From a virus, in IMG/VR virus record IMGVR_UViG_3300031787_005083, positions 62,001-126,000 of that record: a stretch of 64,000 nucleotides of DNA. One strand, written 5' to 3'. How positions within the stretch are numbered: position 1 is the first letter of the stretch; each line of letters opens with the position of its first letter. A program made the position numbers and the translations under genes. Below, piece after piece: positions 1 to 64,000 of this stretch. A model generated the notes under the pieces. It had not been told where the DNA came from and ran no database searches. It saw only the letters and a list, made by a program, of their open reading frames with translations.

Positions 1-3000
1 TGTTGTGATATAATTGTCGTTGATTTGTATGTTATTAGTTCTAACAATAATATCATCTAAGTCAATGTCTTGATCAATTATAATATCACCAGTAGTTATA
101 GTTGCAGCAAATAAATTATTTGTTACTCTAACGTTATTATTAGGTACTAGTACTTTTCCAGTTCCACTCGCTCGTAAGTCTAAATCATTATTACCTACTG
201 TAGGTGTAATAACATTGTCGTCTACTGATATGTCAGAAAATTGTACTGCACTGTTAACAAACATATTTCCGCTTTGTACTAAATTACCTGTTTGAGCGTA
301 GTTTCCTAGTTGTGTTCTTAATCCTAACTGATCTAGTGTACCTATTACTGTGACATTTTGTAAACTTGTAATGCCGTCTACTGTTAAATCTTGTTCAAAA
401 ATAACATCACTATTTGGCAATGTTATATCGCCCGAGACAATAATATATGTAAATTTAAAATTGGTAATTCCAGAATCAACTGTTGGGCCACCAAATGCCC
501 AAGTACCGGTCATTCTATATACGCCACTGCCTTGACTTACCCAACCGCTAGTGGAAGTAAAATTTATTAAATTACCGTATCCAGCAGGGTCTAGCTGTAA
601 TATTGAACCGCTAGAAACTGTTAGTAGATTATTAAATGCACTAGTGTTTGTCCATGCTGATAATGTTATTTCCAAATAGCTACCGGTAGCCCAGTAATAT
701 ATTCCCCATGGATCGCCGCCAGTTGGAAATACTGCAAAATCAGTATTGAACCCTGAGCCATTTGCCCAATACGTAATACTACTACTGTTTATAGCACTAA
801 TTACTAGGTCTAAGTTACCGTTGTTGGTTGTGATATAGTTTTGTGAAATATCAATGTTAGCTACGTCAGCTTTATTAAATTCTACAACATTGGTTATTGC
901 TATGGTACTGGTATTATAGATATTATCAGCACTTAAACTATTACTTACTAGTACATCGCTAGTAGGAACTAAAATTATTCCAGTAGGTTCTGCACGTAAT
1001 TCTAAGTTTGCATTTGATGAAGTAGTTGTGATAACGTTGTCGTCAACTAAAATTTCTTCAAACTGTACTGCCTCAGTTACTGACAAAAATCCGTCTACTG
1101 TTTGAGACTGTACACTTACATCACCTACAATATTTACAACACCGTTTAAATTTAAATTTGCTACACTGACATTATTGTCTAAAGATGAATTACCTACAAC
1201 TGTTAAGTCATTACTAAATGATACATTGTTACTAGGAATTAAAATACGCCCAGATCCGTTTGCACGTAGTTCTAGATCTGAGTTAGAGTCTTGTGTTTGT
1301 ATTACATTGTCAAAAATTCTAATACTATTAATATTAGCTTCAGATAACCAAACATTTAACCATTGGTTGCTTATTGAACCTAAATTATATTGTGTATCTA
1401 TATTAGGATTAAAGTTTTGTTCAATGTCTATATTAAAATCTACAGTATCAGTATAAGCATTACCAAATAAATTTAATGAGCCGTCAAAATTAAAATTACC
1501 AGTCATTGCTAAATTTTTAGCAACATTTACATCAGAATTGAAATTAATATTTTCACTTGCACTGTCAATATTAAATTCTCCAGATAAACTTTCAACAGTG
1601 TTTCCAGAAATCCTAATGTTTCCTGTATCTATTTTGTCGTAAGTAATAAAAGTAAAATTAGGATCGGTTCCTATTTTCATTTGAGCAAGATTATCAAATG
1701 TTACAGAACTAGTGTCAATACTAGTAGTACCGTTTTCAAAATCTACATAAAATGTAGTTCCAACTCTAAAGTTACCTAGATGATCCGTAGAACTATAATA
1801 AATTCGACCTGAATTTAATTCAACTGCTTCGTTAGCTTGTATTGCTAGTGTCTTATCGTTTGAAGAATTTAAACCACTGCCAATATATCCAAAATTATGC
1901 TGTATTAGATACATCAATGTATCTGCACCGTCAGCTACTGCGCCATAGTTTCCATAGACTGATGCTGATCCAATGCTTCGAATTTCTGCTCCATAAATTA
2001 CTGTACTACCGTCTTGACTTATTCTTCCAGTTGCTCCATCTACTGCGTACAATCCTCTATTGGCAAAATACGTAAAACTGTTTAGCCATTCAACCCTAAC
2101 ACCATTGGTCATTGTTATTGCATCTGCATTTGGTGTTATGAAAGTACAACTATGAAACAACATCGAAGCTTCAATACTTGCTGGATCCATTTCGCTACCA
2201 TCAATCCAGGCCCCGCAGCCTGCTAATAAAGTAGTACTAGTAGTTGGAGATGAAAAGATTGGAATACCAGTTCCGCCAACTAAAAAGGTAGTAACATAGA
2301 TTCTCCACTGATTAGTATTAACTGGATCTTCAATAATATAATCAACTATGTATATTGTGCCGGCAACATTTATTGTCCAACCAGGTTGTACTGTAGTTTC
2401 AAAATTAGCTGGTAAATTAGTTTTAAAATATGCTACCCATTTTTCACCAACTGAACTTCCGCTTGTATCCCAAATATCGTTTGTGATAATTAAAGTGGGA
2501 TCAATAGTTGAATAAAAACTAATGGGTTTTATTTGACCAGTTGGATCAAAAGTTGTATCAACAGTCATTCGCCATTGAGTTGGGTCCGATGGCTCTGTAA
2601 CAATTGATATAACTGTATAAAATAAAGGAGAATTAGGATATCTATCAATGACTGCTGTTTGTCCTACTAACAAATCTACAAGAGCTTGGCTATAAAATGT
2701 TTTAGACAGTGTTACACTATTACTAGTTAAGGAAACACCAGTAGGTGCTGGGCCAACAGTTATTTGTCTAGGCGTTACAAGTTCAGTATTAGTAATAACC
2801 GAAACATCTTGTACGTACGGACTTCTTGAAGAAAATATTGCGTTAGGAGCAAATCTAAAAGCATATCCTGTGTTGTTTATATTGTCGTAATAAAAATCTT
2901 TTATTGTTAAATGCTGTACAGTTGTTTCTCCATTAAGATGAAATACATCTTCAGTTTCGTATCCGGTTGCTGGCACTACTGTAACACTACGTATTCCTTC

Positions 3001-3870
3001 TCCAATAATAGAAACATTTGAAGGTACTACTAAAGGCAACTGTTCCTGATACTCTCCAGGATAAACAAATATAGAAACAGGACCACCGTTGCTTGCATCA
3101 GCTGCATCTAGTGCTCTGCGAATTGTTGCGAAAGGACCTTGTGGATGATCTCCTGCATTAGTATCATCTCCATTTACTGCTACATAAAAAATATTACCTG
3201 AGCGCAATGCAAGGTCAATACCGCCGCCTGAGATTGACGATGTTGTAACTACTTCACCATTAACTAAATCTGTATATAGCTGTCGCCATTTTTTAGATGG
3301 GGATCCTAGATCATATGTTAACGTCTGATCTGGAACAATGTTGCTGCTAACATCAGTATTAAAATTAACAGTATCTTCTACGATGTTATTACCAAATGTT
3401 ATTGTACCGCCTAGAGTAATGGTTCCAGGAGTTGTTAAATTTCCAAAAATTCTTAGACTGTCAGTTTCTACAGTACCTGTTCCATTAGGAATTAAATCTA
3501 TATTAGCGTTAGAACGTATAGTGTTTATTCTATTGTCAGAAATAGTAAACTCTGATGTTTCTAAATTTGATAAGACGATAGCATCAGCAGCATCTAAATT
3601 GATATTGCCAACTACAGCATTTATTTCATTGTCTTCTATTCTTAAATTAGGAAGTATTAAATCATCAGCAATAAGATTTACGGTTCTAGTAGTACCAAAA
3701 ATTTCTAATTCGTAGGAAGGATTATTAAGATTAATACCAATACGACGATTATTAACGTCTACATAGAGTAGCTGAGTCGTGGATGTATTATTACGAAAAG
3801 CGATATCTACGCCATTACGTATTAAATTTTCTTCTAGTAGCGGGCCGCCAATTCTACCAATCTGTGTCAT
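1..3870 (-). CDS. Large repeat-containing virion protein with pectin-lyase-like domain (3' part beyond window)
   Basis: The frame is open on the minus strand from ATG at 3870 to position 1, about 1290 residues, and the stop lies outside the window. The start is MTQIGRIGGPLLEENL, with GAGGGA upstream and a late promoter at 3888-3896. Around residues 222-360 (about 3205-2790) there is a right-handed beta-helix entry of the type VNGDDTNAGDHPQGPFATI, followed by RRALDAA and a VPSNVSIIGEG strand; this is typical of pectin-lyase-fold phage appendage proteins. A roughly 45-residue module recurs with the core DNVITT..N.DLELRA.GTG.ILVP (about 130-260, 960-1080, 1240-1345, 3440-3545). The composition is Asn/Thr/Ser-rich and free of enzymatic motifs other than the beta-helix. 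It resembles the very large VrlC-like structural proteins of marine T4-like phages (family recall, not searched). It is probably a tail fibre or another surface appendage. Confidence 0.75.
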   Translation of the reverse strand, partial: MTQIGRIGGPLLEENLIRNGVDIAFRNNTSTTQLLYVDVNNRRIGINLNNPSYELEIFGTTRTVNLIADDLILPNLRIEDNEINAVVGNINLDAADAIVLSNLETSEFTISDNRINTIRSNANIDLIPNGTGTVETDSLRIFGNLTTPGTITLGGTITFGNNIVEDTVNFNTDVSSNIVPDQTLTYDLGSPSKKWRQLYTDLVNGEVVTTSSISGGGIDLALRSGNIFYVAVNGDDTNAGDHPQGPFATIRRALDAADASNGGPVSIFVYPGEYQEQLPLVVPSNVSIIGEGIRSVTVVPATGYETEDVFHLNGETTVQHLTIKDFYYDNINNTGYAFRFAPNAIFSSRSPYVQDVSVITNTELVTPRQITVGPAPTGVSLTSNSVTLSKTFYSQALVDLLVGQTAVIDRYPNSPLFYTVISIVTEPSDPTQWRMTVDTTFDPTGQIKPISFYSTIDPTLIITNDIWDTSGSSVGEKWVAYFKTNLPANFETTVQPGWTINVAGTIYIVDYIIEDPVNTNQWRIYVTTFLVGGTGIPIFSSPTTSTTLLAGCGAWIDGSEMDPASIEASMLFHSCTFITPNADAITMTNGVRVEWLNSFTYFANRGLYAVDGATGRISQDGSTVIYGAEIRSIGSASVYGNYGAVADGADTLMYLIQHNFGYIGSGLNSSNDKTLAIQANEAVELNSGRIYYSSTDHLGNFRVGTTFYVDFENGTTSIDTSSVTFDNLAQMKIGTDPNFTFITYDKIDTGNIRISGNTVESLSGEFNIDSASENINFNSDVNVAKNLAMTGNFNFDGSLNLFGNAYTDTVDFNIDIEQNFNPNIDTQYNLGSISNQWLNVWLSEANINSIRIFDNVIQTQDSNSDLELRANGSGRILIPSNNVSFSNDLTVVGNSSLDNNVSVANLNLNGVVNIVGDVSVQSQTVDGFLSVTEAVQFEEILVDDNVITTTSSNANLELRAEPTGIILVPTSDVLVSNSLSADNIYNTSTIAITNVVEFNKADVANIDISQNYITTNNGNLDLVISAINSSSITYWANGSGFNTDFAVFPTGGDPWGIYYWATGSYLEITLSAWTNTSAFNNLLTVSSGSILQLDPAGYGNLINFTSTSGWVSQGSGVYRMTGTWAFGGPTVDSGITNFKFTYIIVSGDITLPNSDVIFEQDLTVDGITSLQNVTVIGTLDQLGLRTQLGNYAQTGNLVQSGNMFVNSAVQFSDISVDDNVITPTVGNNDLDLRASGTGKVLVPNNNVRVTNNLFAATITTGDIIIDQDIDLDDIIVRTNNIQINDNYITT

Positions 3871-3887
3871 ATAATTCCCTCAACACA

Positions 3888-3896
3888 GTATTTATT
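3888..3896 (-). promoter_or_regulatory. T4-type late promoter AATAAATAC
   Basis: Minus-strand AATAAATAC lies 18 bases upstream of the ATG at 3870. It matches the T4 late -10 element TATAAATA at 7 of 8 positions. It should drive the large appendage gene. Confidence 0.6.
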
Positions 3897-3898
3897 GG

Positions 3899-4423
3899 TT
3901 ATTTGTCGAAGTTATGTAGTACAGTAATTGGTTTAGCAAGAGGTGGAGCAGATGTAAATTTAATGTACCATCCATCTGCATATGGTGAGTTAGGGCCTGT
4001 TAGGCTTCCTGATACACTTTGCTCAAGTGTGTAATTTGTTGTAGATATCTGAAAAACGTTTTCGATTAATACTAACACGTTTTGCGCTGCTGCTGGGATA
4101 GGAAAATCTGTATCGCCGCTGTTTAACGGTCCAAACACAGTTTCAGTAGCATCGCCATTTCCTAAATTTTGCTGAGTTATTGTGCCTGGTTCTTTATAAC
4201 GAAGTTCTCGCCAAGCACTGTTTTGATATACTTCAAATTCGTTATCATCTATATTATAGCGCACATGTCCATTAATTGGACTTGCTGGTCGTTGCGCTTG
4301 TGTTCCTTTAGGAACTAGCACACAATTTGTACTGTCAAGAATAACTTGATCGTTTACATCGTACTTAACACCCTTACCCTTAATGTTTCGTAAGTTTGTA
4401 TTTTGTGCTTTAAGTAATCTCAT
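3899..4423 (-). CDS. Small virion structural protein, 174 aa
   Basis: The start ATG overlaps the stop of the upstream gene as TAATG, so translation is coupled. The N-terminal part holds VLVPKGTQAQRPASPINGHV followed by RYN.DDNEFEVYQNSAWRELR. This 'PASPxxGxxRYNxDxxxFExYxxxxW' pattern is widespread in tail-fibre and collar-type proteins of marine T4-like phages. The C-terminal half is predicted beta-rich (QNVLVLIENVFQISTTNYTL), like receptor-binding or fibre-associated domains. No signal peptide, membrane segment or catalytic motif is visible. It sits between a beta-sandwich protein and the large appendage protein and probably belongs to the same surface structure. The exact role is unknown. 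Confidence 0.6.
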   Translation of the reverse strand: MRLLKAQNTNLRNIKGKGVKYDVNDQVILDSTNCVLVPKGTQAQRPASPINGHVRYNIDDNEFEVYQNSAWRELRYKEPGTITQQNLGNGDATETVFGPLNSGDTDFPIPAAAQNVLVLIENVFQISTTNYTLEQSVSGSLTGPNSPYADGWYIKFTSAPPLAKPITVLHNFDK

Positions 4424-4779
4424 TATACTTCCAAATAACTTATTGATGCTGCTAGATTAGTAAAATTTGATCCTAGATCAGGTTCTGCAACAAACGATAA
4501 CTTATCGCCTGGACCTAGTACAACTTTTTCAGAATCAAATGTAAATGTTTCGCCAGCCGGTAATTCAAGTTCTCTAACTACACAAGTGACACTATTGTTA
4601 AGTGCTTGTGAATTCTTAATAAAGTGCATGTCAAAACTTGCGCCGTTGGTAGCAGGTGAAGCACCGTTTGGACTGTATGTATTGCATACCATAATACTAG
4701 TAATAGCATAACTTTTACCTGCGGGCACGGTTAATACATCAAGTTGTGTAGTTTTTAGTTGTGCATTTTCTATAGCCAT
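4423..4779 (-). CDS. Small beta-sandwich virion protein, 118 aa
   Basis: The start ATG follows AAGGAT at good spacing. The sequence alternates hydrophobic residues throughout (LDVLTVPAGKSYAITSIMVC, then VVRELELPAGETFTFDSEKV), ending in GDKLSFVAEPDLGSNF. The two repeated 'PAGxxxxxTxxxV' strands suggest a compact jelly-roll or beta-sandwich. It is neither secreted nor membrane-bound. The gene lies in a run of structural genes with coupled translation (TAATG to the next gene). By its composition and context it is a minor virion or tail-fibre-associated protein; a head decoration protein is an alternative. Confidence 0.55.
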   Translation of the reverse strand: MAIENAQLKTTQLDVLTVPAGKSYAITSIMVCNTYSPNGASPATNGASFDMHFIKNSQALNNSVTCVVRELELPAGETFTFDSEKVVLGPGDKLSFVAEPDLGSNFTNLAASISYLEV

Positions 4780-4789
4780 TTTTTTATCC

Positions 4790-6067
4790 TTAGAAGAGCA
4801 TGCTCAATAATAATGCTCTATTTTTACTTATAAATTCTCCGCTGGTGTTACTTCTATTAACGAAATATAAACCAGTATCTCCAACACCTTCTTGCTTACT
4901 GTAGACTTTAATGCCTTCTAAAGGTGAACTTGGATCTAAGCTACCATCATCATCAGTTGGAGTTTCAGAAATTGCTAGTACGTCTTTTATTAAAACGTTA
5001 CCTGTTCCTGGTGCTCCTAATATCAAATTAGTATTACTTTCAGTTGTTGATATTTCTGTTCCATTAACTTTAATACCGTATAGTTCAATTCTATTTTGAT
5101 AAAAATTAGCAATTTCACTATTTTCAACAGTAACTGAAATTTTACTGTTATCACTAATTGCTCGACCAGAACTTGCTATATATTTTGTTATGTCACCGCC
5201 GGTCGTGCTGCGATTAAATTCGATAGTATTATCAGTTGGAGTATCTGTAACTGTCCAAGTTCCGTTAATACCGTTTATTATTGCATCTACTGGACTTGTT
5301 GTAACTCCAATAATTGTTATGCTATCACCTATTTGATATCCGTGAGTATTTGTTGTTCTAATAATAGTTCTAGAGCCAACTTCAATAATAGCCCCAATTG
5401 TATTATTTTTATCAATCACGCTAACAGAACTGTTATCTTGACTAATAACGCTAACACCAATGTTAACAAATGAGAAATCAACAAAGTCAGAAACAGCTTT
5501 TGCATTTGGTATTGCATCGTCATTGACAATAACAGATCCAGTTACTGGATCCGGAGTAATTATTCCAGCATCATATCTAAAAACTTTTTCTTCGTAATTA
5601 ACACTACCTTGTACAGTGATAACACCATTCCCTACACTAACAAATAAATTCCCGCCTGCAACTATTCCAGGAGTTGCTATAGGTAAACGTTGTGTGCCTT
5701 GTTCTGCCAACCACGTACCAATACCATTAACTTCACCGCCAAGGCTCCACGTTATGCTGTCATCGTATACCCATCTTGCATTTACAAATGCACCCCTTTC
5801 AATTTCAATTCCACTTGAATAAGGTCTATCAAGGCTTGCTGGTAATCCATCTGCTGTATTACTTGCGCTTAGTATAAGGATGTTATCGTCAACTTTTACT
5901 ATAGTTGAATTTACAGTAGTGGTATCACCTTTAACTTCTAAATCACCAGTGATAAGAACTTTACCAGTGCCGTTATTTTTTCCGTTAGTAGTGTCGAGGG
6001 TAATTGTGTTACCCTCTCCTACTATAAGTTTATAATCACTAGTTGGTATACGAAGTACTCTTGCCAT
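4790..6067 (-). CDS. Virion structural protein with repeat-type N-terminus, 425 aa
   Basis: The start ATG has AAGGAT upstream. The N-terminus (MARVLRIPTSDYKLIVGEGN, then TGKVLITGDLEVKGDTTTVN) contains the 'GTGKVxIxGDLxVxGDTTTVNSTxVxVDDNILILS' signature that I recall from marine T4-like structural proteins. Similar 'GDLEVEGNFTVKG...DKTIELAS' wording occurs in the fibre-like gene at 50101-51984, about residues 320-360. The middle (about residues 215-310) is a Thr/Asn/Ile-rich beta region with IGDSITIIGVTTSPVDAIIN. The C-terminus ends GLYFVNRSNTSGEFISKNRA, a common ending of proteins that carry a chaperone- or fibre-type head. It is likely a tail or surface-fibre component. It is not an enzyme by anything visible. 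Confidence 0.6.
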   Translation of the reverse strand: MARVLRIPTSDYKLIVGEGNTITLDTTNGKNNGTGKVLITGDLEVKGDTTTVNSTIVKVDDNILILSASNTADGLPASLDRPYSSGIEIERGAFVNARWVYDDSITWSLGGEVNGIGTWLAEQGTQRLPIATPGIVAGGNLFVSVGNGVITVQGSVNYEEKVFRYDAGIITPDPVTGSVIVNDDAIPNAKAVSDFVDFSFVNIGVSVISQDNSSVSVIDKNNTIGAIIEVGSRTIIRTTNTHGYQIGDSITIIGVTTSPVDAIINGINGTWTVTDTPTDNTIEFNRSTTGGDITKYIASSGRAISDNSKISVTVENSEIANFYQNRIELYGIKVNGTEISTTESNTNLILGAPGTGNVLIKDVLAISETPTDDDGSLDPSSPLEGIKVYSKQEGVGDTGLYFVNRSNTSGEFISKNRALLLSMLF

Positions 6068-6080
6068 TTTATATCCTTAG

Positions 6081-6102
6081 ATAAGGAACTACAGTTCCTT
6101 AT
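6081..6102. other. Intergenic perfect hairpin ATAAGGAAC-TACA-GTTCCTTAT
   Basis: A 9-bp perfect stem with a 4-base loop fills the gap between the stop at 6108 and the ribosome site of the gene starting at 6067. On the minus (coding) strand no T-run follows, so it is more likely an mRNA stability or processing element than a terminator. Confidence 0.45.
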
Positions 6103-6107
6103 AATTT

Positions 6108-6533
6108 TTAGATCGCAGTTAAAACAATGTAATCGTTAGAGCTATCGTTTTCTAGACGCCACGTATACTTGTTACCACTAAAATCAGTAGCCATACGTTT
6201 TGTAAGTTTAGCAATAGATACAAGTTGACCGCTGTTAGAACTTAGATGACCTCGAATACGGATTTCACCGTTAGTTCCAGGTTGTGCAGAAACTAGTACA
6301 CCAGTCTTTAAATCTGTACCGGTAACTGTTCCAGGAATGCTTTCGCTATCAGTAAGTGCATCAACTGATGCCTTTAGTACTACGAAAGTTTTCTTTCCTC
6401 TTTGTTTTACAAGTTGATAGTCTGTGCCTAATGCACCACCAAAATATCCTTCAACTCTAATACCTGCTTGTGTTGTTGTTGCTGAACGGGTTACTTTAAC
6501 ACCGTTAATATCTTTATGTAATGGACGTCCCAT
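6108..6533 (-). CDS. Small virion-associated protein, 141 aa
   Basis: A longer reading frame begins at 6593, but the start chosen is ATG at 6533 (MGRPLHKDINGVKV), because AAGGAG lies 7 bases upstream of it and the late promoter at 6617-6625 is properly placed. The product is basic and beta-rich, with a central Lys/Thr/Gly region (LVKQRGKKTFVVLKASVDAL) and a C-terminus RMATDFSGNKYTWRLENDSS. 'MGRPLxK' openings recur in small structural proteins of marine T4-like phages (recall). It is the first gene after the capsid terminator with its own late promoter, which suggests an abundant virion component such as a decoration or tail protein. The precise function is not known. Confidence 0.55.
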   Translation of the reverse strand: MGRPLHKDINGVKVTRSATTTQAGIRVEGYFGGALGTDYQLVKQRGKKTFVVLKASVDALTDSESIPGTVTGTDLKTGVLVSAQPGTNGEIRIRGHLSSNSGQLVSIAKLTKRMATDFSGNKYTWRLENDSSNDYIVLTAI

Positions 6534-6616
6534 TGTTTTCTCCTTAATTTGACGTTTTAGGTCTACGCTGCGGGTTACAGCATAAGTTCGCATTACGCGA
6601 ATATAATTTAGACAAA

Positions 6617-6625
6617 GTATTTATC
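6617..6625 (-). promoter_or_regulatory. T4-type late promoter GATAAATAC
   Basis: Minus-strand GATAAATAC stands 84 bases upstream of the ATG at 6533. It begins only 16 bases beyond the capsid-gene terminator, so it restarts transcription for the 6533-to-1 appendage operon. Confidence 0.6.
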
Positions 6626-6640
6626 AGAAACCTAAGATAA

Positions 6641-6668
6641 AAAAATAGACCCCGGAGGGTCTATTTTT
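6641..6668 (-). terminator. Intrinsic terminator after gp23
   Basis: A perfect 12-bp inverted repeat (AAAAATAGACCC, loop CGGA, GGGTCTATTTTT) lies 20 bases past the gp23 stop. It has a GC-rich upper stem and a T-run on both strands, so it can work in either direction; by context it ends the head-gene transcript. Confidence 0.9.
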
Positions 6669-6688
6669 ATTTTGCTACCTAGTAAAAA

Positions 6689-7864
6689 TTACTGGAATGT
6701 AACGTTACCGCTAGTGATAGCTACGTTAGCTAGGTAGTCAGCAGCATTACCTAGAGATGATGCTGTGTTGCTTAATTCAACATATCCATAACGAGTCATA
6801 AAGCTCACGACTGGTTCGAATGTGTCTGGATCTAGAACAACACCAGAGCTCATTAGAGGAATGTAAGGGCAATAGAATGCCGCTGCATCTGACTCTGAAG
6901 AACCTTTGTAACCAACTAGAACACCTGTTGCATCAGATGCATAAGTGTCAACGAACACACGCATAGCGTTGTTCAATGTACCAACAAACTTGGTATTAGT
7001 TGGAGCTTCGAATGAACCTTCTGTTGTTCTTGCGAACGCAGAAGTAGTTGCACTTTGAAGAATTGTTAAAGCAAACGGACTAACAACTGCAAAGTTACCA
7101 GCACCACGACGAGTACGCTGAGCGATCAAATTAGCAGCACGGTTGATTTGAACAGCTAATGCAGCGTGTTCATCACCAACGAATGTAGCTGTACCTGAAA
7201 CGGTAGCTTGGTCGTATGTTTGTACTGTGCCTGCTAGGCTACGTAAAGAAGCAAGAACTTCTTGATCAATTTCAGCTGTAATTTCTTGAGCCAAAGCAGC
7301 CATAATTTCTGCTTCGATATCAATACCATGCTGAGATTGTGCATCCTGTGCAGCTTCGAATGTCCAGCGAGCTGATAGCTTTCTGGTCTTAGCTTCAACA
7401 GTTTGCTTCAAGATCTGGATGGACATTCTTCGTCCAGCTGCACCTTCTAAAGCTGCTGTTGCATTAGCTTTACCGGTATTAGCACCAGAATACTGTTCAG
7501 CAATCTTGAATGGGCTTAGAGCTTCTTCACCTGCTGTTGTACCAACGACACCGCCGTTAGCTGCTACTGTGTCGCTGTAGCGAACACGTAGCGTGTGGAT
7601 CTGACCCACTGGACCAGTCATAGGCTGGACACCTACCAATTCGTTAGCGATAACGGTTGGCATTACACGTCTGATGACGGGTAGGATAACACGATTAAGT
7701 GTTGAGACATTACCAGCAGAAGTAGAACCTGCGGTAGCGGATTCACTTAGATAACGACGAGTGTTTTCTAATGTGGTTTCCATTACGCTTTTCTTGGTGC
7801 CTTGTAAGCCCTCAAGAAGTGCAGTCTTTGTATCCTGCCAGCGACTTTCTAATAGTTCTGACAT
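6689..7864 (-). CDS. 23: Major capsid protein gp23
   Basis: This is the T4-type major head subunit, which builds the hexamers of the shell. The N-terminus MSELLESRWQ, an early LENTRRYLSESATAG, then LNRVILPVIRRVMPTVIANE and LVGVQPMTGPVGQIHTLRVR are hallmark gp23 segments. At 391 residues it is shorter than the T4 precursor (about 521), as in several marine relatives. LSE at residues 39-41 fits the (L/I)xE consensus of the gp21 protease, so the first 41 residues may be removed as a propeptide (inferred). AAGGAG is 7 bases before the ATG. It lies directly downstream of scaffold gp22 and is followed by a strong terminator, matching high-level late expression. Confidence 0.97.
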   Translation of the reverse strand: MSELLESRWQDTKTALLEGLQGTKKSVMETTLENTRRYLSESATAGSTSAGNVSTLNRVILPVIRRVMPTVIANELVGVQPMTGPVGQIHTLRVRYSDTVAANGGVVGTTAGEEALSPFKIAEQYSGANTGKANATAALEGAAGRRMSIQILKQTVEAKTRKLSARWTFEAAQDAQSQHGIDIEAEIMAALAQEITAEIDQEVLASLRSLAGTVQTYDQATVSGTATFVGDEHAALAVQINRAANLIAQRTRRGAGNFAVVSPFALTILQSATTSAFARTTEGSFEAPTNTKFVGTLNNAMRVFVDTYASDATGVLVGYKGSSESDAAAFYCPYIPLMSSGVVLDPDTFEPVVSFMTRYGYVELSNTASSLGNAADYLANVAITSGNVTFQ

Positions 7865-7876
7865 TTGGTTTTCTCC

Positions 7877-8971
7877 TTATTTTAATCCAGCTAGACGCTT
7901 GATATCGATTACATTTGAATCGTGGTCTGCTTTTGAACTAATACTTTCTTCCCTATTGCCTGTTACTTCTTTGCCTTCTGATAATACTGCCTTCTTCTTA
8001 GCTGGAGAATTTCCGTCAATTACTGCCGGTAGGTATTTGTCAAACGCAGAGCGTAGCTTTGCTGTCTGAACAGATTCCAGTAAGTCTGTCATAATTTCTC
8101 TTTGGCCTGCGTTTAACGGCGAAACCAAGTCGTTCATTATTTCTTTTCTTTGTGCAGATTCAACTAAACGTTGTTTTTCAACGCTAATTGTTTCTGCAAG
8201 TTGCTTTGCTTTAGCCGCAAATGCTTTTGCTTCAGATATTTGTTGATCTTTTAACTCAACAACTTTCATTAGTTTAGCAGTGTCTGACTTTTCATTTAAG
8301 TAGCTGCCTGCGTATTCAGAAGCAAATGCTTCAAATAGCTTGCGGCCAAAGTCATTACGGCGTGCTGTCTCAATATCTTCTTTAAGCTGAGTCATCTCTT
8401 GTGTGAGTTTCTTGCTTACAGTTTCTGATACTAATTTAGCACTCTTGTTAATAAAGCTCTTTTGAACTTGTGCAAATTTTTCTTTAGCTTCACGGACTAG
8501 GCGAACCTTTGTCTCAGCTAGATCTTTCTTATCTTCGTAAAATTCTGCGATCTCAGTAGCTAGTGCTTCTACAATGAATTCTTCTAGTTTGGCAAACTTA
8601 ACTGCCATAGTCTTTTGATCTTCATGTAGCTCTCCGACTTCCTTACCTAGCTGACTTACAACAAAACTTTTTAGTAGATTTGCGTTTTCACGCATTGCTA
8701 CTGCATATTTTGCTTTTGCTTCTGCTAGTTGTCTGCGATCATCTGCAAACTCTTGGATTTCGGAGGCAAGGCGCTCACTAAGCATGGCATCAATAGCTTC
8801 AACCATTGATGCTTTATCATGTTCGTATTTTTGAGCGAACTCTTCGCGTAGTTCAGCAGTGACAGCTTGACGGTTCTCACGAACCCTAGATTGCCATGCT
8901 TCCTCGATTTGGGCACGCACTTCTTCTGATACAACATCATTTTCGAATAGTGTTTTAAGTGCATCCAACAT
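7877..8971 (-). CDS. 22: Prohead scaffold (core) protein gp22
   Basis: Main scaffold of the prohead core, degraded by gp21 after shell assembly. The 364-residue product is almost entirely alpha-helical and heptad-rich, with alternating Lys/Glu runs (e.g. LREEFAQKYEHDKASMVEAI), and has no cysteine-based or enzymatic motif. The C-terminal MNDLVSPLNAGQREIMTDLL, then LRSAFDKYLPAVIDG, is the conserved gp22 tail that contacts capsid. GAGGAG precedes the ATG. It sits between gp21 and gp23, the universal order in T4-like phages. It is longer than T4 gp22 (269), mostly by extended coiled-coil. Confidence 0.93.
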   Translation of the reverse strand: MLDALKTLFENDVVSEEVRAQIEEAWQSRVRENRQAVTAELREEFAQKYEHDKASMVEAIDAMLSERLASEIQEFADDRRQLAEAKAKYAVAMRENANLLKSFVVSQLGKEVGELHEDQKTMAVKFAKLEEFIVEALATEIAEFYEDKKDLAETKVRLVREAKEKFAQVQKSFINKSAKLVSETVSKKLTQEMTQLKEDIETARRNDFGRKLFEAFASEYAGSYLNEKSDTAKLMKVVELKDQQISEAKAFAAKAKQLAETISVEKQRLVESAQRKEIMNDLVSPLNAGQREIMTDLLESVQTAKLRSAFDKYLPAVIDGNSPAKKKAVLSEGKEVTGNREESISSKADHDSNVIDIKRLAGLK

Positions 8972-8984
8972 TTATTTTCTCCTC

Positions 8985-9608
8985 TTATTGGAGTCGACTG
9001 ATTATATTAATCAGCGAATCTTTCAAATACTTCTGTGCCTTGGGGTCGTGTCTTGTAGCCTGTGCGATTTCATAAGCCTTGTAACCGCCACGAGCATTCA
9101 TAATATGTTCGTAGATGGGTGTTGGGTAAGCACCAGGTGCGCTGGGTTGTGCCACAACGTCAACGGTGATTATTTCAAAATCTGATACTTCACCGGAACC
9201 GTCCTCTTGGACGTTCCCGGATCCGCGTGATGATACTCCTAACTTTACCCCGCTCTCTAGCATTGTTTTAACTAGATTGCCCATTGGTGTTGGTAGGATC
9301 TTTAACTTGCCATAGCCGTTTGGTCCATCCATCCACATTTCTGTGATCATATGGCTTACGCGGTCTAGGTTGATATTAAGGCCTTCTGGATGATCTACTT
9401 CGCCGAGAACTGAGTAGCCTCCGCTAACTTGATCATTGAGAGTTTTGACAGCCCTGCCAATTTCATTTACAGGATACACTCGCTGATTTGCGTTGCGCAC
9501 TCCGCCTTGAATACAAATGCCTTTCATGTAAAGACTTTTGCCTTCATCAGCGGATTCGATCACAATCTTAGCTTGGTCGAATGTCAGGTTCTCTCGTAAG
9601 TTTTTCAT
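8985..9608 (-). CDS. 21: Prohead maturation protease gp21
   Basis: Serine protease that cleaves scaffold and capsid proteins during head maturation. The frame is open from 9662, but ATG at 9608 (MKNLRENLTFDQ) has AAGGA at 7-base spacing and avoids overlapping the upstream gene, so it is chosen; length is 207 residues, close to T4 gp21 (212). The catalytic His lies in VLGEVDHPEG (H73) and the catalytic Ser in LGVSSRGSG (S126 or S127). VRNANQRVYP and the C-terminal VVAQPSAPGAYPT are also typical. The gene is followed by gp22 with 13 bases between. Confidence 0.95.
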   Translation of the reverse strand: MKNLRENLTFDQAKIVIESADEGKSLYMKGICIQGGVRNANQRVYPVNEIGRAVKTLNDQVSGGYSVLGEVDHPEGLNINLDRVSHMITEMWMDGPNGYGKLKILPTPMGNLVKTMLESGVKLGVSSRGSGNVQEDGSGEVSDFEIITVDVVAQPSAPGAYPTPIYEHIMNARGGYKAYEIAQATRHDPKAQKYLKDSLINIISRLQ

Positions 9609-9618
9609 TCGAAGTTCC

Positions 9619-10632
9619 TTACTTGCCGCCAATGATTGATTTCTTATTGGCTGCTGTGTCACCGGAGCCTTTCTTCTCTGCGCCGTGACCTTTTGCTACA
9701 CCACTCATTTTAGTGGCGCTCTTTGAACCAGGAACGTTTACATTGCCAGCATTGTCTTCTTTAGGTGAACCACCTTTGAAAACGCCATTGCCTTTTAGTT
9801 GACCTTTGTTAGCTTCAACACCTTGCTCTGTTCCAGCTTGGTTCAAGTTAGATGCGGTACCGCCCATATCATTTTTGTTAGCAACTACGGACTTTGTGTT
9901 TGCTCCGTTGTCACCCATTTTACCAAATTGATTGTATGTTTGGCCGCCTACTTTTTCGACATATTCACGCATTTCTTCTGCGGCGGATTTTTTCATATCC
10001 TTTTTCTTGTCGTCTTTTTTATCTTTTTTAGCTTCGAAAGCATAAGATTCTTTTTCTTCTTCGTCGTCGGACTCTTCGCCTTCTTCGTCGTCGGAACCTT
10101 CTTCGTCACCGCCCATGTCATCCATGTCGCCGTGCTCTTCTTCACCTTCTTCACCAGACATCATTTTTTCAAATTCAGCCTTTAGTTCGTCTAGTGCGTC
10201 TTCTAGATCAACTACACGATCTTCAATACCGCCACCTTCTTCGTCACTGCCCATGTCATCCATGCCCATGTCGCCGCCGTCTACTTCAACGTCACCCATC
10301 ATGTTGTCAGCTGGATCACCGCCCATCGCCATTGGGTCAGCTTCTACTTCAAATTCGTCTAAGTTGAAATCTTCGTCAACTTTTTTATCTTCGTCATCAG
10401 ACTCATCAACTTCTTCGTCGGAAGCTTCATCAACTTCTTCGTCATCTGACTCATCAACTTCTTCATCAGAAGCTTCGTCTACATCTTTATCTTCTAGATC
10501 ATCTTCTAAAAGTGCTTCGTAAATTTCACGTGATTTTTCAACCACGATTTCATGGAAAAGCTCTTCAGCACCTGCTTTATCTTCATTGATAAGGCGCTCA
10601 AGCATTTCTTCAAACTTTTTGCGATCTGCCAT
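9619..10632 (-). CDS. Acidic prohead-core-type protein (gp68/gp67 position)
   Basis: 337 residues from ATG at 10632 (MADRKKFEEMLERLI), which has AGGAG upstream; an upstream in-frame ATG at 10674 lacks such a site. The N-terminal helix is followed by a highly acidic repeat tract (DEASDEEVDESDDEEVDE type) over about residues 60-215, then a Lys-rich patch (KKDKKDDKKKDMKKS) and a Gly/Asn-rich tail with KGNGVFKGGSPKEDNAGNVN. Its place between gp20-side genes and gp21 is that of T4 gp67/gp68, small acidic core proteins cleaved by gp21. The length is much greater than either. A role as internal core or DNA-mimic filler is inferred from charge and position. Confidence 0.65.
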   Translation of the reverse strand: MADRKKFEEMLERLINEDKAGAEELFHEIVVEKSREIYEALLEDDLEDKDVDEASDEEVDESDDEEVDEASDEEVDESDDEDKKVDEDFNLDEFEVEADPMAMGGDPADNMMGDVEVDGGDMGMDDMGSDEEGGGIEDRVVDLEDALDELKAEFEKMMSGEEGEEEHGDMDDMGGDEEGSDDEEGEESDDEEEKESYAFEAKKDKKDDKKKDMKKSAAEEMREYVEKVGGQTYNQFGKMGDNGANTKSVVANKNDMGGTASNLNQAGTEQGVEANKGQLKGNGVFKGGSPKEDNAGNVNVPGSKSATKMSGVAKGHGAEKKGSGDTAANKKSIIGGK

Positions 10633-10743
10633 TTGTATTCTCCTGTAAGTAATTACCTGTGGTAAGGCTGTCATGTTTATTTACTCGTTTTGGGGAAAAG
10701 TGCGCAGATATAGGCAAAAAACGGCTCGTTTTGAGCAGTTTGC

Positions 10744-11466
10744 CTAAAGATTGAACATTTTCTTAAAGTCATCAACAAAGATTGTCTTTAAGTTGTTAAA
10801 TTTATTTAGTTCCTCTGGACAATAATTATCAGGTAATATTACCCTGTAAAACTGTGTTTGAGGATTTTCTTTAATAACACTGGCTGTTTGACGTAACCAA
10901 TTGCCAAAGAATGTAGCGCCGTCAGTGCTTTTTTTATAGTTAACTGTGTCTGCATACAGGTTATTAAATTTTGCACCTTCGTTTAATCCTTTATAATCAA
11001 AGCCTAGTATAAAGATTCGTTCATACTTGTGCTGACTAGATAACCATAGTGCAGTAGGTCCTGAACTCCATCCTTTACTAGGATGAAAATAATTTAAATT
11101 TTGTATACGTTGATATGATTTATTAGGATTAGTCCATACTGGATTTCGATGCTGATAGCCTGCCTTTGAAATTTCTAAGACCATTTTTACATCTACTGCA
11201 ACTAGATAGTCTGGTGCAAAAGTTCTGTACAATGCATTACAGCCGTATGTTTTTCCGTAAAGTTTTAATACTTTAGGATCTATGCTGGATCTACTAGTAC
11301 CGTTGCCTAGTACAAAAGCTGTAGCAGTATCAAAAGGTACTACTAAAGTTTGCGGTTGAGTGTTAGGAACTGAATTAACAGCTTCGGCAATTTTTTTTTG
11401 CCTACGCTGTTCTTTAATTATGTTCCATTCAGTTTTAGTATATTTTGATTTGTCTATCTTGGCCAT
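10744..11466 (-). CDS. Unknown protein with GNGxSR nucleotide-site-like motif
   Basis: 240 residues. A basic N-terminus (TEWNIIKEQRRQKKIAEAV) leads to FVLGNGTSRSSIDPKVL, GKTYGCNALYRTFAPDYLVA and VDVKMVLEI. The 'LGNGxSR...GxxYGCNALYR..PDxLVAxD' pattern resembles phage and bacterial Rossmann-like proteins of the MptE/DUF115 kind (pterin or glycan transferase families), but I cannot assign a substrate. A later YERIFILGFDYKGLN is another conserved beta-strand/turn. The product is cytosolic by appearance. It lies in the head operon, overlapping the next upstream gene by one base (TAATG), although it looks like an enzyme rather than a structural protein. Function unknown. Confidence 0.6.
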   Translation of the reverse strand: MAKIDKSKYTKTEWNIIKEQRRQKKIAEAVNSVPNTQPQTLVVPFDTATAFVLGNGTSRSSIDPKVLKLYGKTYGCNALYRTFAPDYLVAVDVKMVLEISKAGYQHRNPVWTNPNKSYQRIQNLNYFHPSKGWSSGPTALWLSSQHKYERIFILGFDYKGLNEGAKFNNLYADTVNYKKSTDGATFFGNWLRQTASVIKENPQTQFYRVILPDNYCPEELNKFNNLKTIFVDDFKKMFNL

Positions 11467-11714
11467 TACCCACCTGTAGCCGCTGCTTGTGCTGCCATTC
11501 CGTACATCTGTCTAATGAAATCTAATTCTTTGACAGTTTCTTTTTTATGTAGTTCAGCAGCTTTTCTAGCACGACCAATTTGGCGTAGGGTAAGACGTGT
11601 TTTGCGTGTGTCAGACGGTTTTAGTATAGATGTATCGTAAATGGGATCATACCTGTCGTTTTCAACAGGTTCTAATGTTTCTTTATCAAAATAAAATAAT
11701 TCACGCAATATCAT
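11466..11714 (-). CDS. Small conserved head-region protein, 82 aa
   Basis: Starts MILRELFYFDKETLEPVEND and continues ILKPSDTRKTRLTLRQIGRA, then RKAAELHKKETVKELDFIRQ MYGM. The 'DTRKTRLTLxxIxRxRKxxExxK' helix is a conserved small protein found beside the portal gene in marine T4-like phages (recall); some are annotated as gp67-like core proteins. The ATG lies 9 bases from the portal stop and has no Shine-Dalgarno sequence. Instead a late promoter at 11719-11727 places the predicted RNA start on the ATG itself. Confidence 0.6.
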   Translation of the reverse strand: MILRELFYFDKETLEPVENDRYDPIYDTSILKPSDTRKTRLTLRQIGRARKAAELHKKETVKELDFIRQMYGMAAQAAATGG

Positions 11715-11718
11715 AATA

Positions 11719-11727
11719 GTATTTATA
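11719..11727 (-). promoter_or_regulatory. T4-type late promoter TATAAATAC, possibly leaderless
   Basis: Minus-strand TATAAATAC is a full 8/8 match to the T4 late -10 box. Counting T4 spacing (box end at -6), RNA would start at about 11714, the A of the downstream ATG. It straddles the gp20 stop codon. Confidence 0.6.
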
Positions 11728-13471
11728 TCGTTTGTGATCCTGCGGGCGGTGCCGCACCGGGTGATGTGCCTGTTGATGTTGTTGGCGGAGCAGCATCTCC
11801 ACCTGCAACTGGTTCTTCTCCGGTAGTGTCAATGTCTTCTGCGCTGCCTATGTCTGCACTGATGCCTGCTGAACTAATACCAACTCCTCTCATCTCGCCG
11901 GCAGCGTCTGCTGGGCTTCCGTTGACATTTTCTTCGTTTTCTTCGCGCCACATTCTTTCGTTCTCTGCTATCTCTTCTGGACTCATACCTAAGAAACGTT
12001 TCATTGCAAAGCGGTTTGATATGAATGGAATTTGTTGTACCTGCGCAAAGGTTGGTATACGTGCATTGTCTAATTCTGATTGACGATAAGCCGCAAAGTT
12101 TAAAGGTTCTTGGAAAGCAATGTCAAACATTGCAACGTCTATGTTCACACCTTTTTCTAGCAAATAGCGTTTAAATTCTTGGTTAAACTCTTCTGCAACT
12201 AATCCTTGTAGACGTTCGCAGTAGTTGTTGAATCTTAATTCTTGTATGTAAGCTGTGCCTACTCGACCGTCATTAAACTGGCTAGCACCGTCATCTGCAC
12301 CTGTAGGCAAGTATGAACTAGGTATACGCAGACCTCTAACTAATTTGTTAGTAAAGTAGCGTAAATCATCAATTTCACCTAGGTTAGTACCGCCTGGTAA
12401 GGTTTCAACTTTAGAACCTCTACCTTCTGCTGTTTGCGGGAAGAAGTAGTCTTCGTTAATACTTAACGGGTTGTAGCTTGAGTCAATTACATTGGTACCA
12501 CCACCTGTTGTAGAAGGTATGCGTCTTTGATGTATTTCTGTTTTTACACGCTCAACAAAGGCCATTGCTAAGTGACTAGGCATATTACCTACGTCAACAT
12601 AAAACACTCTACGTTCTGGAGCACGTTGTACTCGATAGATAATAATAGCGTCTTCAAGTAATTCTTTTTGTTTGTAAACTTTAAAGATTGATTCTAATAA
12701 ACTGTTACCAAATGGATAGTTATTGTCTAAGCCTTCTGATAAACTTAGATGAACAATGTGTTCAGCATCAATTGCTACTTCACCATCACCAACTTGAAAT
12801 CTGCTGCCTGCTTGTTGTGGTGCGCTGCCTACCATACCACGGCCACCACCTGTGAAGTATCCTTCACTCTTACCTGCACCTGTAATGTTACCTGTGGTAA
12901 TATTAGGAGTAGTTGCTACTAGATGTTTAAAGTTTAGGTTAACATCTTTGATCATGTATTGCTCGGGCTTTTTACCTTCGCTTTCGTTTACTATAATTCT
13001 AGTAACTTTAGCTGGATCAATGTGAAACCATTTGCCTGTTTCTGGATCTCTGATAAAAAATGCATCACCATACTTGAATACATTACGAAACACACGGAAC
13101 ATACGTGTGTCAAATTGATTATTCTTACACCATTGTTTTAGGTACTGACCTAAAATTGTTACTTCACTGTTAGTAGCACGTTTGTTAAAAGTAAATTTGA
13201 AGTTAGTTTTATTTTCGTCATTGATCTGTGTACAGAATTCTGCAAGAATATCCAGAGCAGCATTAACTTCTGAATCCATATCCATAGTGTTATACTGCCC
13301 ATAACGTTCTACACGATTAGGTGAACCTACATACACGTCTGGAAGATATGAACTATAGTTTGTTCTTGCAGGTCCAGGGCGGCCAGTACTGTTTCTTCCG
13401 CTGAGAGGACTGTAGCTTCCGCTTGCGTTATCCCCTGTTTGCACAGGAGTAAAATATTTTTTCCAACTCAT
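11723..13471 (-). CDS. 20: Portal vertex protein gp20
   Basis: The portal forms the dodecameric ring through which DNA is packaged and where prohead assembly starts. The diagnostic gp20 stretch runs from VERYGQYNTMDMDSEVNAAL, LDILAEFCT, through FKYGDAFFIRDPETGKWFHI and VHLSLSEGLDNNYPFGNSLL to RIPSSYLPTGADDGASQFND. The 582-residue length is slightly above T4 (524); the extra residues are an N-terminal Gly/Ser-rich segment and a Gly/Ala/Pro/Thr-rich tail after residue 520. The start ATG sits 2 bases downstream of the previous gene's stop. The order tape measure, gp20, core, gp21, gp22, gp23 is that of a T4-type head block. Confidence 0.96.
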   Translation of the reverse strand: MSWKKYFTPVQTGDNASGSYSPLSGRNSTGRPGPARTNYSSYLPDVYVGSPNRVERYGQYNTMDMDSEVNAALDILAEFCTQINDENKTNFKFTFNKRATNSEVTILGQYLKQWCKNNQFDTRMFRVFRNVFKYGDAFFIRDPETGKWFHIDPAKVTRIIVNESEGKKPEQYMIKDVNLNFKHLVATTPNITTGNITGAGKSEGYFTGGGRGMVGSAPQQAGSRFQVGDGEVAIDAEHIVHLSLSEGLDNNYPFGNSLLESIFKVYKQKELLEDAIIIYRVQRAPERRVFYVDVGNMPSHLAMAFVERVKTEIHQRRIPSTTGGGTNVIDSSYNPLSINEDYFFPQTAEGRGSKVETLPGGTNLGEIDDLRYFTNKLVRGLRIPSSYLPTGADDGASQFNDGRVGTAYIQELRFNNYCERLQGLVAEEFNQEFKRYLLEKGVNIDVAMFDIAFQEPLNFAAYRQSELDNARIPTFAQVQQIPFISNRFAMKRFLGMSPEEIAENERMWREENEENVNGSPADAAGEMRGVGISSAGISADIGSAEDIDTTGEEPVAGGDAAPPTTSTGTSPGAAPPAGSQTI

Positions 13472-13472
13472 A

Positions 13473-15686
13473 TTAACCTAATCCTCTCATAACATCACCG
13501 CTCATACCTCTAATGCCTTTAAGTTGTTTCTGTTGAATTTCTAACTGCTGACCTGCTGTTTGGGCAAGTTGTTCCATTGGCCCTTTAATTGAGCTTGCTA
13601 CATCTTCAATTGGCTTTTTAATTTCGCTCATTGCAGATCTAAATGATTGCGTTAGTTCACTCATATCCATACCTTTTGCCGAAGCATTTGAAACCATTTG
13701 CCTAGAAGTATTCTGCATAGTATTTAACATACCGTTAAGTGTTTGTACGTTATTTGCGGCTAATGTTTCCATAATTGGCGTTACATTGCTTGCAACATCA
13801 TTTGATAATGTTCCTACATTAAATATGTCGCTTACTGCTTGTAAAGCGCCAAGAGCACTATTTCGCATAATGCTAGCAGTCTGTTCTGGTGTTTGCACAG
13901 ATTCAATACCATGCAATAACATGTTAGACTGTTTACCAAAATTTTCAAATAGTCTACCAGTTTTACCTAGTGACCCTGTTTCGCGTCCTGGGTCATTTTG
14001 AGTTCCCCTTCTGTCAGGCGGTATTGATCTTTCATTTACTGGTCCGTTTACTACTACGGTTCCTGTTGCATTTACGTTTACATTTTCCCATGTTAAACTC
14101 ATTGCTTCTTTTATTTTAGATGCTAAATCTTCAATTAATTTTGTACGCTCACTTTCTGGCGACTCTTTAATTTGAGTAACTAATTTATTAATTTCTGCAG
14201 CAAGTTCTGGGTTATTAGCTTGGATAGCATTTCTAACTGCTGCACTTGAGTTAGCTACTACCGCTGCCATATCAGATCCACCTATTCCTAAAGTAGATCT
14301 AACAGTAGATAATATATTGTCAACTTCATTTTTGACATTAAGTTGTGTTCTTAAGTAATTTGCAAAATCGTCTGCACTTTTTCCAAGAGTACTATATAGT
14401 CCGCTAATTTGTTTTTGTGCTTCTAACGCCATCCCACTTGCAATACCCTGCAATTTTAATAAGGCTTCAACAGCTGATCGACCTTCGTCTTCAACTTCTT
14501 TACCTGTCTTAGGATCTATTGTTTTAGGTCCTTTCATTATTTCTTCTTGCTTTTTCTTAACTCTATCTAAGAACTCAGCACCTGCTAGATCAACATTTTT
14601 TCCTTCAGCTTTAAACTGATCTTGAACTTGGCGAATGGCTTCTGCTAATCCAAAAGCTCCTTCACCAAATACTCTACTGTACAATTCTGTAATATTAGAA
14701 TCAACTCTGCCGCCTAATTTAGCTAGTTCTCGCATAGTAGTTGACTGTTGTTCTGCTGCCGCAGTACTTAGAGCTGCTGCAAGGGCTGCTTCGCGCTCTG
14801 CATCTGTTCCATTCTTTAAAACTCTTTCGTATTCTTCAAATGCTTTTACAGTTTTAGGCATCATAGCAACCAGCGGAGCAACATCTTTTCCTGGAAACTT
14901 TCTAATTACCATATCTTCAAACAACTGCTGCATAGCAGGACCCATAGTTTTAAATAATTGAGAACCTTCAAGGAAAGATTTTCTTGATTTAGTATCTAAC
15001 TCAGTTAGATATGCTGCTACGTCACCCTGACGCATTTTTGCTTCTATCTCTTTTTGTAACTGTTGTGTTTGCTTACCAGTTAATTTAGATAGTTTGTCAA
15101 GATTTTTAGTGAACTCCATTGCAGATGCATTTCGTTCTTCTTCTGTTTGTTGTTGGCCTTTGCGTCTATAATTTTCTATAGCATCGTATTGTAAGAAACT
15201 TTCGTTAATATCTTTAGTTGTTAGACCTAATCGCTGTAATTGTAGAGAAGTTTCAGTGGATTGGCCCTCTAATGTAAAAAAGAACTTGCGCTGCATGTCC
15301 AAGAATCTTGAAGCACCATCAGACACTCCTACTAGGCCATCGCCAAATGTTAAAAGGAAATCAGTATTGCTGCTTATCAGCGATGCCATTTCATCAAGTT
15401 TTAATCTAGCACCTGCGGCAGATTCGTTCATCTTGCCAATACTCATACCAAAATCTACACCAAATCTTGAAAACCCTTGCAGTGTACCTAAGCCACCTTC
15501 AAGATATTTTACAACTGAATTAAGTGCTCCTAGACCAGAAGTAAGATCAGATAATTGAGGATTAGTATCTAGTAGACCGCCAGCAAATCCTTTAAGACCC
15601 GCAGTAGCTTTGCGTACAGTGCCCGTAAACACATTACCTGCACCGGTAGCTACTTTATCTGAGACGGTTTTGTCATTTTCAGCCAA
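13473..15686 (-). CDS. Probable tape-measure protein (gp29-like position)
   Basis: The 737-residue product is nearly all helical, without disulfides or enzymatic motifs. The N-terminus is Gly/Ala/Leu-rich with amphipathic stretches (AGLKGFAGGLLDTNPQLSDL) and a long coiled middle follows (MEFTKNLDKLSKLTGKQTQQ). Both are typical of tail-length (tape-measure) proteins and fit gp29-type function: setting tail length and spanning the tube lumen. The start is TTG at 15686 with AGGAG 8 bases upstream; the next in-frame ATG is too far inside. Its 5' end faces the gp26-type chaperone cassette across overlapping promoters, the usual neighbour of a tape-measure gene. Assignment rests on architecture and context, not on clear sequence motifs. 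Confidence 0.6.
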   Translation of the reverse strand: MAENDKTVSDKVATGAGNVFTGTVRKATAGLKGFAGGLLDTNPQLSDLTSGLGALNSVVKYLEGGLGTLQGFSRFGVDFGMSIGKMNESAAGARLKLDEMASLISSNTDFLLTFGDGLVGVSDGASRFLDMQRKFFFTLEGQSTETSLQLQRLGLTTKDINESFLQYDAIENYRRKGQQQTEEERNASAMEFTKNLDKLSKLTGKQTQQLQKEIEAKMRQGDVAAYLTELDTKSRKSFLEGSQLFKTMGPAMQQLFEDMVIRKFPGKDVAPLVAMMPKTVKAFEEYERVLKNGTDAEREAALAAALSTAAAEQQSTTMRELAKLGGRVDSNITELYSRVFGEGAFGLAEAIRQVQDQFKAEGKNVDLAGAEFLDRVKKKQEEIMKGPKTIDPKTGKEVEDEGRSAVEALLKLQGIASGMALEAQKQISGLYSTLGKSADDFANYLRTQLNVKNEVDNILSTVRSTLGIGGSDMAAVVANSSAAVRNAIQANNPELAAEINKLVTQIKESPESERTKLIEDLASKIKEAMSLTWENVNVNATGTVVVNGPVNERSIPPDRRGTQNDPGRETGSLGKTGRLFENFGKQSNMLLHGIESVQTPEQTASIMRNSALGALQAVSDIFNVGTLSNDVASNVTPIMETLAANNVQTLNGMLNTMQNTSRQMVSNASAKGMDMSELTQSFRSAMSEIKKPIEDVASSIKGPMEQLAQTAGQQLEIQQKQLKGIRGMSGDVMRGLG

Positions 15687-15712
15687 TCTGCTTCTCCTGG
15701 TATTTTAGCACT

Positions 15713-15720
15713 TATAAATA
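15713..15720 (+). promoter_or_regulatory. T4-type late promoter TATAAATA (plus)
   Basis: Perfect TATAAATA 39 bases upstream of the ATG at 15759. A second late box on the opposite strand lies 16 bases downstream and points back toward this one. Confidence 0.7.
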
Positions 15721-15736
15721 TGAATACGCTATTGTA

Positions 15737-15744
15737 TATTTATC
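15737..15744 (-). promoter_or_regulatory. T4-type late promoter GATAAATA (minus)
   Basis: Minus-strand GATAAATA upstream of the TTG start at 15686. The predicted RNA start, about 15731, lies between the two opposed boxes. Confidence 0.6.
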
Positions 15745-15758
15745 TTTAGGAAAAACAC

Positions 15759-16595
15759 ATGGAAAACTATTCAAGTCCTCTTCAGAAGTATAAGAGGGAA
15801 CCAAAATTGTTAATTGACTTACCCAGTAAGGGAAGTTTTTACCCTCGCAACGCACTAGAAAAGGCAACTGAACTTGAAGTGTACAGTATGACAGCCAGCG
15901 ATGAAATGCGATTAAAAACTCCTGATGCACTTTATACAGGCAATGCTGTTGTTAATACAATTCAACGTTGTATACCCGGTATCAAGGACGCATGGGCCAT
16001 GCCTGTAATTGATGTTGACTATGTGTTAGCTGCCATTAGATTGGCAACTTACGGTGAAAATATCACTATAAATTCAAAATGTCCTGAGTGTAGTAACGAA
16101 GATGCGTACGGTATTCCAATTCAATCTATACTTGATCACTACAATTCAGTTAACTTTATAAACGAATTTAGAATTAACAATTTTATTTTTAGAATACGTC
16201 CGTTAAACTATAGAGAATTAACTGACATACAACAAAAAAGTTTTACTATTCAGCGACAACTTAATCAATACGTGTCACAAATAGACGACCAAGAAAAACA
16301 ACAAGCTGAGGTTAATAGATTATTTGACGACATTAACTCTATTACTATCAACACTATACAAAAAGTTGTTGTTGAAATAACTACGCCTGACGGTGACAAA
16401 GAAATGCATCATCAGTTTATAGTTGACTTTTTAGAAAACGGCGAAAAAGAGTATTTTGAAGAAACTAAAAAAGTTTACGAAACTAACTTAGAGAATTGGA
16501 ACATTAAGCCTAGTAGTGTTGCGTGTAGTGCCTGTAGTCACGAATATAAAATATTACCAAACTTAGACTATTCAAGTTTTTTCGGTCGAGGCTAA
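15759..16595 (+). CDS. 26: gp26-type baseplate hub / tail assembly protein, zero-frame product
   Basis: 278 residues. LLIDLPSKGSFYPRNALEKA and the helix MPVIDVDYVLAAIRLATYGE are typical of the T4 gp26 hub-assembly family. Two CxxC pairs, CPEC at 108-111 and CSAC at 256-259, look like a zinc ribbon split across a helical insertion (QQKSFTIQRQLNQYVSQIDD region). The protein ends YSSFFGRG. The last codons overlap a -1 frameshift site at 16577-16583, where part of the ribosomes would switch to a second frame. Late promoter at 15713. It is the only plus-strand gene in this stretch, divergent from the tape-measure gene. By analogy with lambda G/GT it is probably a tail-assembly chaperone with gp26 ancestry. 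Confidence 0.8.
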   Translation: MENYSSPLQKYKREPKLLIDLPSKGSFYPRNALEKATELEVYSMTASDEMRLKTPDALYTGNAVVNTIQRCIPGIKDAWAMPVIDVDYVLAAIRLATYGENITINSKCPECSNEDAYGIPIQSILDHYNSVNFINEFRINNFIFRIRPLNYRELTDIQQKSFTIQRQLNQYVSQIDDQEKQQAEVNRLFDDINSITINTIQKVVVEITTPDGDKEMHHQFIVDFLENGEKEYFEETKKVYETNLENWNIKPSSVACSACSHEYKILPNLDYSSFFGRG

Positions 16596-16816
16596 TTGAG
16601 ACTCCGGACTCTGCATTACCTCAATTAGCCAAAGAATACGAAAACGAAATTAAACAACTCAAGCACAACATCTATAAAATTTGTTGGTTCATGCGAGGCG
16701 GAGTTGCATCAGATGTATTATTCACTGACACAGATATGGATGACTTAATGATTCTTCATACTGTAATTGAAGAAAATATAGAGACTGCTAAAAAGACAGG
16801 AATGCCGTTAATCTAA
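15759..16816 (+). CDS. Predicted -1 frameshift fusion: gp26-type protein plus 77-residue extension
   Basis: Translation shifting -1 on TTTTTTC (16577-16583) reads residues 1-275 of the zero frame, then 77 residues from 16583 to 16813 (stop 16814-16816), 352 in total. The extension has no ATG, GTG or TTG start, yet it looks like real protein: YENEIKQLKHNIYKICWFMR, GGVASDV, then VIEENIETAKKTGMPLI. An open frame with protein-like composition and no start codon, joined to a shift site, is the classic sign of a frameshift product. The 3' end overlaps the convergent minus gene by 9 bases. In T4 gene 51 follows 26; here the extension is far shorter than T4 gp51, so orthology is unproven. Confidence 0.8.
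16577..16630 (+). promoter_or_regulatory. -1 programmed ribosomal frameshift signal
   Basis: Slippery heptamer T TTT TTC in the zero frame (16577-16583), a 6-base spacer GGTCGA (16584-16589), then a perfect 11-bp stem GGCTAATTGAG (16590-16600) with CTCAATTAGCC (16620-16630) closing a 19-base loop. The zero-frame TAA (16593-16595) lies inside the 5' arm. Spacing and stem strength match known -1 frameshift elements. Confidence 0.88.
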
Positions 16817-17806
16817 TCCTGCAGCCCAATTTTTTCTTGTAGGTTCAGACTTCGGAGGCTCAGACTGAGAGCTGCTGCTACTTGGTGCAGAACTACTTGC
16901 AGCGGGCGCCGATGCCGATGCAGTTGGAGCAGGTGCAGCAGGTGTAGGCTTAGCAGATGTATAGTCTTGCTTACTTTTCTCAACACCGGCTTTGTCTCTC
17001 GGAGACATACCCATAGCATACTTCAAGTCTTTTTGTACATCATCATCGAGAGACACATCAGGATTAAATTTTGAAGCTGTTGCAAACGCTAATGATATTG
17101 CTGGAGCATTCCAAGTATATTCTATTAATGCTTCTATTGTACTAGGTCTGTTAATTAACCACATTGCTCCATAACTTGCAGCCTCGCCTAATAGGTATGC
17201 AATTAATGCTCCTATTCCTAGTGTAGCAGATCCAGCAGCCAATGCGCCAGCAGTTCGTGCTGCCCGTATTCCATTAATAATTTTTGCAGCAATTACAGCT
17301 TGTGCTCCACTGGCTAAGATCGTTGCCGCTGCTGAACTTACCCAAGCACCATAAATTACTTTTGATCTTTCTTCATATTTTTTTACTGCTTCAGGACTTC
17401 CCATAGTACCAAAATTACCAGCCCTATAAGACTTATATAATTCAGTTTGTTCTGTAACATGTGTATCTACACTGCCAACAATTGAATACCCTGCGAAAAG
17501 AATTCCAAGACCGCCAGCAGACAGTTTTAGATTACGATAAAAGCGATTCGTTGATTTTATTTTATCAAGTTTATCTTTTTCTGCTTTTTCAGCATCAGCT
17601 ACCTTTTTATCAGCAGCCGCTTGAACTTTAGCATTTGCATCTTTAGCAGCGGTACGAGCTTGTCCAGGAGTACGATATGATCCTAGTTCTTTGCCAGACT
17701 CTGGATCAATTACAACAAAAAGTTTGTTAGGCGGATTTCCACGAGGTACTACATCGTACTCTTCATTTAGTTGATCTTTAGCACTTACAACATCATAAAC
17801 TCGCAT
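16808..17806 (-). CDS. Unknown protein with hydrophobic segments, 332 aa
   Basis: Start chosen at ATG 17806 (MRVYDVVSAKDQLNEEYDVV), which has AAGGA upstream and a late promoter at 17832-17840; the frame is open from 17863. After a basic, Ala/Lys-rich coiled region (residues 60-92) come hydrophobic stretches: LSAGGLGILFAGYSIVGSV, then WVSSAAATILASGAQAVIAA, then SATLGIGALIAYLLG. The C-terminal 60 residues are Pro/Ala/Ser low-complexity. No enzyme motif or signal peptide is seen. Late expression and membrane-like helices suggest an internal virion or ejected protein that meets the host membrane, but this is inference; a membrane-located assembly factor is possible. Confidence 0.6.
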   Translation of the reverse strand: MRVYDVVSAKDQLNEEYDVVPRGNPPNKLFVVIDPESGKELGSYRTPGQARTAAKDANAKVQAAADKKVADAEKAEKDKLDKIKSTNRFYRNLKLSAGGLGILFAGYSIVGSVDTHVTEQTELYKSYRAGNFGTMGSPEAVKKYEERSKVIYGAWVSSAAATILASGAQAVIAAKIINGIRAARTAGALAAGSATLGIGALIAYLLGEAASYGAMWLINRPSTIEALIEYTWNAPAISLAFATASKFNPDVSLDDDVQKDLKYAMGMSPRDKAGVEKSKQDYTSAKPTPAAPAPTASASAPAASSSAPSSSSSQSEPPKSEPTRKNWAAGLD

Positions 17807-17831
17807 AATCGTGGTAATCCTTAGTGATAAT

Positions 17832-17840
17832 GTATTTATT
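17832..17840 (-). promoter_or_regulatory. T4-type late promoter AATAAATAC
   Basis: Minus-strand AATAAATAC 26 bases upstream of the ATG at 17806; 7 of 8 match to the T4 late box. Confidence 0.6.
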
Positions 17841-17845
17841 AAGAG

Positions 17846-17872
17846 TAATGAGCTAACGCTCATTAAGTTTTT
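17846..17872 (+). terminator. Plus-strand intrinsic terminator-like hairpin
   Basis: TAATGAGC, loop TAAC, GCTCATTA (8 bp perfect), followed after AG by five T residues on the plus strand only. It would stop plus-strand RNA that reads through from the gp26-type gene across the convergent minus gene. Confidence 0.55.
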
Positions 17873-17899
17873 CGCTATCGCTCAAACTAACTTGTTTTC

Positions 17900-17928
17900 T
17901 TTAAATTAAAGAAGTAATTTAGTATGAT
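17900..17928 (+). promoter_or_regulatory. Candidate sigma70 promoter for the structured RNA
   Basis: TTTAAA (17900-17905), 17-base spacer, TATGAT (17923-17928). The -35 is weak (4 of 6). The predicted start, about 17935, coincides with the first base of a hairpin. Confidence 0.35.
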
Positions 17929-17934
17929 ACATTG

Positions 17935-18168
17935 CGCTATTACGAAGTGATAGCGTTTAAATTTCATGTAGATTGTTTTAGTCAGACGGAACCTACTACG
18001 GGTTCCATCTAATCTCAAAAAGCTAACTTCATGTGAGTTGTAGTAGCCGAGACTTGGAAATAGGTATTTTAGCTGCTACTCAACGGGCTCTAACCTTTCC
18101 CGTACCTACGTCGACATATAGTATTGCTACTATTACCCTCTGCTTCGTTCCTAGTGCAAGAGGTTTTT
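17935..18168 (+). ncRNA. Candidate structured small RNA, about 234 nt
   Basis: A run of stems follows the candidate promoter: 17935-17955 (CGCTAT...ATAGCG, extended by a G-U pair and two more pairs on the plus strand), 17984-18010, 18037-18047 with 18075-18084 (GTTG-AGTAGC / GCTACTCAAC), then either ACGGG/CCCGT (18083-18103) and ATAGTA-TTGC-TACTAT (18118-18133). It ends at CCTCTGC...GCAAGAGG-TTTTT. This matches no RNA family I recognise; it is not tRNA-shaped. The orientation is supported by the terminator T-run and the G-U pair in the first stem; the 17984-18010 stem, however, pairs slightly better on the minus strand. Confidence 0.45.
18137..18168 (+). terminator. Intrinsic terminator-like hairpin with T5
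   Basis: CCTCTGC (18137-18143) pairs with GCAAGAGG (18156-18163, one bulged A), followed by TTTTT. The same AAGAGG could also serve as a ribosome site for the ATG at 18169. Confidence 0.5.
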
Positions 18169-18222
18169 ATGAGTAATGCGCAGTTTTTCGATCGCCAACA
18201 GACAACCTATATCAACCAGTGA
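18169..18222 (+). CDS. Possible 17-residue peptide
   Basis: AAGAGG-TTTTT-ATG opens MSNAQFFDRQQTTYINQ followed by TGA. The ribosome-site spacing is good and the composition is protein-like, but the ORF is tiny and directly overlaps the possible terminator, so it may be chance, or a broken gene's N-terminus. Nothing downstream continues it in frame. Confidence 0.2.
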   Translation: MSNAQFFDRQQTTYINQ

Positions 18223-18344
18223 GCCCAATTTGTTTGATGGCTTCCTCCCTCTGGGGAGTCGATCAATATGTTACGTGTGCTCCTATCACAGATGCTTTTT
18301 CCACAGCGGTATTACAAACTGGCCCGCTAACCTTAAGTGTTGGA

Positions 18345-18776
18345 TTATTTTGCCTTGCGCTCTTGTAGAGCTTGCCTAAGTGATACAGAACCGCCTACTC
18401 TTACATTAATGATACCGTTATAGTAATCATCTGTCTCAAGTACACAGCGGTCAAATTGTTCTTTAGCCTCTAAGTATGATAGTTCTGATCTTGATTTACA
18501 GTAGTAAATTATTTCTCTTGTGAATTGTTCCGGGCCTAATGATGCGACATCTGCTTGTAAGCTCTCTGAAGAGCCCCAATAATCTCGCCAATCACTTTCT
18601 ACAGTGGTTTTGCGCTTGCGTTTTTTGCCTTTGAGTGGTGGTTTAGTGCGTTTAAACTGTGCTAGTTTTTTGCCTATATATTTGCGCCCGGTAGTTAGAT
18701 TCGTTATCAAATAAACAAAGCCAATAATGTCTTCGGGTATTTCATCGACGATGATTCCTTGATAAGTCCACTGCAT
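18345..18776 (-). CDS. GIY-YIG nuclease-family protein, 143 aa
   Basis: The N-terminal domain shows the family core: GFVYLITNLTTGRKYIGKK (VYL at 21-23, YIG at 33-35), a helix with basic residues, DWRDYWGSS, then an Arg in FTREII (R88) and Glu in LEAKEQF (E103/E106) that could be the metal-binding Glu. A Lys/Arg-rich patch (KGKKRKRKTT) may bind DNA. There is no separate DNA-recognition domain of the long I-Tev kind, so a small Seg-like or repair-type endonuclease is more likely than an intron homing enzyme. It is the last gene of the gp47/gp46 run, starting 3 bases past the previous stop. Confidence 0.75.
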   Translation of the reverse strand: MQWTYQGIIVDEIPEDIIGFVYLITNLTTGRKYIGKKLAQFKRTKPPLKGKKRKRKTTVESDWRDYWGSSESLQADVASLGPEQFTREIIYYCKSRSELSYLEAKEQFDRCVLETDDYYNGIINVRVGGSVSLRQALQERKAK

Positions 18777-18779
18777 GAA

Positions 18780-19004
18780 CTAGTTATCGGAGTCTGCGTC
18801 GTCTGCCTCTTCGTTTTGGTTAGGATATTTTTGTTTGTGCCTAGTATGTATTTCGTCCATACGTAACTTTGATAAGCGTCGAATTTCTCTAAGCCATTTT
18901 CGACTTGCTTTGTGTGTCCGTACAGAATTGCGCTGTTCAAAAGCCTCGTTTGCCTTAAAATATTTTAAGTATGCCTGTGTTAGTTGATCGTGGGTGTCGT
19001 CCAT
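18780..19004 (-). CDS. Small conserved T4-like phage protein, 74 aa
   Basis: Begins MDDTHDQLTQAYLKYFKANE and carries TRSRKW-like basic helices (HKASRKWLREIRRLSKLRMD), then an acidic tail (NEEADDADSDN). The charge pattern (amphipathic helix, acidic end) is that of a small accessory or DNA-mimic protein. It starts on the stop of gp46 (TAATG overlap), so it is co-translated with the recombination nuclease and probably works in the same early stage. I recall similar small proteins near gp46 in marine T4-like phages, function unknown. Confidence 0.6.
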   Translation of the reverse strand: MDDTHDQLTQAYLKYFKANEAFEQRNSVRTHKASRKWLREIRRLSKLRMDEIHTRHKQKYPNQNEEADDADSDN

Positions 19005-20776
19005 TACTCTACAATATCGATGTCATTTGCAAAGCTAGTAAATCCATTTTCTTTAATAACTTTAAGAATATGATTTACACGACCAATAAGTTCGTCTTTG
19101 TGAGAAATTAAAAATATATTTTTGTCTCGTTCTCGTCCAATCTTTTTAAGAACGCTTAAACTATTTTCAACTCCTGCTGTATCCATACCGCTGTCAATTA
19201 GCTCGTCGATGAACAATAAGTTAATGTTTTGGTATAAACTTTCCCATACATCACGAAATGCAAAGCTCAATCCTAATATAAGTCTGTTTCGCTCGCCTCT
19301 GCTTAGGTTGTCAAAATCTAGATCCTGACCAAGCTGAGTAATTTGTACGTTTAGATCGTTTTGAAACTCTACTTGATGTGGTAACCCTAGCTTATCAAGA
19401 TAATATGTAAGTCTATTGTTTAGGTACGCTAAGTTTTGATCAATAATCTTTTTACGAATAAAACTATCTTTGTTTGTTAACAATTTAAGTAAAAACTCTT
19501 GATGTTCTTTAAGATTATTAAGATCGTTAACAACAGACCAGTCGATAGATTGCAGTGCTGTCTGTGTTAGGTCATCAATCTGTGCTTGATACGGATCTTC
19601 TTCTGCTTGTTTATTTGTTAATGCTGTACGAAGATTATCTACGTTACCTCGGTGAGCGTATGCTTCTTTAGCAGTTTCATAATAAGTATTAGGGCGTCCA
19701 TTAATGTCGCCTATGGTACTAAGTCCAAGCATAACAACTTCTAACTTACCTGCAACTTCTAATTTATAAGCGTCTGCGTCTTTAAATTCTTTTAATTTTT
19801 TTGCAAGAATTTCTTCTTTTTTATCGTCATGTAAGGGTTGTCCGCAGGTATAACACAGCGCATCTTCTAAATTTGCGATGTCTTTTTCAACCTTTTTTAC
19901 AGTTTTATCAGCTTGCATTAGAGCACTCTCTAGTGTGCTTTTCTCTTTGTTTAAGGCGGTTATTTTATTGTTTAGCTCAGACCAATTAGCAAGTTTTTCA
20001 TGTAGATCTAGTTCGGCATCGATGTCAAGATGCTCTAATTCCTGTATTGCTTCTTGCAATTTTGTAACATCTTGAGTCTTTTTTGCCTGCCAAGCACGTT
20101 GAGTCTTGCCTAAATTTTCAATAGCAACATTGATTTTTTCGTTTGCGGCCTGTACAGCATTAATTTTTGCTGTTTCTTCTATAATAGCATCTTTAGTAGC
20201 ACGTACTTGTTCCTTAAGAACTTCTGCCTTTACTGAAAGTAAAGTAATACCTAGCAGTTGTTCAATAATATCTCTCTGTTCATTCTGCTTCATGCTTAAG
20301 AATGGTTCAGAGTAAGTGTTTAACGCAACAATATGCTTAAACATATCGTGGCTCATACCTAGTAAATTGCTAATGTAGTTCTGTGTTTCTCTACTGTCGC
20401 CCTGACTTTCGTCAACTGATTCTTGTTCTTGGTCGTTAACATAGAACTTGAGTATGTTAGGAGAACGCCCTCTCTCTATGCGATAATCCTGCCCGTCTTT
20501 TTCAAAATGCAGTGTAACCAACATGCCCTTACTATTGGTCTTATTAATTAAATTATTTCTTTTAATGTTAGTTAACGCTGTACCATAGAGAGCATAGCTT
20601 AGTGCATTAATAATAGTAGTCTTGCCAGTACCATTGCGACTTCCGCTGTCGTCACCGCCTTGATCTAAGTTTTCGCCTAGTACTAGTGTTAGCTGTTCTT
20701 TATTAAAATCTACAGCTTGGGTCTGATTACCCACACTCATAAAATTCTTTACAGTTAAATCTTTAATTTTTAGCAT
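19004..20776 (-). CDS. 46: gp46 recombination endonuclease subunit (Rad50/SbcC-like)
   Basis: ATPase of the gp46/gp47 complex, which resects double-strand ends for recombination-dependent replication and host DNA breakdown. Walker A is GSRNGTGKT (residues 45-53), with N-terminal LKIKDLTVKNFMSVG. A zinc hook CYTCG lies near residue 306 between two coiled-coil arms. The ABC signature LSRGERNRLILGL is near 489 and Walker B INLLFIDELIDSGMD near 516. The 590-residue length agrees with the family (T4: 560). The gene begins one base past gp47's stop, which suggests coupling. Expression starts from the sigma70 promoter at 21810-21837. Confidence 0.96.
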   Translation of the reverse strand: MLKIKDLTVKNFMSVGNQTQAVDFNKEQLTLVLGENLDQGGDDSGSRNGTGKTTIINALSYALYGTALTNIKRNNLINKTNSKGMLVTLHFEKDGQDYRIERGRSPNILKFYVNDQEQESVDESQGDSRETQNYISNLLGMSHDMFKHIVALNTYSEPFLSMKQNEQRDIIEQLLGITLLSVKAEVLKEQVRATKDAIIEETAKINAVQAANEKINVAIENLGKTQRAWQAKKTQDVTKLQEAIQELEHLDIDAELDLHEKLANWSELNNKITALNKEKSTLESALMQADKTVKKVEKDIANLEDALCYTCGQPLHDDKKEEILAKKLKEFKDADAYKLEVAGKLEVVMLGLSTIGDINGRPNTYYETAKEAYAHRGNVDNLRTALTNKQAEEDPYQAQIDDLTQTALQSIDWSVVNDLNNLKEHQEFLLKLLTNKDSFIRKKIIDQNLAYLNNRLTYYLDKLGLPHQVEFQNDLNVQITQLGQDLDFDNLSRGERNRLILGLSFAFRDVWESLYQNINLLFIDELIDSGMDTAGVENSLSVLKKIGRERDKNIFLISHKDELIGRVNHILKVIKENGFTSFANDIDIVE

Positions 20777-20777
20777 A

Positions 20778-21788
20778 TTATAGCTCGTTATAGATGTCTA
20801 GCAATAACTTTTTATTAAATTGTTCGGAGTCAATAGCACCAATTTCTTTACTAACGATTTCGTCAACACTCTCAAAGTCTTTAATATCAATTTGAGAAGT
20901 AATTTCCTCTACTTGTTTTTGAGGAATTAGTGTAATTTCTCTACAATCGTGATTTTTTATAAATGTTTCTTTGATAAATTGTGCTTCTTCGTAACTAATA
21001 GGAAGATCCAACGTTACACGCAGATACATTTTAGGTTTGATTATTTCTTCTGTCTTGTCTAATAGGGTTGATAACTTAACTGTACGATACTTAGGACAGT
21101 TCCACCAATTAATATACTCAGGTGGTTTATTATTTTCTCGGTCTAAAATCATCATACCGCGCTCGTCGTCGCCAGAATCAGCATAGTTGTGCGGAAAAGC
21201 GTTGCCGATGTAATGTATTTTACCCTTAACTTGACGCTTGTGGAAGTGTCCTGAAAACACATAGTCTTGGTATTCAAAATGTTCTGCTTTAAGTTCACCG
21301 TGATCTGGCATCTGTACCATTGCATTCATATAAAAATGAGGCAATTCAAAGTGACCAAACATGTATTTTGCTTTACATACTTGTATTTTCCTCCATTCGT
21401 CGCCTACTAACCAGGGCACAAGTGCAACATCATCAACTACAGTTAGTTCGTTTACAACAGTAACACCCGGTACGTATTTGCCAAATTCTACTGAATGAAT
21501 GTCTCTACGATCTTTATAATATAGATCATGATTGCCAGGAAAGTAAAAAAACTGCTCAAAGGCTGCACCTAACTTTTCTAAACTACGTAAAGTAGCGTCC
21601 ATAGTGGTGATATTTAGACTGTTTCGATTATGATGCCAATCTCCGCAGAAAATTCCTGTCTCACAACCGTTTTTCTTTGCTTGATCGATGAACCAGTCTA
21701 CGAATTCTTCGCAATCGTCGTTGTGTACTTTTGAATTGCCTTTAAGGCCAAAATGAATGTCTGTAAATACGGCTGCTTTTTTAAACAA
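20778..21788 (-). CDS. 47: gp47 recombination endonuclease subunit (Mre11/SbcD-like)
   Basis: Metallophosphoesterase nuclease partner of gp46. All family motifs are visible: FTDIHFG (D10, H12), CGDWHHNRN (D50), FPGNHDLYYKD (N86, H87), the FGHFELPH element (145-151), and VFSGHFHKRQ (H181, H183). At 336 residues it is close to T4 gp47 (339). The start is TTG at 21788; no ATG lies before the first motif, and the Shine-Dalgarno is weak (AGAGAT). A sigma70 promoter with TTGACA lies immediately upstream. Confidence 0.95.
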   Translation of the reverse strand: MFKKAAVFTDIHFGLKGNSKVHNDDCEEFVDWFIDQAKKNGCETGIFCGDWHHNRNSLNITTMDATLRSLEKLGAAFEQFFYFPGNHDLYYKDRRDIHSVEFGKYVPGVTVVNELTVVDDVALVPWLVGDEWRKIQVCKAKYMFGHFELPHFYMNAMVQMPDHGELKAEHFEYQDYVFSGHFHKRQVKGKIHYIGNAFPHNYADSGDDERGMMILDRENNKPPEYINWWNCPKYRTVKLSTLLDKTEEIIKPKMYLRVTLDLPISYEEAQFIKETFIKNHDCREITLIPQKQVEEITSQIDIKDFESVDEIVSKEIGAIDSEQFNKKLLLDIYNEL

Positions 21789-21809
21789 AATAGAAATCTC
21801 TTTTTATAT

Positions 21810-21837
21810 AGTATAGTTCTTTTAGCTGTTTTGTCAA
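21810..21837 (-). promoter_or_regulatory. Sigma70-type promoter for gp47-gp46 operon
   Basis: Minus strand TTGACA (21832-21837), 16-base spacer, TATACT (21810-21815), 22 bases upstream of the TTG start. The -35 is a perfect consensus, which marks early expression by host RNA polymerase. Confidence 0.85.
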
Positions 21838-21841
21838 CAGT

Positions 21842-22669
21842 TTATTCTCCAGAATGTTCTCGTTCTCTACGCATTGCATTTTCCCATTCTCCACTCATTT
21901 GTCTAGAATAGCTAGGGTCCATACCATTCTGCTCTAAGATATCGTCGCGAATGTTTTGATTACGTTTTTCAATATTAATTACTCTTACAAATGAATTAGT
22001 GACAGCGGCTGTATAATATGCAAAAGGATTATTTGACTTAGATTCATCAAACTGTAGACCTATTTGAGTCAATTGCAGTATAGCTTGTCCCTTCATTTCG
22101 TCGTTGTAGGTATAACCTCGAACATTACCGCGTGTAGCATAGCGTTCGCATAACTTCATCCACATAAGAGCTAATTTATTAGTAGCCTGACCGTGATCTT
22201 TAGAAAATTTGCCTTTTTCGACAGTGCCTTTCCAATGGCTTTTTCCAACGCAATCTAATTGGTCTTCGTCGTTGTATTTCCAATGTTGGAACGGCGGAAA
22301 GTTTAATTTAGATTTTCCGTCTGCTACAGTCTTTGGATTTTTCTTTCTACCAACTTCGTCTGGTATGTGTTCAAACGTCATAACTCGAAATATTAGCTCA
22401 GTCTTTGCAATTTTTTTATAGTCTACTTCGCAGTCTGCTTGCTTTACCTTTTCACCAGCTGTCTTTCGACGTTCATATGCTTCTTGACTTAGTCGTTTAG
22501 CTTTATTACGTTTAGCTTCTGCTATGGTTCGAATATTGATCTTATCCAAACTAGTAAGAATTATATCGTAATCAGCATATTCGGGCATTTCGTAACTGCT
22601 GTATGTGTTTTTTGATCTATGTATTTCTAGTAATAAATCTTTGTTATTTAAATAATTGACTTTTCTCAT
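21842..22669 (-). CDS. 55: Late-transcription sigma factor gp55
   Basis: gp55 lets host RNA polymerase read the TATAAATA-type late promoters found throughout this window. The start MRKVNYLNNKDLLLEIHRSK, NTYSSYEMPEYADYDIIL is the typical gp55 N-terminus. The sigma-2-like helix region TRGNVRGYTYNDEMKGQAIL, QLTQIGLQFDESKSNNPFAY is seen near residues 180-220. At 275 residues it is longer than T4 gp55 (185); part of the difference is an inserted basic region with NKAKRLSQEAYERRKTAGEK. GGAG precedes the ATG, and a consensus sigma70 promoter stands at 22690-22718, as expected for a gene needed before late transcription. Confidence 0.93.
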   Translation of the reverse strand: MRKVNYLNNKDLLLEIHRSKNTYSSYEMPEYADYDIILTSLDKINIRTIAEAKRNKAKRLSQEAYERRKTAGEKVKQADCEVDYKKIAKTELIFRVMTFEHIPDEVGRKKNPKTVADGKSKLNFPPFQHWKYNDEDQLDCVGKSHWKGTVEKGKFSKDHGQATNKLALMWMKLCERYATRGNVRGYTYNDEMKGQAILQLTQIGLQFDESKSNNPFAYYTAAVTNSFVRVINIEKRNQNIRDDILEQNGMDPSYSRQMSGEWENAMRREREHSGE

Positions 22670-22689
22670 AATTCTCCGTTCGTACTACT

Positions 22690-22718
22690 ATTATAATATA
22701 CTCACATAAAAAAGTCAA
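22690..22718 (-). promoter_or_regulatory. Sigma70 promoter for gp55
   Basis: Minus strand TTGACT (22713-22718), 17-base spacer, TATAAT (22690-22695), 21 bases before the gp55 ATG. It is divergent from the late baseplate genes that begin at 22744. Confidence 0.88.
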
Positions 22719-22743
22719 CTAAATAATGTAAGGAGACTAAGAT

Positions 22744-23541
22744 ATGACAATTGATGTAAGAAGTAGTGTTGATAACTTTATAGGGTCCGCTGGCGATGCA
22801 TTTAACAGAGCTTCGGGTTCAGTAAGTGCCGCTGCAACTAAACTAGTAACTGATTCTGGGTTTGGTAAAGCTCTACGGTCAATTGGACTGCTCCCCGGTG
22901 CAGTACCTACAACTGGTATTGCATTTACAGATGCTAATTGGGGATCTGAGACCGATCTTGACTGGAGAGTTCGTTTATCCATACCACAGCTTTACAAAAG
23001 CAGTCCGCTTTTACAGCCGTTGTTAGAAACTAACGGTTTCTGTTTTCCTTACACTCCTCAAATTATTATAGAACATCAAGCAAACTATAACGCATTAACA
23101 CCGACGCATAGTAATTATCCTTTTCCTGCTTATCAGAACAGTCAAGTGAGTGCAATGACAATTATTGGAGAGTTTCTAATAGAGAATCCAAGAGAAGGCG
23201 AATATTGGGTAGCCGCAGTACATTATTTGCGATCAATTACAAAAATGGCGTACGGTGCAAGTTCAAATCAAGGTAGTCCTCCTCCAGTAGTTAAATTAAA
23301 CGGATACGGTGATTACGTTTTTAAAAATGTACCTGTAGTAGTAACAATGTTTACAGTAGATTTGCCTAATGATGTTGACTACATACAAGTAGGCTTAGGC
23401 GAAAACGGCTCTTGGGTACCAACAAGAAGTCAGATGTCTGTAACCGTGCAACCACTATACAGTAGAAAAAGTGTTACACAATTTAGTCTTGATGCATTTG
23501 TTAATGGTTCGTATGTTGTTAATGGAAAAGGATTTATTTAA
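22744..23541 (+). CDS. Baseplate tail-tube-type protein (gp48/gp54-like)
   Basis: 265 residues. After a Ser/Ala-rich N-terminus comes a beta-rich body: LPYTPQIIIEHQANYNAL-like FPYTPQIIIEHQANYNALTP, HSNYPFPAYQNSQVSAMTII, GEFLIENPREGEYWVAAVHY, LRSITKMAYG, then PPVVKLNGYGDYVFKNVPVV, VTMFTVDLPNDVDYIQVG. The 'TPQIxxxHxxxYxxxxxTHxNYxFxAYQNS..xxxIxGxFxxxNxxEaxYxxAxxHxLRSxTKM' pattern is that of the baseplate tube proteins linking hub and tail tube in marine T4-like phages. AAGGAG precedes the ATG. The stop overlaps gp53's start as TAATG. It is the first gene of the baseplate operon. Which of gp48 or gp54 it represents is unclear. Confidence 0.65.
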   Translation: MTIDVRSSVDNFIGSAGDAFNRASGSVSAAATKLVTDSGFGKALRSIGLLPGAVPTTGIAFTDANWGSETDLDWRVRLSIPQLYKSSPLLQPLLETNGFCFPYTPQIIIEHQANYNALTPTHSNYPFPAYQNSQVSAMTIIGEFLIENPREGEYWVAAVHYLRSITKMAYGASSNQGSPPPVVKLNGYGDYVFKNVPVVVTMFTVDLPNDVDYIQVGLGENGSWVPTRSQMSVTVQPLYSRKSVTQFSLDAFVNGSYVVNGKGFI

Positions 23542-23843
23542 TGGCAGCTTATGTTAATACATCTCCGTGGCACGTTACTCCTATTATAAATGAATTTTAT
23601 CTAGACATTTTAGAAATAAGACCAATACCTGCTGAGAATGACGATATAAAATATGTTGTACAGACACAGTATGCATACAGACCAGATTTGCTAGCCTACG
23701 ACCTGTACGGAACAACTAAGTTATGGTGGGTATTTTCTCAACGTAACATGGATATAATTAAAGATCCTATTTACGATTTAGTACCAGGTATAGAAATTTA
23801 TCTACCAAAAGGTCCTAATTTATCTAGACAACTAGGAGTCTAA
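23541..23843 (+). CDS. 53: Baseplate wedge protein gp53
   Basis: A 100-residue gp53-family wedge subunit: YRPDLLAYDLYGTTKLWWVF, SQRNMDIIKDPIYDLVPG, then EIYLPKG. 'YRPDxLAYDxYGxxxLWWVxxxRN' is diagnostic for the gp53/LysM-like wedge fold. T4 gp53 is about 196 residues, so this is the short form restricted to the core domain. Coupled to its upstream neighbour by TAATG. In T4 gp53 joins gp6, gp7 and gp25 in the baseplate wedge; the genes for the others lie downstream. Confidence 0.9.
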   Translation: MAAYVNTSPWHVTPIINEFYLDILEIRPIPAENDDIKYVVQTQYAYRPDLLAYDLYGTTKLWWVFSQRNMDIIKDPIYDLVPGIEIYLPKGPNLSRQLGV

Positions 23844-23845
23844 CA

Positions 23846-26293
23846 TTGGTCACCCAAGTAAACGCCAACGGTAACCCTGTACTTACCCCTGGGGGTAATA
23901 CAATAACTACCACTGCATCTAATCTAGTGCAGTCTAGTATAAACACTAGCGGAAGCATTGCATTAGGAACAGCAAATGTTGTTGTTGGCGGCGCAGCGTC
24001 TGCTGTAGTAGGAGTTGCAGGTGCTGTGGTAGGAGCAGCAATTAAACCTGTAGTTGATGTAGCACGTCAAGTTAACACAGTTGTTGAATTAATTCAAAAT
24101 CCTACTTTGGGAGGCGCCCTGGCGCTCTTAGGACGCGGATTTCCACCTTACAGAAATGAACTAGACCAATTTGCTAGTTACAATTATATTTTTACTCTGT
24201 CGTGTTTGACTAATTTAGAATTAAACTATCCGTTAAGTTACAGAACAGTTGGCCCTTTAATACAAATAATTAGAAGCGGAGGCACTGGTGGAAAAAAACT
24301 TCCCACTATATATGAGACAGACGGAGTAGTTGAATTTTTTATTGATGATGTAACAATTGATTCATATATTGCACCTAATTCTAGGACTAGACATTCTAAC
24401 GCAATGGCGATTAATTTTAATGTAATTGAACCATACAGTATGGGCCAGTTTTTACAGAATCTTAGAACAGCGGCATTAGTTGCTGGACATTTAAATTATA
24501 TTGAAGCACCGTTTTTATTATCAGTAGAATTTATTGGTTACGATGATGAGGGTAATATTAAATCACCGTTCTTTTCAAAGAGGCATATTCCAATTAAACT
24601 TATTAAAGCTGATATGAATGTCACCGAAGCTGGCGCAGTTTACAGCGTGTCTGCGGTTCCATATAATGAAATAGCCTTAACAAATACTAATAGAGAAGCA
24701 AAAACAGACGTTGACGTTAGAGGATCAACAGTAGGTGAAATTTTACAATCAGGACCTAATAGTTTAACCAGCGTGTTAAATGAGACAATGATTAAACTTC
24801 AAGAAGCAGGCCAAGTCAATACTGCTGATCAATATGTGATTAGTTTTCCTAAAGGTGATTTTATCTCTAGCGCAGTAGGCGGAGTTACTAGTTCTACAAG
24901 TGCTGTTACATCGTCGTCTAGCACACGCCAGCAACTGTACGAAGCACTCACTGGAATTAAAGGAGGAAACATTCCTCCAGAGTTTGAAAAAAAATTACAA
25001 GAATTAAAAGGGGTGTCAATCACAAGATCAGCTCTTGGTGAGGCTGTTCGTGCCGAAGCCAATGCACAAGTTTCTTGGAACGATATAGGCAGTTCTAAAA
25101 TTGTTAAAAGTTTCTTAGACGGCGGAAAAATGCCATTTGCAGAACCTTCTTTTGTTGAGATGCAGGATAATAAAGGTCATATACTGCGTGGCGCAATGCA
25201 GACTAGCGATGAAAACAGAAAGTTTACATTTAAGTCTGGAACTACTATTGAAGAAATGATCGAAGAAGTTATTTTAAGCAGCGACTATGCTAGAAAATTT
25301 GTTGAGAAAACAGCAGATGCTAAAGGCAAAATAACATGGTTTAGAATTGAAACTCATGTTTACAATGTAACAGATTGGACAACTGTAGGACAAATAGGAA
25401 GGAGTCCTCGAATATTCGTATATAGGATCTTGCCTTTTAAGATTGACGCCGCAAAGATTGAAGGATCTAAACCTAACGTATTTAAATCGTTAATTAAACA
25501 GTCTAGTGCTATTAAAGCATATAACTACATTTACACTGGACAAAATATCGATATTATTAATTTTGATTTAAATTTTGATCTATCATTTTTTACTAATATT
25601 TCAACTACTAGAGGCCAAATGCAGGCTGGTAGTAAAAAACCAGATGGTATGGCAGCTGGTACACCTGATCCTAATTTTGTAGGCCCGTTACCAGTTCCGT
25701 CTCCTGCGCCTGCTGAAGGTTCAGCAGCAGTTAATAATTCAACAGGTCCTCAGACAGGTAAAAAAGGTGGCGGCGCTAAAGAACACGTTGAGAATTCTAT
25801 AGCTAGAATGTTTAATGATTCTATATTAAACAGTGATGCAGATTTAATTAATGTAAAATTAACAATACACGGAGATCCCTTTTATATTATAGACGCAGGT
25901 TTAGGAAATTATTTAGGAATTGAAAATCCAATAAACGAAGCAATAACTATAGAAGGATCGTTAAATCCTAGAAAAGGTGAAGTAGATGTAGTTTTAAATT
26001 TTAGAACTCCTATAGACTATGATGGCGAAGACGGCTTTGTGAAATATCCTCTAGGAGGGTTTTTACCTATAGGTATGTTTAGCGGAGTATATCAAGTTAT
26101 TTTAGTAAACAACAAGTTTAGTAAAGGTCAATTTACACAAGAATTAGACCTAGTGCGAAAACGTGGCCAAGACTTAACATTAGAGGGCCTTGCAAGTTCA
26201 GCAGTATCATTATTTAAAGATGCTAAGGCACTAGTAACTGGATCTAAGAAAAATCAAATAGATGAAAAAGACGCAAATGCAGGACCTCCATAA
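23846..26293 (+). CDS. Large baseplate hub-type protein, 815 aa
   Basis: Start is TTG at 23846, with AGGAG at 8-base spacing and only 2 bases after the gp53 stop. After a Gly/Ala/Val-rich hydrophobic N-terminus (residues 33-75), the body has RGFPPYRNELDQFASYNYIF, SIDSYIAPNSRTRHSNAMAI-type and MGQFLQNLRTAALVAGHLNY, then PFLLSVEFIGYDDEG; these conserved blocks recur in marine T4-like hub/structural proteins. A long Ser/Thr linker follows, then a region with DLINVKLTIHGDPFYIIDAG and VYQVILVNNKFSKGQFTQEL typical of tail hub proteins. Between gp53 and gp5 the slot is that of the hub (gp27-type). The length is about twice T4 gp27. Hub identity is by position and pattern. Confidence 0.6.
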   Translation: MVTQVNANGNPVLTPGGNTITTTASNLVQSSINTSGSIALGTANVVVGGAASAVVGVAGAVVGAAIKPVVDVARQVNTVVELIQNPTLGGALALLGRGFPPYRNELDQFASYNYIFTLSCLTNLELNYPLSYRTVGPLIQIIRSGGTGGKKLPTIYETDGVVEFFIDDVTIDSYIAPNSRTRHSNAMAINFNVIEPYSMGQFLQNLRTAALVAGHLNYIEAPFLLSVEFIGYDDEGNIKSPFFSKRHIPIKLIKADMNVTEAGAVYSVSAVPYNEIALTNTNREAKTDVDVRGSTVGEILQSGPNSLTSVLNETMIKLQEAGQVNTADQYVISFPKGDFISSAVGGVTSSTSAVTSSSSTRQQLYEALTGIKGGNIPPEFEKKLQELKGVSITRSALGEAVRAEANAQVSWNDIGSSKIVKSFLDGGKMPFAEPSFVEMQDNKGHILRGAMQTSDENRKFTFKSGTTIEEMIEEVILSSDYARKFVEKTADAKGKITWFRIETHVYNVTDWTTVGQIGRSPRIFVYRILPFKIDAAKIEGSKPNVFKSLIKQSSAIKAYNYIYTGQNIDIINFDLNFDLSFFTNISTTRGQMQAGSKKPDGMAAGTPDPNFVGPLPVPSPAPAEGSAAVNNSTGPQTGKKGGGAKEHVENSIARMFNDSILNSDADLINVKLTIHGDPFYIIDAGLGNYLGIENPINEAITIEGSLNPRKGEVDVVLNFRTPIDYDGEDGFVKYPLGGFLPIGMFSGVYQVILVNNKFSKGQFTQELDLVRKRGQDLTLEGLASSAVSLFKDAKALVTGSKKNQIDEKDANAGPP

Positions 26294-27717
26294 TGTCAAC
26301 TGATTCAAGAACTGCCCCTAGAGAGCAAAACCCTTCCGGCATATATGTAGGAATGGTAGTTAGTCATCTCGATACAAAGTTTATGGGGTCTTTAGAAATT
26401 GAACTATTAAAGTCAACAGAGTCGGGTAACTTAACAAGACGCACAGGACAAATTGTTCAAGCAAAATACATGAGTCCTTTTTACGGAATAACACCGTATA
26501 AAGATATGACCAAAAATAGTGGTTATGCTAATACACAAAAAAGTTACGGATGGTGGGCAATACCTCCTGATCCTGGCTCATTAGTGCTTGTGTTGTTCAC
26601 AGAAAATAATTTTGGTAATCCGTATTGGATAGGCTGCGTACAAGACGAATATACAAATTTTATGTTACCAGGGTATGCTGCTACCACGTTCAATGATTTC
26701 GACAAAGCTACTGCTTTACCAGTTGGTGAATATAATAAAAAAGTAGAAACTGCCTCGGGTAGAGATCCTACAAAATTTATTAAACCGTACAACAACATTG
26801 CATTTGACCAACTTGAAATCCAAGGCCTTACAGCTGACCATATAAGAGGAACAACAACCTCTAGTGCTAGAAGAGAAGCACCTAGTATGGTGTTTGGAAT
26901 GTCAACCCCGGGCCCATATGATGTAAAAGGACCAAAAGCTGAATACGGGCCTCAAGGCTCAAGAATTAACGTGCCATTTAATCGATTGGGGGGTAGTTCG
27001 TTTGTAATGGACGATGGAGACATGAGTCTTCTTCGTAAGAAGCCACCCAGCGGAACCGACGCTGGCCCATTAGAATATGCTAGTGTAGAAAACGGAGAAA
27101 AAGACGGCAACGTACTTCATCCTGCAAATGAGCTAGTGCGAATTAAAACAAGAACAGGTCATCAAATTGTATTTCATAACTCTGAAGATTTAATTTACAT
27201 TTCCCACGGTAGCGGTAACAGTTGGATTGAAATGACTGGCAACGGCAAAATTGATATTTACGCTAAAGATTCAATCAGTGTACATTCAGAAAATGATCTT
27301 AATTTTTCAGCAGGTAGAGATATTAACTTTAGAGCAAAAAATAATATTAATGCAACAGCTGGTGCTAATGTTTTTGTAAAAGCCATAGAAAATATAGAAC
27401 TTAAAGCAGACAAAGATGGCAGAATATATGCCAAAGGCAGTACACATATTAGAGCTGAATTAGATCATATTGAAACTACAGTCAAAGGCAAAATTTTTAT
27501 GAATAGCTCAGTTACGGCAATTCAAGCAAAGGATGCATTTATACCTAAAAGAGTTCCTCAACACGAACCGTGGAGAGAACACGAAAATCTTAACCCTAAG
27601 GATTTTACACCAGAGCAGACTAAAGCGATTAGTCCTACAGAAGAAGATCCAGATGCAGTACTACCGCCATTTAATTTTCCACCAATCGCTGACACATTTA
27701 AGAAGCCTACAAAATAA
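26293..27717 (+). CDS. 5: Central spike / baseplate hub protein gp5
   Basis: 474 residues. An N-terminal OB-like region (VGMVVSHLDTKFMGSLEIEL, GWWAIPPDPGSLVLVLFTEN, NFGNPYWIGCVQDEYTNFML) is typical of gp5/VgrG hub proteins. The C-terminal part is a regular short-strand repeat (IEMTGNGKIDIYAKDSISVH, SENDLNFSAGRDINFRAKNN), i.e. the triple-stranded beta-helix spike. No lysozyme domain (GLxxGxxxxYxDxxxY-type block) is seen between them, unlike T4 gp5, so cell-wall cutting must come from elsewhere. The start overlaps the upstream stop (TAATG). It forms the membrane-piercing tip on the hub. Confidence 0.88.
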   Translation: MSTDSRTAPREQNPSGIYVGMVVSHLDTKFMGSLEIELLKSTESGNLTRRTGQIVQAKYMSPFYGITPYKDMTKNSGYANTQKSYGWWAIPPDPGSLVLVLFTENNFGNPYWIGCVQDEYTNFMLPGYAATTFNDFDKATALPVGEYNKKVETASGRDPTKFIKPYNNIAFDQLEIQGLTADHIRGTTTSSARREAPSMVFGMSTPGPYDVKGPKAEYGPQGSRINVPFNRLGGSSFVMDDGDMSLLRKKPPSGTDAGPLEYASVENGEKDGNVLHPANELVRIKTRTGHQIVFHNSEDLIYISHGSGNSWIEMTGNGKIDIYAKDSISVHSENDLNFSAGRDINFRAKNNINATAGANVFVKAIENIELKADKDGRIYAKGSTHIRAELDHIETTVKGKIFMNSSVTAIQAKDAFIPKRVPQHEPWREHENLNPKDFTPEQTKAISPTEEDPDAVLPPFNFPPIADTFKKPTK

Positions 27718-27729
27718 GGTAAATATATT

Positions 27730-28188
27730 ATGAGCGCACTAGAAAAAAATCTTTATAAACAAATATCAGTTAAGTCAACTAGATCTAGATCCAACGATAA
27801 TGTTGCAACCGCAGCACCTACTTATAAAGGATTTAGCACAGTAAATTCTACAAATTCTAGTCCAGCACTTTATGATATTGCTCTTATCAAACAAGATATT
27901 ATAAATCACTTTCATATTAGGCAAGGTGAAAAATTAAGTGATCCAGAATTTGGCACTATAATTTGGGACATTATTTTTGAACCTCTAACAGACGATACTG
28001 TAAATGCAATAATTCAAAATATTTCTAGGATTGTTAATTATGATCCAAGAGTCAAGGTTAATAAGATTGATGTCAAGCAACCTTACGAACATGCAATTCG
28101 GATTGATTGTGAATTGGTATATTTGCCTTATTCAATTGTAGAAAAATTACAATTTACGTTTGACGAAAAAGCTGGGTTCATCAATTAA
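27730..28188 (+). CDS. 25: Baseplate wedge protein gp25
   Basis: gp25/GpW-fold wedge protein that initiates sheath assembly at the baseplate. The conserved core is ALYDIALIKQDIINHFHIRQ, GEKLSDPEFGTIIWDIIFEP, LTDDTVNAIIQNISRIV, then YDPRVKVNKIDV. The usual EPR motif reads EPL here, so the Arg is not conserved. Length 152, against 132 in T4; the extra residues are N-terminal. A weak GTAAATAT and AAGG stand upstream of the ATG. Next to gp6, as expected for wedge genes. Confidence 0.93.
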   Translation: MSALEKNLYKQISVKSTRSRSNDNVATAAPTYKGFSTVNSTNSSPALYDIALIKQDIINHFHIRQGEKLSDPEFGTIIWDIIFEPLTDDTVNAIIQNISRIVNYDPRVKVNKIDVKQPYEHAIRIDCELVYLPYSIVEKLQFTFDEKAGFIN

Positions 28189-28207
28189 CTACGCACTTTT
28201 CAAATCA

Positions 28208-28215
28208 AATAAATA
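28208..28215 (+). promoter_or_regulatory. T4-type late promoter AATAAATA
   Basis: AATAAATA 25 bases upstream of the gp6 ATG; AAGGA follows as ribosome site. 7 of 8 match. Confidence 0.55.
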
Positions 28216-28239
28216 TTGATATAGTTAAGGAAAGCGCAC

Positions 28240-31200
28240 ATGTCATCTACAGATAGACAAAATAGATTATTACTTGCAGAAGATTGGAAGCGTGTCTACC
28301 AATCTTTTCGCAATGCAGATTTTCAAAGTTATGATTTTGATAATCTAAGACGTACGATGATATCGTATCTAAGAGAAAATTATCCCGAAGACTTTAATGA
28401 CTATGTTGAATCAAGCGAATATCTTGCGTTAGTAGACTTAATAGCGTTCCTTGGGCAAAATATTGCTTTCCGTATAGATTTAAACGCTAGAGAAAATTTC
28501 TTAGAATTAGCAGACAGACGTGAAAGTGTATTACGACTAGCTCGATTACTTTCTTATAATCCTAAGAGAGTACAATCTTGCAATGGATTATTAAAAATTG
28601 CATCAGTTAGAACCTCAGAAGAAATTCGCGATAGCAATAACATTAATTTACAAAATCAAACTATAGTATGGAATGATCCTAGTAATATTGATTGGTACGA
28701 ACAGTTTATAAAAGTAATAAATGCAGCCTTACCTGTTAATGGTACGTTTGGTCGCCCAGTTAAAAAAGACAACGTTAATGGAATTCCTACAGATCAATAT
28801 AGATTGAATAGTACAAATTCAGAACTACCTGTTTATTCATTTAATAAAACAATTGACGGCAGAGCTACAACTTTTGAAATAGTTTCAACTGATGTATCTG
28901 ATGGAAATATTCTTGAAGAAGCTCCCTTCCCAGGAAATAATTTTGCTTTTATATATCGAGACGACGGACGTGGTCCAGCAAGCTCAAACACAGGATTTTT
29001 CTCACATTTTAGACAAGGAAATCTAGACGAAGGATTGTTTAATATTTCGGCGCCTATCTCAAATCAAACTGTTTCTATTGAGTCTCCTAACATTAACAAC
29101 TCCGATGTATGGCTCTATCGTTTAGATTCATTTGGCAATGAAACAGAATTATGGACTAAGGTTGATGCACTAGAAGGCAATAACGTAATCTATAATAGTG
29201 TAAACAAAAAAAATAGAAACATTTATAGTGTACTAACTCGTGTAGGTGATAGAATTAATTTAATATTCTCCGACGGCACATTTGGAGAATTACCTAAAGG
29301 TCAATTTAAGATATATTATAGAACAAGTCTACCAGATAGATTAATTGTTGGCCCTGAAGATATGCGAGCTATTTCTATTACAATTCCGTATCTAAGCAAA
29401 TTAGGCAAAGAAGAATCAATAGTTATAACTTTTGAACTAAAATATACAGTTGATAATAGTAGTCCTAGCGAAAGTAACGACAGCATTAAATTAAATGCTC
29501 CTAGCACATATTATACACAAAATAGAATGATAACTGGTGAGGACTATCAAATAGCACCTCTAGGTATTAATCAAGAAATTATTAAAGTTAAAGCAGTTAA
29601 CAGAACATCAAGCGGAATAAGTCGTTACTTTGACTTAATAGACGCTACAGGAAAATATAGTCAAACTACCCTGTTTGGGAACGACGGTGTTGTGTATAAA
29701 GAATTTTTAGAATTACAAAAAAGTTTTACTTTTAATACTCGAACAGACGTTGAAGGAGCAGTAGAAAATATAATCGTTCCTATCCTCAATGATAAAAAAC
29801 TTAGAAATTATTATCACGATAGATTTCCAAAAATTCTAACTAGCGACTTAGGAGTTAACTGGGTCCAAGAAACTAAAGAAACTAATCTAAGCACAGGATA
29901 TTTTAAAAATAGAGAAGAGGTAAAATCAAGACTGGGTAGTTTTACAGCATCTATTCTTAGTCTAGTACGTCCAGGAGCCATGATAAAATTAGTAGCACCT
30001 GGATTCCGACCAAAAACTGTTCCAACAGCAGCGGACCTATCAACTAATCATTTCGTTCCTGATGGTACCATGCGAACCGGCGTTGCTAACAGTCTAGGTG
30101 CGTCTTATTATAATTGGGTTAAAGTGTTAAGTGTCAACGGCCCAGGAGTTGACAATACAGATGACGGATTTGGACCTGTAGCACTCAATGACATAATACC
30201 AGGACCAACAGCAGGAGTATCTCCAATTGGAGCAATTCTTGCAGAAATTAAACCAACATTACCTAACGATTTAACTGATGAAGTTAAGGCTCAAATAATT
30301 GATCAAATATTTGCTAACAGAACTTTTGGTATCCGTTTTGATCAAACTAGCGGTCAGTGGCGTGTTATTACAGAAAATAATTTAAACACAACATCTGAAT
30401 TTTCTACAGGTAAAACAGGTGATGCTACAAATCAGCGGTTAGATTCTAGTTGGCTTGTATGGTTTAAAACTGACGGCGAGCGATATACTATTACATATCG
30501 AGCTATGAGATTTGTATTTGAAAGTGATCAAGAAATTCGGTTTTATTACGATAGCAGCGACAAGATATACAACACAAAAACTGGCAAAATTGTTAAAGAT
30601 ACTATAACAGTATTAAACGTTAATAATAAACCTGATGAAACAAACTCGTTCACTAAAGATTTTAACTGGGAAATAGTTGAAGCTTATCGTGATACTGAAG
30701 GTTATGTTGACAGTAAAAAAATAGAAGTTAGTTTTTATGACGACGACGAAGACGGAGTAGTTGATGATGTAGAATTATTTGAACAAATCGTATCACCACA
30801 AGTTAATCAAACACAAAAATATGTTATGTTTGAAAAATATCTAACACAAGACGGAGTTGAAGATTTTAATTTTTATTCCAATGATACTCAACAAATAATT
30901 GTACTAGCAAGGAAAGCTGACCTATTACCACTAAGCGCATACAACGACGGCCAAGTTTTTTATTACATTGATCTAGATATTTTTGAAGTATGGAATAAGG
31001 AACGAGGTGTGTTGGAGTTATCAATTAATTATAAAGCTCGCCTTGGCAGAGATAAACTTAAATTCCGTTATATTCATGCTGCGGATTCTAATTCAAGGAT
31101 TGATCCTAGCGCAAGCAATATTGTTGATTTATATTTGCTAACAAAAGCATACGATACAAGTTTTAGACTTTGGTTAACTGAAGAAATAATAACTAAACCA

Positions 31201-31737
31201 TTACCACCAAGTAGTGATCAGTTGTTTATAAATTATAGTTCCCAACTTAATCAAATTAAATCACTTAGTGACGAAATAATTTATCATCCAGTTAAGTATA
31301 AGATACTGTTTGGAAAAAATGCAAGTGATGATTTAAAAGCAACATTTAAAGTTGTAAAAAATCCTGACATGGTATTAAATGATAACGATATAAAAGCAAG
31401 AGTAATATCAGCTATGTCACAATTTTTTGCACTTGAAAATTGGGAGTTTGGCGAAACGTTTTATTTCTCTGAATTAAGCAGTTATGTTATGAATAGAATG
31501 GCACCAGATTTAGTAACATTTGTTATAGTGCCGTTCCAAGATTCTCAAGCATTTGGATCATTGTTTGAAATTAAGGCAGAAGCAGATGAAATTTTTATCA
31601 GCGGAGCAACAGTTGATGATATTGAAATAATAGATGCTATTACAGCGTCTAGATTAAAAGCAGGCGGAAGAGTGATTACCCAGTCAACTAGTACTAATGT
31701 AGGAATACAAAGTTCGTCTACCGGAGGATACAATTAA
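28240..31737 (+). CDS. 6: Baseplate wedge protein gp6
   Basis: gp6 forms the dimeric ring that holds wedges together. The N-terminus is the classic one: LLLAEDWKRVYQSFRNADFQ, SYDFDNLRRTMISYLRENYP, EDFNDYVESSEYLALVDLIA, then FRIDLNARENFLELADRRES, LRLARLLSYNPKR. A long mixed beta region with repeated Asn/Asp motifs follows and the C-terminal TFVIVPFQDSQAFGSLFEIK is close to known gp6 ends. At 1165 residues it is much longer than T4 gp6 (660). AAGGA precedes the ATG. The stop overlaps the giant gene's ATG (TAATG), so it is translated with it. Confidence 0.92.
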   Translation: MSSTDRQNRLLLAEDWKRVYQSFRNADFQSYDFDNLRRTMISYLRENYPEDFNDYVESSEYLALVDLIAFLGQNIAFRIDLNARENFLELADRRESVLRLARLLSYNPKRVQSCNGLLKIASVRTSEEIRDSNNINLQNQTIVWNDPSNIDWYEQFIKVINAALPVNGTFGRPVKKDNVNGIPTDQYRLNSTNSELPVYSFNKTIDGRATTFEIVSTDVSDGNILEEAPFPGNNFAFIYRDDGRGPASSNTGFFSHFRQGNLDEGLFNISAPISNQTVSIESPNINNSDVWLYRLDSFGNETELWTKVDALEGNNVIYNSVNKKNRNIYSVLTRVGDRINLIFSDGTFGELPKGQFKIYYRTSLPDRLIVGPEDMRAISITIPYLSKLGKEESIVITFELKYTVDNSSPSESNDSIKLNAPSTYYTQNRMITGEDYQIAPLGINQEIIKVKAVNRTSSGISRYFDLIDATGKYSQTTLFGNDGVVYKEFLELQKSFTFNTRTDVEGAVENIIVPILNDKKLRNYYHDRFPKILTSDLGVNWVQETKETNLSTGYFKNREEVKSRLGSFTASILSLVRPGAMIKLVAPGFRPKTVPTAADLSTNHFVPDGTMRTGVANSLGASYYNWVKVLSVNGPGVDNTDDGFGPVALNDIIPGPTAGVSPIGAILAEIKPTLPNDLTDEVKAQIIDQIFANRTFGIRFDQTSGQWRVITENNLNTTSEFSTGKTGDATNQRLDSSWLVWFKTDGERYTITYRAMRFVFESDQEIRFYYDSSDKIYNTKTGKIVKDTITVLNVNNKPDETNSFTKDFNWEIVEAYRDTEGYVDSKKIEVSFYDDDEDGVVDDVELFEQIVSPQVNQTQKYVMFEKYLTQDGVEDFNFYSNDTQQIIVLARKADLLPLSAYNDGQVFYYIDLDIFEVWNKERGVLELSINYKARLGRDKLKFRYIHAADSNSRIDPSASNIVDLYLLTKAYDTSFRLWLTEEIITKPLPPSSDQLFINYSSQLNQIKSLSDEIIYHPVKYKILFGKNASDDLKATFKVVKNPDMVLNDNDIKARVISAMSQFFALENWEFGETFYFSELSSYVMNRMAPDLVTFVIVPFQDSQAFGSLFEIKAEADEIFISGATVDDIEIIDAITASRLKAGGRVITQSTSTNVGIQSSSTGGYN

Positions 31738-34700
31738 TGGCATACGATGATAGACAAACAGAATTACCTTTACCAGGTGACGGATCTGAAAAAAGAAAAA
31801 GTGAAATTCATCTTCCAAAATATTTTCGAACAGAATCTAATACTAAATTCTTATCAAGCACCCTTGATCAGTTACTACAGCCCGGCGTGGCAGAAAAACT
31901 TAACGGATACTTTGGCAGAAAAACTGCTACAGCGTTTAATCCATCAGACACATATATAGCAGATGTTTCCAAAGACAGAGAGGATTATCAGTTTGAACCA
32001 GCTTCAGTAATTACAGACGCATTAGGTAATGTAGAATTTTTTAAAAATTATAATGACCTTATTAATCAAGTTAAAAACTTTGGCGGCGTTAATCGCAATC
32101 ATAGTAATATAAACAAAGAAGAATTTTATACTTGGGATCCCCATATCAATTGGGATAAATTTACAAATTTTAGAGAATACTATTGGTTACCCACAGGTCC
32201 CCAAACACTTAATATTGTTGGTGATGTTAAAGAAATAACCAGTACATATTCTGTATCTTTGCAAGATAACGGTGACAATTATTCTTATATTTTTTCGCCT
32301 GACGGATTAACTCCTAATCCTAATTTTAAATTATTTAGAGGAGTTACATATAGGTTTGAAATCAATACACCGGGTTTACCTCTTACTTTTAGAACACAGC
32401 GTACCCTTGATGATGCATTTTTAATTAAACAAGGAATTAATGCCCAGGCAGTTGAAAACGGAGTTATTGAAATAACTTTAAATGAAGCTACTCCTAATGA
32501 AATTTTTTATGTAGCTGATAATAATATTAATCTTGGCGGAGTAATTCGCGTAGCAAATATTGAAGAATCTAGTTTTATTGATGTAGAAACAGAAATTTTA
32601 GGTAAAAAAACATACACTACAAAAGCCGGATGGAGTGTAACTAACGGTATGAAAATTAGATTTGTTGGAGAAGTAATCCCAGCAATATATTCAAACTCTG
32701 AGTGGTATGTAGAAGGTGTTGGAGATAAGATTAAACTAATATCCGACATTGATGTTGAAGTATCTTTTCCGGTAGGCATTGACCTAAACGTTCCTTTTGA
32801 CACCGAAGACGGATTTGATAGATTACCATTTAGCTCTGCAATTGGTTTTCCACGAGATAAAGATTACATTGTAATTAATAGAGCATCTAGCGACGGCAAT
32901 TTTTGGAGTAGATATAATCGATGGTTCCATAAAGATGTCATAGAATTAGTAGCAAGTATTAATAATCAACCAGCAAATCTTGATCAAGCTGCAAGAGCCA
33001 ATCGACCAATTATTGAATTTGAAGCTAATTTAAAATTATTTAATTTTGGTACAACAACAAAACCTGTTATTGATTTAATAGATGATTTTAGCGTAGATGC
33101 ATTTTCCAGTATTGAAGGAACACTAGGGTATAGTGTTGACGGAGTTCAGTTAAGAAACGGAATGCGAATATTGTTTTTAGCAGACACTGATCCGTTAGTA
33201 AGAGGAAGAATTTTTAAGGTTGAATTTATTAAATTTACAGGTAGTGGTGTAGCAGGACAGATCGCACTACGAGAAACAGAAGATTCTTTACCTCAGATAA
33301 ACGAAAACGTACTAGTAACTAAAGGAAATACCTACACAGGATCTATGTGGTTCTTTAACGGTACAGAGTGGAAACGTGCCCAGGAAAAAACACAAGTTAA
33401 TCAGCCGCCACTGTTTGATGCATACGATGCCGCCGGCGTCTCGTTTGCAGATACGTCAAAATACGAAGCATCAAACTTTAAAGGAACTGAAATTTTCAGT
33501 TATAAGACTGGAGTTGGCACAGCTGATTCTGTATTAGGGTTTCCGTTGGTATACCGTAGTATTGATAACGTAGGCGATATCTTATTTGATTTTGATTATA
33601 ATTCTGATATAGTTGAATATCAGATTGATACAGTTCCTCAAACAGTTCCAATTGCTTCTGGTTATTTAAAAAAATATACAGATAAAAATAATTTTATTAA
33701 TTTAGGTGCATGGACTAAAGCTGATAAACTTTCGTCTCAAGCTGTAATACTACAATATATTAATGATAACACTAAAATAAATTATCCTATTAATTGTTTT
33801 GATCAAAGTGGATTCCTTACTGATTTATTAGTAAGGGTGTTTGTAAATAACAAAGTAGTTAAAGAAGGGGTAGATTATGAATTAGTACTTACTGCTGACA
33901 AGTTTAAAGCAGTTAAGTTCATTAAAAATATTAAACTTAATGACGTAATTAAATTTAAGTGTTTTTCTAATACTGCAAAAAACGAAAACGGTTATTACGA
34001 AATTGCTGCTAATCTTGAAAAAAATCCTCTTAATGAAGATGTAACAGATTTCACACTAGGCGAAGTTAATGATCATGTAGCAAGTATTGTAGAAAATTTA
34101 CAAGCATTTACAGGGGTATTTCCAGGAACAGGAAATTTACGTGATATAACAGATTTAAGTAAGTACGGCCGTAAGTTCATAAAACATTCCTCGCCATTAA
34201 ATCTATCAATGTATCACTTGCTTGATAGAGAAGCTAATTTAGTTAAATCAATTCGATACGCACGAAGAGAATACGGTAAATTTAAACGTCAATTTTTAGA
34301 GATTGCAAGCTCGTTAGGGTATGAAGGTCCAGTTAAAGAACACGTTGATCGAATACTGCTTGAAATTAATAAAGATAAAATTAATAAAATGCCTTTCTAT
34401 TCTAGTGATATGCTTCCTTACGGAGCAGCTATTAGAAACAGAATAACTGTAGAAGATCCTGACTCAAGATTTTATTCACTAACGCAGCCTTTTAAGTATA
34501 ATGAAATTAATACAAGGGCTGTTGGAGTATACATTAATAATGAACAATTATTATATCAGAAAGATTATGAGTTTAATGATAACGGATTTTTAATAGTAAC
34601 GGTACAAAAAGAATTTGGCGATGTTCTCGATATCTACGAGTACGAATCTACTAACGGAAGTTATATTCCGCCTACGCCAACTAAATTAGGATTATATCCT

Positions 34701-37700
34701 AAATTTGAACCTAAAATTTATATAGACAATAGTTACAATAATTCTGTTAAAGTTATTCAAGGCCACGACGGTAGTATAATTGCAGCGTATGATGATTTTA
34801 GAGATGCATTAATTTTAGAATTAGAAAGAAGAATATTTAATAATATTAAAATAGATTATAATGCTGACCTATTTGACTTGAATGACTACAAACCAGGCGC
34901 ATTTAGAAACACTGGATTTACGCGAGAAGAAGTTGATCAACCTATTATTACTGACTTTGTCCAATGGCTTCAATTAGTAGATCAAGATTATACTGAGCAC
35001 AAATATTTTGACAGAGAAGATTCTTTTACTTTTAATTATTCTAGTTTAAGAAGTCCAACAAATACTTCGTTGCCAGGTTGGTGGAGAGGAGTGTTTGACC
35101 ATGTGTATGACACTGACAAACCAAATACCAATCCGTGGGAAATGTTAGGTTTTAAAATTAAACCAAATTGGTGGGAAGAACAATACGGCCCTGCTCCTTA
35201 TACTAGTGAAAACTTATTACTATGGGAAGACCTAGAGCAAGGTATAATAAGAATTCCTGGTCAACCATTTAAAATTAATTCTAAATATGCACGCCCGGGT
35301 TTGAAAAATTTCTTACCAGTAGACGCAGACGGAAATTTATTAAGCCCATCTGATGCTAATATTTGTTTAAAGTATGATAGTTTAGATATTAAAAATAGTT
35401 TTAAATTTGGTGATTATTCTCCTGTTGAATTAGCTTGGAGAAAGAGTTCCGAATACCCGTTTGCAATGTTAGCAAGTTGGGCAATAAATCAACCAACTCG
35501 ACTATTAGCTACAGGTTTTGATAGATCTAGACAGATTCGAAATAAACTTGGACATATAGTTTATAAAGACTCGGGCAGACATATACAACTTGCAGACATT
35601 TTATTTCCTAATACTGTTGACGATACAACACAAGTATTAACATTGGGAGTAGTTAATTATATTGCAGACTATATGGCATCAAGTGTAACTGCAAATTTTA
35701 AAAATTATAATACTAGACTAAAGTCTATAAAAAATAATCTAACTATTAGATTAGGTGGATTTACTGACAAATCTAAATTTAAATTAATTTTAGATTCAAG
35801 AACACCGTTAAACAAAGGTAACGTTTTTGTTCCAGAAGAAAACTATAGAGTTTTCTTAAACACTAGTTCTCCATTACGAACAATTAGCTATAGTGGTGTT
35901 ATAGTTGAAAAACGACAATCTGGATTTATTATTAGAGGTTATGATTCTGAATCACCAACATTTACTTACTTTGAACCTTTTAAAACACAACGCGATACGT
36001 TAATAAATGTAGGAGGAATCTCTGAGATTTTCACACGTTGGGAATCTGGACAATTATATAGAGAAGGCTCAAATGTTGAATATAATAATGCTTATTATAA
36101 AGTAATTACAACTCATACTGCAACTGGAGTGTTTGACGTAACTAAATTTGCTAAATTGCCTGCACTGCCATTAAAAGGCGGCCGATCAGCAACATTTAGT
36201 AAGAAATTTAATACCTTTCAGCCTATAACTATTCCTTACGGCACATTGTTTAAAACAGTCCAAGAAATTGTTGATTTTCTATTAGGTTATGGTAATTGGT
36301 TAGAAGCTAATGGATTCCGATTTGAGTATTATGACGGCGAAGAAAAGATTATTTCTAACTGGGAAACTAGTGCTAGAGAATTTTTATTCTGGACTACTCA
36401 AAATTGGGGAGAAGGTACATTATTAGCTCTAAGCCCAGCAGCCGATGAAATTAATTTTACTACAGAGTATAGTATTGTTGATAATATCTATGACAATTTT
36501 TACGGTTACTCTATTCTTAAAGCAGACGGTAAAAAATTAGTAGAAGAATTTAGTAGAATTAATAGGACTGATCCTAACAACTTCCAATTACGTCCAAAGA
36601 ATACCGCTGACGGAGTTTATGCCATACAAGTTCCAGTAGTTCAAAAGGAACACATAGTTTTAATTGACAATTTTACAGTGTTTGGCGATGTAATTTATGA
36701 TCAACCTACTGGTTATCGACAAGAACGTATTAAAGTTCTAGGATACAGGACCTCTGACTGGGACGGTAGTTTAAATATTCCTGGATTCTTATATGATGCA
36801 GCCACTGTTACAGACTGGAAACAATGGACTGATTATGCTATTGGTGATTTAGTAAAATATAAAGAATTTTATTATACAGCTAAAAATAAAATAGCAGGTG
36901 CTGAAAATTTTGAAATAAACAGTTGGGCACGATTACCTAGCCGACCTGAATCAGGTTTGATTACAAATTTTGAATATAAAGTAAATCAGTTTGCAGATTT
37001 TTATAATTTAGATAGTGATAACTTTGATGTTACACAACAAAAACTTGCACAACATTTAATTGGTTATCAAAAGCGTGAATACTTAGAAAATATTATAAAT
37101 GACGAAGTTTCTCAATATAAATTCTATCAAGGAATGATACAAGATAAAGGTACTAAAAATGCTCTTACAAAGTTATTTGATGTACTAAGTAGTAACGACA
37201 AAGAAAGTTTAGAATTTTTTGAAGAATGGGCCATTAAAGAAGGTCAATATGGTGCCAGCGAAGGGTTCGACGAAGTTGAATTTAAATTAGATGAATCAAA
37301 ATTTAGAAATACTCCACAGCCATTTGAGCTAGTTAGTTCTGTACCTGGCGGCGAGACAGATTTAATATATCGCATACGTCCATTTGAAGTATTTAAAAAA
37401 CCGCTTAATTATAATCATAAGCCTTTTCCTGTTAGAGAATCTAGCATAGGATACACCCGCGATGCAGGTTATGTAAATCAGGAAGATGTGCAGTTTATTG
37501 TACCTTCATATTATGATATTTTAAATATTAATATTGATGAGTTTTCTAACAAAAATTATGTATGGGTAGGCACAGAAAAACAATCATGGAATGTTTATCA
37601 ACATGTCTTATCAGATTATCTTGTTACAAAACTTGTAGGTAATGCTAATGCAGTATCAATAGGAGATCCTACAAAAAATCAATTTAAATTATCTCTAAAC

Positions 37701-40700
37701 AAAGCAGCTACAGATATTAAAGCAGGCGACATTATCGGATTGTACGATTTAATAATATCAACTAGGGGCGAAGAAGATTCAACTACTATACCTATAGTAA
37801 CACAAGAAACTTCAACAGTTCAAGGATTTTTTAAGGTATTAGCAGTTAATGTTAATGAACTTATTATTGATACTGATCTTACGGTTAGTGACATTGACGA
37901 TTGTCGTGGTTTACTAACTCGTTTAGTGTCATCAAGAGTAGAAAATATTAACGAAGCAAATATTCTTACACAAGGTACAATTGACAATAACGACTTGGTA
38001 TGGATTGATAATGACGGTGTTGATTGGAGAGTAATAAAAAATAATCAAGCCTTTGACTTATTACAAAAAATTCCCGCAGAGGAAGTTGGAATATCAAATA
38101 AATTTGGATTTTCTATAGATGTAGATAGTCGTAATACGGTCATTGTTGTTGGATCACCGGGTGCTTCAACTAATGGAAAGGCTTTTGTCTATACTCGTGG
38201 TGCAAATTCTCAAAACTTTCAATTTACACAAATCATTGAACCTACAGACAATTTAGCTGACCTAGGGCAGCAGTATGCTGAAAGTGTAGCAGTATCCCCA
38301 GACGGCAAATTTATTGTTGTAGGTTCGCCTAATGCTTCAAATATAAAAACTTTATTTAGAGGTGACTACGACGAAGAAACAGACTATCAAAACGGCGAAA
38401 GTGTATTGTTTAGCGATCAACTGTGGGAAGCTGTTGTAGACATTCGCGGAGCAGACGATTCACTTGAGTTTTCTAGCTTTGGATCAATTATTGAAATTTT
38501 ACAAAAGTATAATATCACTGCCGGCGAAATTACATTTAATAATTTAATAACAGGTAATTATCCGTTTAAAAATGTAGAAACAAATCATATATTAGTTAGA
38601 GCACCAGCAGATCAATATGCCGGTACAGGCCCGGGAGATAGAGTATTTTTAGATTGGTATTTAAGGACCACAGCAAATCAAGATCAGCTACCTTTAACTT
38701 TAACTGCTAGACAACCGTTTGGCGGAGCAGTAACTGGATTTACAGAGGCAAATCTTGAAGGTGGTTTAATAATTCAAAAGAAAATTGATGCAGTATTGTA
38801 TGTTGAAACATTTGCTAATCTACCTGAAATTGGAGAACAAATAGACTCCGAAGGAGTATTTGGATATGTGGCTTATGTATATCAAGATGAAGGCGCAGCA
38901 ACAGTTTATGTTGAGGGATCGTTTGGTCGTTGGCAACCTACAGGATCTTTATTTACTGAACAAGGCGAGTTCGTAGGAGAGTATGTAAGAGTTGCACCAA
39001 TTGAAACATTAGATGTATCTGATGATCTAGGCGGATATTGGTGGTTTAATACTACGTCAACAATCAATGTAGGATTAGTTAACGAAGATGAAGGCCGAGC
39101 GTTAGCAGTATACAACGTTATACCTAACGGAAAAGCTGATCCAGGTGCTCGTGGCGGCAATATCTATGATTATAACAACACTATTGTTAATAGTGAAAAT
39201 AATATTAATAGCTATATTAGAACACTAACGTATCAAGGAGCACCAGGTGCATACAATAATCTAAACATAATTCCAAGTGATTTGTTCGTAGTTAGAGCAC
39301 CAAATAGTCTTACAACTAAATTATCAACCGGTGACAGAGTTACACTTGAAGTAGTTAATTTACCTAATTATTCAGATGGTGGGTTTGTAGATATTTCACC
39401 GCTTGGTATAACTACTTTTAATACAAATAAAACACATACTATTGTCGACGTATGGAGCGGCTATATTAATTTCAATCTAGATGAGACTGATACATTTGGT
39501 AATCCGTTTGAACCGCGTGTTGGACAGTTTGTTAGAGATAGAAATACTGGCGCAACTGGTCTAATAACGTTTTATCAACGTAACGGTTTAAGTGCTACGA
39601 TCTTTGTTAAAAACGTTGTAGGAACTTGGTCAAGAGGTAGAAATTTTGGTAATGTTTCTAGCATTGAATTTATAGGAGAACCAACTGATCCAAGTCCAGT
39701 GTATTCAGTTACTAGAAGAATGGGCGAAATTCGCTCAGTATCTTTAGGTAATGCATCATTAGGAATTGGCGGTTTAGTAGTATTTAGATTAGCTGCACCT
39801 ATTGTAACAGTGCCTGTTCAGGCAGTAATAACTGGTGCAGAATATATTATCTATAGAGACGATCCTATACTAGGTATTGCAACACAGCCTAATATACCGT
39901 CACAGGCAAATTTTGATTGGAGACCTATTTACAATGTATCTGTAAATGCCGATGGGTTTGTAGTTAATACTGATAATCTTGGCATGTTTACAGTTTATGC
40001 TAAAGAAGCTTCAACAACTTATAGTTTAGTAGGATCGTTTATTGTTCCAGAAATTCAAGATAATCTAAGATTAGGCTCAAAAGTTTTAATTAGAAAAAAT
40101 AATAACTTATACAAATTATTTGTAGGTTGTCGTGGCTCAGGAACATCTAACAATCCTGGAAGAATTTATTTTGTAAATTACGGACTTACTGCCGACGGAA
40201 CTTTCTATAACTGGGAACTTGCTAAAAATAAAAAATACAGGGGTGAGTTTGGTCCAGAAAAAGAATATTTTATAAATGATATTGTTTTCTTAGATGGAAT
40301 ATTTTATCAAGCACAAACTAATATTGCCCCAGGACTTCAGTTTAATATTTTAGATTGGGAAAGAGTTGCCTTTGACGGATTACAATATACTGGCATTGAT
40401 TATGTAGGTTATATTCCTAACGATACAAATTTTGTTCCAGGTAATGATAGTTCGTTAAATCTTGATCAAGAAGGGTTACTTGAGTTTGGAACTATTTTTG
40501 ATGCAGACGAAAAAGGTGAAGTTGTTGTTGTTACAGCAATTTACAACAATACTAAACCTAACAGGGTTGTTATATACAGAGCAATTAATGGTAATTATAT
40601 AAAAGCACAAGAGTTATTAGCTACTAATACTACATCTAATTTTGGAGAAGCAGTTAGTATTAGTCGAGATGGTACATTGATTGCAGTAGGAGCATCACTA

Positions 40701-43700
40701 GACTCAGCAGATATAGATAGTCAAGGAGCAGTTTATGTATACCGACAAGTTGCCGGTGAATTTGTACTAGATCTTAATAATAACACTGGACAAAAATTAA
40801 CTAGTGCAAATGCGAAAAGAAAAGAATTATTTGGAGCATCATTAGATTTTGACGGTGATACCCTTTATGTTTCTGCTCACAACTCATATTCAGATGAAAT
40901 CACAACTTTTGATAATCATGCAAAACCAATATTCAATTATTTGTTAGGGTATGACAATGATCAAGATCCAATATATTCACAATTTGTGCTTGATCAAGAG
41001 TCGTTGTTAAATGAAAAACGTACAACGTTTGATAATAATTTTACAAACTTTAAAAATAAGATTTTAGGTAACGGTGTTGTTTACGTTTATGATAGAATAG
41101 AAAATAGTTTAGTCTATGGTCAAACTTTAGATTTTAATGATACTGAAGCAAGATCGTTTGGACAGACCATTGTTGCCAAGCAGAATCACTTATACACAGC
41201 ATTAACTGATTTTACTAATACTGGGGGTAAAAAAGGTGCAGTGTTTGATTTTCGTAGACCTGAAAACAAACGTGTTTGGGAAACATATCGTGTTCCTAAG
41301 AAAATCCCCAACCTTGACAAGATCAAGCGAGTATTAATTTACGATAATTTAAAAAATGAAATCATAACTAACCTTGATTATATTGATCCTGTACAGGGAA
41401 AAATTGCTGGAATAGCAGATCAAGAAATTAGATACAAAACAGTATTTGATCCTGCTACATACAATATAGGATTAAATGGTGCAACAGTAAACAAAACAAG
41501 CACTTGGGGAGCAGAGCAAACAGGTCAACTTTGGTGGGACTTGTCAATTACTAAGTTTATAAATCCTTATCAATCTAATGTAATTTATTCTACAAGTAAT
41601 TGGAATAGATTATTTGTAGGTTCGTCAATAAAGGTATATGAGTGGGTAGAAACAGAGCTAACTCCTGTAGAATGGGACGAAATAGCAGAGTCGCCTGATG
41701 GACTTTCGTTAGGAATAACAGGCAAATCCAAATACGGCAACAACGCTTATGTTTCTAAAAGAGTCTACGATCCTATAGCAGAACGTTTTACCCCTCTAAA
41801 CTATTTCTGGGTCGAAGGCAAAACTACAGTCCCAGATATAGAATCAAGATCAATAAGTGCAAAAACAGTAGCTGATTTTATAGCCGACCCTGCAAGTATA
41901 GGACATAAATTTATATCGTTTATTAGCGAAGATACATTTGCATTATGGAATTGCGGATCGCTAATCAAAGATACTGATTGTATTTTAAATGTTCAGTACT
42001 GGACATCTAGTGATAAAAATTCTAATATACATAATCAGTATCGAATTCTCACAGAAGGTCTTGGATCTAGTAAGCCTAGTACTGATACGGAGCGTAAATG
42101 GTTTGATAGCTTAATAGGGTACGACGAACAATCGCGAGCTGTACCTAATCCTAATTTGTCTCCTAGAGAACGATATGGTATTTTAAATAAGCCACGACAA
42201 AGCTGGTTTGTTAATAGAACTGAAGCACTAAAACAGTTTATTGAAAGAACTAATTCTGTTCTTCGTAATAATCTTATTGTAGAATCTAGAGATATTAGCG
42301 AGTTATTCCAGAGTGATTTACCACCAACTAACACATCCAGACTTTATGATACAGTAGTAGACACTGAAATAGATCTACAATTTGTTGGAGTTGCCCGGGC
42401 TGAACGTGCAGTATTAACTCCAATTGTAGAAGATGGCAAGATTGTTCGAGTTGATATAAAAGAACGCGGTCGAGGTTATAAAGTTGTTCCTACTTTTGAA
42501 ATTTTAGGTACCGGTAGCGGAGCAAATATAGAACTAACTATTAATAATCTAGGACAAGTGGTATCTGCTATTGTTTTAGATGCTGGTAATAATTACAAAT
42601 CTGACACACAAATAATTGTAAGACGATTTAATGTGTTAGTCAGCAATGACTCAAGTATACGTGGAAAATGGGCAATTTATGAAAGAATTAATGAAACCCG
42701 TTCATGGAATAGGATTATAAGTCAATCTTACGACACTACTGCGTACTGGGAATATTTAGATTGGTACGCTGACGGTTATAACAGCTTTACTGAAATCGAT
42801 TTTGTAATTGATCAAAGTTTTTCATTACAAACGCTAGACGATGACCTAGGTGATATTATAAAAATATTAACAGTAGGCACAGGCGGTTGGTTATTACTTG
42901 AAAAAATTGATGTTCAAGATACAGTTGACTATACAGTAAATTATAAAACAATAGGAAAACAAAATGGTACTATTCAATTTAAATCTGATCTTTACAATTT
43001 ACAGAATAGTCAAGTAGGTTTTGATAGTCAAAGCTATGACACTAAGTTCTTTGATAGTCAGCCTATTGAAGAAGTTAGAATTATTCTTAACACAATTAGA
43101 AATAAGATTTTTACAGATAATCTAGAAGTTGAATATAATAAATTATTTTTTGCAAGTTTAAGATATGTATTTTCTGAACAAGGATATGTTGATTGGGCTT
43201 TCAAAACTAGTTTTGTTAAGGCTAGACATAATGTTGGCGACCTAAAAGAAAAACTAACATTCCAAAATGATAACCTTGCAAGTTATGAAGATTATCTGCA
43301 AGAAGTAAAACCGTACAAAACAAAATTACGAGAATATTTAAGCACGTATGATAAATTAGAAAATTCTTCTAGCGTAATAACTGATTTTGATCTTCCACCA
43401 GCGTACGATCCTATCAGAAAAGTAATATCTCCAGTATCAGTTAAAGTTATTAACGGCTTGTTAGTAGGCGATTCTGTTAGCTCTTATCCTAACAAATATT
43501 GGCTTGAAAATGTAGCATATCAAATAGTTGCTGTTAAAGTAAGTGACCCGGGAGAAGGGTATATAACTGCACCCGTTATCAGTATAGAAAGCGAGTCAGG
43601 AGAAGGAGCAATAGCAGTAGCATCTTTAGGACCAAATGGAACTATTGCAAGTGTTACTGTTACAAATCCAGGCAGTGGTTATTTAACAATTCCTCGAGTA

Positions 43701-46700
43701 ACAATTAATGGTGCTACTCGCGATGGAGGCCGTTCGGCAGTTCTTGCAGCAGAAATAGGCAATAGCTTGGTTAGAAACATACATTCTGTTGTAAAATTTG
43801 ATAGAGTTTCAGGATCATTTTTAATAACACAATTAAATCAAAGTGAAAGATTCGTAGGAACTGGTTCTAAAACACAGTTTAATTTAAAATATCCAATGGA
43901 TATGAGAACTAATACTATTGAAATTACCATTAACGGAGTAGTAGTGTTAGGTAGTCAATACACATATGAAAATGTCCTTGATAGAGATAATGGATATGAT
44001 AGATATAGTGGCCGAATTAGTTTTGTTTTACCGCCAGAAAATTTAAGAGAAATTATAGTTAACTACAAAAAGTCTATTAGATTATTATCAGCAGCTGATA
44101 GAATTAATTTGTTTTATGATCCTAAAACTGGTCAAATAGGAAAAGACATTTCTCAATTAATGGAAGGTATTGACTATGGCGGAGTAGAAGTTAGAAGCTA
44201 CGGGTTTGTTGGCCCTGAAGGTTGGGATTCAGATCGTTGGTATGAAAATGCATGGGATCTATTTGATGAAAATTTTGACGAAGAAAGTTTCGAAACTGAC
44301 GGCTCAACTTTAACATTCCAATTAAGCAAACCACTAGCTAAAGATGTAGAATACAACGTTTATATTAATGATGTAAGAGTTGACGATAATAACTATGATG
44401 GTACTACATCAACAGATAATTTAGTAAACAAGCAAGCATTTATGGCTCCTGTAGTCGGCGACGGCATAACAGATACATTTACGTTTGAGAATGAAATAGG
44501 TTATCGAACTTACTTAGAACAAAATTCTGCTTCAGGTCAAAATAATCCACCTATAGAAATAGTAACAATTCGTAGAAGCACTAGTGACGGTTCTAGGGAA
44601 CTTAATGCAGAAAGTTTTGATACAGCATTAATAGGCGGCGACTTAGCATATACAACAGCTAAAGGTATTAAGGCTGAAGAAATTACAGTTGATGGTGACG
44701 GCTTTGTAACTCCTACAACATCAAAAGGTCCAGAAGAAATTATTCCTGGACAAATTATGGATACCTTAGATATTACAGTTTACGAACGTCCAGTTGGTGG
44801 TTCAAGCATTATGTATAGTTCTAATCATCGAGGCGATGGTGTGACAAAAGAATTTTTTATGCAAGGATTGCCTTTCTCGTTTAGTTCTATGTTAGTTAAA
44901 GTAGACTATGAAATTTTGACACAGCAATCTGATTTTAGAATCGATTGGGACAAAAAGAGTGTTGTATTTTATCAAGCACCTACTGCCGGTTCTGAGATAC
45001 ATTTATTAGCTATGGGACTATCTGGTGATAATATACTGGACTATGATGAGTTTACAGCCAACGGTTCTGTGGCTGAATTCTTAACAAATGTAAGATGGAC
45101 AGATAACATTAACGGATATGTAACTGTAAACGGTGAAGTAAAACCTTTTGAATTATTTGAATCAGATGACAGTTACGCTGTAGCTAATAACGTTGTAATT
45201 AAATTTGTACAGCCACCGTTAGCTGGAACTAAAATACAGTTTGCACTGTTTGAAAGTTCAGCAATTACGTTTAGTCAAGTAACAGTAGACGATTTTATTG
45301 CCGACGGCAGTTCAACGTCATATCAAATTAGTCAAGCACCGTTTAATCAAGAACCAGTACAATTTTATACCCTTGTAACTGTAAACGACAAAGTTCTAAA
45401 TGCTGGTTACGTTCAACGATTTGATGTCACTACCTCTAGACAGTATCAATTGAAAAAATGGCAAGTGCCTGTAGGTTCAATAACAGGTGATAAGATTGAT
45501 GTTTACTTAAACAATAGAAAACTAAGTCTTTTACAAGAGTGGACTTATGAAGGTGCAGGATCTTTTAATCCTGCTATTAGTCCTGATGCACAAGAGGGTA
45601 GTACAGTTATTTTAAATAGCGGTGTTGGAGTTCCAGGCGACACATTGCGTGTGCATTTAATAGCTGACGGCGAGTATAGATTTGGGTATTTTGAAATAGG
45701 TGAAGATTCAAGTGACACGTTTGTAGGAACGCCTGATACAATTTATTTTGATGATACTTACCCTGCAGGCACTAAAATTCGTGTATATCAATTTAGTAAT
45801 CACGACAGTCAAGGCATCGAAAGACAAAAATTTGATGTAATTGAACGTACACAAATGAGTGAAGCGTCAGACGGTTATCATGAATACAGAACACTTAAAA
45901 ATGGACTAATTCAGTTACGTGAGCAAGCAGTAGATGTAGCATATATATGGGTATCTGTAAATGGTACCTTATTAACTCCTACAGCTGATTACATCTTATT
46001 AGAAAATAAACGTTACATTAAGATGATTACACCACTTAATGATAATGATGTAGTTGATATTATACATTTTAGTAATCCGCCTGTATCAAACAAATACGGT
46101 TGGAGAATATTTAAGGATATGCTAAACAGATATCACTATAAGAGATTAGGTAATGATGCTCGATATACATTAGCAGAACCTTTACAATATTATGATAAAA
46201 TAATTACTCTTGACAATGCTGAAGGTCTACCAACTCCTGCGGTACGTAGTCGTATACCTGGTGTAATTTTTATTAACGGAGAACGTATTGAATATTTCCG
46301 CAGAGAGGGAAATGTATTAAAACAACTACGCAGAGGTACGTTAGGTACTGGAGTTAAAACAGTTCATAGTCTAGGAGACAGGGTTTATGATCAAAGCATA
46401 GATTCTAATATTCCTTATAAGGATGAAGTAGTAACATTTGAAGCGTTCTCAGGCAACTATAAGGATATGAGTGTTGACTACAACAATATAGGTGCAATAA
46501 GTGTAAACAGTATAACATATACAGCTAATAATAACACGGCATTTCCTTTAGGATACGAAGAACTTGATAATTTAGGTCTAGGTCTCCGTCAAAAGTGTGT
46601 TATAAAAGGTAGCGGATTTAGACCAGTTGTAAAAGTTATTATGCAAGGAACACTTGCAGATGAAAATACTCAAACAAATGTTGAACTAATAACAGAATAT

Positions 46701-47390
46701 ATTAACGATACAGAAATTCGTTTCCGATTGCCTGCAATGTCAGTAGGAGCATACGATCTAGTAATTGTAAATCCAACTGAAACAGATCCTTTCTTAATTC
46801 CTGCTACAAGTTTAGTGGTACCAAAAGCAATTAAATATGTACAATTATTATTGCCATTTGCTCCGTTACCTAACCCAAGAACAGAAACTGGTTGGTATAA
46901 AGAACTTAGAGAAATAAATGTTTCAAGTATTATACCTGGCAGATACTATACAGTTAGCAAAATAGGCAATACAAGATGGAGTAATGTAGGCGGCGCAAGC
47001 GTAGTAGGATACGACTTTAGAGCAACAGCGACCGGTACAGGAACAGGCACAGTTTACGACTATAGCAGTATACCATATGAATATTGGGAAGGCATGGACA
47101 TTGATATATTCATTAGTGGTCGTAGACTACGTAAGAATCCATTAACAATATGGGATTCTACAGTAGGACAAGATAGTCCAACGGGCGATATTACATTAGA
47201 AGCAGAATACGCTGTTAATAGAGTATTAGGTACTTATGTGCGATTTACTACTCCGCCTGCACCAGGAACTAAAATCGTTGTACAGAAACGTACAGGATTA
47301 TTATGGAATGAACCAGGGGTCTCATTGAGACAAAGTTCTACAGAAATAGCCACTTTCTTACGCGAGAAAACTATTGATTTACCGCGATAA
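31737..47390 (+). CDS. Giant virion/baseplate protein, 5217 aa (gp7 slot)
   Basis: One uninterrupted frame about 15.7 kb long, directly coupled to gp6, in the place where T4 has gp7. The N-terminus (LPKYFRTESNTKFLSSTLDQ, LLQPGVAEKLNGYFGRK) is conserved in marine T4-like structural proteins. Recognisable pieces: FG-GAP-type beta-propeller motifs at about residues 2121-2200 and 2965-3050 (VAVSPDGKFIVVGSPNAS; VSISRDGTLIAVGASLD); 'G.GY..P...I' repeats at about 3574 and 3935 (DPGEGYITAPVISIESESG); several ADGST..FxL sandwich units after 4040; an IPT/TIG-like module at about 4955-5020; and a PGRYYTVSKIGNTRWSNVGG motif near 5065. No signal peptide, protease or lysozyme motif is obvious. Baseplate periphery or wedge extension is the likeliest role. 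Confidence 0.75.
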   Translation: MAYDDRQTELPLPGDGSEKRKSEIHLPKYFRTESNTKFLSSTLDQLLQPGVAEKLNGYFGRKTATAFNPSDTYIADVSKDREDYQFEPASVITDALGNVEFFKNYNDLINQVKNFGGVNRNHSNINKEEFYTWDPHINWDKFTNFREYYWLPTGPQTLNIVGDVKEITSTYSVSLQDNGDNYSYIFSPDGLTPNPNFKLFRGVTYRFEINTPGLPLTFRTQRTLDDAFLIKQGINAQAVENGVIEITLNEATPNEIFYVADNNINLGGVIRVANIEESSFIDVETEILGKKTYTTKAGWSVTNGMKIRFVGEVIPAIYSNSEWYVEGVGDKIKLISDIDVEVSFPVGIDLNVPFDTEDGFDRLPFSSAIGFPRDKDYIVINRASSDGNFWSRYNRWFHKDVIELVASINNQPANLDQAARANRPIIEFEANLKLFNFGTTTKPVIDLIDDFSVDAFSSIEGTLGYSVDGVQLRNGMRILFLADTDPLVRGRIFKVEFIKFTGSGVAGQIALRETEDSLPQINENVLVTKGNTYTGSMWFFNGTEWKRAQEKTQVNQPPLFDAYDAAGVSFADTSKYEASNFKGTEIFSYKTGVGTADSVLGFPLVYRSIDNVGDILFDFDYNSDIVEYQIDTVPQTVPIASGYLKKYTDKNNFINLGAWTKADKLSSQAVILQYINDNTKINYPINCFDQSGFLTDLLVRVFVNNKVVKEGVDYELVLTADKFKAVKFIKNIKLNDVIKFKCFSNTAKNENGYYEIAANLEKNPLNEDVTDFTLGEVNDHVASIVENLQAFTGVFPGTGNLRDITDLSKYGRKFIKHSSPLNLSMYHLLDREANLVKSIRYARREYGKFKRQFLEIASSLGYEGPVKEHVDRILLEINKDKINKMPFYSSDMLPYGAAIRNRITVEDPDSRFYSLTQPFKYNEINTRAVGVYINNEQLLYQKDYEFNDNGFLIVTVQKEFGDVLDIYEYESTNGSYIPPTPTKLGLYPKFEPKIYIDNSYNNSVKVIQGHDGSIIAAYDDFRDALILELERRIFNNIKIDYNADLFDLNDYKPGAFRNTGFTREEVDQPIITDFVQWLQLVDQDYTEHKYFDREDSFTFNYSSLRSPTNTSLPGWWRGVFDHVYDTDKPNTNPWEMLGFKIKPNWWEEQYGPAPYTSENLLLWEDLEQGIIRIPGQPFKINSKYARPGLKNFLPVDADGNLLSPSDANICLKYDSLDIKNSFKFGDYSPVELAWRKSSEYPFAMLASWAINQPTRLLATGFDRSRQIRNKLGHIVYKDSGRHIQLADILFPNTVDDTTQVLTLGVVNYIADYMASSVTANFKNYNTRLKSIKNNLTIRLGGFTDKSKFKLILDSRTPLNKGNVFVPEENYRVFLNTSSPLRTISYSGVIVEKRQSGFIIRGYDSESPTFTYFEPFKTQRDTLINVGGISEIFTRWESGQLYREGSNVEYNNAYYKVITTHTATGVFDVTKFAKLPALPLKGGRSATFSKKFNTFQPITIPYGTLFKTVQEIVDFLLGYGNWLEANGFRFEYYDGEEKIISNWETSAREFLFWTTQNWGEGTLLALSPAADEINFTTEYSIVDNIYDNFYGYSILKADGKKLVEEFSRINRTDPNNFQLRPKNTADGVYAIQVPVVQKEHIVLIDNFTVFGDVIYDQPTGYRQERIKVLGYRTSDWDGSLNIPGFLYDAATVTDWKQWTDYAIGDLVKYKEFYYTAKNKIAGAENFEINSWARLPSRPESGLITNFEYKVNQFADFYNLDSDNFDVTQQKLAQHLIGYQKREYLENIINDEVSQYKFYQGMIQDKGTKNALTKLFDVLSSNDKESLEFFEEWAIKEGQYGASEGFDEVEFKLDESKFRNTPQPFELVSSVPGGETDLIYRIRPFEVFKKPLNYNHKPFPVRESSIGYTRDAGYVNQEDVQFIVPSYYDILNINIDEFSNKNYVWVGTEKQSWNVYQHVLSDYLVTKLVGNANAVSIGDPTKNQFKLSLNKAATDIKAGDIIGLYDLIISTRGEEDSTTIPIVTQETSTVQGFFKVLAVNVNELIIDTDLTVSDIDDCRGLLTRLVSSRVENINEANILTQGTIDNNDLVWIDNDGVDWRVIKNNQAFDLLQKIPAEEVGISNKFGFSIDVDSRNTVIVVGSPGASTNGKAFVYTRGANSQNFQFTQIIEPTDNLADLGQQYAESVAVSPDGKFIVVGSPNASNIKTLFRGDYDEETDYQNGESVLFSDQLWEAVVDIRGADDSLEFSSFGSIIEILQKYNITAGEITFNNLITGNYPFKNVETNHILVRAPADQYAGTGPGDRVFLDWYLRTTANQDQLPLTLTARQPFGGAVTGFTEANLEGGLIIQKKIDAVLYVETFANLPEIGEQIDSEGVFGYVAYVYQDEGAATVYVEGSFGRWQPTGSLFTEQGEFVGEYVRVAPIETLDVSDDLGGYWWFNTTSTINVGLVNEDEGRALAVYNVIPNGKADPGARGGNIYDYNNTIVNSENNINSYIRTLTYQGAPGAYNNLNIIPSDLFVVRAPNSLTTKLSTGDRVTLEVVNLPNYSDGGFVDISPLGITTFNTNKTHTIVDVWSGYINFNLDETDTFGNPFEPRVGQFVRDRNTGATGLITFYQRNGLSATIFVKNVVGTWSRGRNFGNVSSIEFIGEPTDPSPVYSVTRRMGEIRSVSLGNASLGIGGLVVFRLAAPIVTVPVQAVITGAEYIIYRDDPILGIATQPNIPSQANFDWRPIYNVSVNADGFVVNTDNLGMFTVYAKEASTTYSLVGSFIVPEIQDNLRLGSKVLIRKNNNLYKLFVGCRGSGTSNNPGRIYFVNYGLTADGTFYNWELAKNKKYRGEFGPEKEYFINDIVFLDGIFYQAQTNIAPGLQFNILDWERVAFDGLQYTGIDYVGYIPNDTNFVPGNDSSLNLDQEGLLEFGTIFDADEKGEVVVVTAIYNNTKPNRVVIYRAINGNYIKAQELLATNTTSNFGEAVSISRDGTLIAVGASLDSADIDSQGAVYVYRQVAGEFVLDLNNNTGQKLTSANAKRKELFGASLDFDGDTLYVSAHNSYSDEITTFDNHAKPIFNYLLGYDNDQDPIYSQFVLDQESLLNEKRTTFDNNFTNFKNKILGNGVVYVYDRIENSLVYGQTLDFNDTEARSFGQTIVAKQNHLYTALTDFTNTGGKKGAVFDFRRPENKRVWETYRVPKKIPNLDKIKRVLIYDNLKNEIITNLDYIDPVQGKIAGIADQEIRYKTVFDPATYNIGLNGATVNKTSTWGAEQTGQLWWDLSITKFINPYQSNVIYSTSNWNRLFVGSSIKVYEWVETELTPVEWDEIAESPDGLSLGITGKSKYGNNAYVSKRVYDPIAERFTPLNYFWVEGKTTVPDIESRSISAKTVADFIADPASIGHKFISFISEDTFALWNCGSLIKDTDCILNVQYWTSSDKNSNIHNQYRILTEGLGSSKPSTDTERKWFDSLIGYDEQSRAVPNPNLSPRERYGILNKPRQSWFVNRTEALKQFIERTNSVLRNNLIVESRDISELFQSDLPPTNTSRLYDTVVDTEIDLQFVGVARAERAVLTPIVEDGKIVRVDIKERGRGYKVVPTFEILGTGSGANIELTINNLGQVVSAIVLDAGNNYKSDTQIIVRRFNVLVSNDSSIRGKWAIYERINETRSWNRIISQSYDTTAYWEYLDWYADGYNSFTEIDFVIDQSFSLQTLDDDLGDIIKILTVGTGGWLLLEKIDVQDTVDYTVNYKTIGKQNGTIQFKSDLYNLQNSQVGFDSQSYDTKFFDSQPIEEVRIILNTIRNKIFTDNLEVEYNKLFFASLRYVFSEQGYVDWAFKTSFVKARHNVGDLKEKLTFQNDNLASYEDYLQEVKPYKTKLREYLSTYDKLENSSSVITDFDLPPAYDPIRKVISPVSVKVINGLLVGDSVSSYPNKYWLENVAYQIVAVKVSDPGEGYITAPVISIESESGEGAIAVASLGPNGTIASVTVTNPGSGYLTIPRVTINGATRDGGRSAVLAAEIGNSLVRNIHSVVKFDRVSGSFLITQLNQSERFVGTGSKTQFNLKYPMDMRTNTIEITINGVVVLGSQYTYENVLDRDNGYDRYSGRISFVLPPENLREIIVNYKKSIRLLSAADRINLFYDPKTGQIGKDISQLMEGIDYGGVEVRSYGFVGPEGWDSDRWYENAWDLFDENFDEESFETDGSTLTFQLSKPLAKDVEYNVYINDVRVDDNNYDGTTSTDNLVNKQAFMAPVVGDGITDTFTFENEIGYRTYLEQNSASGQNNPPIEIVTIRRSTSDGSRELNAESFDTALIGGDLAYTTAKGIKAEEITVDGDGFVTPTTSKGPEEIIPGQIMDTLDITVYERPVGGSSIMYSSNHRGDGVTKEFFMQGLPFSFSSMLVKVDYEILTQQSDFRIDWDKKSVVFYQAPTAGSEIHLLAMGLSGDNILDYDEFTANGSVAEFLTNVRWTDNINGYVTVNGEVKPFELFESDDSYAVANNVVIKFVQPPLAGTKIQFALFESSAITFSQVTVDDFIADGSSTSYQISQAPFNQEPVQFYTLVTVNDKVLNAGYVQRFDVTTSRQYQLKKWQVPVGSITGDKIDVYLNNRKLSLLQEWTYEGAGSFNPAISPDAQEGSTVILNSGVGVPGDTLRVHLIADGEYRFGYFEIGEDSSDTFVGTPDTIYFDDTYPAGTKIRVYQFSNHDSQGIERQKFDVIERTQMSEASDGYHEYRTLKNGLIQLREQAVDVAYIWVSVNGTLLTPTADYILLENKRYIKMITPLNDNDVVDIIHFSNPPVSNKYGWRIFKDMLNRYHYKRLGNDARYTLAEPLQYYDKIITLDNAEGLPTPAVRSRIPGVIFINGERIEYFRREGNVLKQLRRGTLGTGVKTVHSLGDRVYDQSIDSNIPYKDEVVTFEAFSGNYKDMSVDYNNIGAISVNSITYTANNNTAFPLGYEELDNLGLGLRQKCVIKGSGFRPVVKVIMQGTLADENTQTNVELITEYINDTEIRFRLPAMSVGAYDLVIVNPTETDPFLIPATSLVVPKAIKYVQLLLPFAPLPNPRTETGWYKELREINVSSIIPGRYYTVSKIGNTRWSNVGGASVVGYDFRATATGTGTGTVYDYSSIPYEYWEGMDIDIFISGRRLRKNPLTIWDSTVGQDSPTGDITLEAEYAVNRVLGTYVRFTTPPAPGTKIVVQKRTGLLWNEPGVSLRQSSTEIATFLREKTIDLPR

Positions 47391-47393
47391 ATA
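47386..47393 (+). promoter_or_regulatory. T4-type late promoter GATAAATA
   Basis: GATAAATA overlaps the giant gene's stop codon and lies 19 bases before the ATG at 47412. Confidence 0.6.
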
Positions 47394-47411
47394 CATGTAC
47401 AGGACATAAAC

Positions 47412-48026
47412 ATGACAGATAACTTTAAAGAAAATAACGGAATTTTACTCCAAGGTCACATAAAAATTCACGATCCGATTAGTGGAGAAGTACTCATCAA
47501 TAAGCGTAATGCTATACATTACGAAAATATGAGTATTTCTTTAGCAGAAAGTTTAGCAAATGCTGGACAGGGTTGGATTTATGAAATGAGTTTTGGCAAT
47601 GGAGGTACTAGTATAGACCCAACAGGGATTATTACGTATCTAACACCTAACTCAACCGGTGCTAATGCAAGTTTATATAACCAAACATTTACTAAAGTTG
47701 TTGATGACAGAAGTGTAAACAATATTGATCCTGTAAGAAATAAGATTGAAACTCGTCATGTAAGCGGAACAAATTATACAGATATTCTAGTTACTTGTTT
47801 ATTAGATTATGGCGAGCCAAACGGACAAGAAGCGTTTGATACAGCAACAGATGTTAAGAGTTTATATGTTTTTGACGAACTTGGTCTTAAAGCATTTAAT
47901 CCTACAGGTTCAGGACGACTATTAACACATGTAATTTTTCACCCTATACAAAAAAGTTTAAACAGACTAATTCAAATTGATTATACAGTCCGTGTTCAGA
48001 GCTTAACTGGTTTTAACGAGGTATAA
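47412..48026 (+). CDS. Virion structural protein, 204 aa
   Basis: MTDNFKENNGILLQGHIKIH, then LAESLANAGQGWIYEMSFGN, GGTSIDPTGIITYLTPN, and KSLNRLIQIDYTVRVQSL. The 'MSFGNGGTxxDxxGxITYLxPN' block is one I recall from baseplate-wedge/fibre-adjacent proteins of marine T4-like phages. The product is globular, mixed alpha/beta, without export signals. It is driven by the late promoter at 47386 and has AGGA before the ATG. It sits between the giant baseplate protein and the fibre-like set, so it may connect them; the T4 gp8 slot is an alternative name by order only. Confidence 0.6.
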   Translation: MTDNFKENNGILLQGHIKIHDPISGEVLINKRNAIHYENMSISLAESLANAGQGWIYEMSFGNGGTSIDPTGIITYLTPNSTGANASLYNQTFTKVVDDRSVNNIDPVRNKIETRHVSGTNYTDILVTCLLDYGEPNGQEAFDTATDVKSLYVFDELGLKAFNPTGSGRLLTHVIFHPIQKSLNRLIQIDYTVRVQSLTGFNEV

Positions 48027-48028
48027 TC

Positions 48029-50101
48029 ATGAGCTATACAATTTCATATACAGACGTTGCTAATAAAGGTACTATTGTAGTTGAAGACGGTACTGTTAAT
48101 ACAGAAACTAGTATAGGTATCCCTGGAAGAAATACAACTGCTTATGGTGCAGTTATTGCAGAAAGTTTTTTACATCTTTTAGAAAATTTTGCAAATTCAA
48201 CAGAACCTAACAATCCTTCGGAAGGGCAGTTATGGTATGATAATACCTTAGGAACCGAAACATTAAAAGTATATGACGGAACTAATTGGGTACCTGCATC
48301 AGGTATTATTAAACAGATCAATACTCCAGCAATTGCACAGATTGGTGATTTATGGGTTGATACAGACAATCAACAATTATATCTATTTACAGGCGGTGGT
48401 TGGATTTTAGTAGGTCCTAGTTTTTCACAAGGTCTTTCAACAGGAGCAACTCCTGCACAGATTTTAGGTTCTGATAACGTATCCTATAATGTATTACAGA
48501 TTGAAGTTGGATCTGAAATTATAGCAATCATTTCTAATAATATACCGTTTAGTCCAAAAGCAACTGTTGCAGGATTTGCAACTATTAATCCTGGTGTAAA
48601 TTTAATTAATAAAGATACTGATAATGACGGTCAAAGCAATTTTAAATTTTACGGTACTGCGGAAAAAGCTGAAAATTTAATTGTAGCAAACGAAAGTATA
48701 TCAGCAGCAAACTTTTTAAGAGGCGATAGCACCAGTACTACAAGTTTTCCTTTAAACGTACAAAATAATCAAGGTTTAAGTGTTGGTATTAATGCAGAAT
48801 TAACTGTAGGTGTTGAAGGTAACGCCGGCATTATACAACAAAATATTGGTGGCGCAAACATTGACATTCGTGTAAGAAATAACGATGTTACTCGAACGTT
48901 GATGCGATTAGATAGTGCGTTACGTGTTGGTATTAATAACGAAGCGCCAGAAAAAGAATTAGATGTTACTGGTGATATTCAAAATAGTGGATCGTTATTA
49001 GTTAATGGCACTACAGAATCAACAGTGTTTAACAACGGTGCTGTAATAATTAAAGGTGGTACTGGTATTGCTAAAAATTTAAATGTTGGTGGCAACAGTA
49101 GAATATCTGGAACATTAACATCAGCGCAAATATCCCCAGACGATAATAACATAAGAGATATTGGATCACCGGCATTTAAATATAGAAATATTTATGCTTC
49201 AACATTTACAGGAAATTTAGTAGGTAACGTTAGTGGTACAATTACTGGACGTTCTACATCTTCAGACAGATTAACTTCTAGAACAACGTTTGCTATTAGA
49301 GGAGACGTTGAATCAGTTGTTGATGTAGTGTTTGACGGGCAGTTCCAAGACCCAACATTTAATAACGGTACAGGAGTACCGGCTGGCGAGTTGCCGTTAC
49401 GTAAAGTTTTAAGAACAGAAATATCAAATACATTCATTGCCGATAAAACTGCAATAACAGAGTCAGACAGCAAAGATGAATTAATTATTAACTCTGTATC
49501 AGGGGATATTGGTTTAAAGAAAATAACTAGAGAAAATCTTTTAAAGTCGGTTCCTGTCAATCCACCAGGCGTACTAGTGCCGTACGCAGGAGATGCAGCA
49601 CCGGTTGGTTGGTTATTGTGCGATGGCAAAGAGTATGAACAAGAATCATTTAAAGAATTATTTGCAGTAATTGGATTTAAATTTGGTAGTAGAAGTTCAG
49701 TTACTCCAGGCTTTTTTAAAATCCCAGATCTTAGAGGTAGATTACCTTTAGGCGCTGATAATATGGGCGGCGCAAGTGCTAATATTATTGTTGCTGAATC
49801 TGCAGATAACATTGGTACGTTTGATGGAACAGAAACTAAACCAATTACACTTGCAAACCTACCAGAACATAAGCATGATTTACGAGACAGCACACGTCAG
49901 CAATTTTATGCTATCGCAGACGTATTAGGCACACCTACTGACGATAATGTTCAGATATATGATGCTCCTACTGGCACAGGGTTAGGTCAGGCTCTTTCAA
50001 ACAGCGGCGGCGTTATTTCTAGTGTAGGGTTAGGAGAACCGTTCAATGTTATGCCTCCAACTATAACACTAAATTATATCATTTATACAGGAAGAGCATA
50101 A
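48029..50101 (+). CDS. Fibre-like protein with tail-collar domain (paralog 1 of 3)
   Basis: 690 residues. The N-terminal ~140 (YAxxxAESFLHLLENFANST, EPNNPSEGQLWYDNTLG, GDLWVDTDNQQLYLFTGGGW) are shared with the two following genes. A beta-rich shaft with paired 'SISVGxNxxLTVGVEGNAG' strands follows. From about residue 514 there is a phage tail-collar domain: VPYAGDAAPVGWLLCDGKEY, then FFKIPDLRGRLPLGAD. ANLPEHKHDL near 610 is also characteristic. The collar domain (Pfam type PF07484) is at the tip of short fibres (gp12-like) and may bind receptors. It is the first of three paralogs. Confidence 0.8.
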   Translation: MSYTISYTDVANKGTIVVEDGTVNTETSIGIPGRNTTAYGAVIAESFLHLLENFANSTEPNNPSEGQLWYDNTLGTETLKVYDGTNWVPASGIIKQINTPAIAQIGDLWVDTDNQQLYLFTGGGWILVGPSFSQGLSTGATPAQILGSDNVSYNVLQIEVGSEIIAIISNNIPFSPKATVAGFATINPGVNLINKDTDNDGQSNFKFYGTAEKAENLIVANESISAANFLRGDSTSTTSFPLNVQNNQGLSVGINAELTVGVEGNAGIIQQNIGGANIDIRVRNNDVTRTLMRLDSALRVGINNEAPEKELDVTGDIQNSGSLLVNGTTESTVFNNGAVIIKGGTGIAKNLNVGGNSRISGTLTSAQISPDDNNIRDIGSPAFKYRNIYASTFTGNLVGNVSGTITGRSTSSDRLTSRTTFAIRGDVESVVDVVFDGQFQDPTFNNGTGVPAGELPLRKVLRTEISNTFIADKTAITESDSKDELIINSVSGDIGLKKITRENLLKSVPVNPPGVLVPYAGDAAPVGWLLCDGKEYEQESFKELFAVIGFKFGSRSSVTPGFFKIPDLRGRLPLGADNMGGASANIIVAESADNIGTFDGTETKPITLANLPEHKHDLRDSTRQQFYAIADVLGTPTDDNVQIYDAPTGTGLGQALSNSGGVISSVGLGEPFNVMPPTITLNYIIYTGRA

Positions 50102-51984
50102 TGAGTTACAGACTTAATAAAACCAACGGCGAACTACTAATAGAGTTAGTAGACGGACAAATTGATGCTACTTCAACGGATATAGTTTTAGTAGGAAGAA
50201 ATTATAAAGGCTTTGGTGAATTTTTAAACGAAAACTATATTAAGCTTCTTGAAAATTTTGCAAAGACAAGTGCTCCAGGCAAGCCTTTAACTGGACAACT
50301 GTGGTATGATACCGCAGAAGAACGACTAAAGATTTACAACGGAGAAACATTTAAGGCTGCAGGCGGACCAGTAGTAAGTAATGTAAGACCTAATCTAGTA
50401 GTTGGTGACTTATGGATTGATAGTGAAAATAACAAGTTGTATTTTTTCGATGGTTCGGATCTAGTATTAGTAGGCCCTAATTATGACGCAGCACAGGGAA
50501 GAACAGGATTTGAAGCAGTTACTATTTTAGATAGAAATAGTCAAGACCAAACAGTATTATTCATGTATGTTGCTGGCCAATTAACTGGAATCATATCTAG
50601 AACTACATTTGTTCCTCTAATCAATATTGTTGGATATCCATTAAACCCGGATGACCTAAGTACACCTCGACGACAAATTGTTAAACAGGGTCTTAATCCT
50701 GTAAATTTAGATTTTTGGTTTAGAGGAACATCACAGAGTACACGATCTCTAATCAGTGATGCTGGCGAAGAATTTACTGAAGCCAACTTCATGAAAACAG
50801 ACAGAAATACTACAACTACTGGTAATATTAAAATTAGAAATAGTGGTGGTTTAAGTATTGGTGTTAGTGATACAGAATTTCTTGTTTTAAAAATTGCAAG
50901 CGAAATAAGCACTATTGAAACTCAACGATCTAATAAAGATTTTACAATTAGAACACGTCGAGGAAACTCTTTTGATAATGCGTTATATATTGATGCTACA
51001 AATAAACGTGCCGGCATTTGGACAGTAACTCCGTCAACTGATCTTGACATAAACGGAAGCACTAGAATTACTGGAGATCTTGAAGTTGAAGGTAATTTTA
51101 CAGTTAAAGGTGAAACTTTATTTTTAGATGTATCTAATTTAAGAATTGAAGATAAAACAATTGAACTAGCTTCTACATCTGACAGCACATTACTTACTCC
51201 TGAAGCAGCCGACGGCGCTGGAATTATTGTAAGAATGCAAGGTGATAGTAAAACATTAACTTGGGAATATGAGACTGGCGCTTGGACATTTAGTGAAGAT
51301 CTTAATTTAGTAGCCGGAAAATCTTATAAAATAGGTAATGTTACTAAATTATCAACAAACAGATTAGATGATAGCATTTTATATGCTGAAGGATTAATTA
51401 GTATTGGTACTTTAGTAGAATTAAATGTTGACAATTTTAATTTTAACGGTTCTAATATGGTAGTATCGGGCCCACTAGGAATTTCGTCAACGGGCACAAT
51501 AGTCATAAACAATCAAAATATTACAGGAGTGTTAGATCCAACTACTAACTTTGACGTAGCAAATAAACGCTATGTAGATCAAACAGTTGCATCAGAACCT
51601 CTTGTAATGAGTTTAGACTTAACAGGGTTATCAAATCCTAATGCATCTTTTGCATCAGATGGTCCTTATAATGATGTTATTGGGATTCTCAATTTTATGT
51701 ATCCTGCAATAGAAAAACAACCAGGAACAATTGCTAGAGTTTATTGTATTTCTTATACAGGAACAACAGTTTCAGGGATCGATGTTACAGCAGCATCTAA
51801 TAAATCTTATGTTTCAGTCTATATAGATCCTGATGACAGTACTACTCCACAGCTAGAAAGCGTATTGCAGGATATTAACTTTGCTACAGTTTCGGGTATT
51901 GCAAATCTAAGTCCAAGCAGAGCAACTATGGAATTTACAGTAAACAGCGGAGTTTGGCAATGGGTTCGTACAAACCCACTATAA
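50101..51984 (+). CDS. Fibre-like structural protein (paralog 2 of 3)
   Basis: 627 residues, starting on the previous stop (TAATG). The N-terminal ~130 residues are the shared module: GFGEFLNENYIKLLENFAKT, SAPGKPLTGQLWYDTAEERL, GDLWIDSENNKLYFFDGSDL. The shaft holds STDLDINGSTRITGDLEVEG NFTVKG-type beta repeats (also found in the minus gene at 4790-6067). The C-terminus IEKQPGTIARVYCISYTGTT, then ATMEFTVNSGVWQWVRTN lacks the collar domain. It is therefore a fibre variant sharing the attachment domain and differing at its tip. Confidence 0.75.
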   Translation: MSYRLNKTNGELLIELVDGQIDATSTDIVLVGRNYKGFGEFLNENYIKLLENFAKTSAPGKPLTGQLWYDTAEERLKIYNGETFKAAGGPVVSNVRPNLVVGDLWIDSENNKLYFFDGSDLVLVGPNYDAAQGRTGFEAVTILDRNSQDQTVLFMYVAGQLTGIISRTTFVPLINIVGYPLNPDDLSTPRRQIVKQGLNPVNLDFWFRGTSQSTRSLISDAGEEFTEANFMKTDRNTTTTGNIKIRNSGGLSIGVSDTEFLVLKIASEISTIETQRSNKDFTIRTRRGNSFDNALYIDATNKRAGIWTVTPSTDLDINGSTRITGDLEVEGNFTVKGETLFLDVSNLRIEDKTIELASTSDSTLLTPEAADGAGIIVRMQGDSKTLTWEYETGAWTFSEDLNLVAGKSYKIGNVTKLSTNRLDDSILYAEGLISIGTLVELNVDNFNFNGSNMVVSGPLGISSTGTIVINNQNITGVLDPTTNFDVANKRYVDQTVASEPLVMSLDLTGLSNPNASFASDGPYNDVIGILNFMYPAIEKQPGTIARVYCISYTGTTVSGIDVTAASNKSYVSVYIDPDDSTTPQLESVLQDINFATVSGIANLSPSRATMEFTVNSGVWQWVRTNPL

Positions 51985-51986
51985 TG

Positions 51987-51994
51987 GATAAATA
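51987..51994 (+). promoter_or_regulatory. T4-type late promoter GATAAATA
   Basis: GATAAATA 27 bases upstream of the ATG at 52021. Confidence 0.6.
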
Positions 51995-52020
51995 CTACAT
52001 CGCTTTAGGGGTTAAACATA

Positions 52021-53523
52021 ATGGCATATACAATTGATAGATATAATAAAGGTCAACTAACCGTAATTGAAGACGGTACTATTGATCAAAGCACCGACTT
52101 AAAATTAGTAGGTAAGAATTATGCAGGTTACGGTGAAATACAAAACGAAAACTTTGTATTTTTACTTGAAAACTTTTCAGGAACAAATGCGCCTCCTAGA
52201 GCAGTAAGCGGACAGCTTTGGTTTGACAGTGCAAATAGCAAACTTAAATTTTATGACGGATTCCAGTGGAGAACCACAGGCGGTGCTGAAGTAAGTAGTA
52301 ATGTTCCAACCGGTCTAAAGCGAGGCGATTTTTGGTGGGATACAGCTAATGAACAGTTGTATACATACAACGGTATTGATTTTGTACTTATTGGACCACA
52401 AAGTGCAGGATCAGGACAAACACAGATTGTAAGTCGTACAGTTAGAGATACCGGTGGTGGATCAAGAGGCATTATTACAGCAGTTGTTAATGATGAAGTT
52501 ATTTTTGTCATAAGCAATCAAGATTTTACTATTGACACTAGTGATGTTGCTAGTAACATTTCTGGATTTGACAGAATCAAACAAGGTATTACATTAAAGA
52601 ATACGTTAAATAGCTCAGGCGGAGTTACATCAGGCGATTGGAGATTCTGGGGAACTGCATCTAACACTGAAAAATTAGGTGGTCAACCTGCGGCTAATTA
52701 TGTTCGATCTGACAATCCAACATTTAACTCTTTAGCATCTTTTAGAGATGCAGGTATATTAGTAGGTGATTCTGGAGATTTTAGAATCAGTGTTGAATCA
52801 ACAACTACTAATGCTATAATTGCAAACGAAGTTGGTAATCAAATTGTTTTTAAAGCAAAGGATCTTTTAGGCAACATCAAAAATCCAATGCGTATATTTG
52901 CTGATAATATTATACCAGGATTTGTTGCAGGTACTGAATTTACTCCAAATCCAACTAGATTAGGTTCAACAATTGGTACAGCTGATTATCCTTGGCTAAA
53001 CATATATGCAGACACATTTACAGGTTTAGCTCAACGTGCTAGTGCTCTTGTAGTAGCAGGCGAAAATAGACTTGGTTCATTAACAGCAACACCTAACACT
53101 GTTGCTATTAGAAATAATGATGGAGATATTTTTGCAAATGTATTTCAAGGAGTTGCAGCTGAAGCACGATATGCTGACTTAGCAGAAAAATATACAACTG
53201 ATCAAGAACATATTCCAGGAACTATTATGATGGTATGTGAACATCCAGATCATGAGTTAGAAGCATGTCAAAGCACTGGCTTTCCTGTAGGTGTTGTGTC
53301 AACAGCGCCAGCATTTACAATGAATGCCGAAGCTGATGGTCAAGCCATTGCTCTAAAAGGCAGAGTTCCAGTAAGAATTATAGGCGCTGTTAAAAAGGGT
53401 GATATAATATATGCAGGAGACCACGGCGTAGGATCATTATCAGGCCCTTATAAAATTGGTGTAGCATTAGAAAGTAATTCTTTAGAAAATGAAAAATTAA
53501 TCGAGTGTGTACTAGTATTATAA
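52021..53523 (+). CDS. Fibre-like structural protein with G2-type C-terminus (paralog 3 of 3)
   Basis: 500 residues. Shared N-terminal module: GYGEIQNENFVFLLENFSGT, APPRAVSGQLWFDSANSKLK, GDFWWDTANEQLYTYNGIDF. The C-terminal ~120 residues (from about 380) contain EARYADLAEKYTTDQEHIPG, MVCEHPDHELEACQSTGFPV, GVVSTAPAFTMN, then LKGRVPVRIIGAVKKGDIIY; 'YADLAEKY..D....PGTVM' followed by 'GVVS..P...MN' is the Peptidase_G2/intramolecular chaperone-type end of phage fibres. Whether it self-cleaves is not visible. It is the third member of the tandem set. Confidence 0.75.
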   Translation: MAYTIDRYNKGQLTVIEDGTIDQSTDLKLVGKNYAGYGEIQNENFVFLLENFSGTNAPPRAVSGQLWFDSANSKLKFYDGFQWRTTGGAEVSSNVPTGLKRGDFWWDTANEQLYTYNGIDFVLIGPQSAGSGQTQIVSRTVRDTGGGSRGIITAVVNDEVIFVISNQDFTIDTSDVASNISGFDRIKQGITLKNTLNSSGGVTSGDWRFWGTASNTEKLGGQPAANYVRSDNPTFNSLASFRDAGILVGDSGDFRISVESTTTNAIIANEVGNQIVFKAKDLLGNIKNPMRIFADNIIPGFVAGTEFTPNPTRLGSTIGTADYPWLNIYADTFTGLAQRASALVVAGENRLGSLTATPNTVAIRNNDGDIFANVFQGVAAEARYADLAEKYTTDQEHIPGTIMMVCEHPDHELEACQSTGFPVGVVSTAPAFTMNAEADGQAIALKGRVPVRIIGAVKKGDIIYAGDHGVGSLSGPYKIGVALESNSLENEKLIECVLVL

Positions 53524-53526
53524 ATA
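53519..53526 (+). promoter_or_regulatory. T4-type late promoter TATAAATA
   Basis: Perfect TATAAATA across the upstream stop codon, 25 bases before the ATG at 53551. Confidence 0.7.
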
Positions 53527-53550
53527 TAGTAGTATTTAATAGGAAATAAC

Positions 53551-54456
53551 ATGTCAGTAACAGTCGGCTCAAAGATTACAGCAGCAAATTATAATACCTT
53601 ACAAAGTAGGGTTGCCAACATATTGGGGCAAGGCTTTGATCAATCTGGATACGGACAGTCATTAGTTAGTAGTTTAGTTGATGCTGAGACGTTAATAACA
53701 GCTGAACATATGGAATTATTAAGAACTGATCTTAATAGAATTTGTGTACATCAAACTGGTAGTCTCTCAAATCTTTCAGAATTAGATTCTGGCGACAAAA
53801 TTAGTGCTAACGCAGTAAATGGTGATCCAACTAAAGGTTTTAACGCTTATGTTTCACTAATGAATGTTCTTGAACCAAATGCTCAAATAGTAGATCCTAC
53901 ACAAGTTACAATAGAAACAGCTATTACAAGTGTTAGATATAGTCCATGGAACGGTCAGCCAGTACATTCTTTTACAGTAACTTGGAATAGCCAAGATCAG
54001 CGTAGAGCATTTTTTAACGCTGGCGGCGAAATACACGTATCTGCTGAAATTGCTGGAGATACAACATCAAAAGGCTTAGATTGGAATGCCATGCTTCAAA
54101 ACATGGGTACTATTAAATTTGGCAAAAATGCTACAACTAAAACAGGTAGTGGCGGAACAGCTTATTCAATTGGAAATTACCAAATAACATCTTCTTATCA
54201 AAGAATTTTTGAAAGAAATGGACAACTTAGCACTTATGCCGAAAACAGATACTACGTGTCAGCAAAAGAAATAAGTACTAGAGCGATCCAGTTTAGAATA
54301 GAATTTTTAGATGCTGATAGCGGAGATCCAGGAAACGACGAATCAGTCTTTGGAACACTTACTAGTTTAGTTAAACAACTCCGTCCAACCGGAAGTTACG
54401 TATCAATTACATCTCCATCATATTCTAATCAAGTTGATCTCGCCAGCGGCGCTTAA
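53551..54456 (+). CDS. Virion structural protein (paralog A)
   Basis: 301 residues. N-terminus VTVGSKITAANYNTLQSRVA NILG; middle RRAFFNAGGEIHVSAEIAGD, SKGLDWNAMLQNMGTIKFGK; then TSSYQRIFERNGQLSTYAEN. This plan repeats in the next gene. Predicted beta-rich with a helical N-terminal docking segment. No enzymatic motif. The late promoter at 53519 and tail-gene context indicate a fibre-tip, whisker or baseplate-rim protein. Confidence 0.65.
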   Translation: MSVTVGSKITAANYNTLQSRVANILGQGFDQSGYGQSLVSSLVDAETLITAEHMELLRTDLNRICVHQTGSLSNLSELDSGDKISANAVNGDPTKGFNAYVSLMNVLEPNAQIVDPTQVTIETAITSVRYSPWNGQPVHSFTVTWNSQDQRRAFFNAGGEIHVSAEIAGDTTSKGLDWNAMLQNMGTIKFGKNATTKTGSGGTAYSIGNYQITSSYQRIFERNGQLSTYAENRYYVSAKEISTRAIQFRIEFLDADSGDPGNDESVFGTLTSLVKQLRPTGSYVSITSPSYSNQVDLASGA

Positions 54457-54468
54457 CAAGGTTAAACT

Positions 54469-55581
54469 ATGACAGTAAGTATTGGTAATGTAGCACAAAA
54501 CACAGACTATAATAATTTAGTTTCTGAGATAAGAAATATCTTAGGCAACGGTGTTGGTGCAGCAGGGTACGGTCAATTAATTTCTAACTTAACAACAGTA
54601 ACTGGAAGTTCTACAAAAGATATAGCCATTACAGAATGGAACAATCTTAGAACACAAATTAATAGAATTTCTAGACATCAGCAAAATACTGATCAAAGTA
54701 TTGGTGCTCTTACTACCGGTAGAATTATTGGTGCAGATGAATCAGGTACTAGTGTAACACGGGTAGATACTGGTGGAACCATAACATTTACTCATAATAG
54801 TTCTGACACTACTATGGGAGTTAACGATTTTATTACAGCCGTTGCAAACGTAAAAACTATATCTGATGCAGTCACTCCTACAGTTCATCCTATACAAAAT
54901 ACATTAACAAATACTAGGGTATTTGCATCGAGTACACGTACTGCATCATGGGGCGGCGCTGGACAGCTACAAACAGTAAATTGTATATTTGAAATAGTTT
55001 TTGAAGGCGGGTATCAAGTTTCTGATTCTACTACCGGTGCTACAGTCACAGCAACTGGAGCAGATCATAGAAGACACTTTTTTAATACAGGCGGCGAAAT
55101 AAGAATTTCAGGCGCAAATACTAGTACTAGTCAAGTTAAAGGGTCAGACTGGGCAGTGATGCTTCAAAATATGGGAGCAGTAGTACTTGGTAAAAATAAG
55201 ACTACTGTGACTGGCACAGGAAGAGCAAGAGACGGCGTTACTGATGTTAACCTAGATGGTATTGTTGATAGTAGCATAGGAAATTTTCAATTAACAACAA
55301 GTTATCAATTAATTTTTCAACGTAATGGCGGCGGGGAAAGTGCAAACTATGCTGAAAATACCATTACAATGTATGCACGACGAAACCTTACTGGCGACAT
55401 TATTACTATATCAATTGAATTAACTGATAACGATTTAGGCGACCAAACAGGTACAGGGCCAGGAGTTGACGAGCCAGTTGACGGTACATTACAGATTGGG
55501 TTAGATCTAAGACGAGCCACTGGCAGTTTTGTTTCAGTCCCTACTCCTGTAGCAATAGTAGCAGACGAATTATTCACATAA
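54469..55581 (+). CDS. Virion structural protein (paralog B)
   Basis: 370 residues with the same plan as its upstream neighbour: YNNLVSEIRNILGNGVGAAG YGQ; RRHFFNTGGEIRISGANTST, DWAVMLQNMGAVVLGKNKTT; TSYQLIFQRNGGGESANYAE N. It is longer by an inserted loop around residues 100-180 and a Gly/Asp-rich insert (TGRARDGVTDVNLDGIVDSS). AAGG precedes the ATG. It is the last gene before the sigma70-driven cassette and there is no terminator between. Function as for paralog A. Confidence 0.65.
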   Translation: MTVSIGNVAQNTDYNNLVSEIRNILGNGVGAAGYGQLISNLTTVTGSSTKDIAITEWNNLRTQINRISRHQQNTDQSIGALTTGRIIGADESGTSVTRVDTGGTITFTHNSSDTTMGVNDFITAVANVKTISDAVTPTVHPIQNTLTNTRVFASSTRTASWGGAGQLQTVNCIFEIVFEGGYQVSDSTTGATVTATGADHRRHFFNTGGEIRISGANTSTSQVKGSDWAVMLQNMGAVVLGKNKTTVTGTGRARDGVTDVNLDGIVDSSIGNFQLTTSYQLIFQRNGGGESANYAENTITMYARRNLTGDIITISIELTDNDLGDQTGTGPGVDEPVDGTLQIGLDLRRATGSFVSVPTPVAIVADELFT

Positions 55582-55584
55582 TCA

Positions 55585-55613
55585 TTGACATCCTGCACAT
55601 TTTGTTATATAAT
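55585..55613 (+). promoter_or_regulatory. Consensus sigma70 promoter for the sugar/radical-SAM cassette
   Basis: TTGACA (55585-55590), 17-base spacer, TATAAT (55608-55613); all 12 consensus bases match. GGAGG and the ATG at 55632 follow. Confidence 0.93.
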
Positions 55614-55631
55614 AGTGTGTAGGAGGTCTCA

Positions 55632-55979
55632 ATGGACGATCGTTTAGAAAAAGCACTTGAATTTTCAAATTTTATGACTACGCTGAATAATCAGCGCAGA
55701 GTCATTCGTGAACAATTTTTAGAAAATTGTATACATTATCTTAATGGCGGTAAATTTTCAGTTACTAGAGAACTGATCAATTTTTGCAGTTTAATGCAAA
55801 GTCGAGGTCACGCTAATATTGTTCTTATAGATGACAACGATGCTCCGGTTGAAGTATCTGATCTAGAAAAATTTTTAGATGACATAACTGACATTTATTT
55901 TACTAACTCAAATGAATACCTTAATAAGTACAACGAAATCAAAAAAAATAGAACAGTAAAGGGACTTGTTAATTTATGA
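55632..55979 (+). CDS. Small conserved phage protein, 115 aa
   Basis: MDDRLEKALEFSNFMTTLNN QRRVIREQFLE, then HYLNGGKFSVTRELINFCSL, IDDNDAPVEVSDLEKFLDDI TDIYF and KNRTVKGLVNL. I recall this 'LEKALEFSN...NGGxFxVTxELIxF...NDAPVEIxDLExFLxDI' pattern as a conserved, uncharacterised small protein of marine T4-like phages. All-alpha, acidic, cytoplasmic. It is the first gene of the cassette, with GGAGG before the ATG, and its stop overlaps the next start (ATGA). Confidence 0.7.
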   Translation: MDDRLEKALEFSNFMTTLNNQRRVIREQFLENCIHYLNGGKFSVTRELINFCSLMQSRGHANIVLIDDNDAPVEVSDLEKFLDDITDIYFTNSNEYLNKYNEIKKNRTVKGLVNL

Positions 55980-56836
55980 CGAGGGGAGTATTACTGTTTG
56001 CTCTTAATAATTCTACAATTGATTATATTAAACAAGCAATCTATTGTGCAAAAAAAATTAAGAAACATTTAGGCATTCCTGTAGCTCTTGCAACAGATAA
56101 TCCTGACTATCTAAAAAGTCAATTTCCGTATTATGAAAAATACATACAACATATAATCCCGTTAGATTTTTATACAACCACTCAAACTCGAAGGTTTCGT
56201 GACGGTACAATGAGCAAGCGTGATCTAGAATGGAAGAATCATAATAGATCAAGTGCATACAATATAACGCCGTTTGACGAAACTATTGTTATGGATACTG
56301 ATTTTATCATAGGTAACAATTTGCTTTTAAATTGTTTTGGTACCGACGAAGAGTTTTTCATATATAGAAATGTTGAAGATTTAAATCAAGATAGGCCTGA
56401 CGGTCACGAATTTAATAAAATTAGTGACAGAAGTATTGATATGTATTGGGCTACTGTTTTTTATTTTAAAAAAACAGAGTTTATGCAAAGTTTTTTTGAA
56501 TTACTAGATCACATTAAAGAAAATTGGCATTTCTATAGATTAATATATCAAATTCCGTTTAAATTGTTTCGTAATGATTATACGTTTAGTATAGCAATTC
56601 ATATGCTAAATGGGTTTCAGCGTACTAGCTGGCCTAAAGCATTACCTGGAAAATTATGGTTTACTACTGACGCTGACGTATTAATAAAAATGGAAGATGA
56701 GAGTTATACATTTTTATTAGATAAAAAAGAGTGGGTAGGGCATTATACCGCCGGATACATTAAAGATACTAATATTCATATCATGAATAAGTTTAGCCTT
56801 AATCGTGCAATAGATGAGGCCTTGACAAATGAATAA
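55976..56836 (+). CDS. Glycosyltransferase-like protein 1 (GT-A type)
   Basis: 286 residues. MTRGVLLFALNNSTIDYIKQ AIYCA opens a Rossmann-like half, and TIVMDTDFIIGNN (DTD at 107-109) is a DxD-like metal/nucleotide-sugar site in the GT-A manner. FDGTMS-like KRDLEWKNHN, AYNITPFDET and VYFYFKKTEFMQSFF-type middle blocks follow. The paralog is the next gene. No membrane segment. It probably attaches or trims a sugar on a phage or host glycan; the donor cannot be told. It starts by ATGA overlap. Confidence 0.65.
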   Translation: MTRGVLLFALNNSTIDYIKQAIYCAKKIKKHLGIPVALATDNPDYLKSQFPYYEKYIQHIIPLDFYTTTQTRRFRDGTMSKRDLEWKNHNRSSAYNITPFDETIVMDTDFIIGNNLLLNCFGTDEEFFIYRNVEDLNQDRPDGHEFNKISDRSIDMYWATVFYFKKTEFMQSFFELLDHIKENWHFYRLIYQIPFKLFRNDYTFSIAIHMLNGFQRTSWPKALPGKLWFTTDADVLIKMEDESYTFLLDKKEWVGHYTAGYIKDTNIHIMNKFSLNRAIDEALTNE

Positions 56837-57650
56837 AGGATTTTGTTTACTTGCACAAAATAATGAAACTACTGATTATGTAAAACAGGCATATGCTTTA
56901 GCATTGAGTCTTCACAAGTATAACAAAGATCAAAAAATTTCGTTAATTACAAACGACACAGTTCCAACAGAATACAAAAATGTCTTTGATCAAATACTTC
57001 CAATTCCGTGGGACGATAGTGCAAAAGATGCACAATGGAAAATACAGAATCGTTGGAAGGTATATCATGCTAGTCCCTACGACGAAACAATTGTCTTAGA
57101 AGCAGACATGTTAATACTAACTGACATTACACATTGGTGGCAAGAACTAGGCAAGCGAGATTTATTTTTTGTAAGTAATGTCCGCACATATCGAGACGAA
57201 TTAGTAACTTCTGCTTATTATAGAAAAACTTTTATTGCTAATAAACTTCCTAATCTTTATAGTGCCTGTCATTATTTTAAAAAGGGAGATGTTGCTAAGG
57301 AGTTTTATAATCTAGTTGAAATGATTACAAATAATTGGCAATTATTCTATGGTAAATTTGCGTCAGAAGAATATCAAAAATGGTGTTCAATGGATGTTAG
57401 CTGTGCTCTTGCAAGTAAAATATTAGGTAACGAAACAGAAATAACTGATCCTAATAGTTTTATTACCTTTACGCATATGAAACCTCATGTGCAAGGATGG
57501 AGACAAACTCCAGAGCAATGGACTAAAGTTATTGGAAAATATTATAGACCTGATGGTACATTAATTCTGGGTAATTATGTTCAAAAAGGTTTATTACATT
57601 ATGTGGAAGACGAGTTTCTAACAGATAATATTATTGAGAAATTAATATAA
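56829..57650 (+). CDS. Glycosyltransferase-like protein 2 (GT-A type)
   Basis: 273 residues, paralog of the previous gene: GFCLLAQNNETTDYVKQAYA, then ASPYDETIVLEADMLIL, with EAD at 91-93 in place of DTD. SACHYFKKGDVAKEFYNLVE and SMDVSCALASKILGNE are conserved in both. The DxD has become ExD, so the metal site may be altered. It overlaps the upstream stop by 8 bases. The same caveat on substrate applies. Confidence 0.6.
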   Translation: MNKGFCLLAQNNETTDYVKQAYALALSLHKYNKDQKISLITNDTVPTEYKNVFDQILPIPWDDSAKDAQWKIQNRWKVYHASPYDETIVLEADMLILTDITHWWQELGKRDLFFVSNVRTYRDELVTSAYYRKTFIANKLPNLYSACHYFKKGDVAKEFYNLVEMITNNWQLFYGKFASEEYQKWCSMDVSCALASKILGNETEITDPNSFITFTHMKPHVQGWRQTPEQWTKVIGKYYRPDGTLILGNYVQKGLLHYVEDEFLTDNIIEKLI

Positions 57651-57663
57651 AAGGAAAATAATA

Positions 57664-58581
57664 ATGAAAATTTTAATGACTGGAACAAGCGGCTTTATAG
57701 GTCAACATTTAGAACCGTTGTTAAAAGAACAACACGAGATTTATTCTTTAAAAAGCGACTTACTAGATTTTGATGCAGTTACAAAAGAAGTTTTAGACTT
57801 TCAGCCTGACATTATTGTACACCTTGCCGCACGTACAGAAGTAGAAAAAAGTTTTTACGAACAAATAACATTTAGTCAAATTAATTATGTAGGTAGTGTC
57901 AATTTAATTGAAACTGCAACAAAAATTCCTAATCTTAAAAACTTCGTGTTTGCAAGTACTATGGAAGTGTATGGTTGGCAACCTATTAGTGATATTGTCC
58001 AATCTGGTAGAGTTCCGGAAATATTTGAAGCTTTTGACGAAAACACACCGCCCAATCCTAATGCGCCTTATGCTGTGGCTAAGTATGGAGTTGAAAAATA
58101 TTTAGAATATGCACATCGTTGTTTAGAACTACCATTTACTGCTATTAGACAAACAAACTGTTATGGCCGCAAGGATAATGAATTTTTTGTTACTGAACAA
58201 ATTATTAGTCAGATGCTGGCTAATCCGTATGAAGCAGAGTTTGGATATGCAGAGCCATATCGTAACTTTATCTTTATCGATGACATGCTAAGTGCTTGGA
58301 CTACTATTATCAATAATCCTGCACTAGTAAACACAGGAAAAATCTTAACTATTGGTCCAGATAATCCAATTAAGATTAGAGAATATGCAACTATAATTGC
58401 AAAGAAACTTAATTGGGATGGTAAAATACATTGGCATCGCAAACTACACCGTCCAGGAGAAATTTATTGGTTGAATAGTAATCATAATTTACTTACCAAG
58501 CTAACCGGGTGGACACCTAAAGTAAGTTTAAGTGACGGTCTTGACAAAACTATTGAAATTTGGAAAGAAAAATTAAAATGA
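57664..58581 (+). CDS. NAD-dependent sugar epimerase/dehydratase
   Basis: 305 residues of extended SDR type. Dinucleotide motif TGTSGFIG (G7, G10, G13), VHLAARTEV, catalytic FASTMEVYG (S98) and the Y-x-x-x-K pair in NAPYAVAKYG (Y136, K140) are all present, along with FVTEQIISQML and the conserved TNCYGR that follows. The fold would act on a nucleotide sugar (UDP-glucose epimerase-like or a dehydratase), giving building blocks to the neighbouring transferases. AAGGA precedes the ATG. The stop overlaps the next gene (ATGA). Confidence 0.85.
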   Translation: MKILMTGTSGFIGQHLEPLLKEQHEIYSLKSDLLDFDAVTKEVLDFQPDIIVHLAARTEVEKSFYEQITFSQINYVGSVNLIETATKIPNLKNFVFASTMEVYGWQPISDIVQSGRVPEIFEAFDENTPPNPNAPYAVAKYGVEKYLEYAHRCLELPFTAIRQTNCYGRKDNEFFVTEQIISQMLANPYEAEFGYAEPYRNFIFIDDMLSAWTTIINNPALVNTGKILTIGPDNPIKIREYATIIAKKLNWDGKIHWHRKLHRPGEIYWLNSNHNLLTKLTGWTPKVSLSDGLDKTIEIWKEKLK

Positions 58582-59156
58582 AATGGTATTTTAATTTTAA
58601 AGATCCTGGAGGCGAGATATGGAAAATAACCAATGAGCTTGACGAGTCAACTCCGTATATAGAAGTAGAAGCCGAACTTTATAAAGAGTTTTCAACTGAA
58701 CAAAAGCGAATGCAAGACTACATTATTGTTCCTACTGGCAAGACAGATTTAAAATATGAATTGCAATTGAAACATCAAGATCTATTAACATTTGACGTAG
58801 ATACAAGCGTTCATCAAATTCAAAAAGTTGATAATGTTAATACTAATAATGCAGTTGTAATCGAACAAGATGTTAAACAGGGAGTTTGGACAATCAGTAT
58901 GACCGAACAACTACGAGCGTTATTAACTCAGACTGCATATTATAAAGATAAAACTCAGCTGATATATGTTACTGATCAAGACGACCCAAATATTTTACTA
59001 GACACAATAGAAGTAAAGTTGTATAATATACTATTCGATAAATCGTTTGTGCTGCCTAATCAATTAGTAAAAGTTGCTCAACGATTAAATGTAAGTTTGT
59101 ATTGTGGTAAGATATTTGAAAATTATTATCATTTGGTAAAAAATTATGAAAATTAA
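58578..59156 (+). CDS. Unknown protein, 192 aa
   Basis: Start chosen at ATG 58578 (MKWYFNFKDPGGEIWKITNE), which overlaps the epimerase stop as ATGA; a TTG six codons earlier is also possible. The N-terminal half contains KRMQDYIIVPTGKTDLKYEL and the C-terminal half LYNILFDKSFVLPNQLVKVA QRLN. It has no signal, no membrane segment and no motif that I know. Placed between the epimerase and a transferase-like gene, it may be a cassette accessory. Function unknown. Confidence 0.55.
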   Translation: MKWYFNFKDPGGEIWKITNELDESTPYIEVEAELYKEFSTEQKRMQDYIIVPTGKTDLKYELQLKHQDLLTFDVDTSVHQIQKVDNVNTNNAVVIEQDVKQGVWTISMTEQLRALLTQTAYYKDKTQLIYVTDQDDPNILLDTIEVKLYNILFDKSFVLPNQLVKVAQRLNVSLYCGKIFENYYHLVKNYEN

Positions 59157-60039
59157 AGTAGCGGAACAGGACATTATTTTCCTTAGTTATGACGAACCTA
59201 ATGCTGAAAAAAATTATGCTGACCTATGTGCAAAAGTTCCTTGGGCAAAAAGAGTTCATGGAGTTAAGGGCAGCGACGCCGCACACAAAGCATGTGCCGC
59301 ACTAAGCGAAACAGAATACTTTGTTACTGTAGATGCTGATAATATAATTGATCCAAAATTTCTTGACATTGAAGTAGACTTAGCAGAATTAGGTCTCACT
59401 ACTGAGCATGTGTTTAGTTGGTGCGGAAAAGTTCACGTCAACGGCCTTATGTATGGCAATGGTGGTTTAAAAATGTGGACACGTAAATTTGTTAATAATA
59501 TGCGTACACACGAAAATTCAGCAGTTGACGACGAAAAGGGAAAAGTAGAATTTTGTTTTGACGAAAAGTATTATCAGTTCAACGACAGTTATTCAGAAAG
59601 TTTTACTAATGCAACACCTTTTCAAGCCTGGCGAGCAGGATTCCGCGAAGGTGTTAAAATGAGCCTCAACCAAGGCACTAAAACTACTGATATAAAAAAG
59701 GTGTGGTGGCAAAATTATCAACGATTACTTATATGGTGCAATATTGGTGTAGACGTTGATAACGGCATTTGGAGTACAATAGGTGCTCGAGAAGGTTGTT
59801 ACATGACTAATTGTACTGACTGGGATTATGCACAGGTGCGCGACTTTGAATATTTAACTGAGTATTGGAAAGAAAAGGGATACGGTCCTACAACAGATAC
59901 TTCTGATTATTTTAATTGGTTAGGTACTGAACTTAAACACAAGTGCGGTTTAGAAGTTTCCAATATTGATAGTGACGGTTCAAAATTTTTCAAGACGGTG
60001 TATCAAAACACGCCAAGAATAATTAAAAGGGCAAAATGA
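59146..60039 (+). CDS. Glycosyltransferase-like protein (GT2-like)
   Basis: 297 residues. IIFLSYDEPNAEKNYADLCA, KRVHGVKGSDAAHKACAALS, ETEYFVTVDADNIIDPKFLD: the 'D-A-D' (63-65) with VTVDADNII matches GT-A/GT2 donor sites. A Trp/Cys-rich C-terminal half with SWCGKVHVNGLMYGNGGLKM and FQAWRAGFREGVKMSLNQG follows. I recall this protein family in marine T4-like phages near radical-SAM genes. It overlaps the upstream stop by 11 bases. Confidence 0.65.
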   Translation: MKIKVAEQDIIFLSYDEPNAEKNYADLCAKVPWAKRVHGVKGSDAAHKACAALSETEYFVTVDADNIIDPKFLDIEVDLAELGLTTEHVFSWCGKVHVNGLMYGNGGLKMWTRKFVNNMRTHENSAVDDEKGKVEFCFDEKYYQFNDSYSESFTNATPFQAWRAGFREGVKMSLNQGTKTTDIKKVWWQNYQRLLIWCNIGVDVDNGIWSTIGAREGCYMTNCTDWDYAQVRDFEYLTEYWKEKGYGPTTDTSDYFNWLGTELKHKCGLEVSNIDSDGSKFFKTVYQNTPRIIKRAK

Positions 60040-61418
60040 GCAACGAGCAAAAAATACAAATACTCAAAGATAAACGAGATAAAATTAACTCAGTAAGTTG
60101 TAGTTTTTGCACAGCTAAATGGTTACAAACAACTTTATATCTGCAAAACGGTTACAATCACAGTTGCCATCATCCTGCTCCTCATAAGATTCCTCTCGAA
60201 GAAGTACTAGCAGATCCTGCGGCATTGCATAACAGTAAATTTAAAAAAAGCCAACGTGAACTGATGCTCAAAGGCGAGCGACCTAGTGAGTGTGATTATT
60301 GTTGGAACATAGAAGATTTAAATAAAGATTATTTTAGCGATAGGCATTATAAAACATCGGATTACTGGGCATGGGATAAATTTGATCAAATTGCTAACAG
60401 CGACCCTAATGATAATGTTTATCCTAGTTATTTAGAAATTAGTTTTTCCAATGCATGTAATTTTGCGTGTATTTACTGTAGTCCTGAAATTTCATCTAAA
60501 TGGATGGAAGATATACAACAGAACGGGTCTTACCCAGTTAAGAATGGAGCTCATCATTTAGGCTGGTTAAAACAAGTGGGACGTTATCCGTATGCACATC
60601 ACGATGAGAATCCGTATGTAGACGCTTTCTGGAAATGGTTTCCAGAAACGTTACCGCATTTAAAAGTGTTGCGTATTACAGGCGGTGAACCAACTATGAG
60701 TAAAGACTTATGGAAATTATTAGATTACTTAATTGAAAACCCGCAGCCTGAATTAGAATTAGCTATTAACACTAACATGTGTGTGCCTGATGTATTAATT
60801 GAAAAATTAATTAATAAAATTAATAGCTTACGAGGTGTGATAAAGCGTTTAGATATTTACACTAGTCTTGAAAGCACTGGATCTCAGGCAGAATATGCAA
60901 GAGACGGATTAGACATCAGTGTATGGCAGCAGAATGTTTGTAAAGTATTAGATAATACGCAATCAACAGTGGCTATAATGACCACTGTTAACATATTAAG
61001 TTTACCTACCTTTGTAGATTTTATAGAACTAGTAATGCAGTTACGTAAAGATTACAATACAAACTTTGAACATAATCGAATTCCGCTCAGTATAAATTAT
61101 CTAAGATGGCCACCACATTTGCAATGCACTCTTTTAGATAAAGAAGAAAGACAGCAGTATGCAGATGATATCTATGTAGCTTGTGAAAAATGGCTGAAAT
61201 ATTATAGCTTAGAAAAGTATGCTCGAATCTATTTAGAAGAATGGGATCAAATACAAAGATTTTGTGATTACTTACGCACAGCAGAACCAGCAGTAGAACA
61301 CAGACAGGACTTTGTAAGATACATACAAGAGTATAATTTTAGAAGAAACAAATCGTTTACTAAGATATTTCCTGAATTCAAAAACTTATTAAAGGAATGG
61401 GATGCCCAAGAAGCCTGA
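60036..61418 (+). CDS. Radical-SAM protein 1 (twitch-domain type)
   Basis: 460 residues. The [4Fe-4S]-SAM motif is C141-NFA-C145-IY-C148 and GGEP (216-219, in RITGGEPTMSKD) binds SAM. An N-terminal extra set, C22, C25, C44 (NHSCHHPAPHK) and C86/C89 (ECDYCWN), may hold a second cluster. This architecture matches phage 'twitch-domain radical SAM' proteins (family recall). The reaction is unknown; the neighbourhood suggests modification of a sugar or peptide. Its ATG overlaps the upstream stop (ATGA). Confidence 0.85.
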   Translation: MSNEQKIQILKDKRDKINSVSCSFCTAKWLQTTLYLQNGYNHSCHHPAPHKIPLEEVLADPAALHNSKFKKSQRELMLKGERPSECDYCWNIEDLNKDYFSDRHYKTSDYWAWDKFDQIANSDPNDNVYPSYLEISFSNACNFACIYCSPEISSKWMEDIQQNGSYPVKNGAHHLGWLKQVGRYPYAHHDENPYVDAFWKWFPETLPHLKVLRITGGEPTMSKDLWKLLDYLIENPQPELELAINTNMCVPDVLIEKLINKINSLRGVIKRLDIYTSLESTGSQAEYARDGLDISVWQQNVCKVLDNTQSTVAIMTTVNILSLPTFVDFIELVMQLRKDYNTNFEHNRIPLSINYLRWPPHLQCTLLDKEERQQYADDIYVACEKWLKYYSLEKYARIYLEEWDQIQRFCDYLRTAEPAVEHRQDFVRYIQEYNFRRNKSFTKIFPEFKNLLKEWDAQEA

Positions 61419-62850
61419 AGAAGATTTAAAGCAATATAGAGAACGTGTTCTAGACACTAAGAGCACCAGCTTCTGCGGAGCAAAATGGTATAATGCTACT
61501 ACATGGCTAGGTAGTGGTACCACAGCAAGTTGCCATCATCCTCCAGCACATAAAATTCCAATAGAGGAAATTAAACGTAATTACACTGCTATTCATAATA
61601 CTGAACATAAAAAAGAAATGCGTCGAATGATGCAGTCTGGCGAACGCCCTCGCGAGTGTGAGTACTGTTGGAAAATGGAAGACATGGGCAAAGATGCTGT
61701 TAGTGATCGAACATTTAAAAGTATCATTTATACTGATGAAGAACTACAACAGGCGTTTGATGCAGACATAAACGAAAATACTAATTTAAAAACTTTTGAA
61801 ATTGCATTTGATAGGGTATGTAATCTTGCCTGTTCATATTGTAATGCTAGTTTCTCAACTACATGGGCAAAGGATATTAAAAACAACGGTCCTTATATTA
61901 ATCTTGTAAGTGACGGCGCAGGCGCATTTCATCACGATGGATCTTGGGCACAGCCTTACAAAGACGATGAAGATAATCCCTATGTACAAGCATTTTGGAA
62001 ATGGTGGGATAACGGACTATCAGAAAGTCTACAAGAGTTACGAATCACAGGCGGCGAACCTCTAATGAGTGGTAACACATGGAAATTATTTGATTGGTTT
62101 GAAGCGCAAAACAGTGATATGAGATTTGCTATTAACAGTAACTTAATTGCAAAGTCTGATATTATAGATAAGTTAATTGCTAAATCAAAAAATATTAAAC
62201 ACTTTGATTTGTACACAAGTTGCGAAGCAGTAGGCGATCAAGCAGAATACATACGTGATGGTCTAGATTATCAACTATGGAAAACAAATCTAAAAAGAAT
62301 TCTTACAGAAGCAAACTATAAAGGTGTACACATAATGATGACTATTAATAGTTTATCTTTGTTTAGTATTACTGAATTTCTTGACGAAATGTACCAGCTA
62401 AAAGAAATGACACAAAGTAGAACTCCTACTGTTAGTTTAAATCTGTTAAGATTTCCTAGTTTTCAAAGTCCGTTGGCACTACCTAATCATATTAAAGATC
62501 ATTGCCATAAAAAGCTGTCAACATGGTATGCGCAAAATAAAGACCTACCAGGTTGGCACGAATTTGAACGTGCAAGTATTGAAAGATTAATTGATTATCT
62601 TGTTACAGTAGATGCACCTCATCGCAGAACAAGTAATCCTATTACACTGTGGAGAGACTTTAAAACTTTTTATCAGCAGTACGATCAGCGCAGATCAAAA
62701 TCCATATATGTATTTCCTAAAATTTTAACAGATTGGATTGATACTATACCTGATACAGACATAGCAATAAAAGAGTTAGCAGACAAAGAAGGCTGGGTGT
62801 TAACACCTGACTCAAGGAACATTGATGATCCTATTGCGACCTACAATTAA
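61402..62850 (+). CDS. Radical-SAM protein 2 (paralog)
   Basis: 482 residues. SAM cluster motif C140-NLA-C144-SY-C147 and GGEP at 217-220 in RITGGEPLMSG. C25, C44, C86 and C89 match cysteines of the previous protein exactly in position. It overlaps the upstream gene by 17 bases. The two proteins are diverged paralogs retained side by side, which implies different substrates or a two-subunit enzyme. Confidence 0.85.
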   Translation: MPKKPEEDLKQYRERVLDTKSTSFCGAKWYNATTWLGSGTTASCHHPPAHKIPIEEIKRNYTAIHNTEHKKEMRRMMQSGERPRECEYCWKMEDMGKDAVSDRTFKSIIYTDEELQQAFDADINENTNLKTFEIAFDRVCNLACSYCNASFSTTWAKDIKNNGPYINLVSDGAGAFHHDGSWAQPYKDDEDNPYVQAFWKWWDNGLSESLQELRITGGEPLMSGNTWKLFDWFEAQNSDMRFAINSNLIAKSDIIDKLIAKSKNIKHFDLYTSCEAVGDQAEYIRDGLDYQLWKTNLKRILTEANYKGVHIMMTINSLSLFSITEFLDEMYQLKEMTQSRTPTVSLNLLRFPSFQSPLALPNHIKDHCHKKLSTWYAQNKDLPGWHEFERASIERLIDYLVTVDAPHRRTSNPITLWRDFKTFYQQYDQRRSKSIYVFPKILTDWIDTIPDTDIAIKELADKEGWVLTPDSRNIDDPIATYN

Positions 62851-64000
62851 TTTATATTACGATAATATTGTTAACGGAATACCTGTTCCTAACGGCATAA
62901 CACGATATAAAATTAATAAACAGTACGATATTCCAGTGATGTCTAGTTTAGAATACAGTGATCAAGTCCTTAAAACTACGTATTTTTATAATGTAATGAA
63001 GGCAAACGAAGTCACAGTTAATTTGTTTACTAAAAGAGATATGGCGTCAAATTTATTTTATCCATTGGAGCTTTCAAAAACAGCAATACGGAATCGTCTT
63101 ATTGATATTATTCCGGAAAAGACATTAACTCGTATTAAAAAACGAAAAATGAAATTATTATTACTTTATCAACAATGGATAGGTGATTATAACTTTATGC
63201 AAAATCTTAAAGAAAGAATTGATGTATTAATTCGAAACGGAGTTCCTACTGATCAAATTTATTTAATAACCGGTGATATTAATTGTTCCTATCAGGAATT
63301 ATTTGACAAGGTTAAAGTATTTGGTATTGATTGGTGGCAAATTGCTTATCAACTAACTTGTAAATCTAAGTATCAAAATATTGATTATCATTGGGTCACA
63401 TTTTTACTAGATGATGAAGTGCGTGAAAGTTTTGATATCAATAATTGGAATAATCCCAGTTTACTATTTACAGCATTAACTGGTGAATCGTCAATGCATT
63501 CACTGGCTACTATTACTGAACTAGAATCTAGAGAATTATTAGATAAAGGTTGCTATGAATTTAATGTTAAGAAAAACAAAAATCTAAATTTAGATAGTAA
63601 AATATTTACTAATGAGTCATTGTTAAATAACAAACAGTCAAAAAAAGATATAATTAATAATTTATTATCATCTGAGACAACTATCGCAAATATATCGGAG
63701 TCATTAGAAGACAGTCTATTTGCAATTGTAGCAGAGCCGTTCACACCTATGATGGATAAAACGTATCTGTCAGAAACAAATGCACTATGGGTATCGCCAA
63801 ATATATGGAACGCTATTGCTCAAGGTTATCCTTTTATGGTAGTAGGAAGTTTATCTACTATGCGTTATCTTAATAACGAAGGATATTTTAGTTATGTAGA
63901 TCTGTTTAATGAAACATATGATAGTGTTAGTGATTTAAAAATTAAATTAAATTTAATAATGACTGAAGTTGACAGATTATCTAAATTGTCTAAAGAAGAA
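62825..64000 (+). CDS. Unknown cassette protein, partial at right edge
   Basis: Frame open from ATG at 62825 (MILLRPTINLYYDNIVNG), overlapping the radical-SAM stop by 26 bases, to the window end: 392 residues without a stop. Seen motifs are LLLYQQWIGDYNFMQNLKER, IDVLIRNGVPTDQIYLITGD, INCSYQELFD, then FAIVAEPFTPMMDKTYLSET and NAIAQGYPFMVVGSLSTMRY LNNEGYF. The last block resembles an 'E....TEKxxxPxxxxxPFxxxGxxxxLxxLxxxGF' motif common in phage glycan-linked proteins, but I cannot name the reaction. Probably another member of the sugar/radical-SAM cassette. Confidence 0.6.
   Translation, partial: MILLRPTINLYYDNIVNGIPVPNGITRYKINKQYDIPVMSSLEYSDQVLKTTYFYNVMKANEVTVNLFTKRDMASNLFYPLELSKTAIRNRLIDIIPEKTLTRIKKRKMKLLLLYQQWIGDYNFMQNLKERIDVLIRNGVPTDQIYLITGDINCSYQELFDKVKVFGIDWWQIAYQLTCKSKYQNIDYHWVTFLLDDEVRESFDINNWNNPSLLFTALTGESSMHSLATITELESRELLDKGCYEFNVKKNKNLNLDSKIFTNESLLNNKQSKKDIINNLLSSETTIANISESLEDSLFAIVAEPFTPMMDKTYLSETNALWVSPNIWNAIAQGYPFMVVGSLSTMRYLNNEGYFSYVDLFNETYDSVSDLKIKLNLIMTEVDRLSKLSKEE

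Follow-up and report, generated by a model that had tools for sequence, protein, structure and literature searches.

Among the known tail assembly chaperones (TACs) are G/GT of phage lambda, whose frameshifting has been reviewed (PMC5009743), and E/E' of phage P2. In T4, gp26 and gp51 have been named as hub-assembly chaperones (PMC3004832). Credit for identifying TAC genes in T4-like phages goes to Vladimirov, Gautam and Davidson (Virology 566:9-15, 2022), a study represented here by the papers that cite it: PRFect (PMC10885494) does so for T4-like phages that pair a short gene with a longer, fused one, and the paper on Adele (PMC12846349, 2025) for poly-T -1 slippery sequences in T4-like TAC-N genes. 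On the word of these citing papers, frameshifting is already known as a tail-chaperone device in T4-like phages, and the impression given in an earlier note on the DNA analyzed here, that gp26-type genes had no described signal of this kind, was wrong. Our literature search, which included Vladimirov et al. through its citing papers, returned no direct description of gp26/gp51 frameshifting. A covarying stem and a map of the arrangement across lineages, both presented below, may be additions to this prior knowledge.

We analyzed a window of 64,000 nucleotides, positions 62,001 to 126,000 of the IMG/VR virus record IMGVR_UViG_3300031787_005083. Positions 15759-16816 are very probably a tail assembly chaperone gene of a T4-superfamily phage, of the lambda G/GT type and expressed by -1 frameshifting, with gp26 as the short product and gp26 plus an extension as the long one. 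The features of the locus are as follows.

13473 to 15686, minus strand: divergent neighboring gene, 737 aa, probable tape-measure protein (synteny, weak similarity).
15759 to 16595, plus strand: zero-frame ORF of the gp26 family, 278 aa, predicted short chaperone form, TAC-N (PF12322, phrog_150).
16577 to 16583, plus strand: slippery heptamer T_TTT_TTC.
16584 to 16589, plus strand: spacer GGTCGA of 6 nt, a spacing seen again in many relatives.
16590 to 16600, plus strand: 5' arm of the putative stimulatory stem, GGCTAATTGAG (folding, covariation).
16593 to 16595, plus strand: zero-frame stop TAA, within the 5' arm.
16620 to 16630, plus strand: 3' arm of the putative stimulatory stem, CTCAATTAGCC (folding, covariation).
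16583 to 16816, plus strand: -1 frame of 77 codons and a stop, predicted C-terminal extension of the long form, TAC-NC, with the junction ...SSFF-RSRL...

The zero-frame ORF ends ...AGT TTT TTC GGT CGA GGC TAA. The first base of the heptamer is the third base of the Ser codon AGT, which puts it in the T_TTT_TTC phase that a -1 slip requires, and the X_XXY_YYZ pattern expected of a -1 frameshift signal is thus found in frame ahead of the zero-frame stop. The two arms pair perfectly over 11 bp around a 19-nt loop, so that a structure of the expected kind, 5-9 nt downstream, begins 6 nt after the heptamer; its predicted RNA fold has an energy of -15.5 kcal/mol (z = -2.7), equaled in 3 of 200 shuffles. 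The earlier note had described heptamer, 6-base spacer and perfect 11-bp stem with the enclosed stop exactly to the base. An Rfam search of 16400-16900 gave no match. When the window was scanned for ORFs of at least 100 aa that carry an XXXYYYZ heptamer within their last 66 nt plus a -1 frame 45 codons or longer, the sole other ORF found was 9799-10185 (plus strand), which was dismissed as it is antisense to a real gene.

The gp26 assignment proposed from the letters alone holds: the zero-frame protein matches PF12322 T4_baseplate (E 6.2e-14; 52.6 bits, cut-off 24.5) and phrog_150, a baseplate hub family (5.6e-15). Its structure model has a pLDDT of 91, and the best BFVD matches are T4-like baseplate hub assembly proteins (E 7e-21, TM 0.87).

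Relatives gathered by tblastn and collection scans gave 188 sequences; this count includes the window, and many of the sequences are near-copies. In 185 of them the heptamer comes after a gp26-like frame and leads into a -1 frame 45 codons or longer, 123 of these loci being non-redundant (less than 90% nucleotide identity to each other in the region). The three exceptions are T4, Listeria phage LIS04 and a cyanophage contig (L115) whose sequence ends about 120 nt past the gene. Both heptamer and -1 frame are found in KVP40, phiAS5, phiM12, Moby, OLIVR6 and Melnitz. The heptamer reads TTTTTTC in 183 of the 185 loci and TTTTTTT in the other two, while at the other codon positions of the same genes, 31,594 in all, T_TTT_TT is met in frame just 18 times. 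Elsewhere in these genes, about a quarter of Phe codons are TTC, and FF pairs are often written TTC-TTT, which is never the case at the slip site. Amino-acid identity to the window drops under 30% across the set while the heptamer is kept, which argues that the DNA word itself is held by selection; with such conservation, a chance origin is untenable. In LIS04 (L026, 2687-2940), SP-15 (L199) and immuto (L197), the tape-measure gene directly follows the gp26 extension, which occupies the +1 (or -2) frame, and these phages may use a different frameshift direction.

The -1 frame runs for 77 codons from 16583 to the TAA at 16814-16816, and in relatives among known phages it stays open for about 62-80 codons. 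It belongs to a conserved WYMRGG family, and its first ATG, GTG or TTG is the ATG of WFM-RGG, 108 nt in. Differences between relatives fall at codon positions 1, 2 and 3 in proportions of 33, 18 and 49% in window-like loci and 29, 16 and 54% in cyanophages. The frame evolves as a coding sequence and has no start of its own, which bears out the earlier description of a start-less, protein-like open frame of 77 residues. The encoded domain is modeled as helical (pLDDT 91.7); a BFVD fold search gave no significant match, and no solved structure resembling the model was found in the PDB by sequence or by fold.

A separate small gene, translated by reinitiation or from its own start, would also account for a coding -1 frame. 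Depositors annotated such a gene in cyanophages, KVP40 and BF, as "baseplate hub assembly catalyst" or hypothetical, and an ATG overlaps or closely follows the zero-frame stop in BF, XbC2, KVP40 and phiM12. However, no start codon precedes the conserved WYM motif in the window or in relatives L015 and L017, and the PA5oct extension has none anywhere in it. What is conserved is the heptamer and not a start codon, and -1-frame conservation already covers the residues that immediately follow the junction (F-R..L), ahead of the first possible start. In addition, T4 gp51 joins a cyanophage-type C-terminus to a gp26-like domain. We consider a separate gene highly improbable. One gp26 relative, in Vibrio phage D531 (L195, 2185-2220), has no TTTTTT heptamer and ends CTT TTC AAG TAATGG; its -1 frame is open with an ATG overlapping the stop, and reinitiation or a non-canonical slip are both possible there.

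Whether heptamer and stem persist and covary in relatives had been posed as a check on the earlier reading; as seen above the heptamer is kept, and the stem shows compensatory changes. In an alignment of ten relatives picked for the same heptamer-stem spacing, 8 of the 11 stem pairs have changed on both sides. The number of both-side-changed cells is 14, against 5.9 in shuffles, and none of 500 shuffles reached that value. Sliding the stem partner by one to three columns abolishes the signal, and RNAalifold recovers the same helix unaided. A strong stem at a spacer of 4-7 nt is present in 22 of 54 window-like loci; the corresponding rates are 2.8% in shuffles and 2.6% at downstream anchor points. 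Contrary to expectation, the relatives do not all share one uniform stem: roughly half of the window-like ones, or more, have no obvious simple stem at a spacer of 4-7, so it is possible that the stem helps rather than being essential, or that another structure replaces it. The stem downstream of the heptamer is genuine but not universal among relatives. Cyanophages do not have the window-type stem and instead show a short hairpin (for example GGTCC-ATAT-GGACC) about 10 nt after the heptamer. This hairpin also covaries, in 4 of 5 pairs and with 21 cells against 8.9, although it overlaps conserved codons (His-Met) and part of its covariation may be due to protein constraint.

The stem also bears on the possibility that the -1 product comes from slippage during transcription of the T6 run and not from slippage on the ribosome. 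The signal does contain a T run, which is T7 in two relatives and longer in Melnitz. Six T is short for slippage by bacterial polymerases, however, and it is this length, in the T_TTT_TTC phase, that is preserved; moreover, many relatives have a covarying stem at ribosomal spacing, which that mechanism does not need. We consider transcriptional slippage highly improbable as well. An indel introduced by sequencing or assembly, splitting a single gene, is already refuted by the sequence comparisons, even though homopolymer runs are classic error sites: several IMG/VR contigs, each from a different sample, carry the arrangement in identical form, the 123 non-redundant loci share it, as do many finished phage genomes, and the zero-frame stop lies at a distance that varies by locus (12, 18, 21 nt and more), which one error cannot yield.

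The earlier note had also referred to a neighboring tape-measure gene. A divergent minus-strand gene does lie beside this locus; its identity comes from synteny and weak similarity, without a direct family match. The gene at 13473-15686 is conserved divergently in many window-like loci (about 24-32% identity) and weakly resembles RaK2 ORF088, for which the depositors had noted a likeness to a tape-measure protein. The syntenic gene of Serratia phage BF matches tape-measure PHROGs at about 3e-6. Taken together, these similarities make it a probable tape-measure protein. In LIS04, phiM12, SP-15 and immuto, the order is gp26, extension, tape measure (annotated or likely), whereas in the window and the RaK2/BF type, the probable tape-measure gene is divergent from the chaperone gene. 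Two other minus-strand ORFs of the window were observed in passing: 9619-10674 (351 aa), with very long Asp/Glu-rich stretches and in the same cluster as the portal gene, and 18345-18776 (143 aa; GFVYLITNLTTGRKYIGKK), which by eye resembles a GIY-YIG endonuclease.

In T4, gp26 (208 aa) and gp51 (249 aa) each match the whole length of PF12322. The T4 gp26 gene ends GAG TTC TTT GAG TTA CTA TAA, with no slippery heptamer and no -1 ORF, and RB43, ECD7 and phiAS4 have two separate genes, as in T4. The window's record, 185,762 bp long and possibly incomplete, contains one PF12322 gene, with the heptamer, and not the T4-type separate gp26 and gp51; no second gp51-like gene was found in this possibly incomplete record by a phrog_634 search run without a positive control. 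The T4 gp51 C-terminus and the -1 extension of cyanophage Bellamy share phrog_634 (1.2e-23 and 2.4e-28, respectively) and were also aligned directly; the KVP40 depositors had remarked on the likeness of the downstream ORF to the gp51 C-terminus. Profile comparison detected no homology of the window-type -1 domain to either the cyanophage extension or T4 gp51, so the link established here for the gp51 C-terminus is with the cyanophage type alone.

In the tree, T4-type gp26 and gp51 form one clade (99/99). Its neighbors are the KVP40 and phiAS5 genes, which have the frameshift signal; this placement is less well supported (81/70), and some branches are long. Read most simply, frameshifting came first, and duplication took its place in T4-type phages. 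Homologs with separate starts and neither heptamer nor stem, named beforehand as grounds for rejecting a frameshift, do exist but were seen only in the T4/RB49/RB43/phiAS4 type; there they reflect the gp26 and gp51 duplication and are not evidence against frameshifting here. We lean, by a little over an even chance, toward a wider scheme in which -1 frameshifting with lineage-specific covarying stem-loops is ancestral for the T4-superfamily tail chaperone, T4 genes 26 and 51 are a later Straboviridae duplication that froze the two products, and the SP-15 type apparently switched to the +1/-2 frame. If true, one chaperone family would have found three solutions to the same ratio problem.

For the window's gene, we infer frameshifting at this site, its efficiency and the chaperone action from the sequence and by analogy with lambda G/GT. 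Most ribosomes would terminate at 16593-16595, yielding a short form of 278 aa. The stem-loop 6 nt downstream would pause a minority, which would slip back one base on U_UUU_UUC, where both Phe tRNAs would re-pair with UUU, and would go on to make a 352-aa long form ending in the helical C-terminal domain. Following lambda G/GT, the abundant short form may coat the unfolded tape-measure protein, while the few long forms may recruit tail-tube subunits via their extra domain; both forms would depart before the virion is completed. The tail-chaperone reading of the earlier note is supported by a conserved signal with compensatory stem changes and by a predicted long/short pair that follows the G/GT logic.

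These results bring an uncultured T4-like phage, along with its relatives, under the scheme of frameshifting chaperones. They suggest that the genes called "hypothetical" or "baseplate hub assembly catalyst" in many cyanophages and large phages each encode the second half of a single frameshifted product, and the covarying stem offers an RNA-level signal for annotating such genes. They also support seeing T4 gp26 and gp51, long regarded as hub parts of unclear role, as the short and long tape-measure chaperones.

Compared with the chaperones of lambda and P2, which belong to a different protein family from PF12322/phrog_150, the window's gene has a larger zero-frame domain and a covarying stem after its heptamer, and it is divergent from the probable tape-measure gene, whereas in lambda and P2 the chaperone genes lie upstream of the tape measure. 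The TAC genes of Vandenendeviridae and Andersonviridae (Adele, PMC12846349) resemble it in signal and layout, with a predicted poly-T -1 site at the 3' end of TAC-N and a C-terminal domain downstream, but the Adele-type signal is reported as GTTTTT, whereas the window has T_TTT_TTC and a defined stem. T4 gp26 and gp51 are homologous to the window's protein through PF12322, gp51 having in addition the C-terminal domain of cyanophage -1 extensions; in T4, by sequence, the short and long proteins sharing an N-terminal domain are encoded by two separate genes with no heptamer, and in the window's record their counterparts are a single PF12322 zero-frame ORF, with its heptamer, and a conserved -1 extension.
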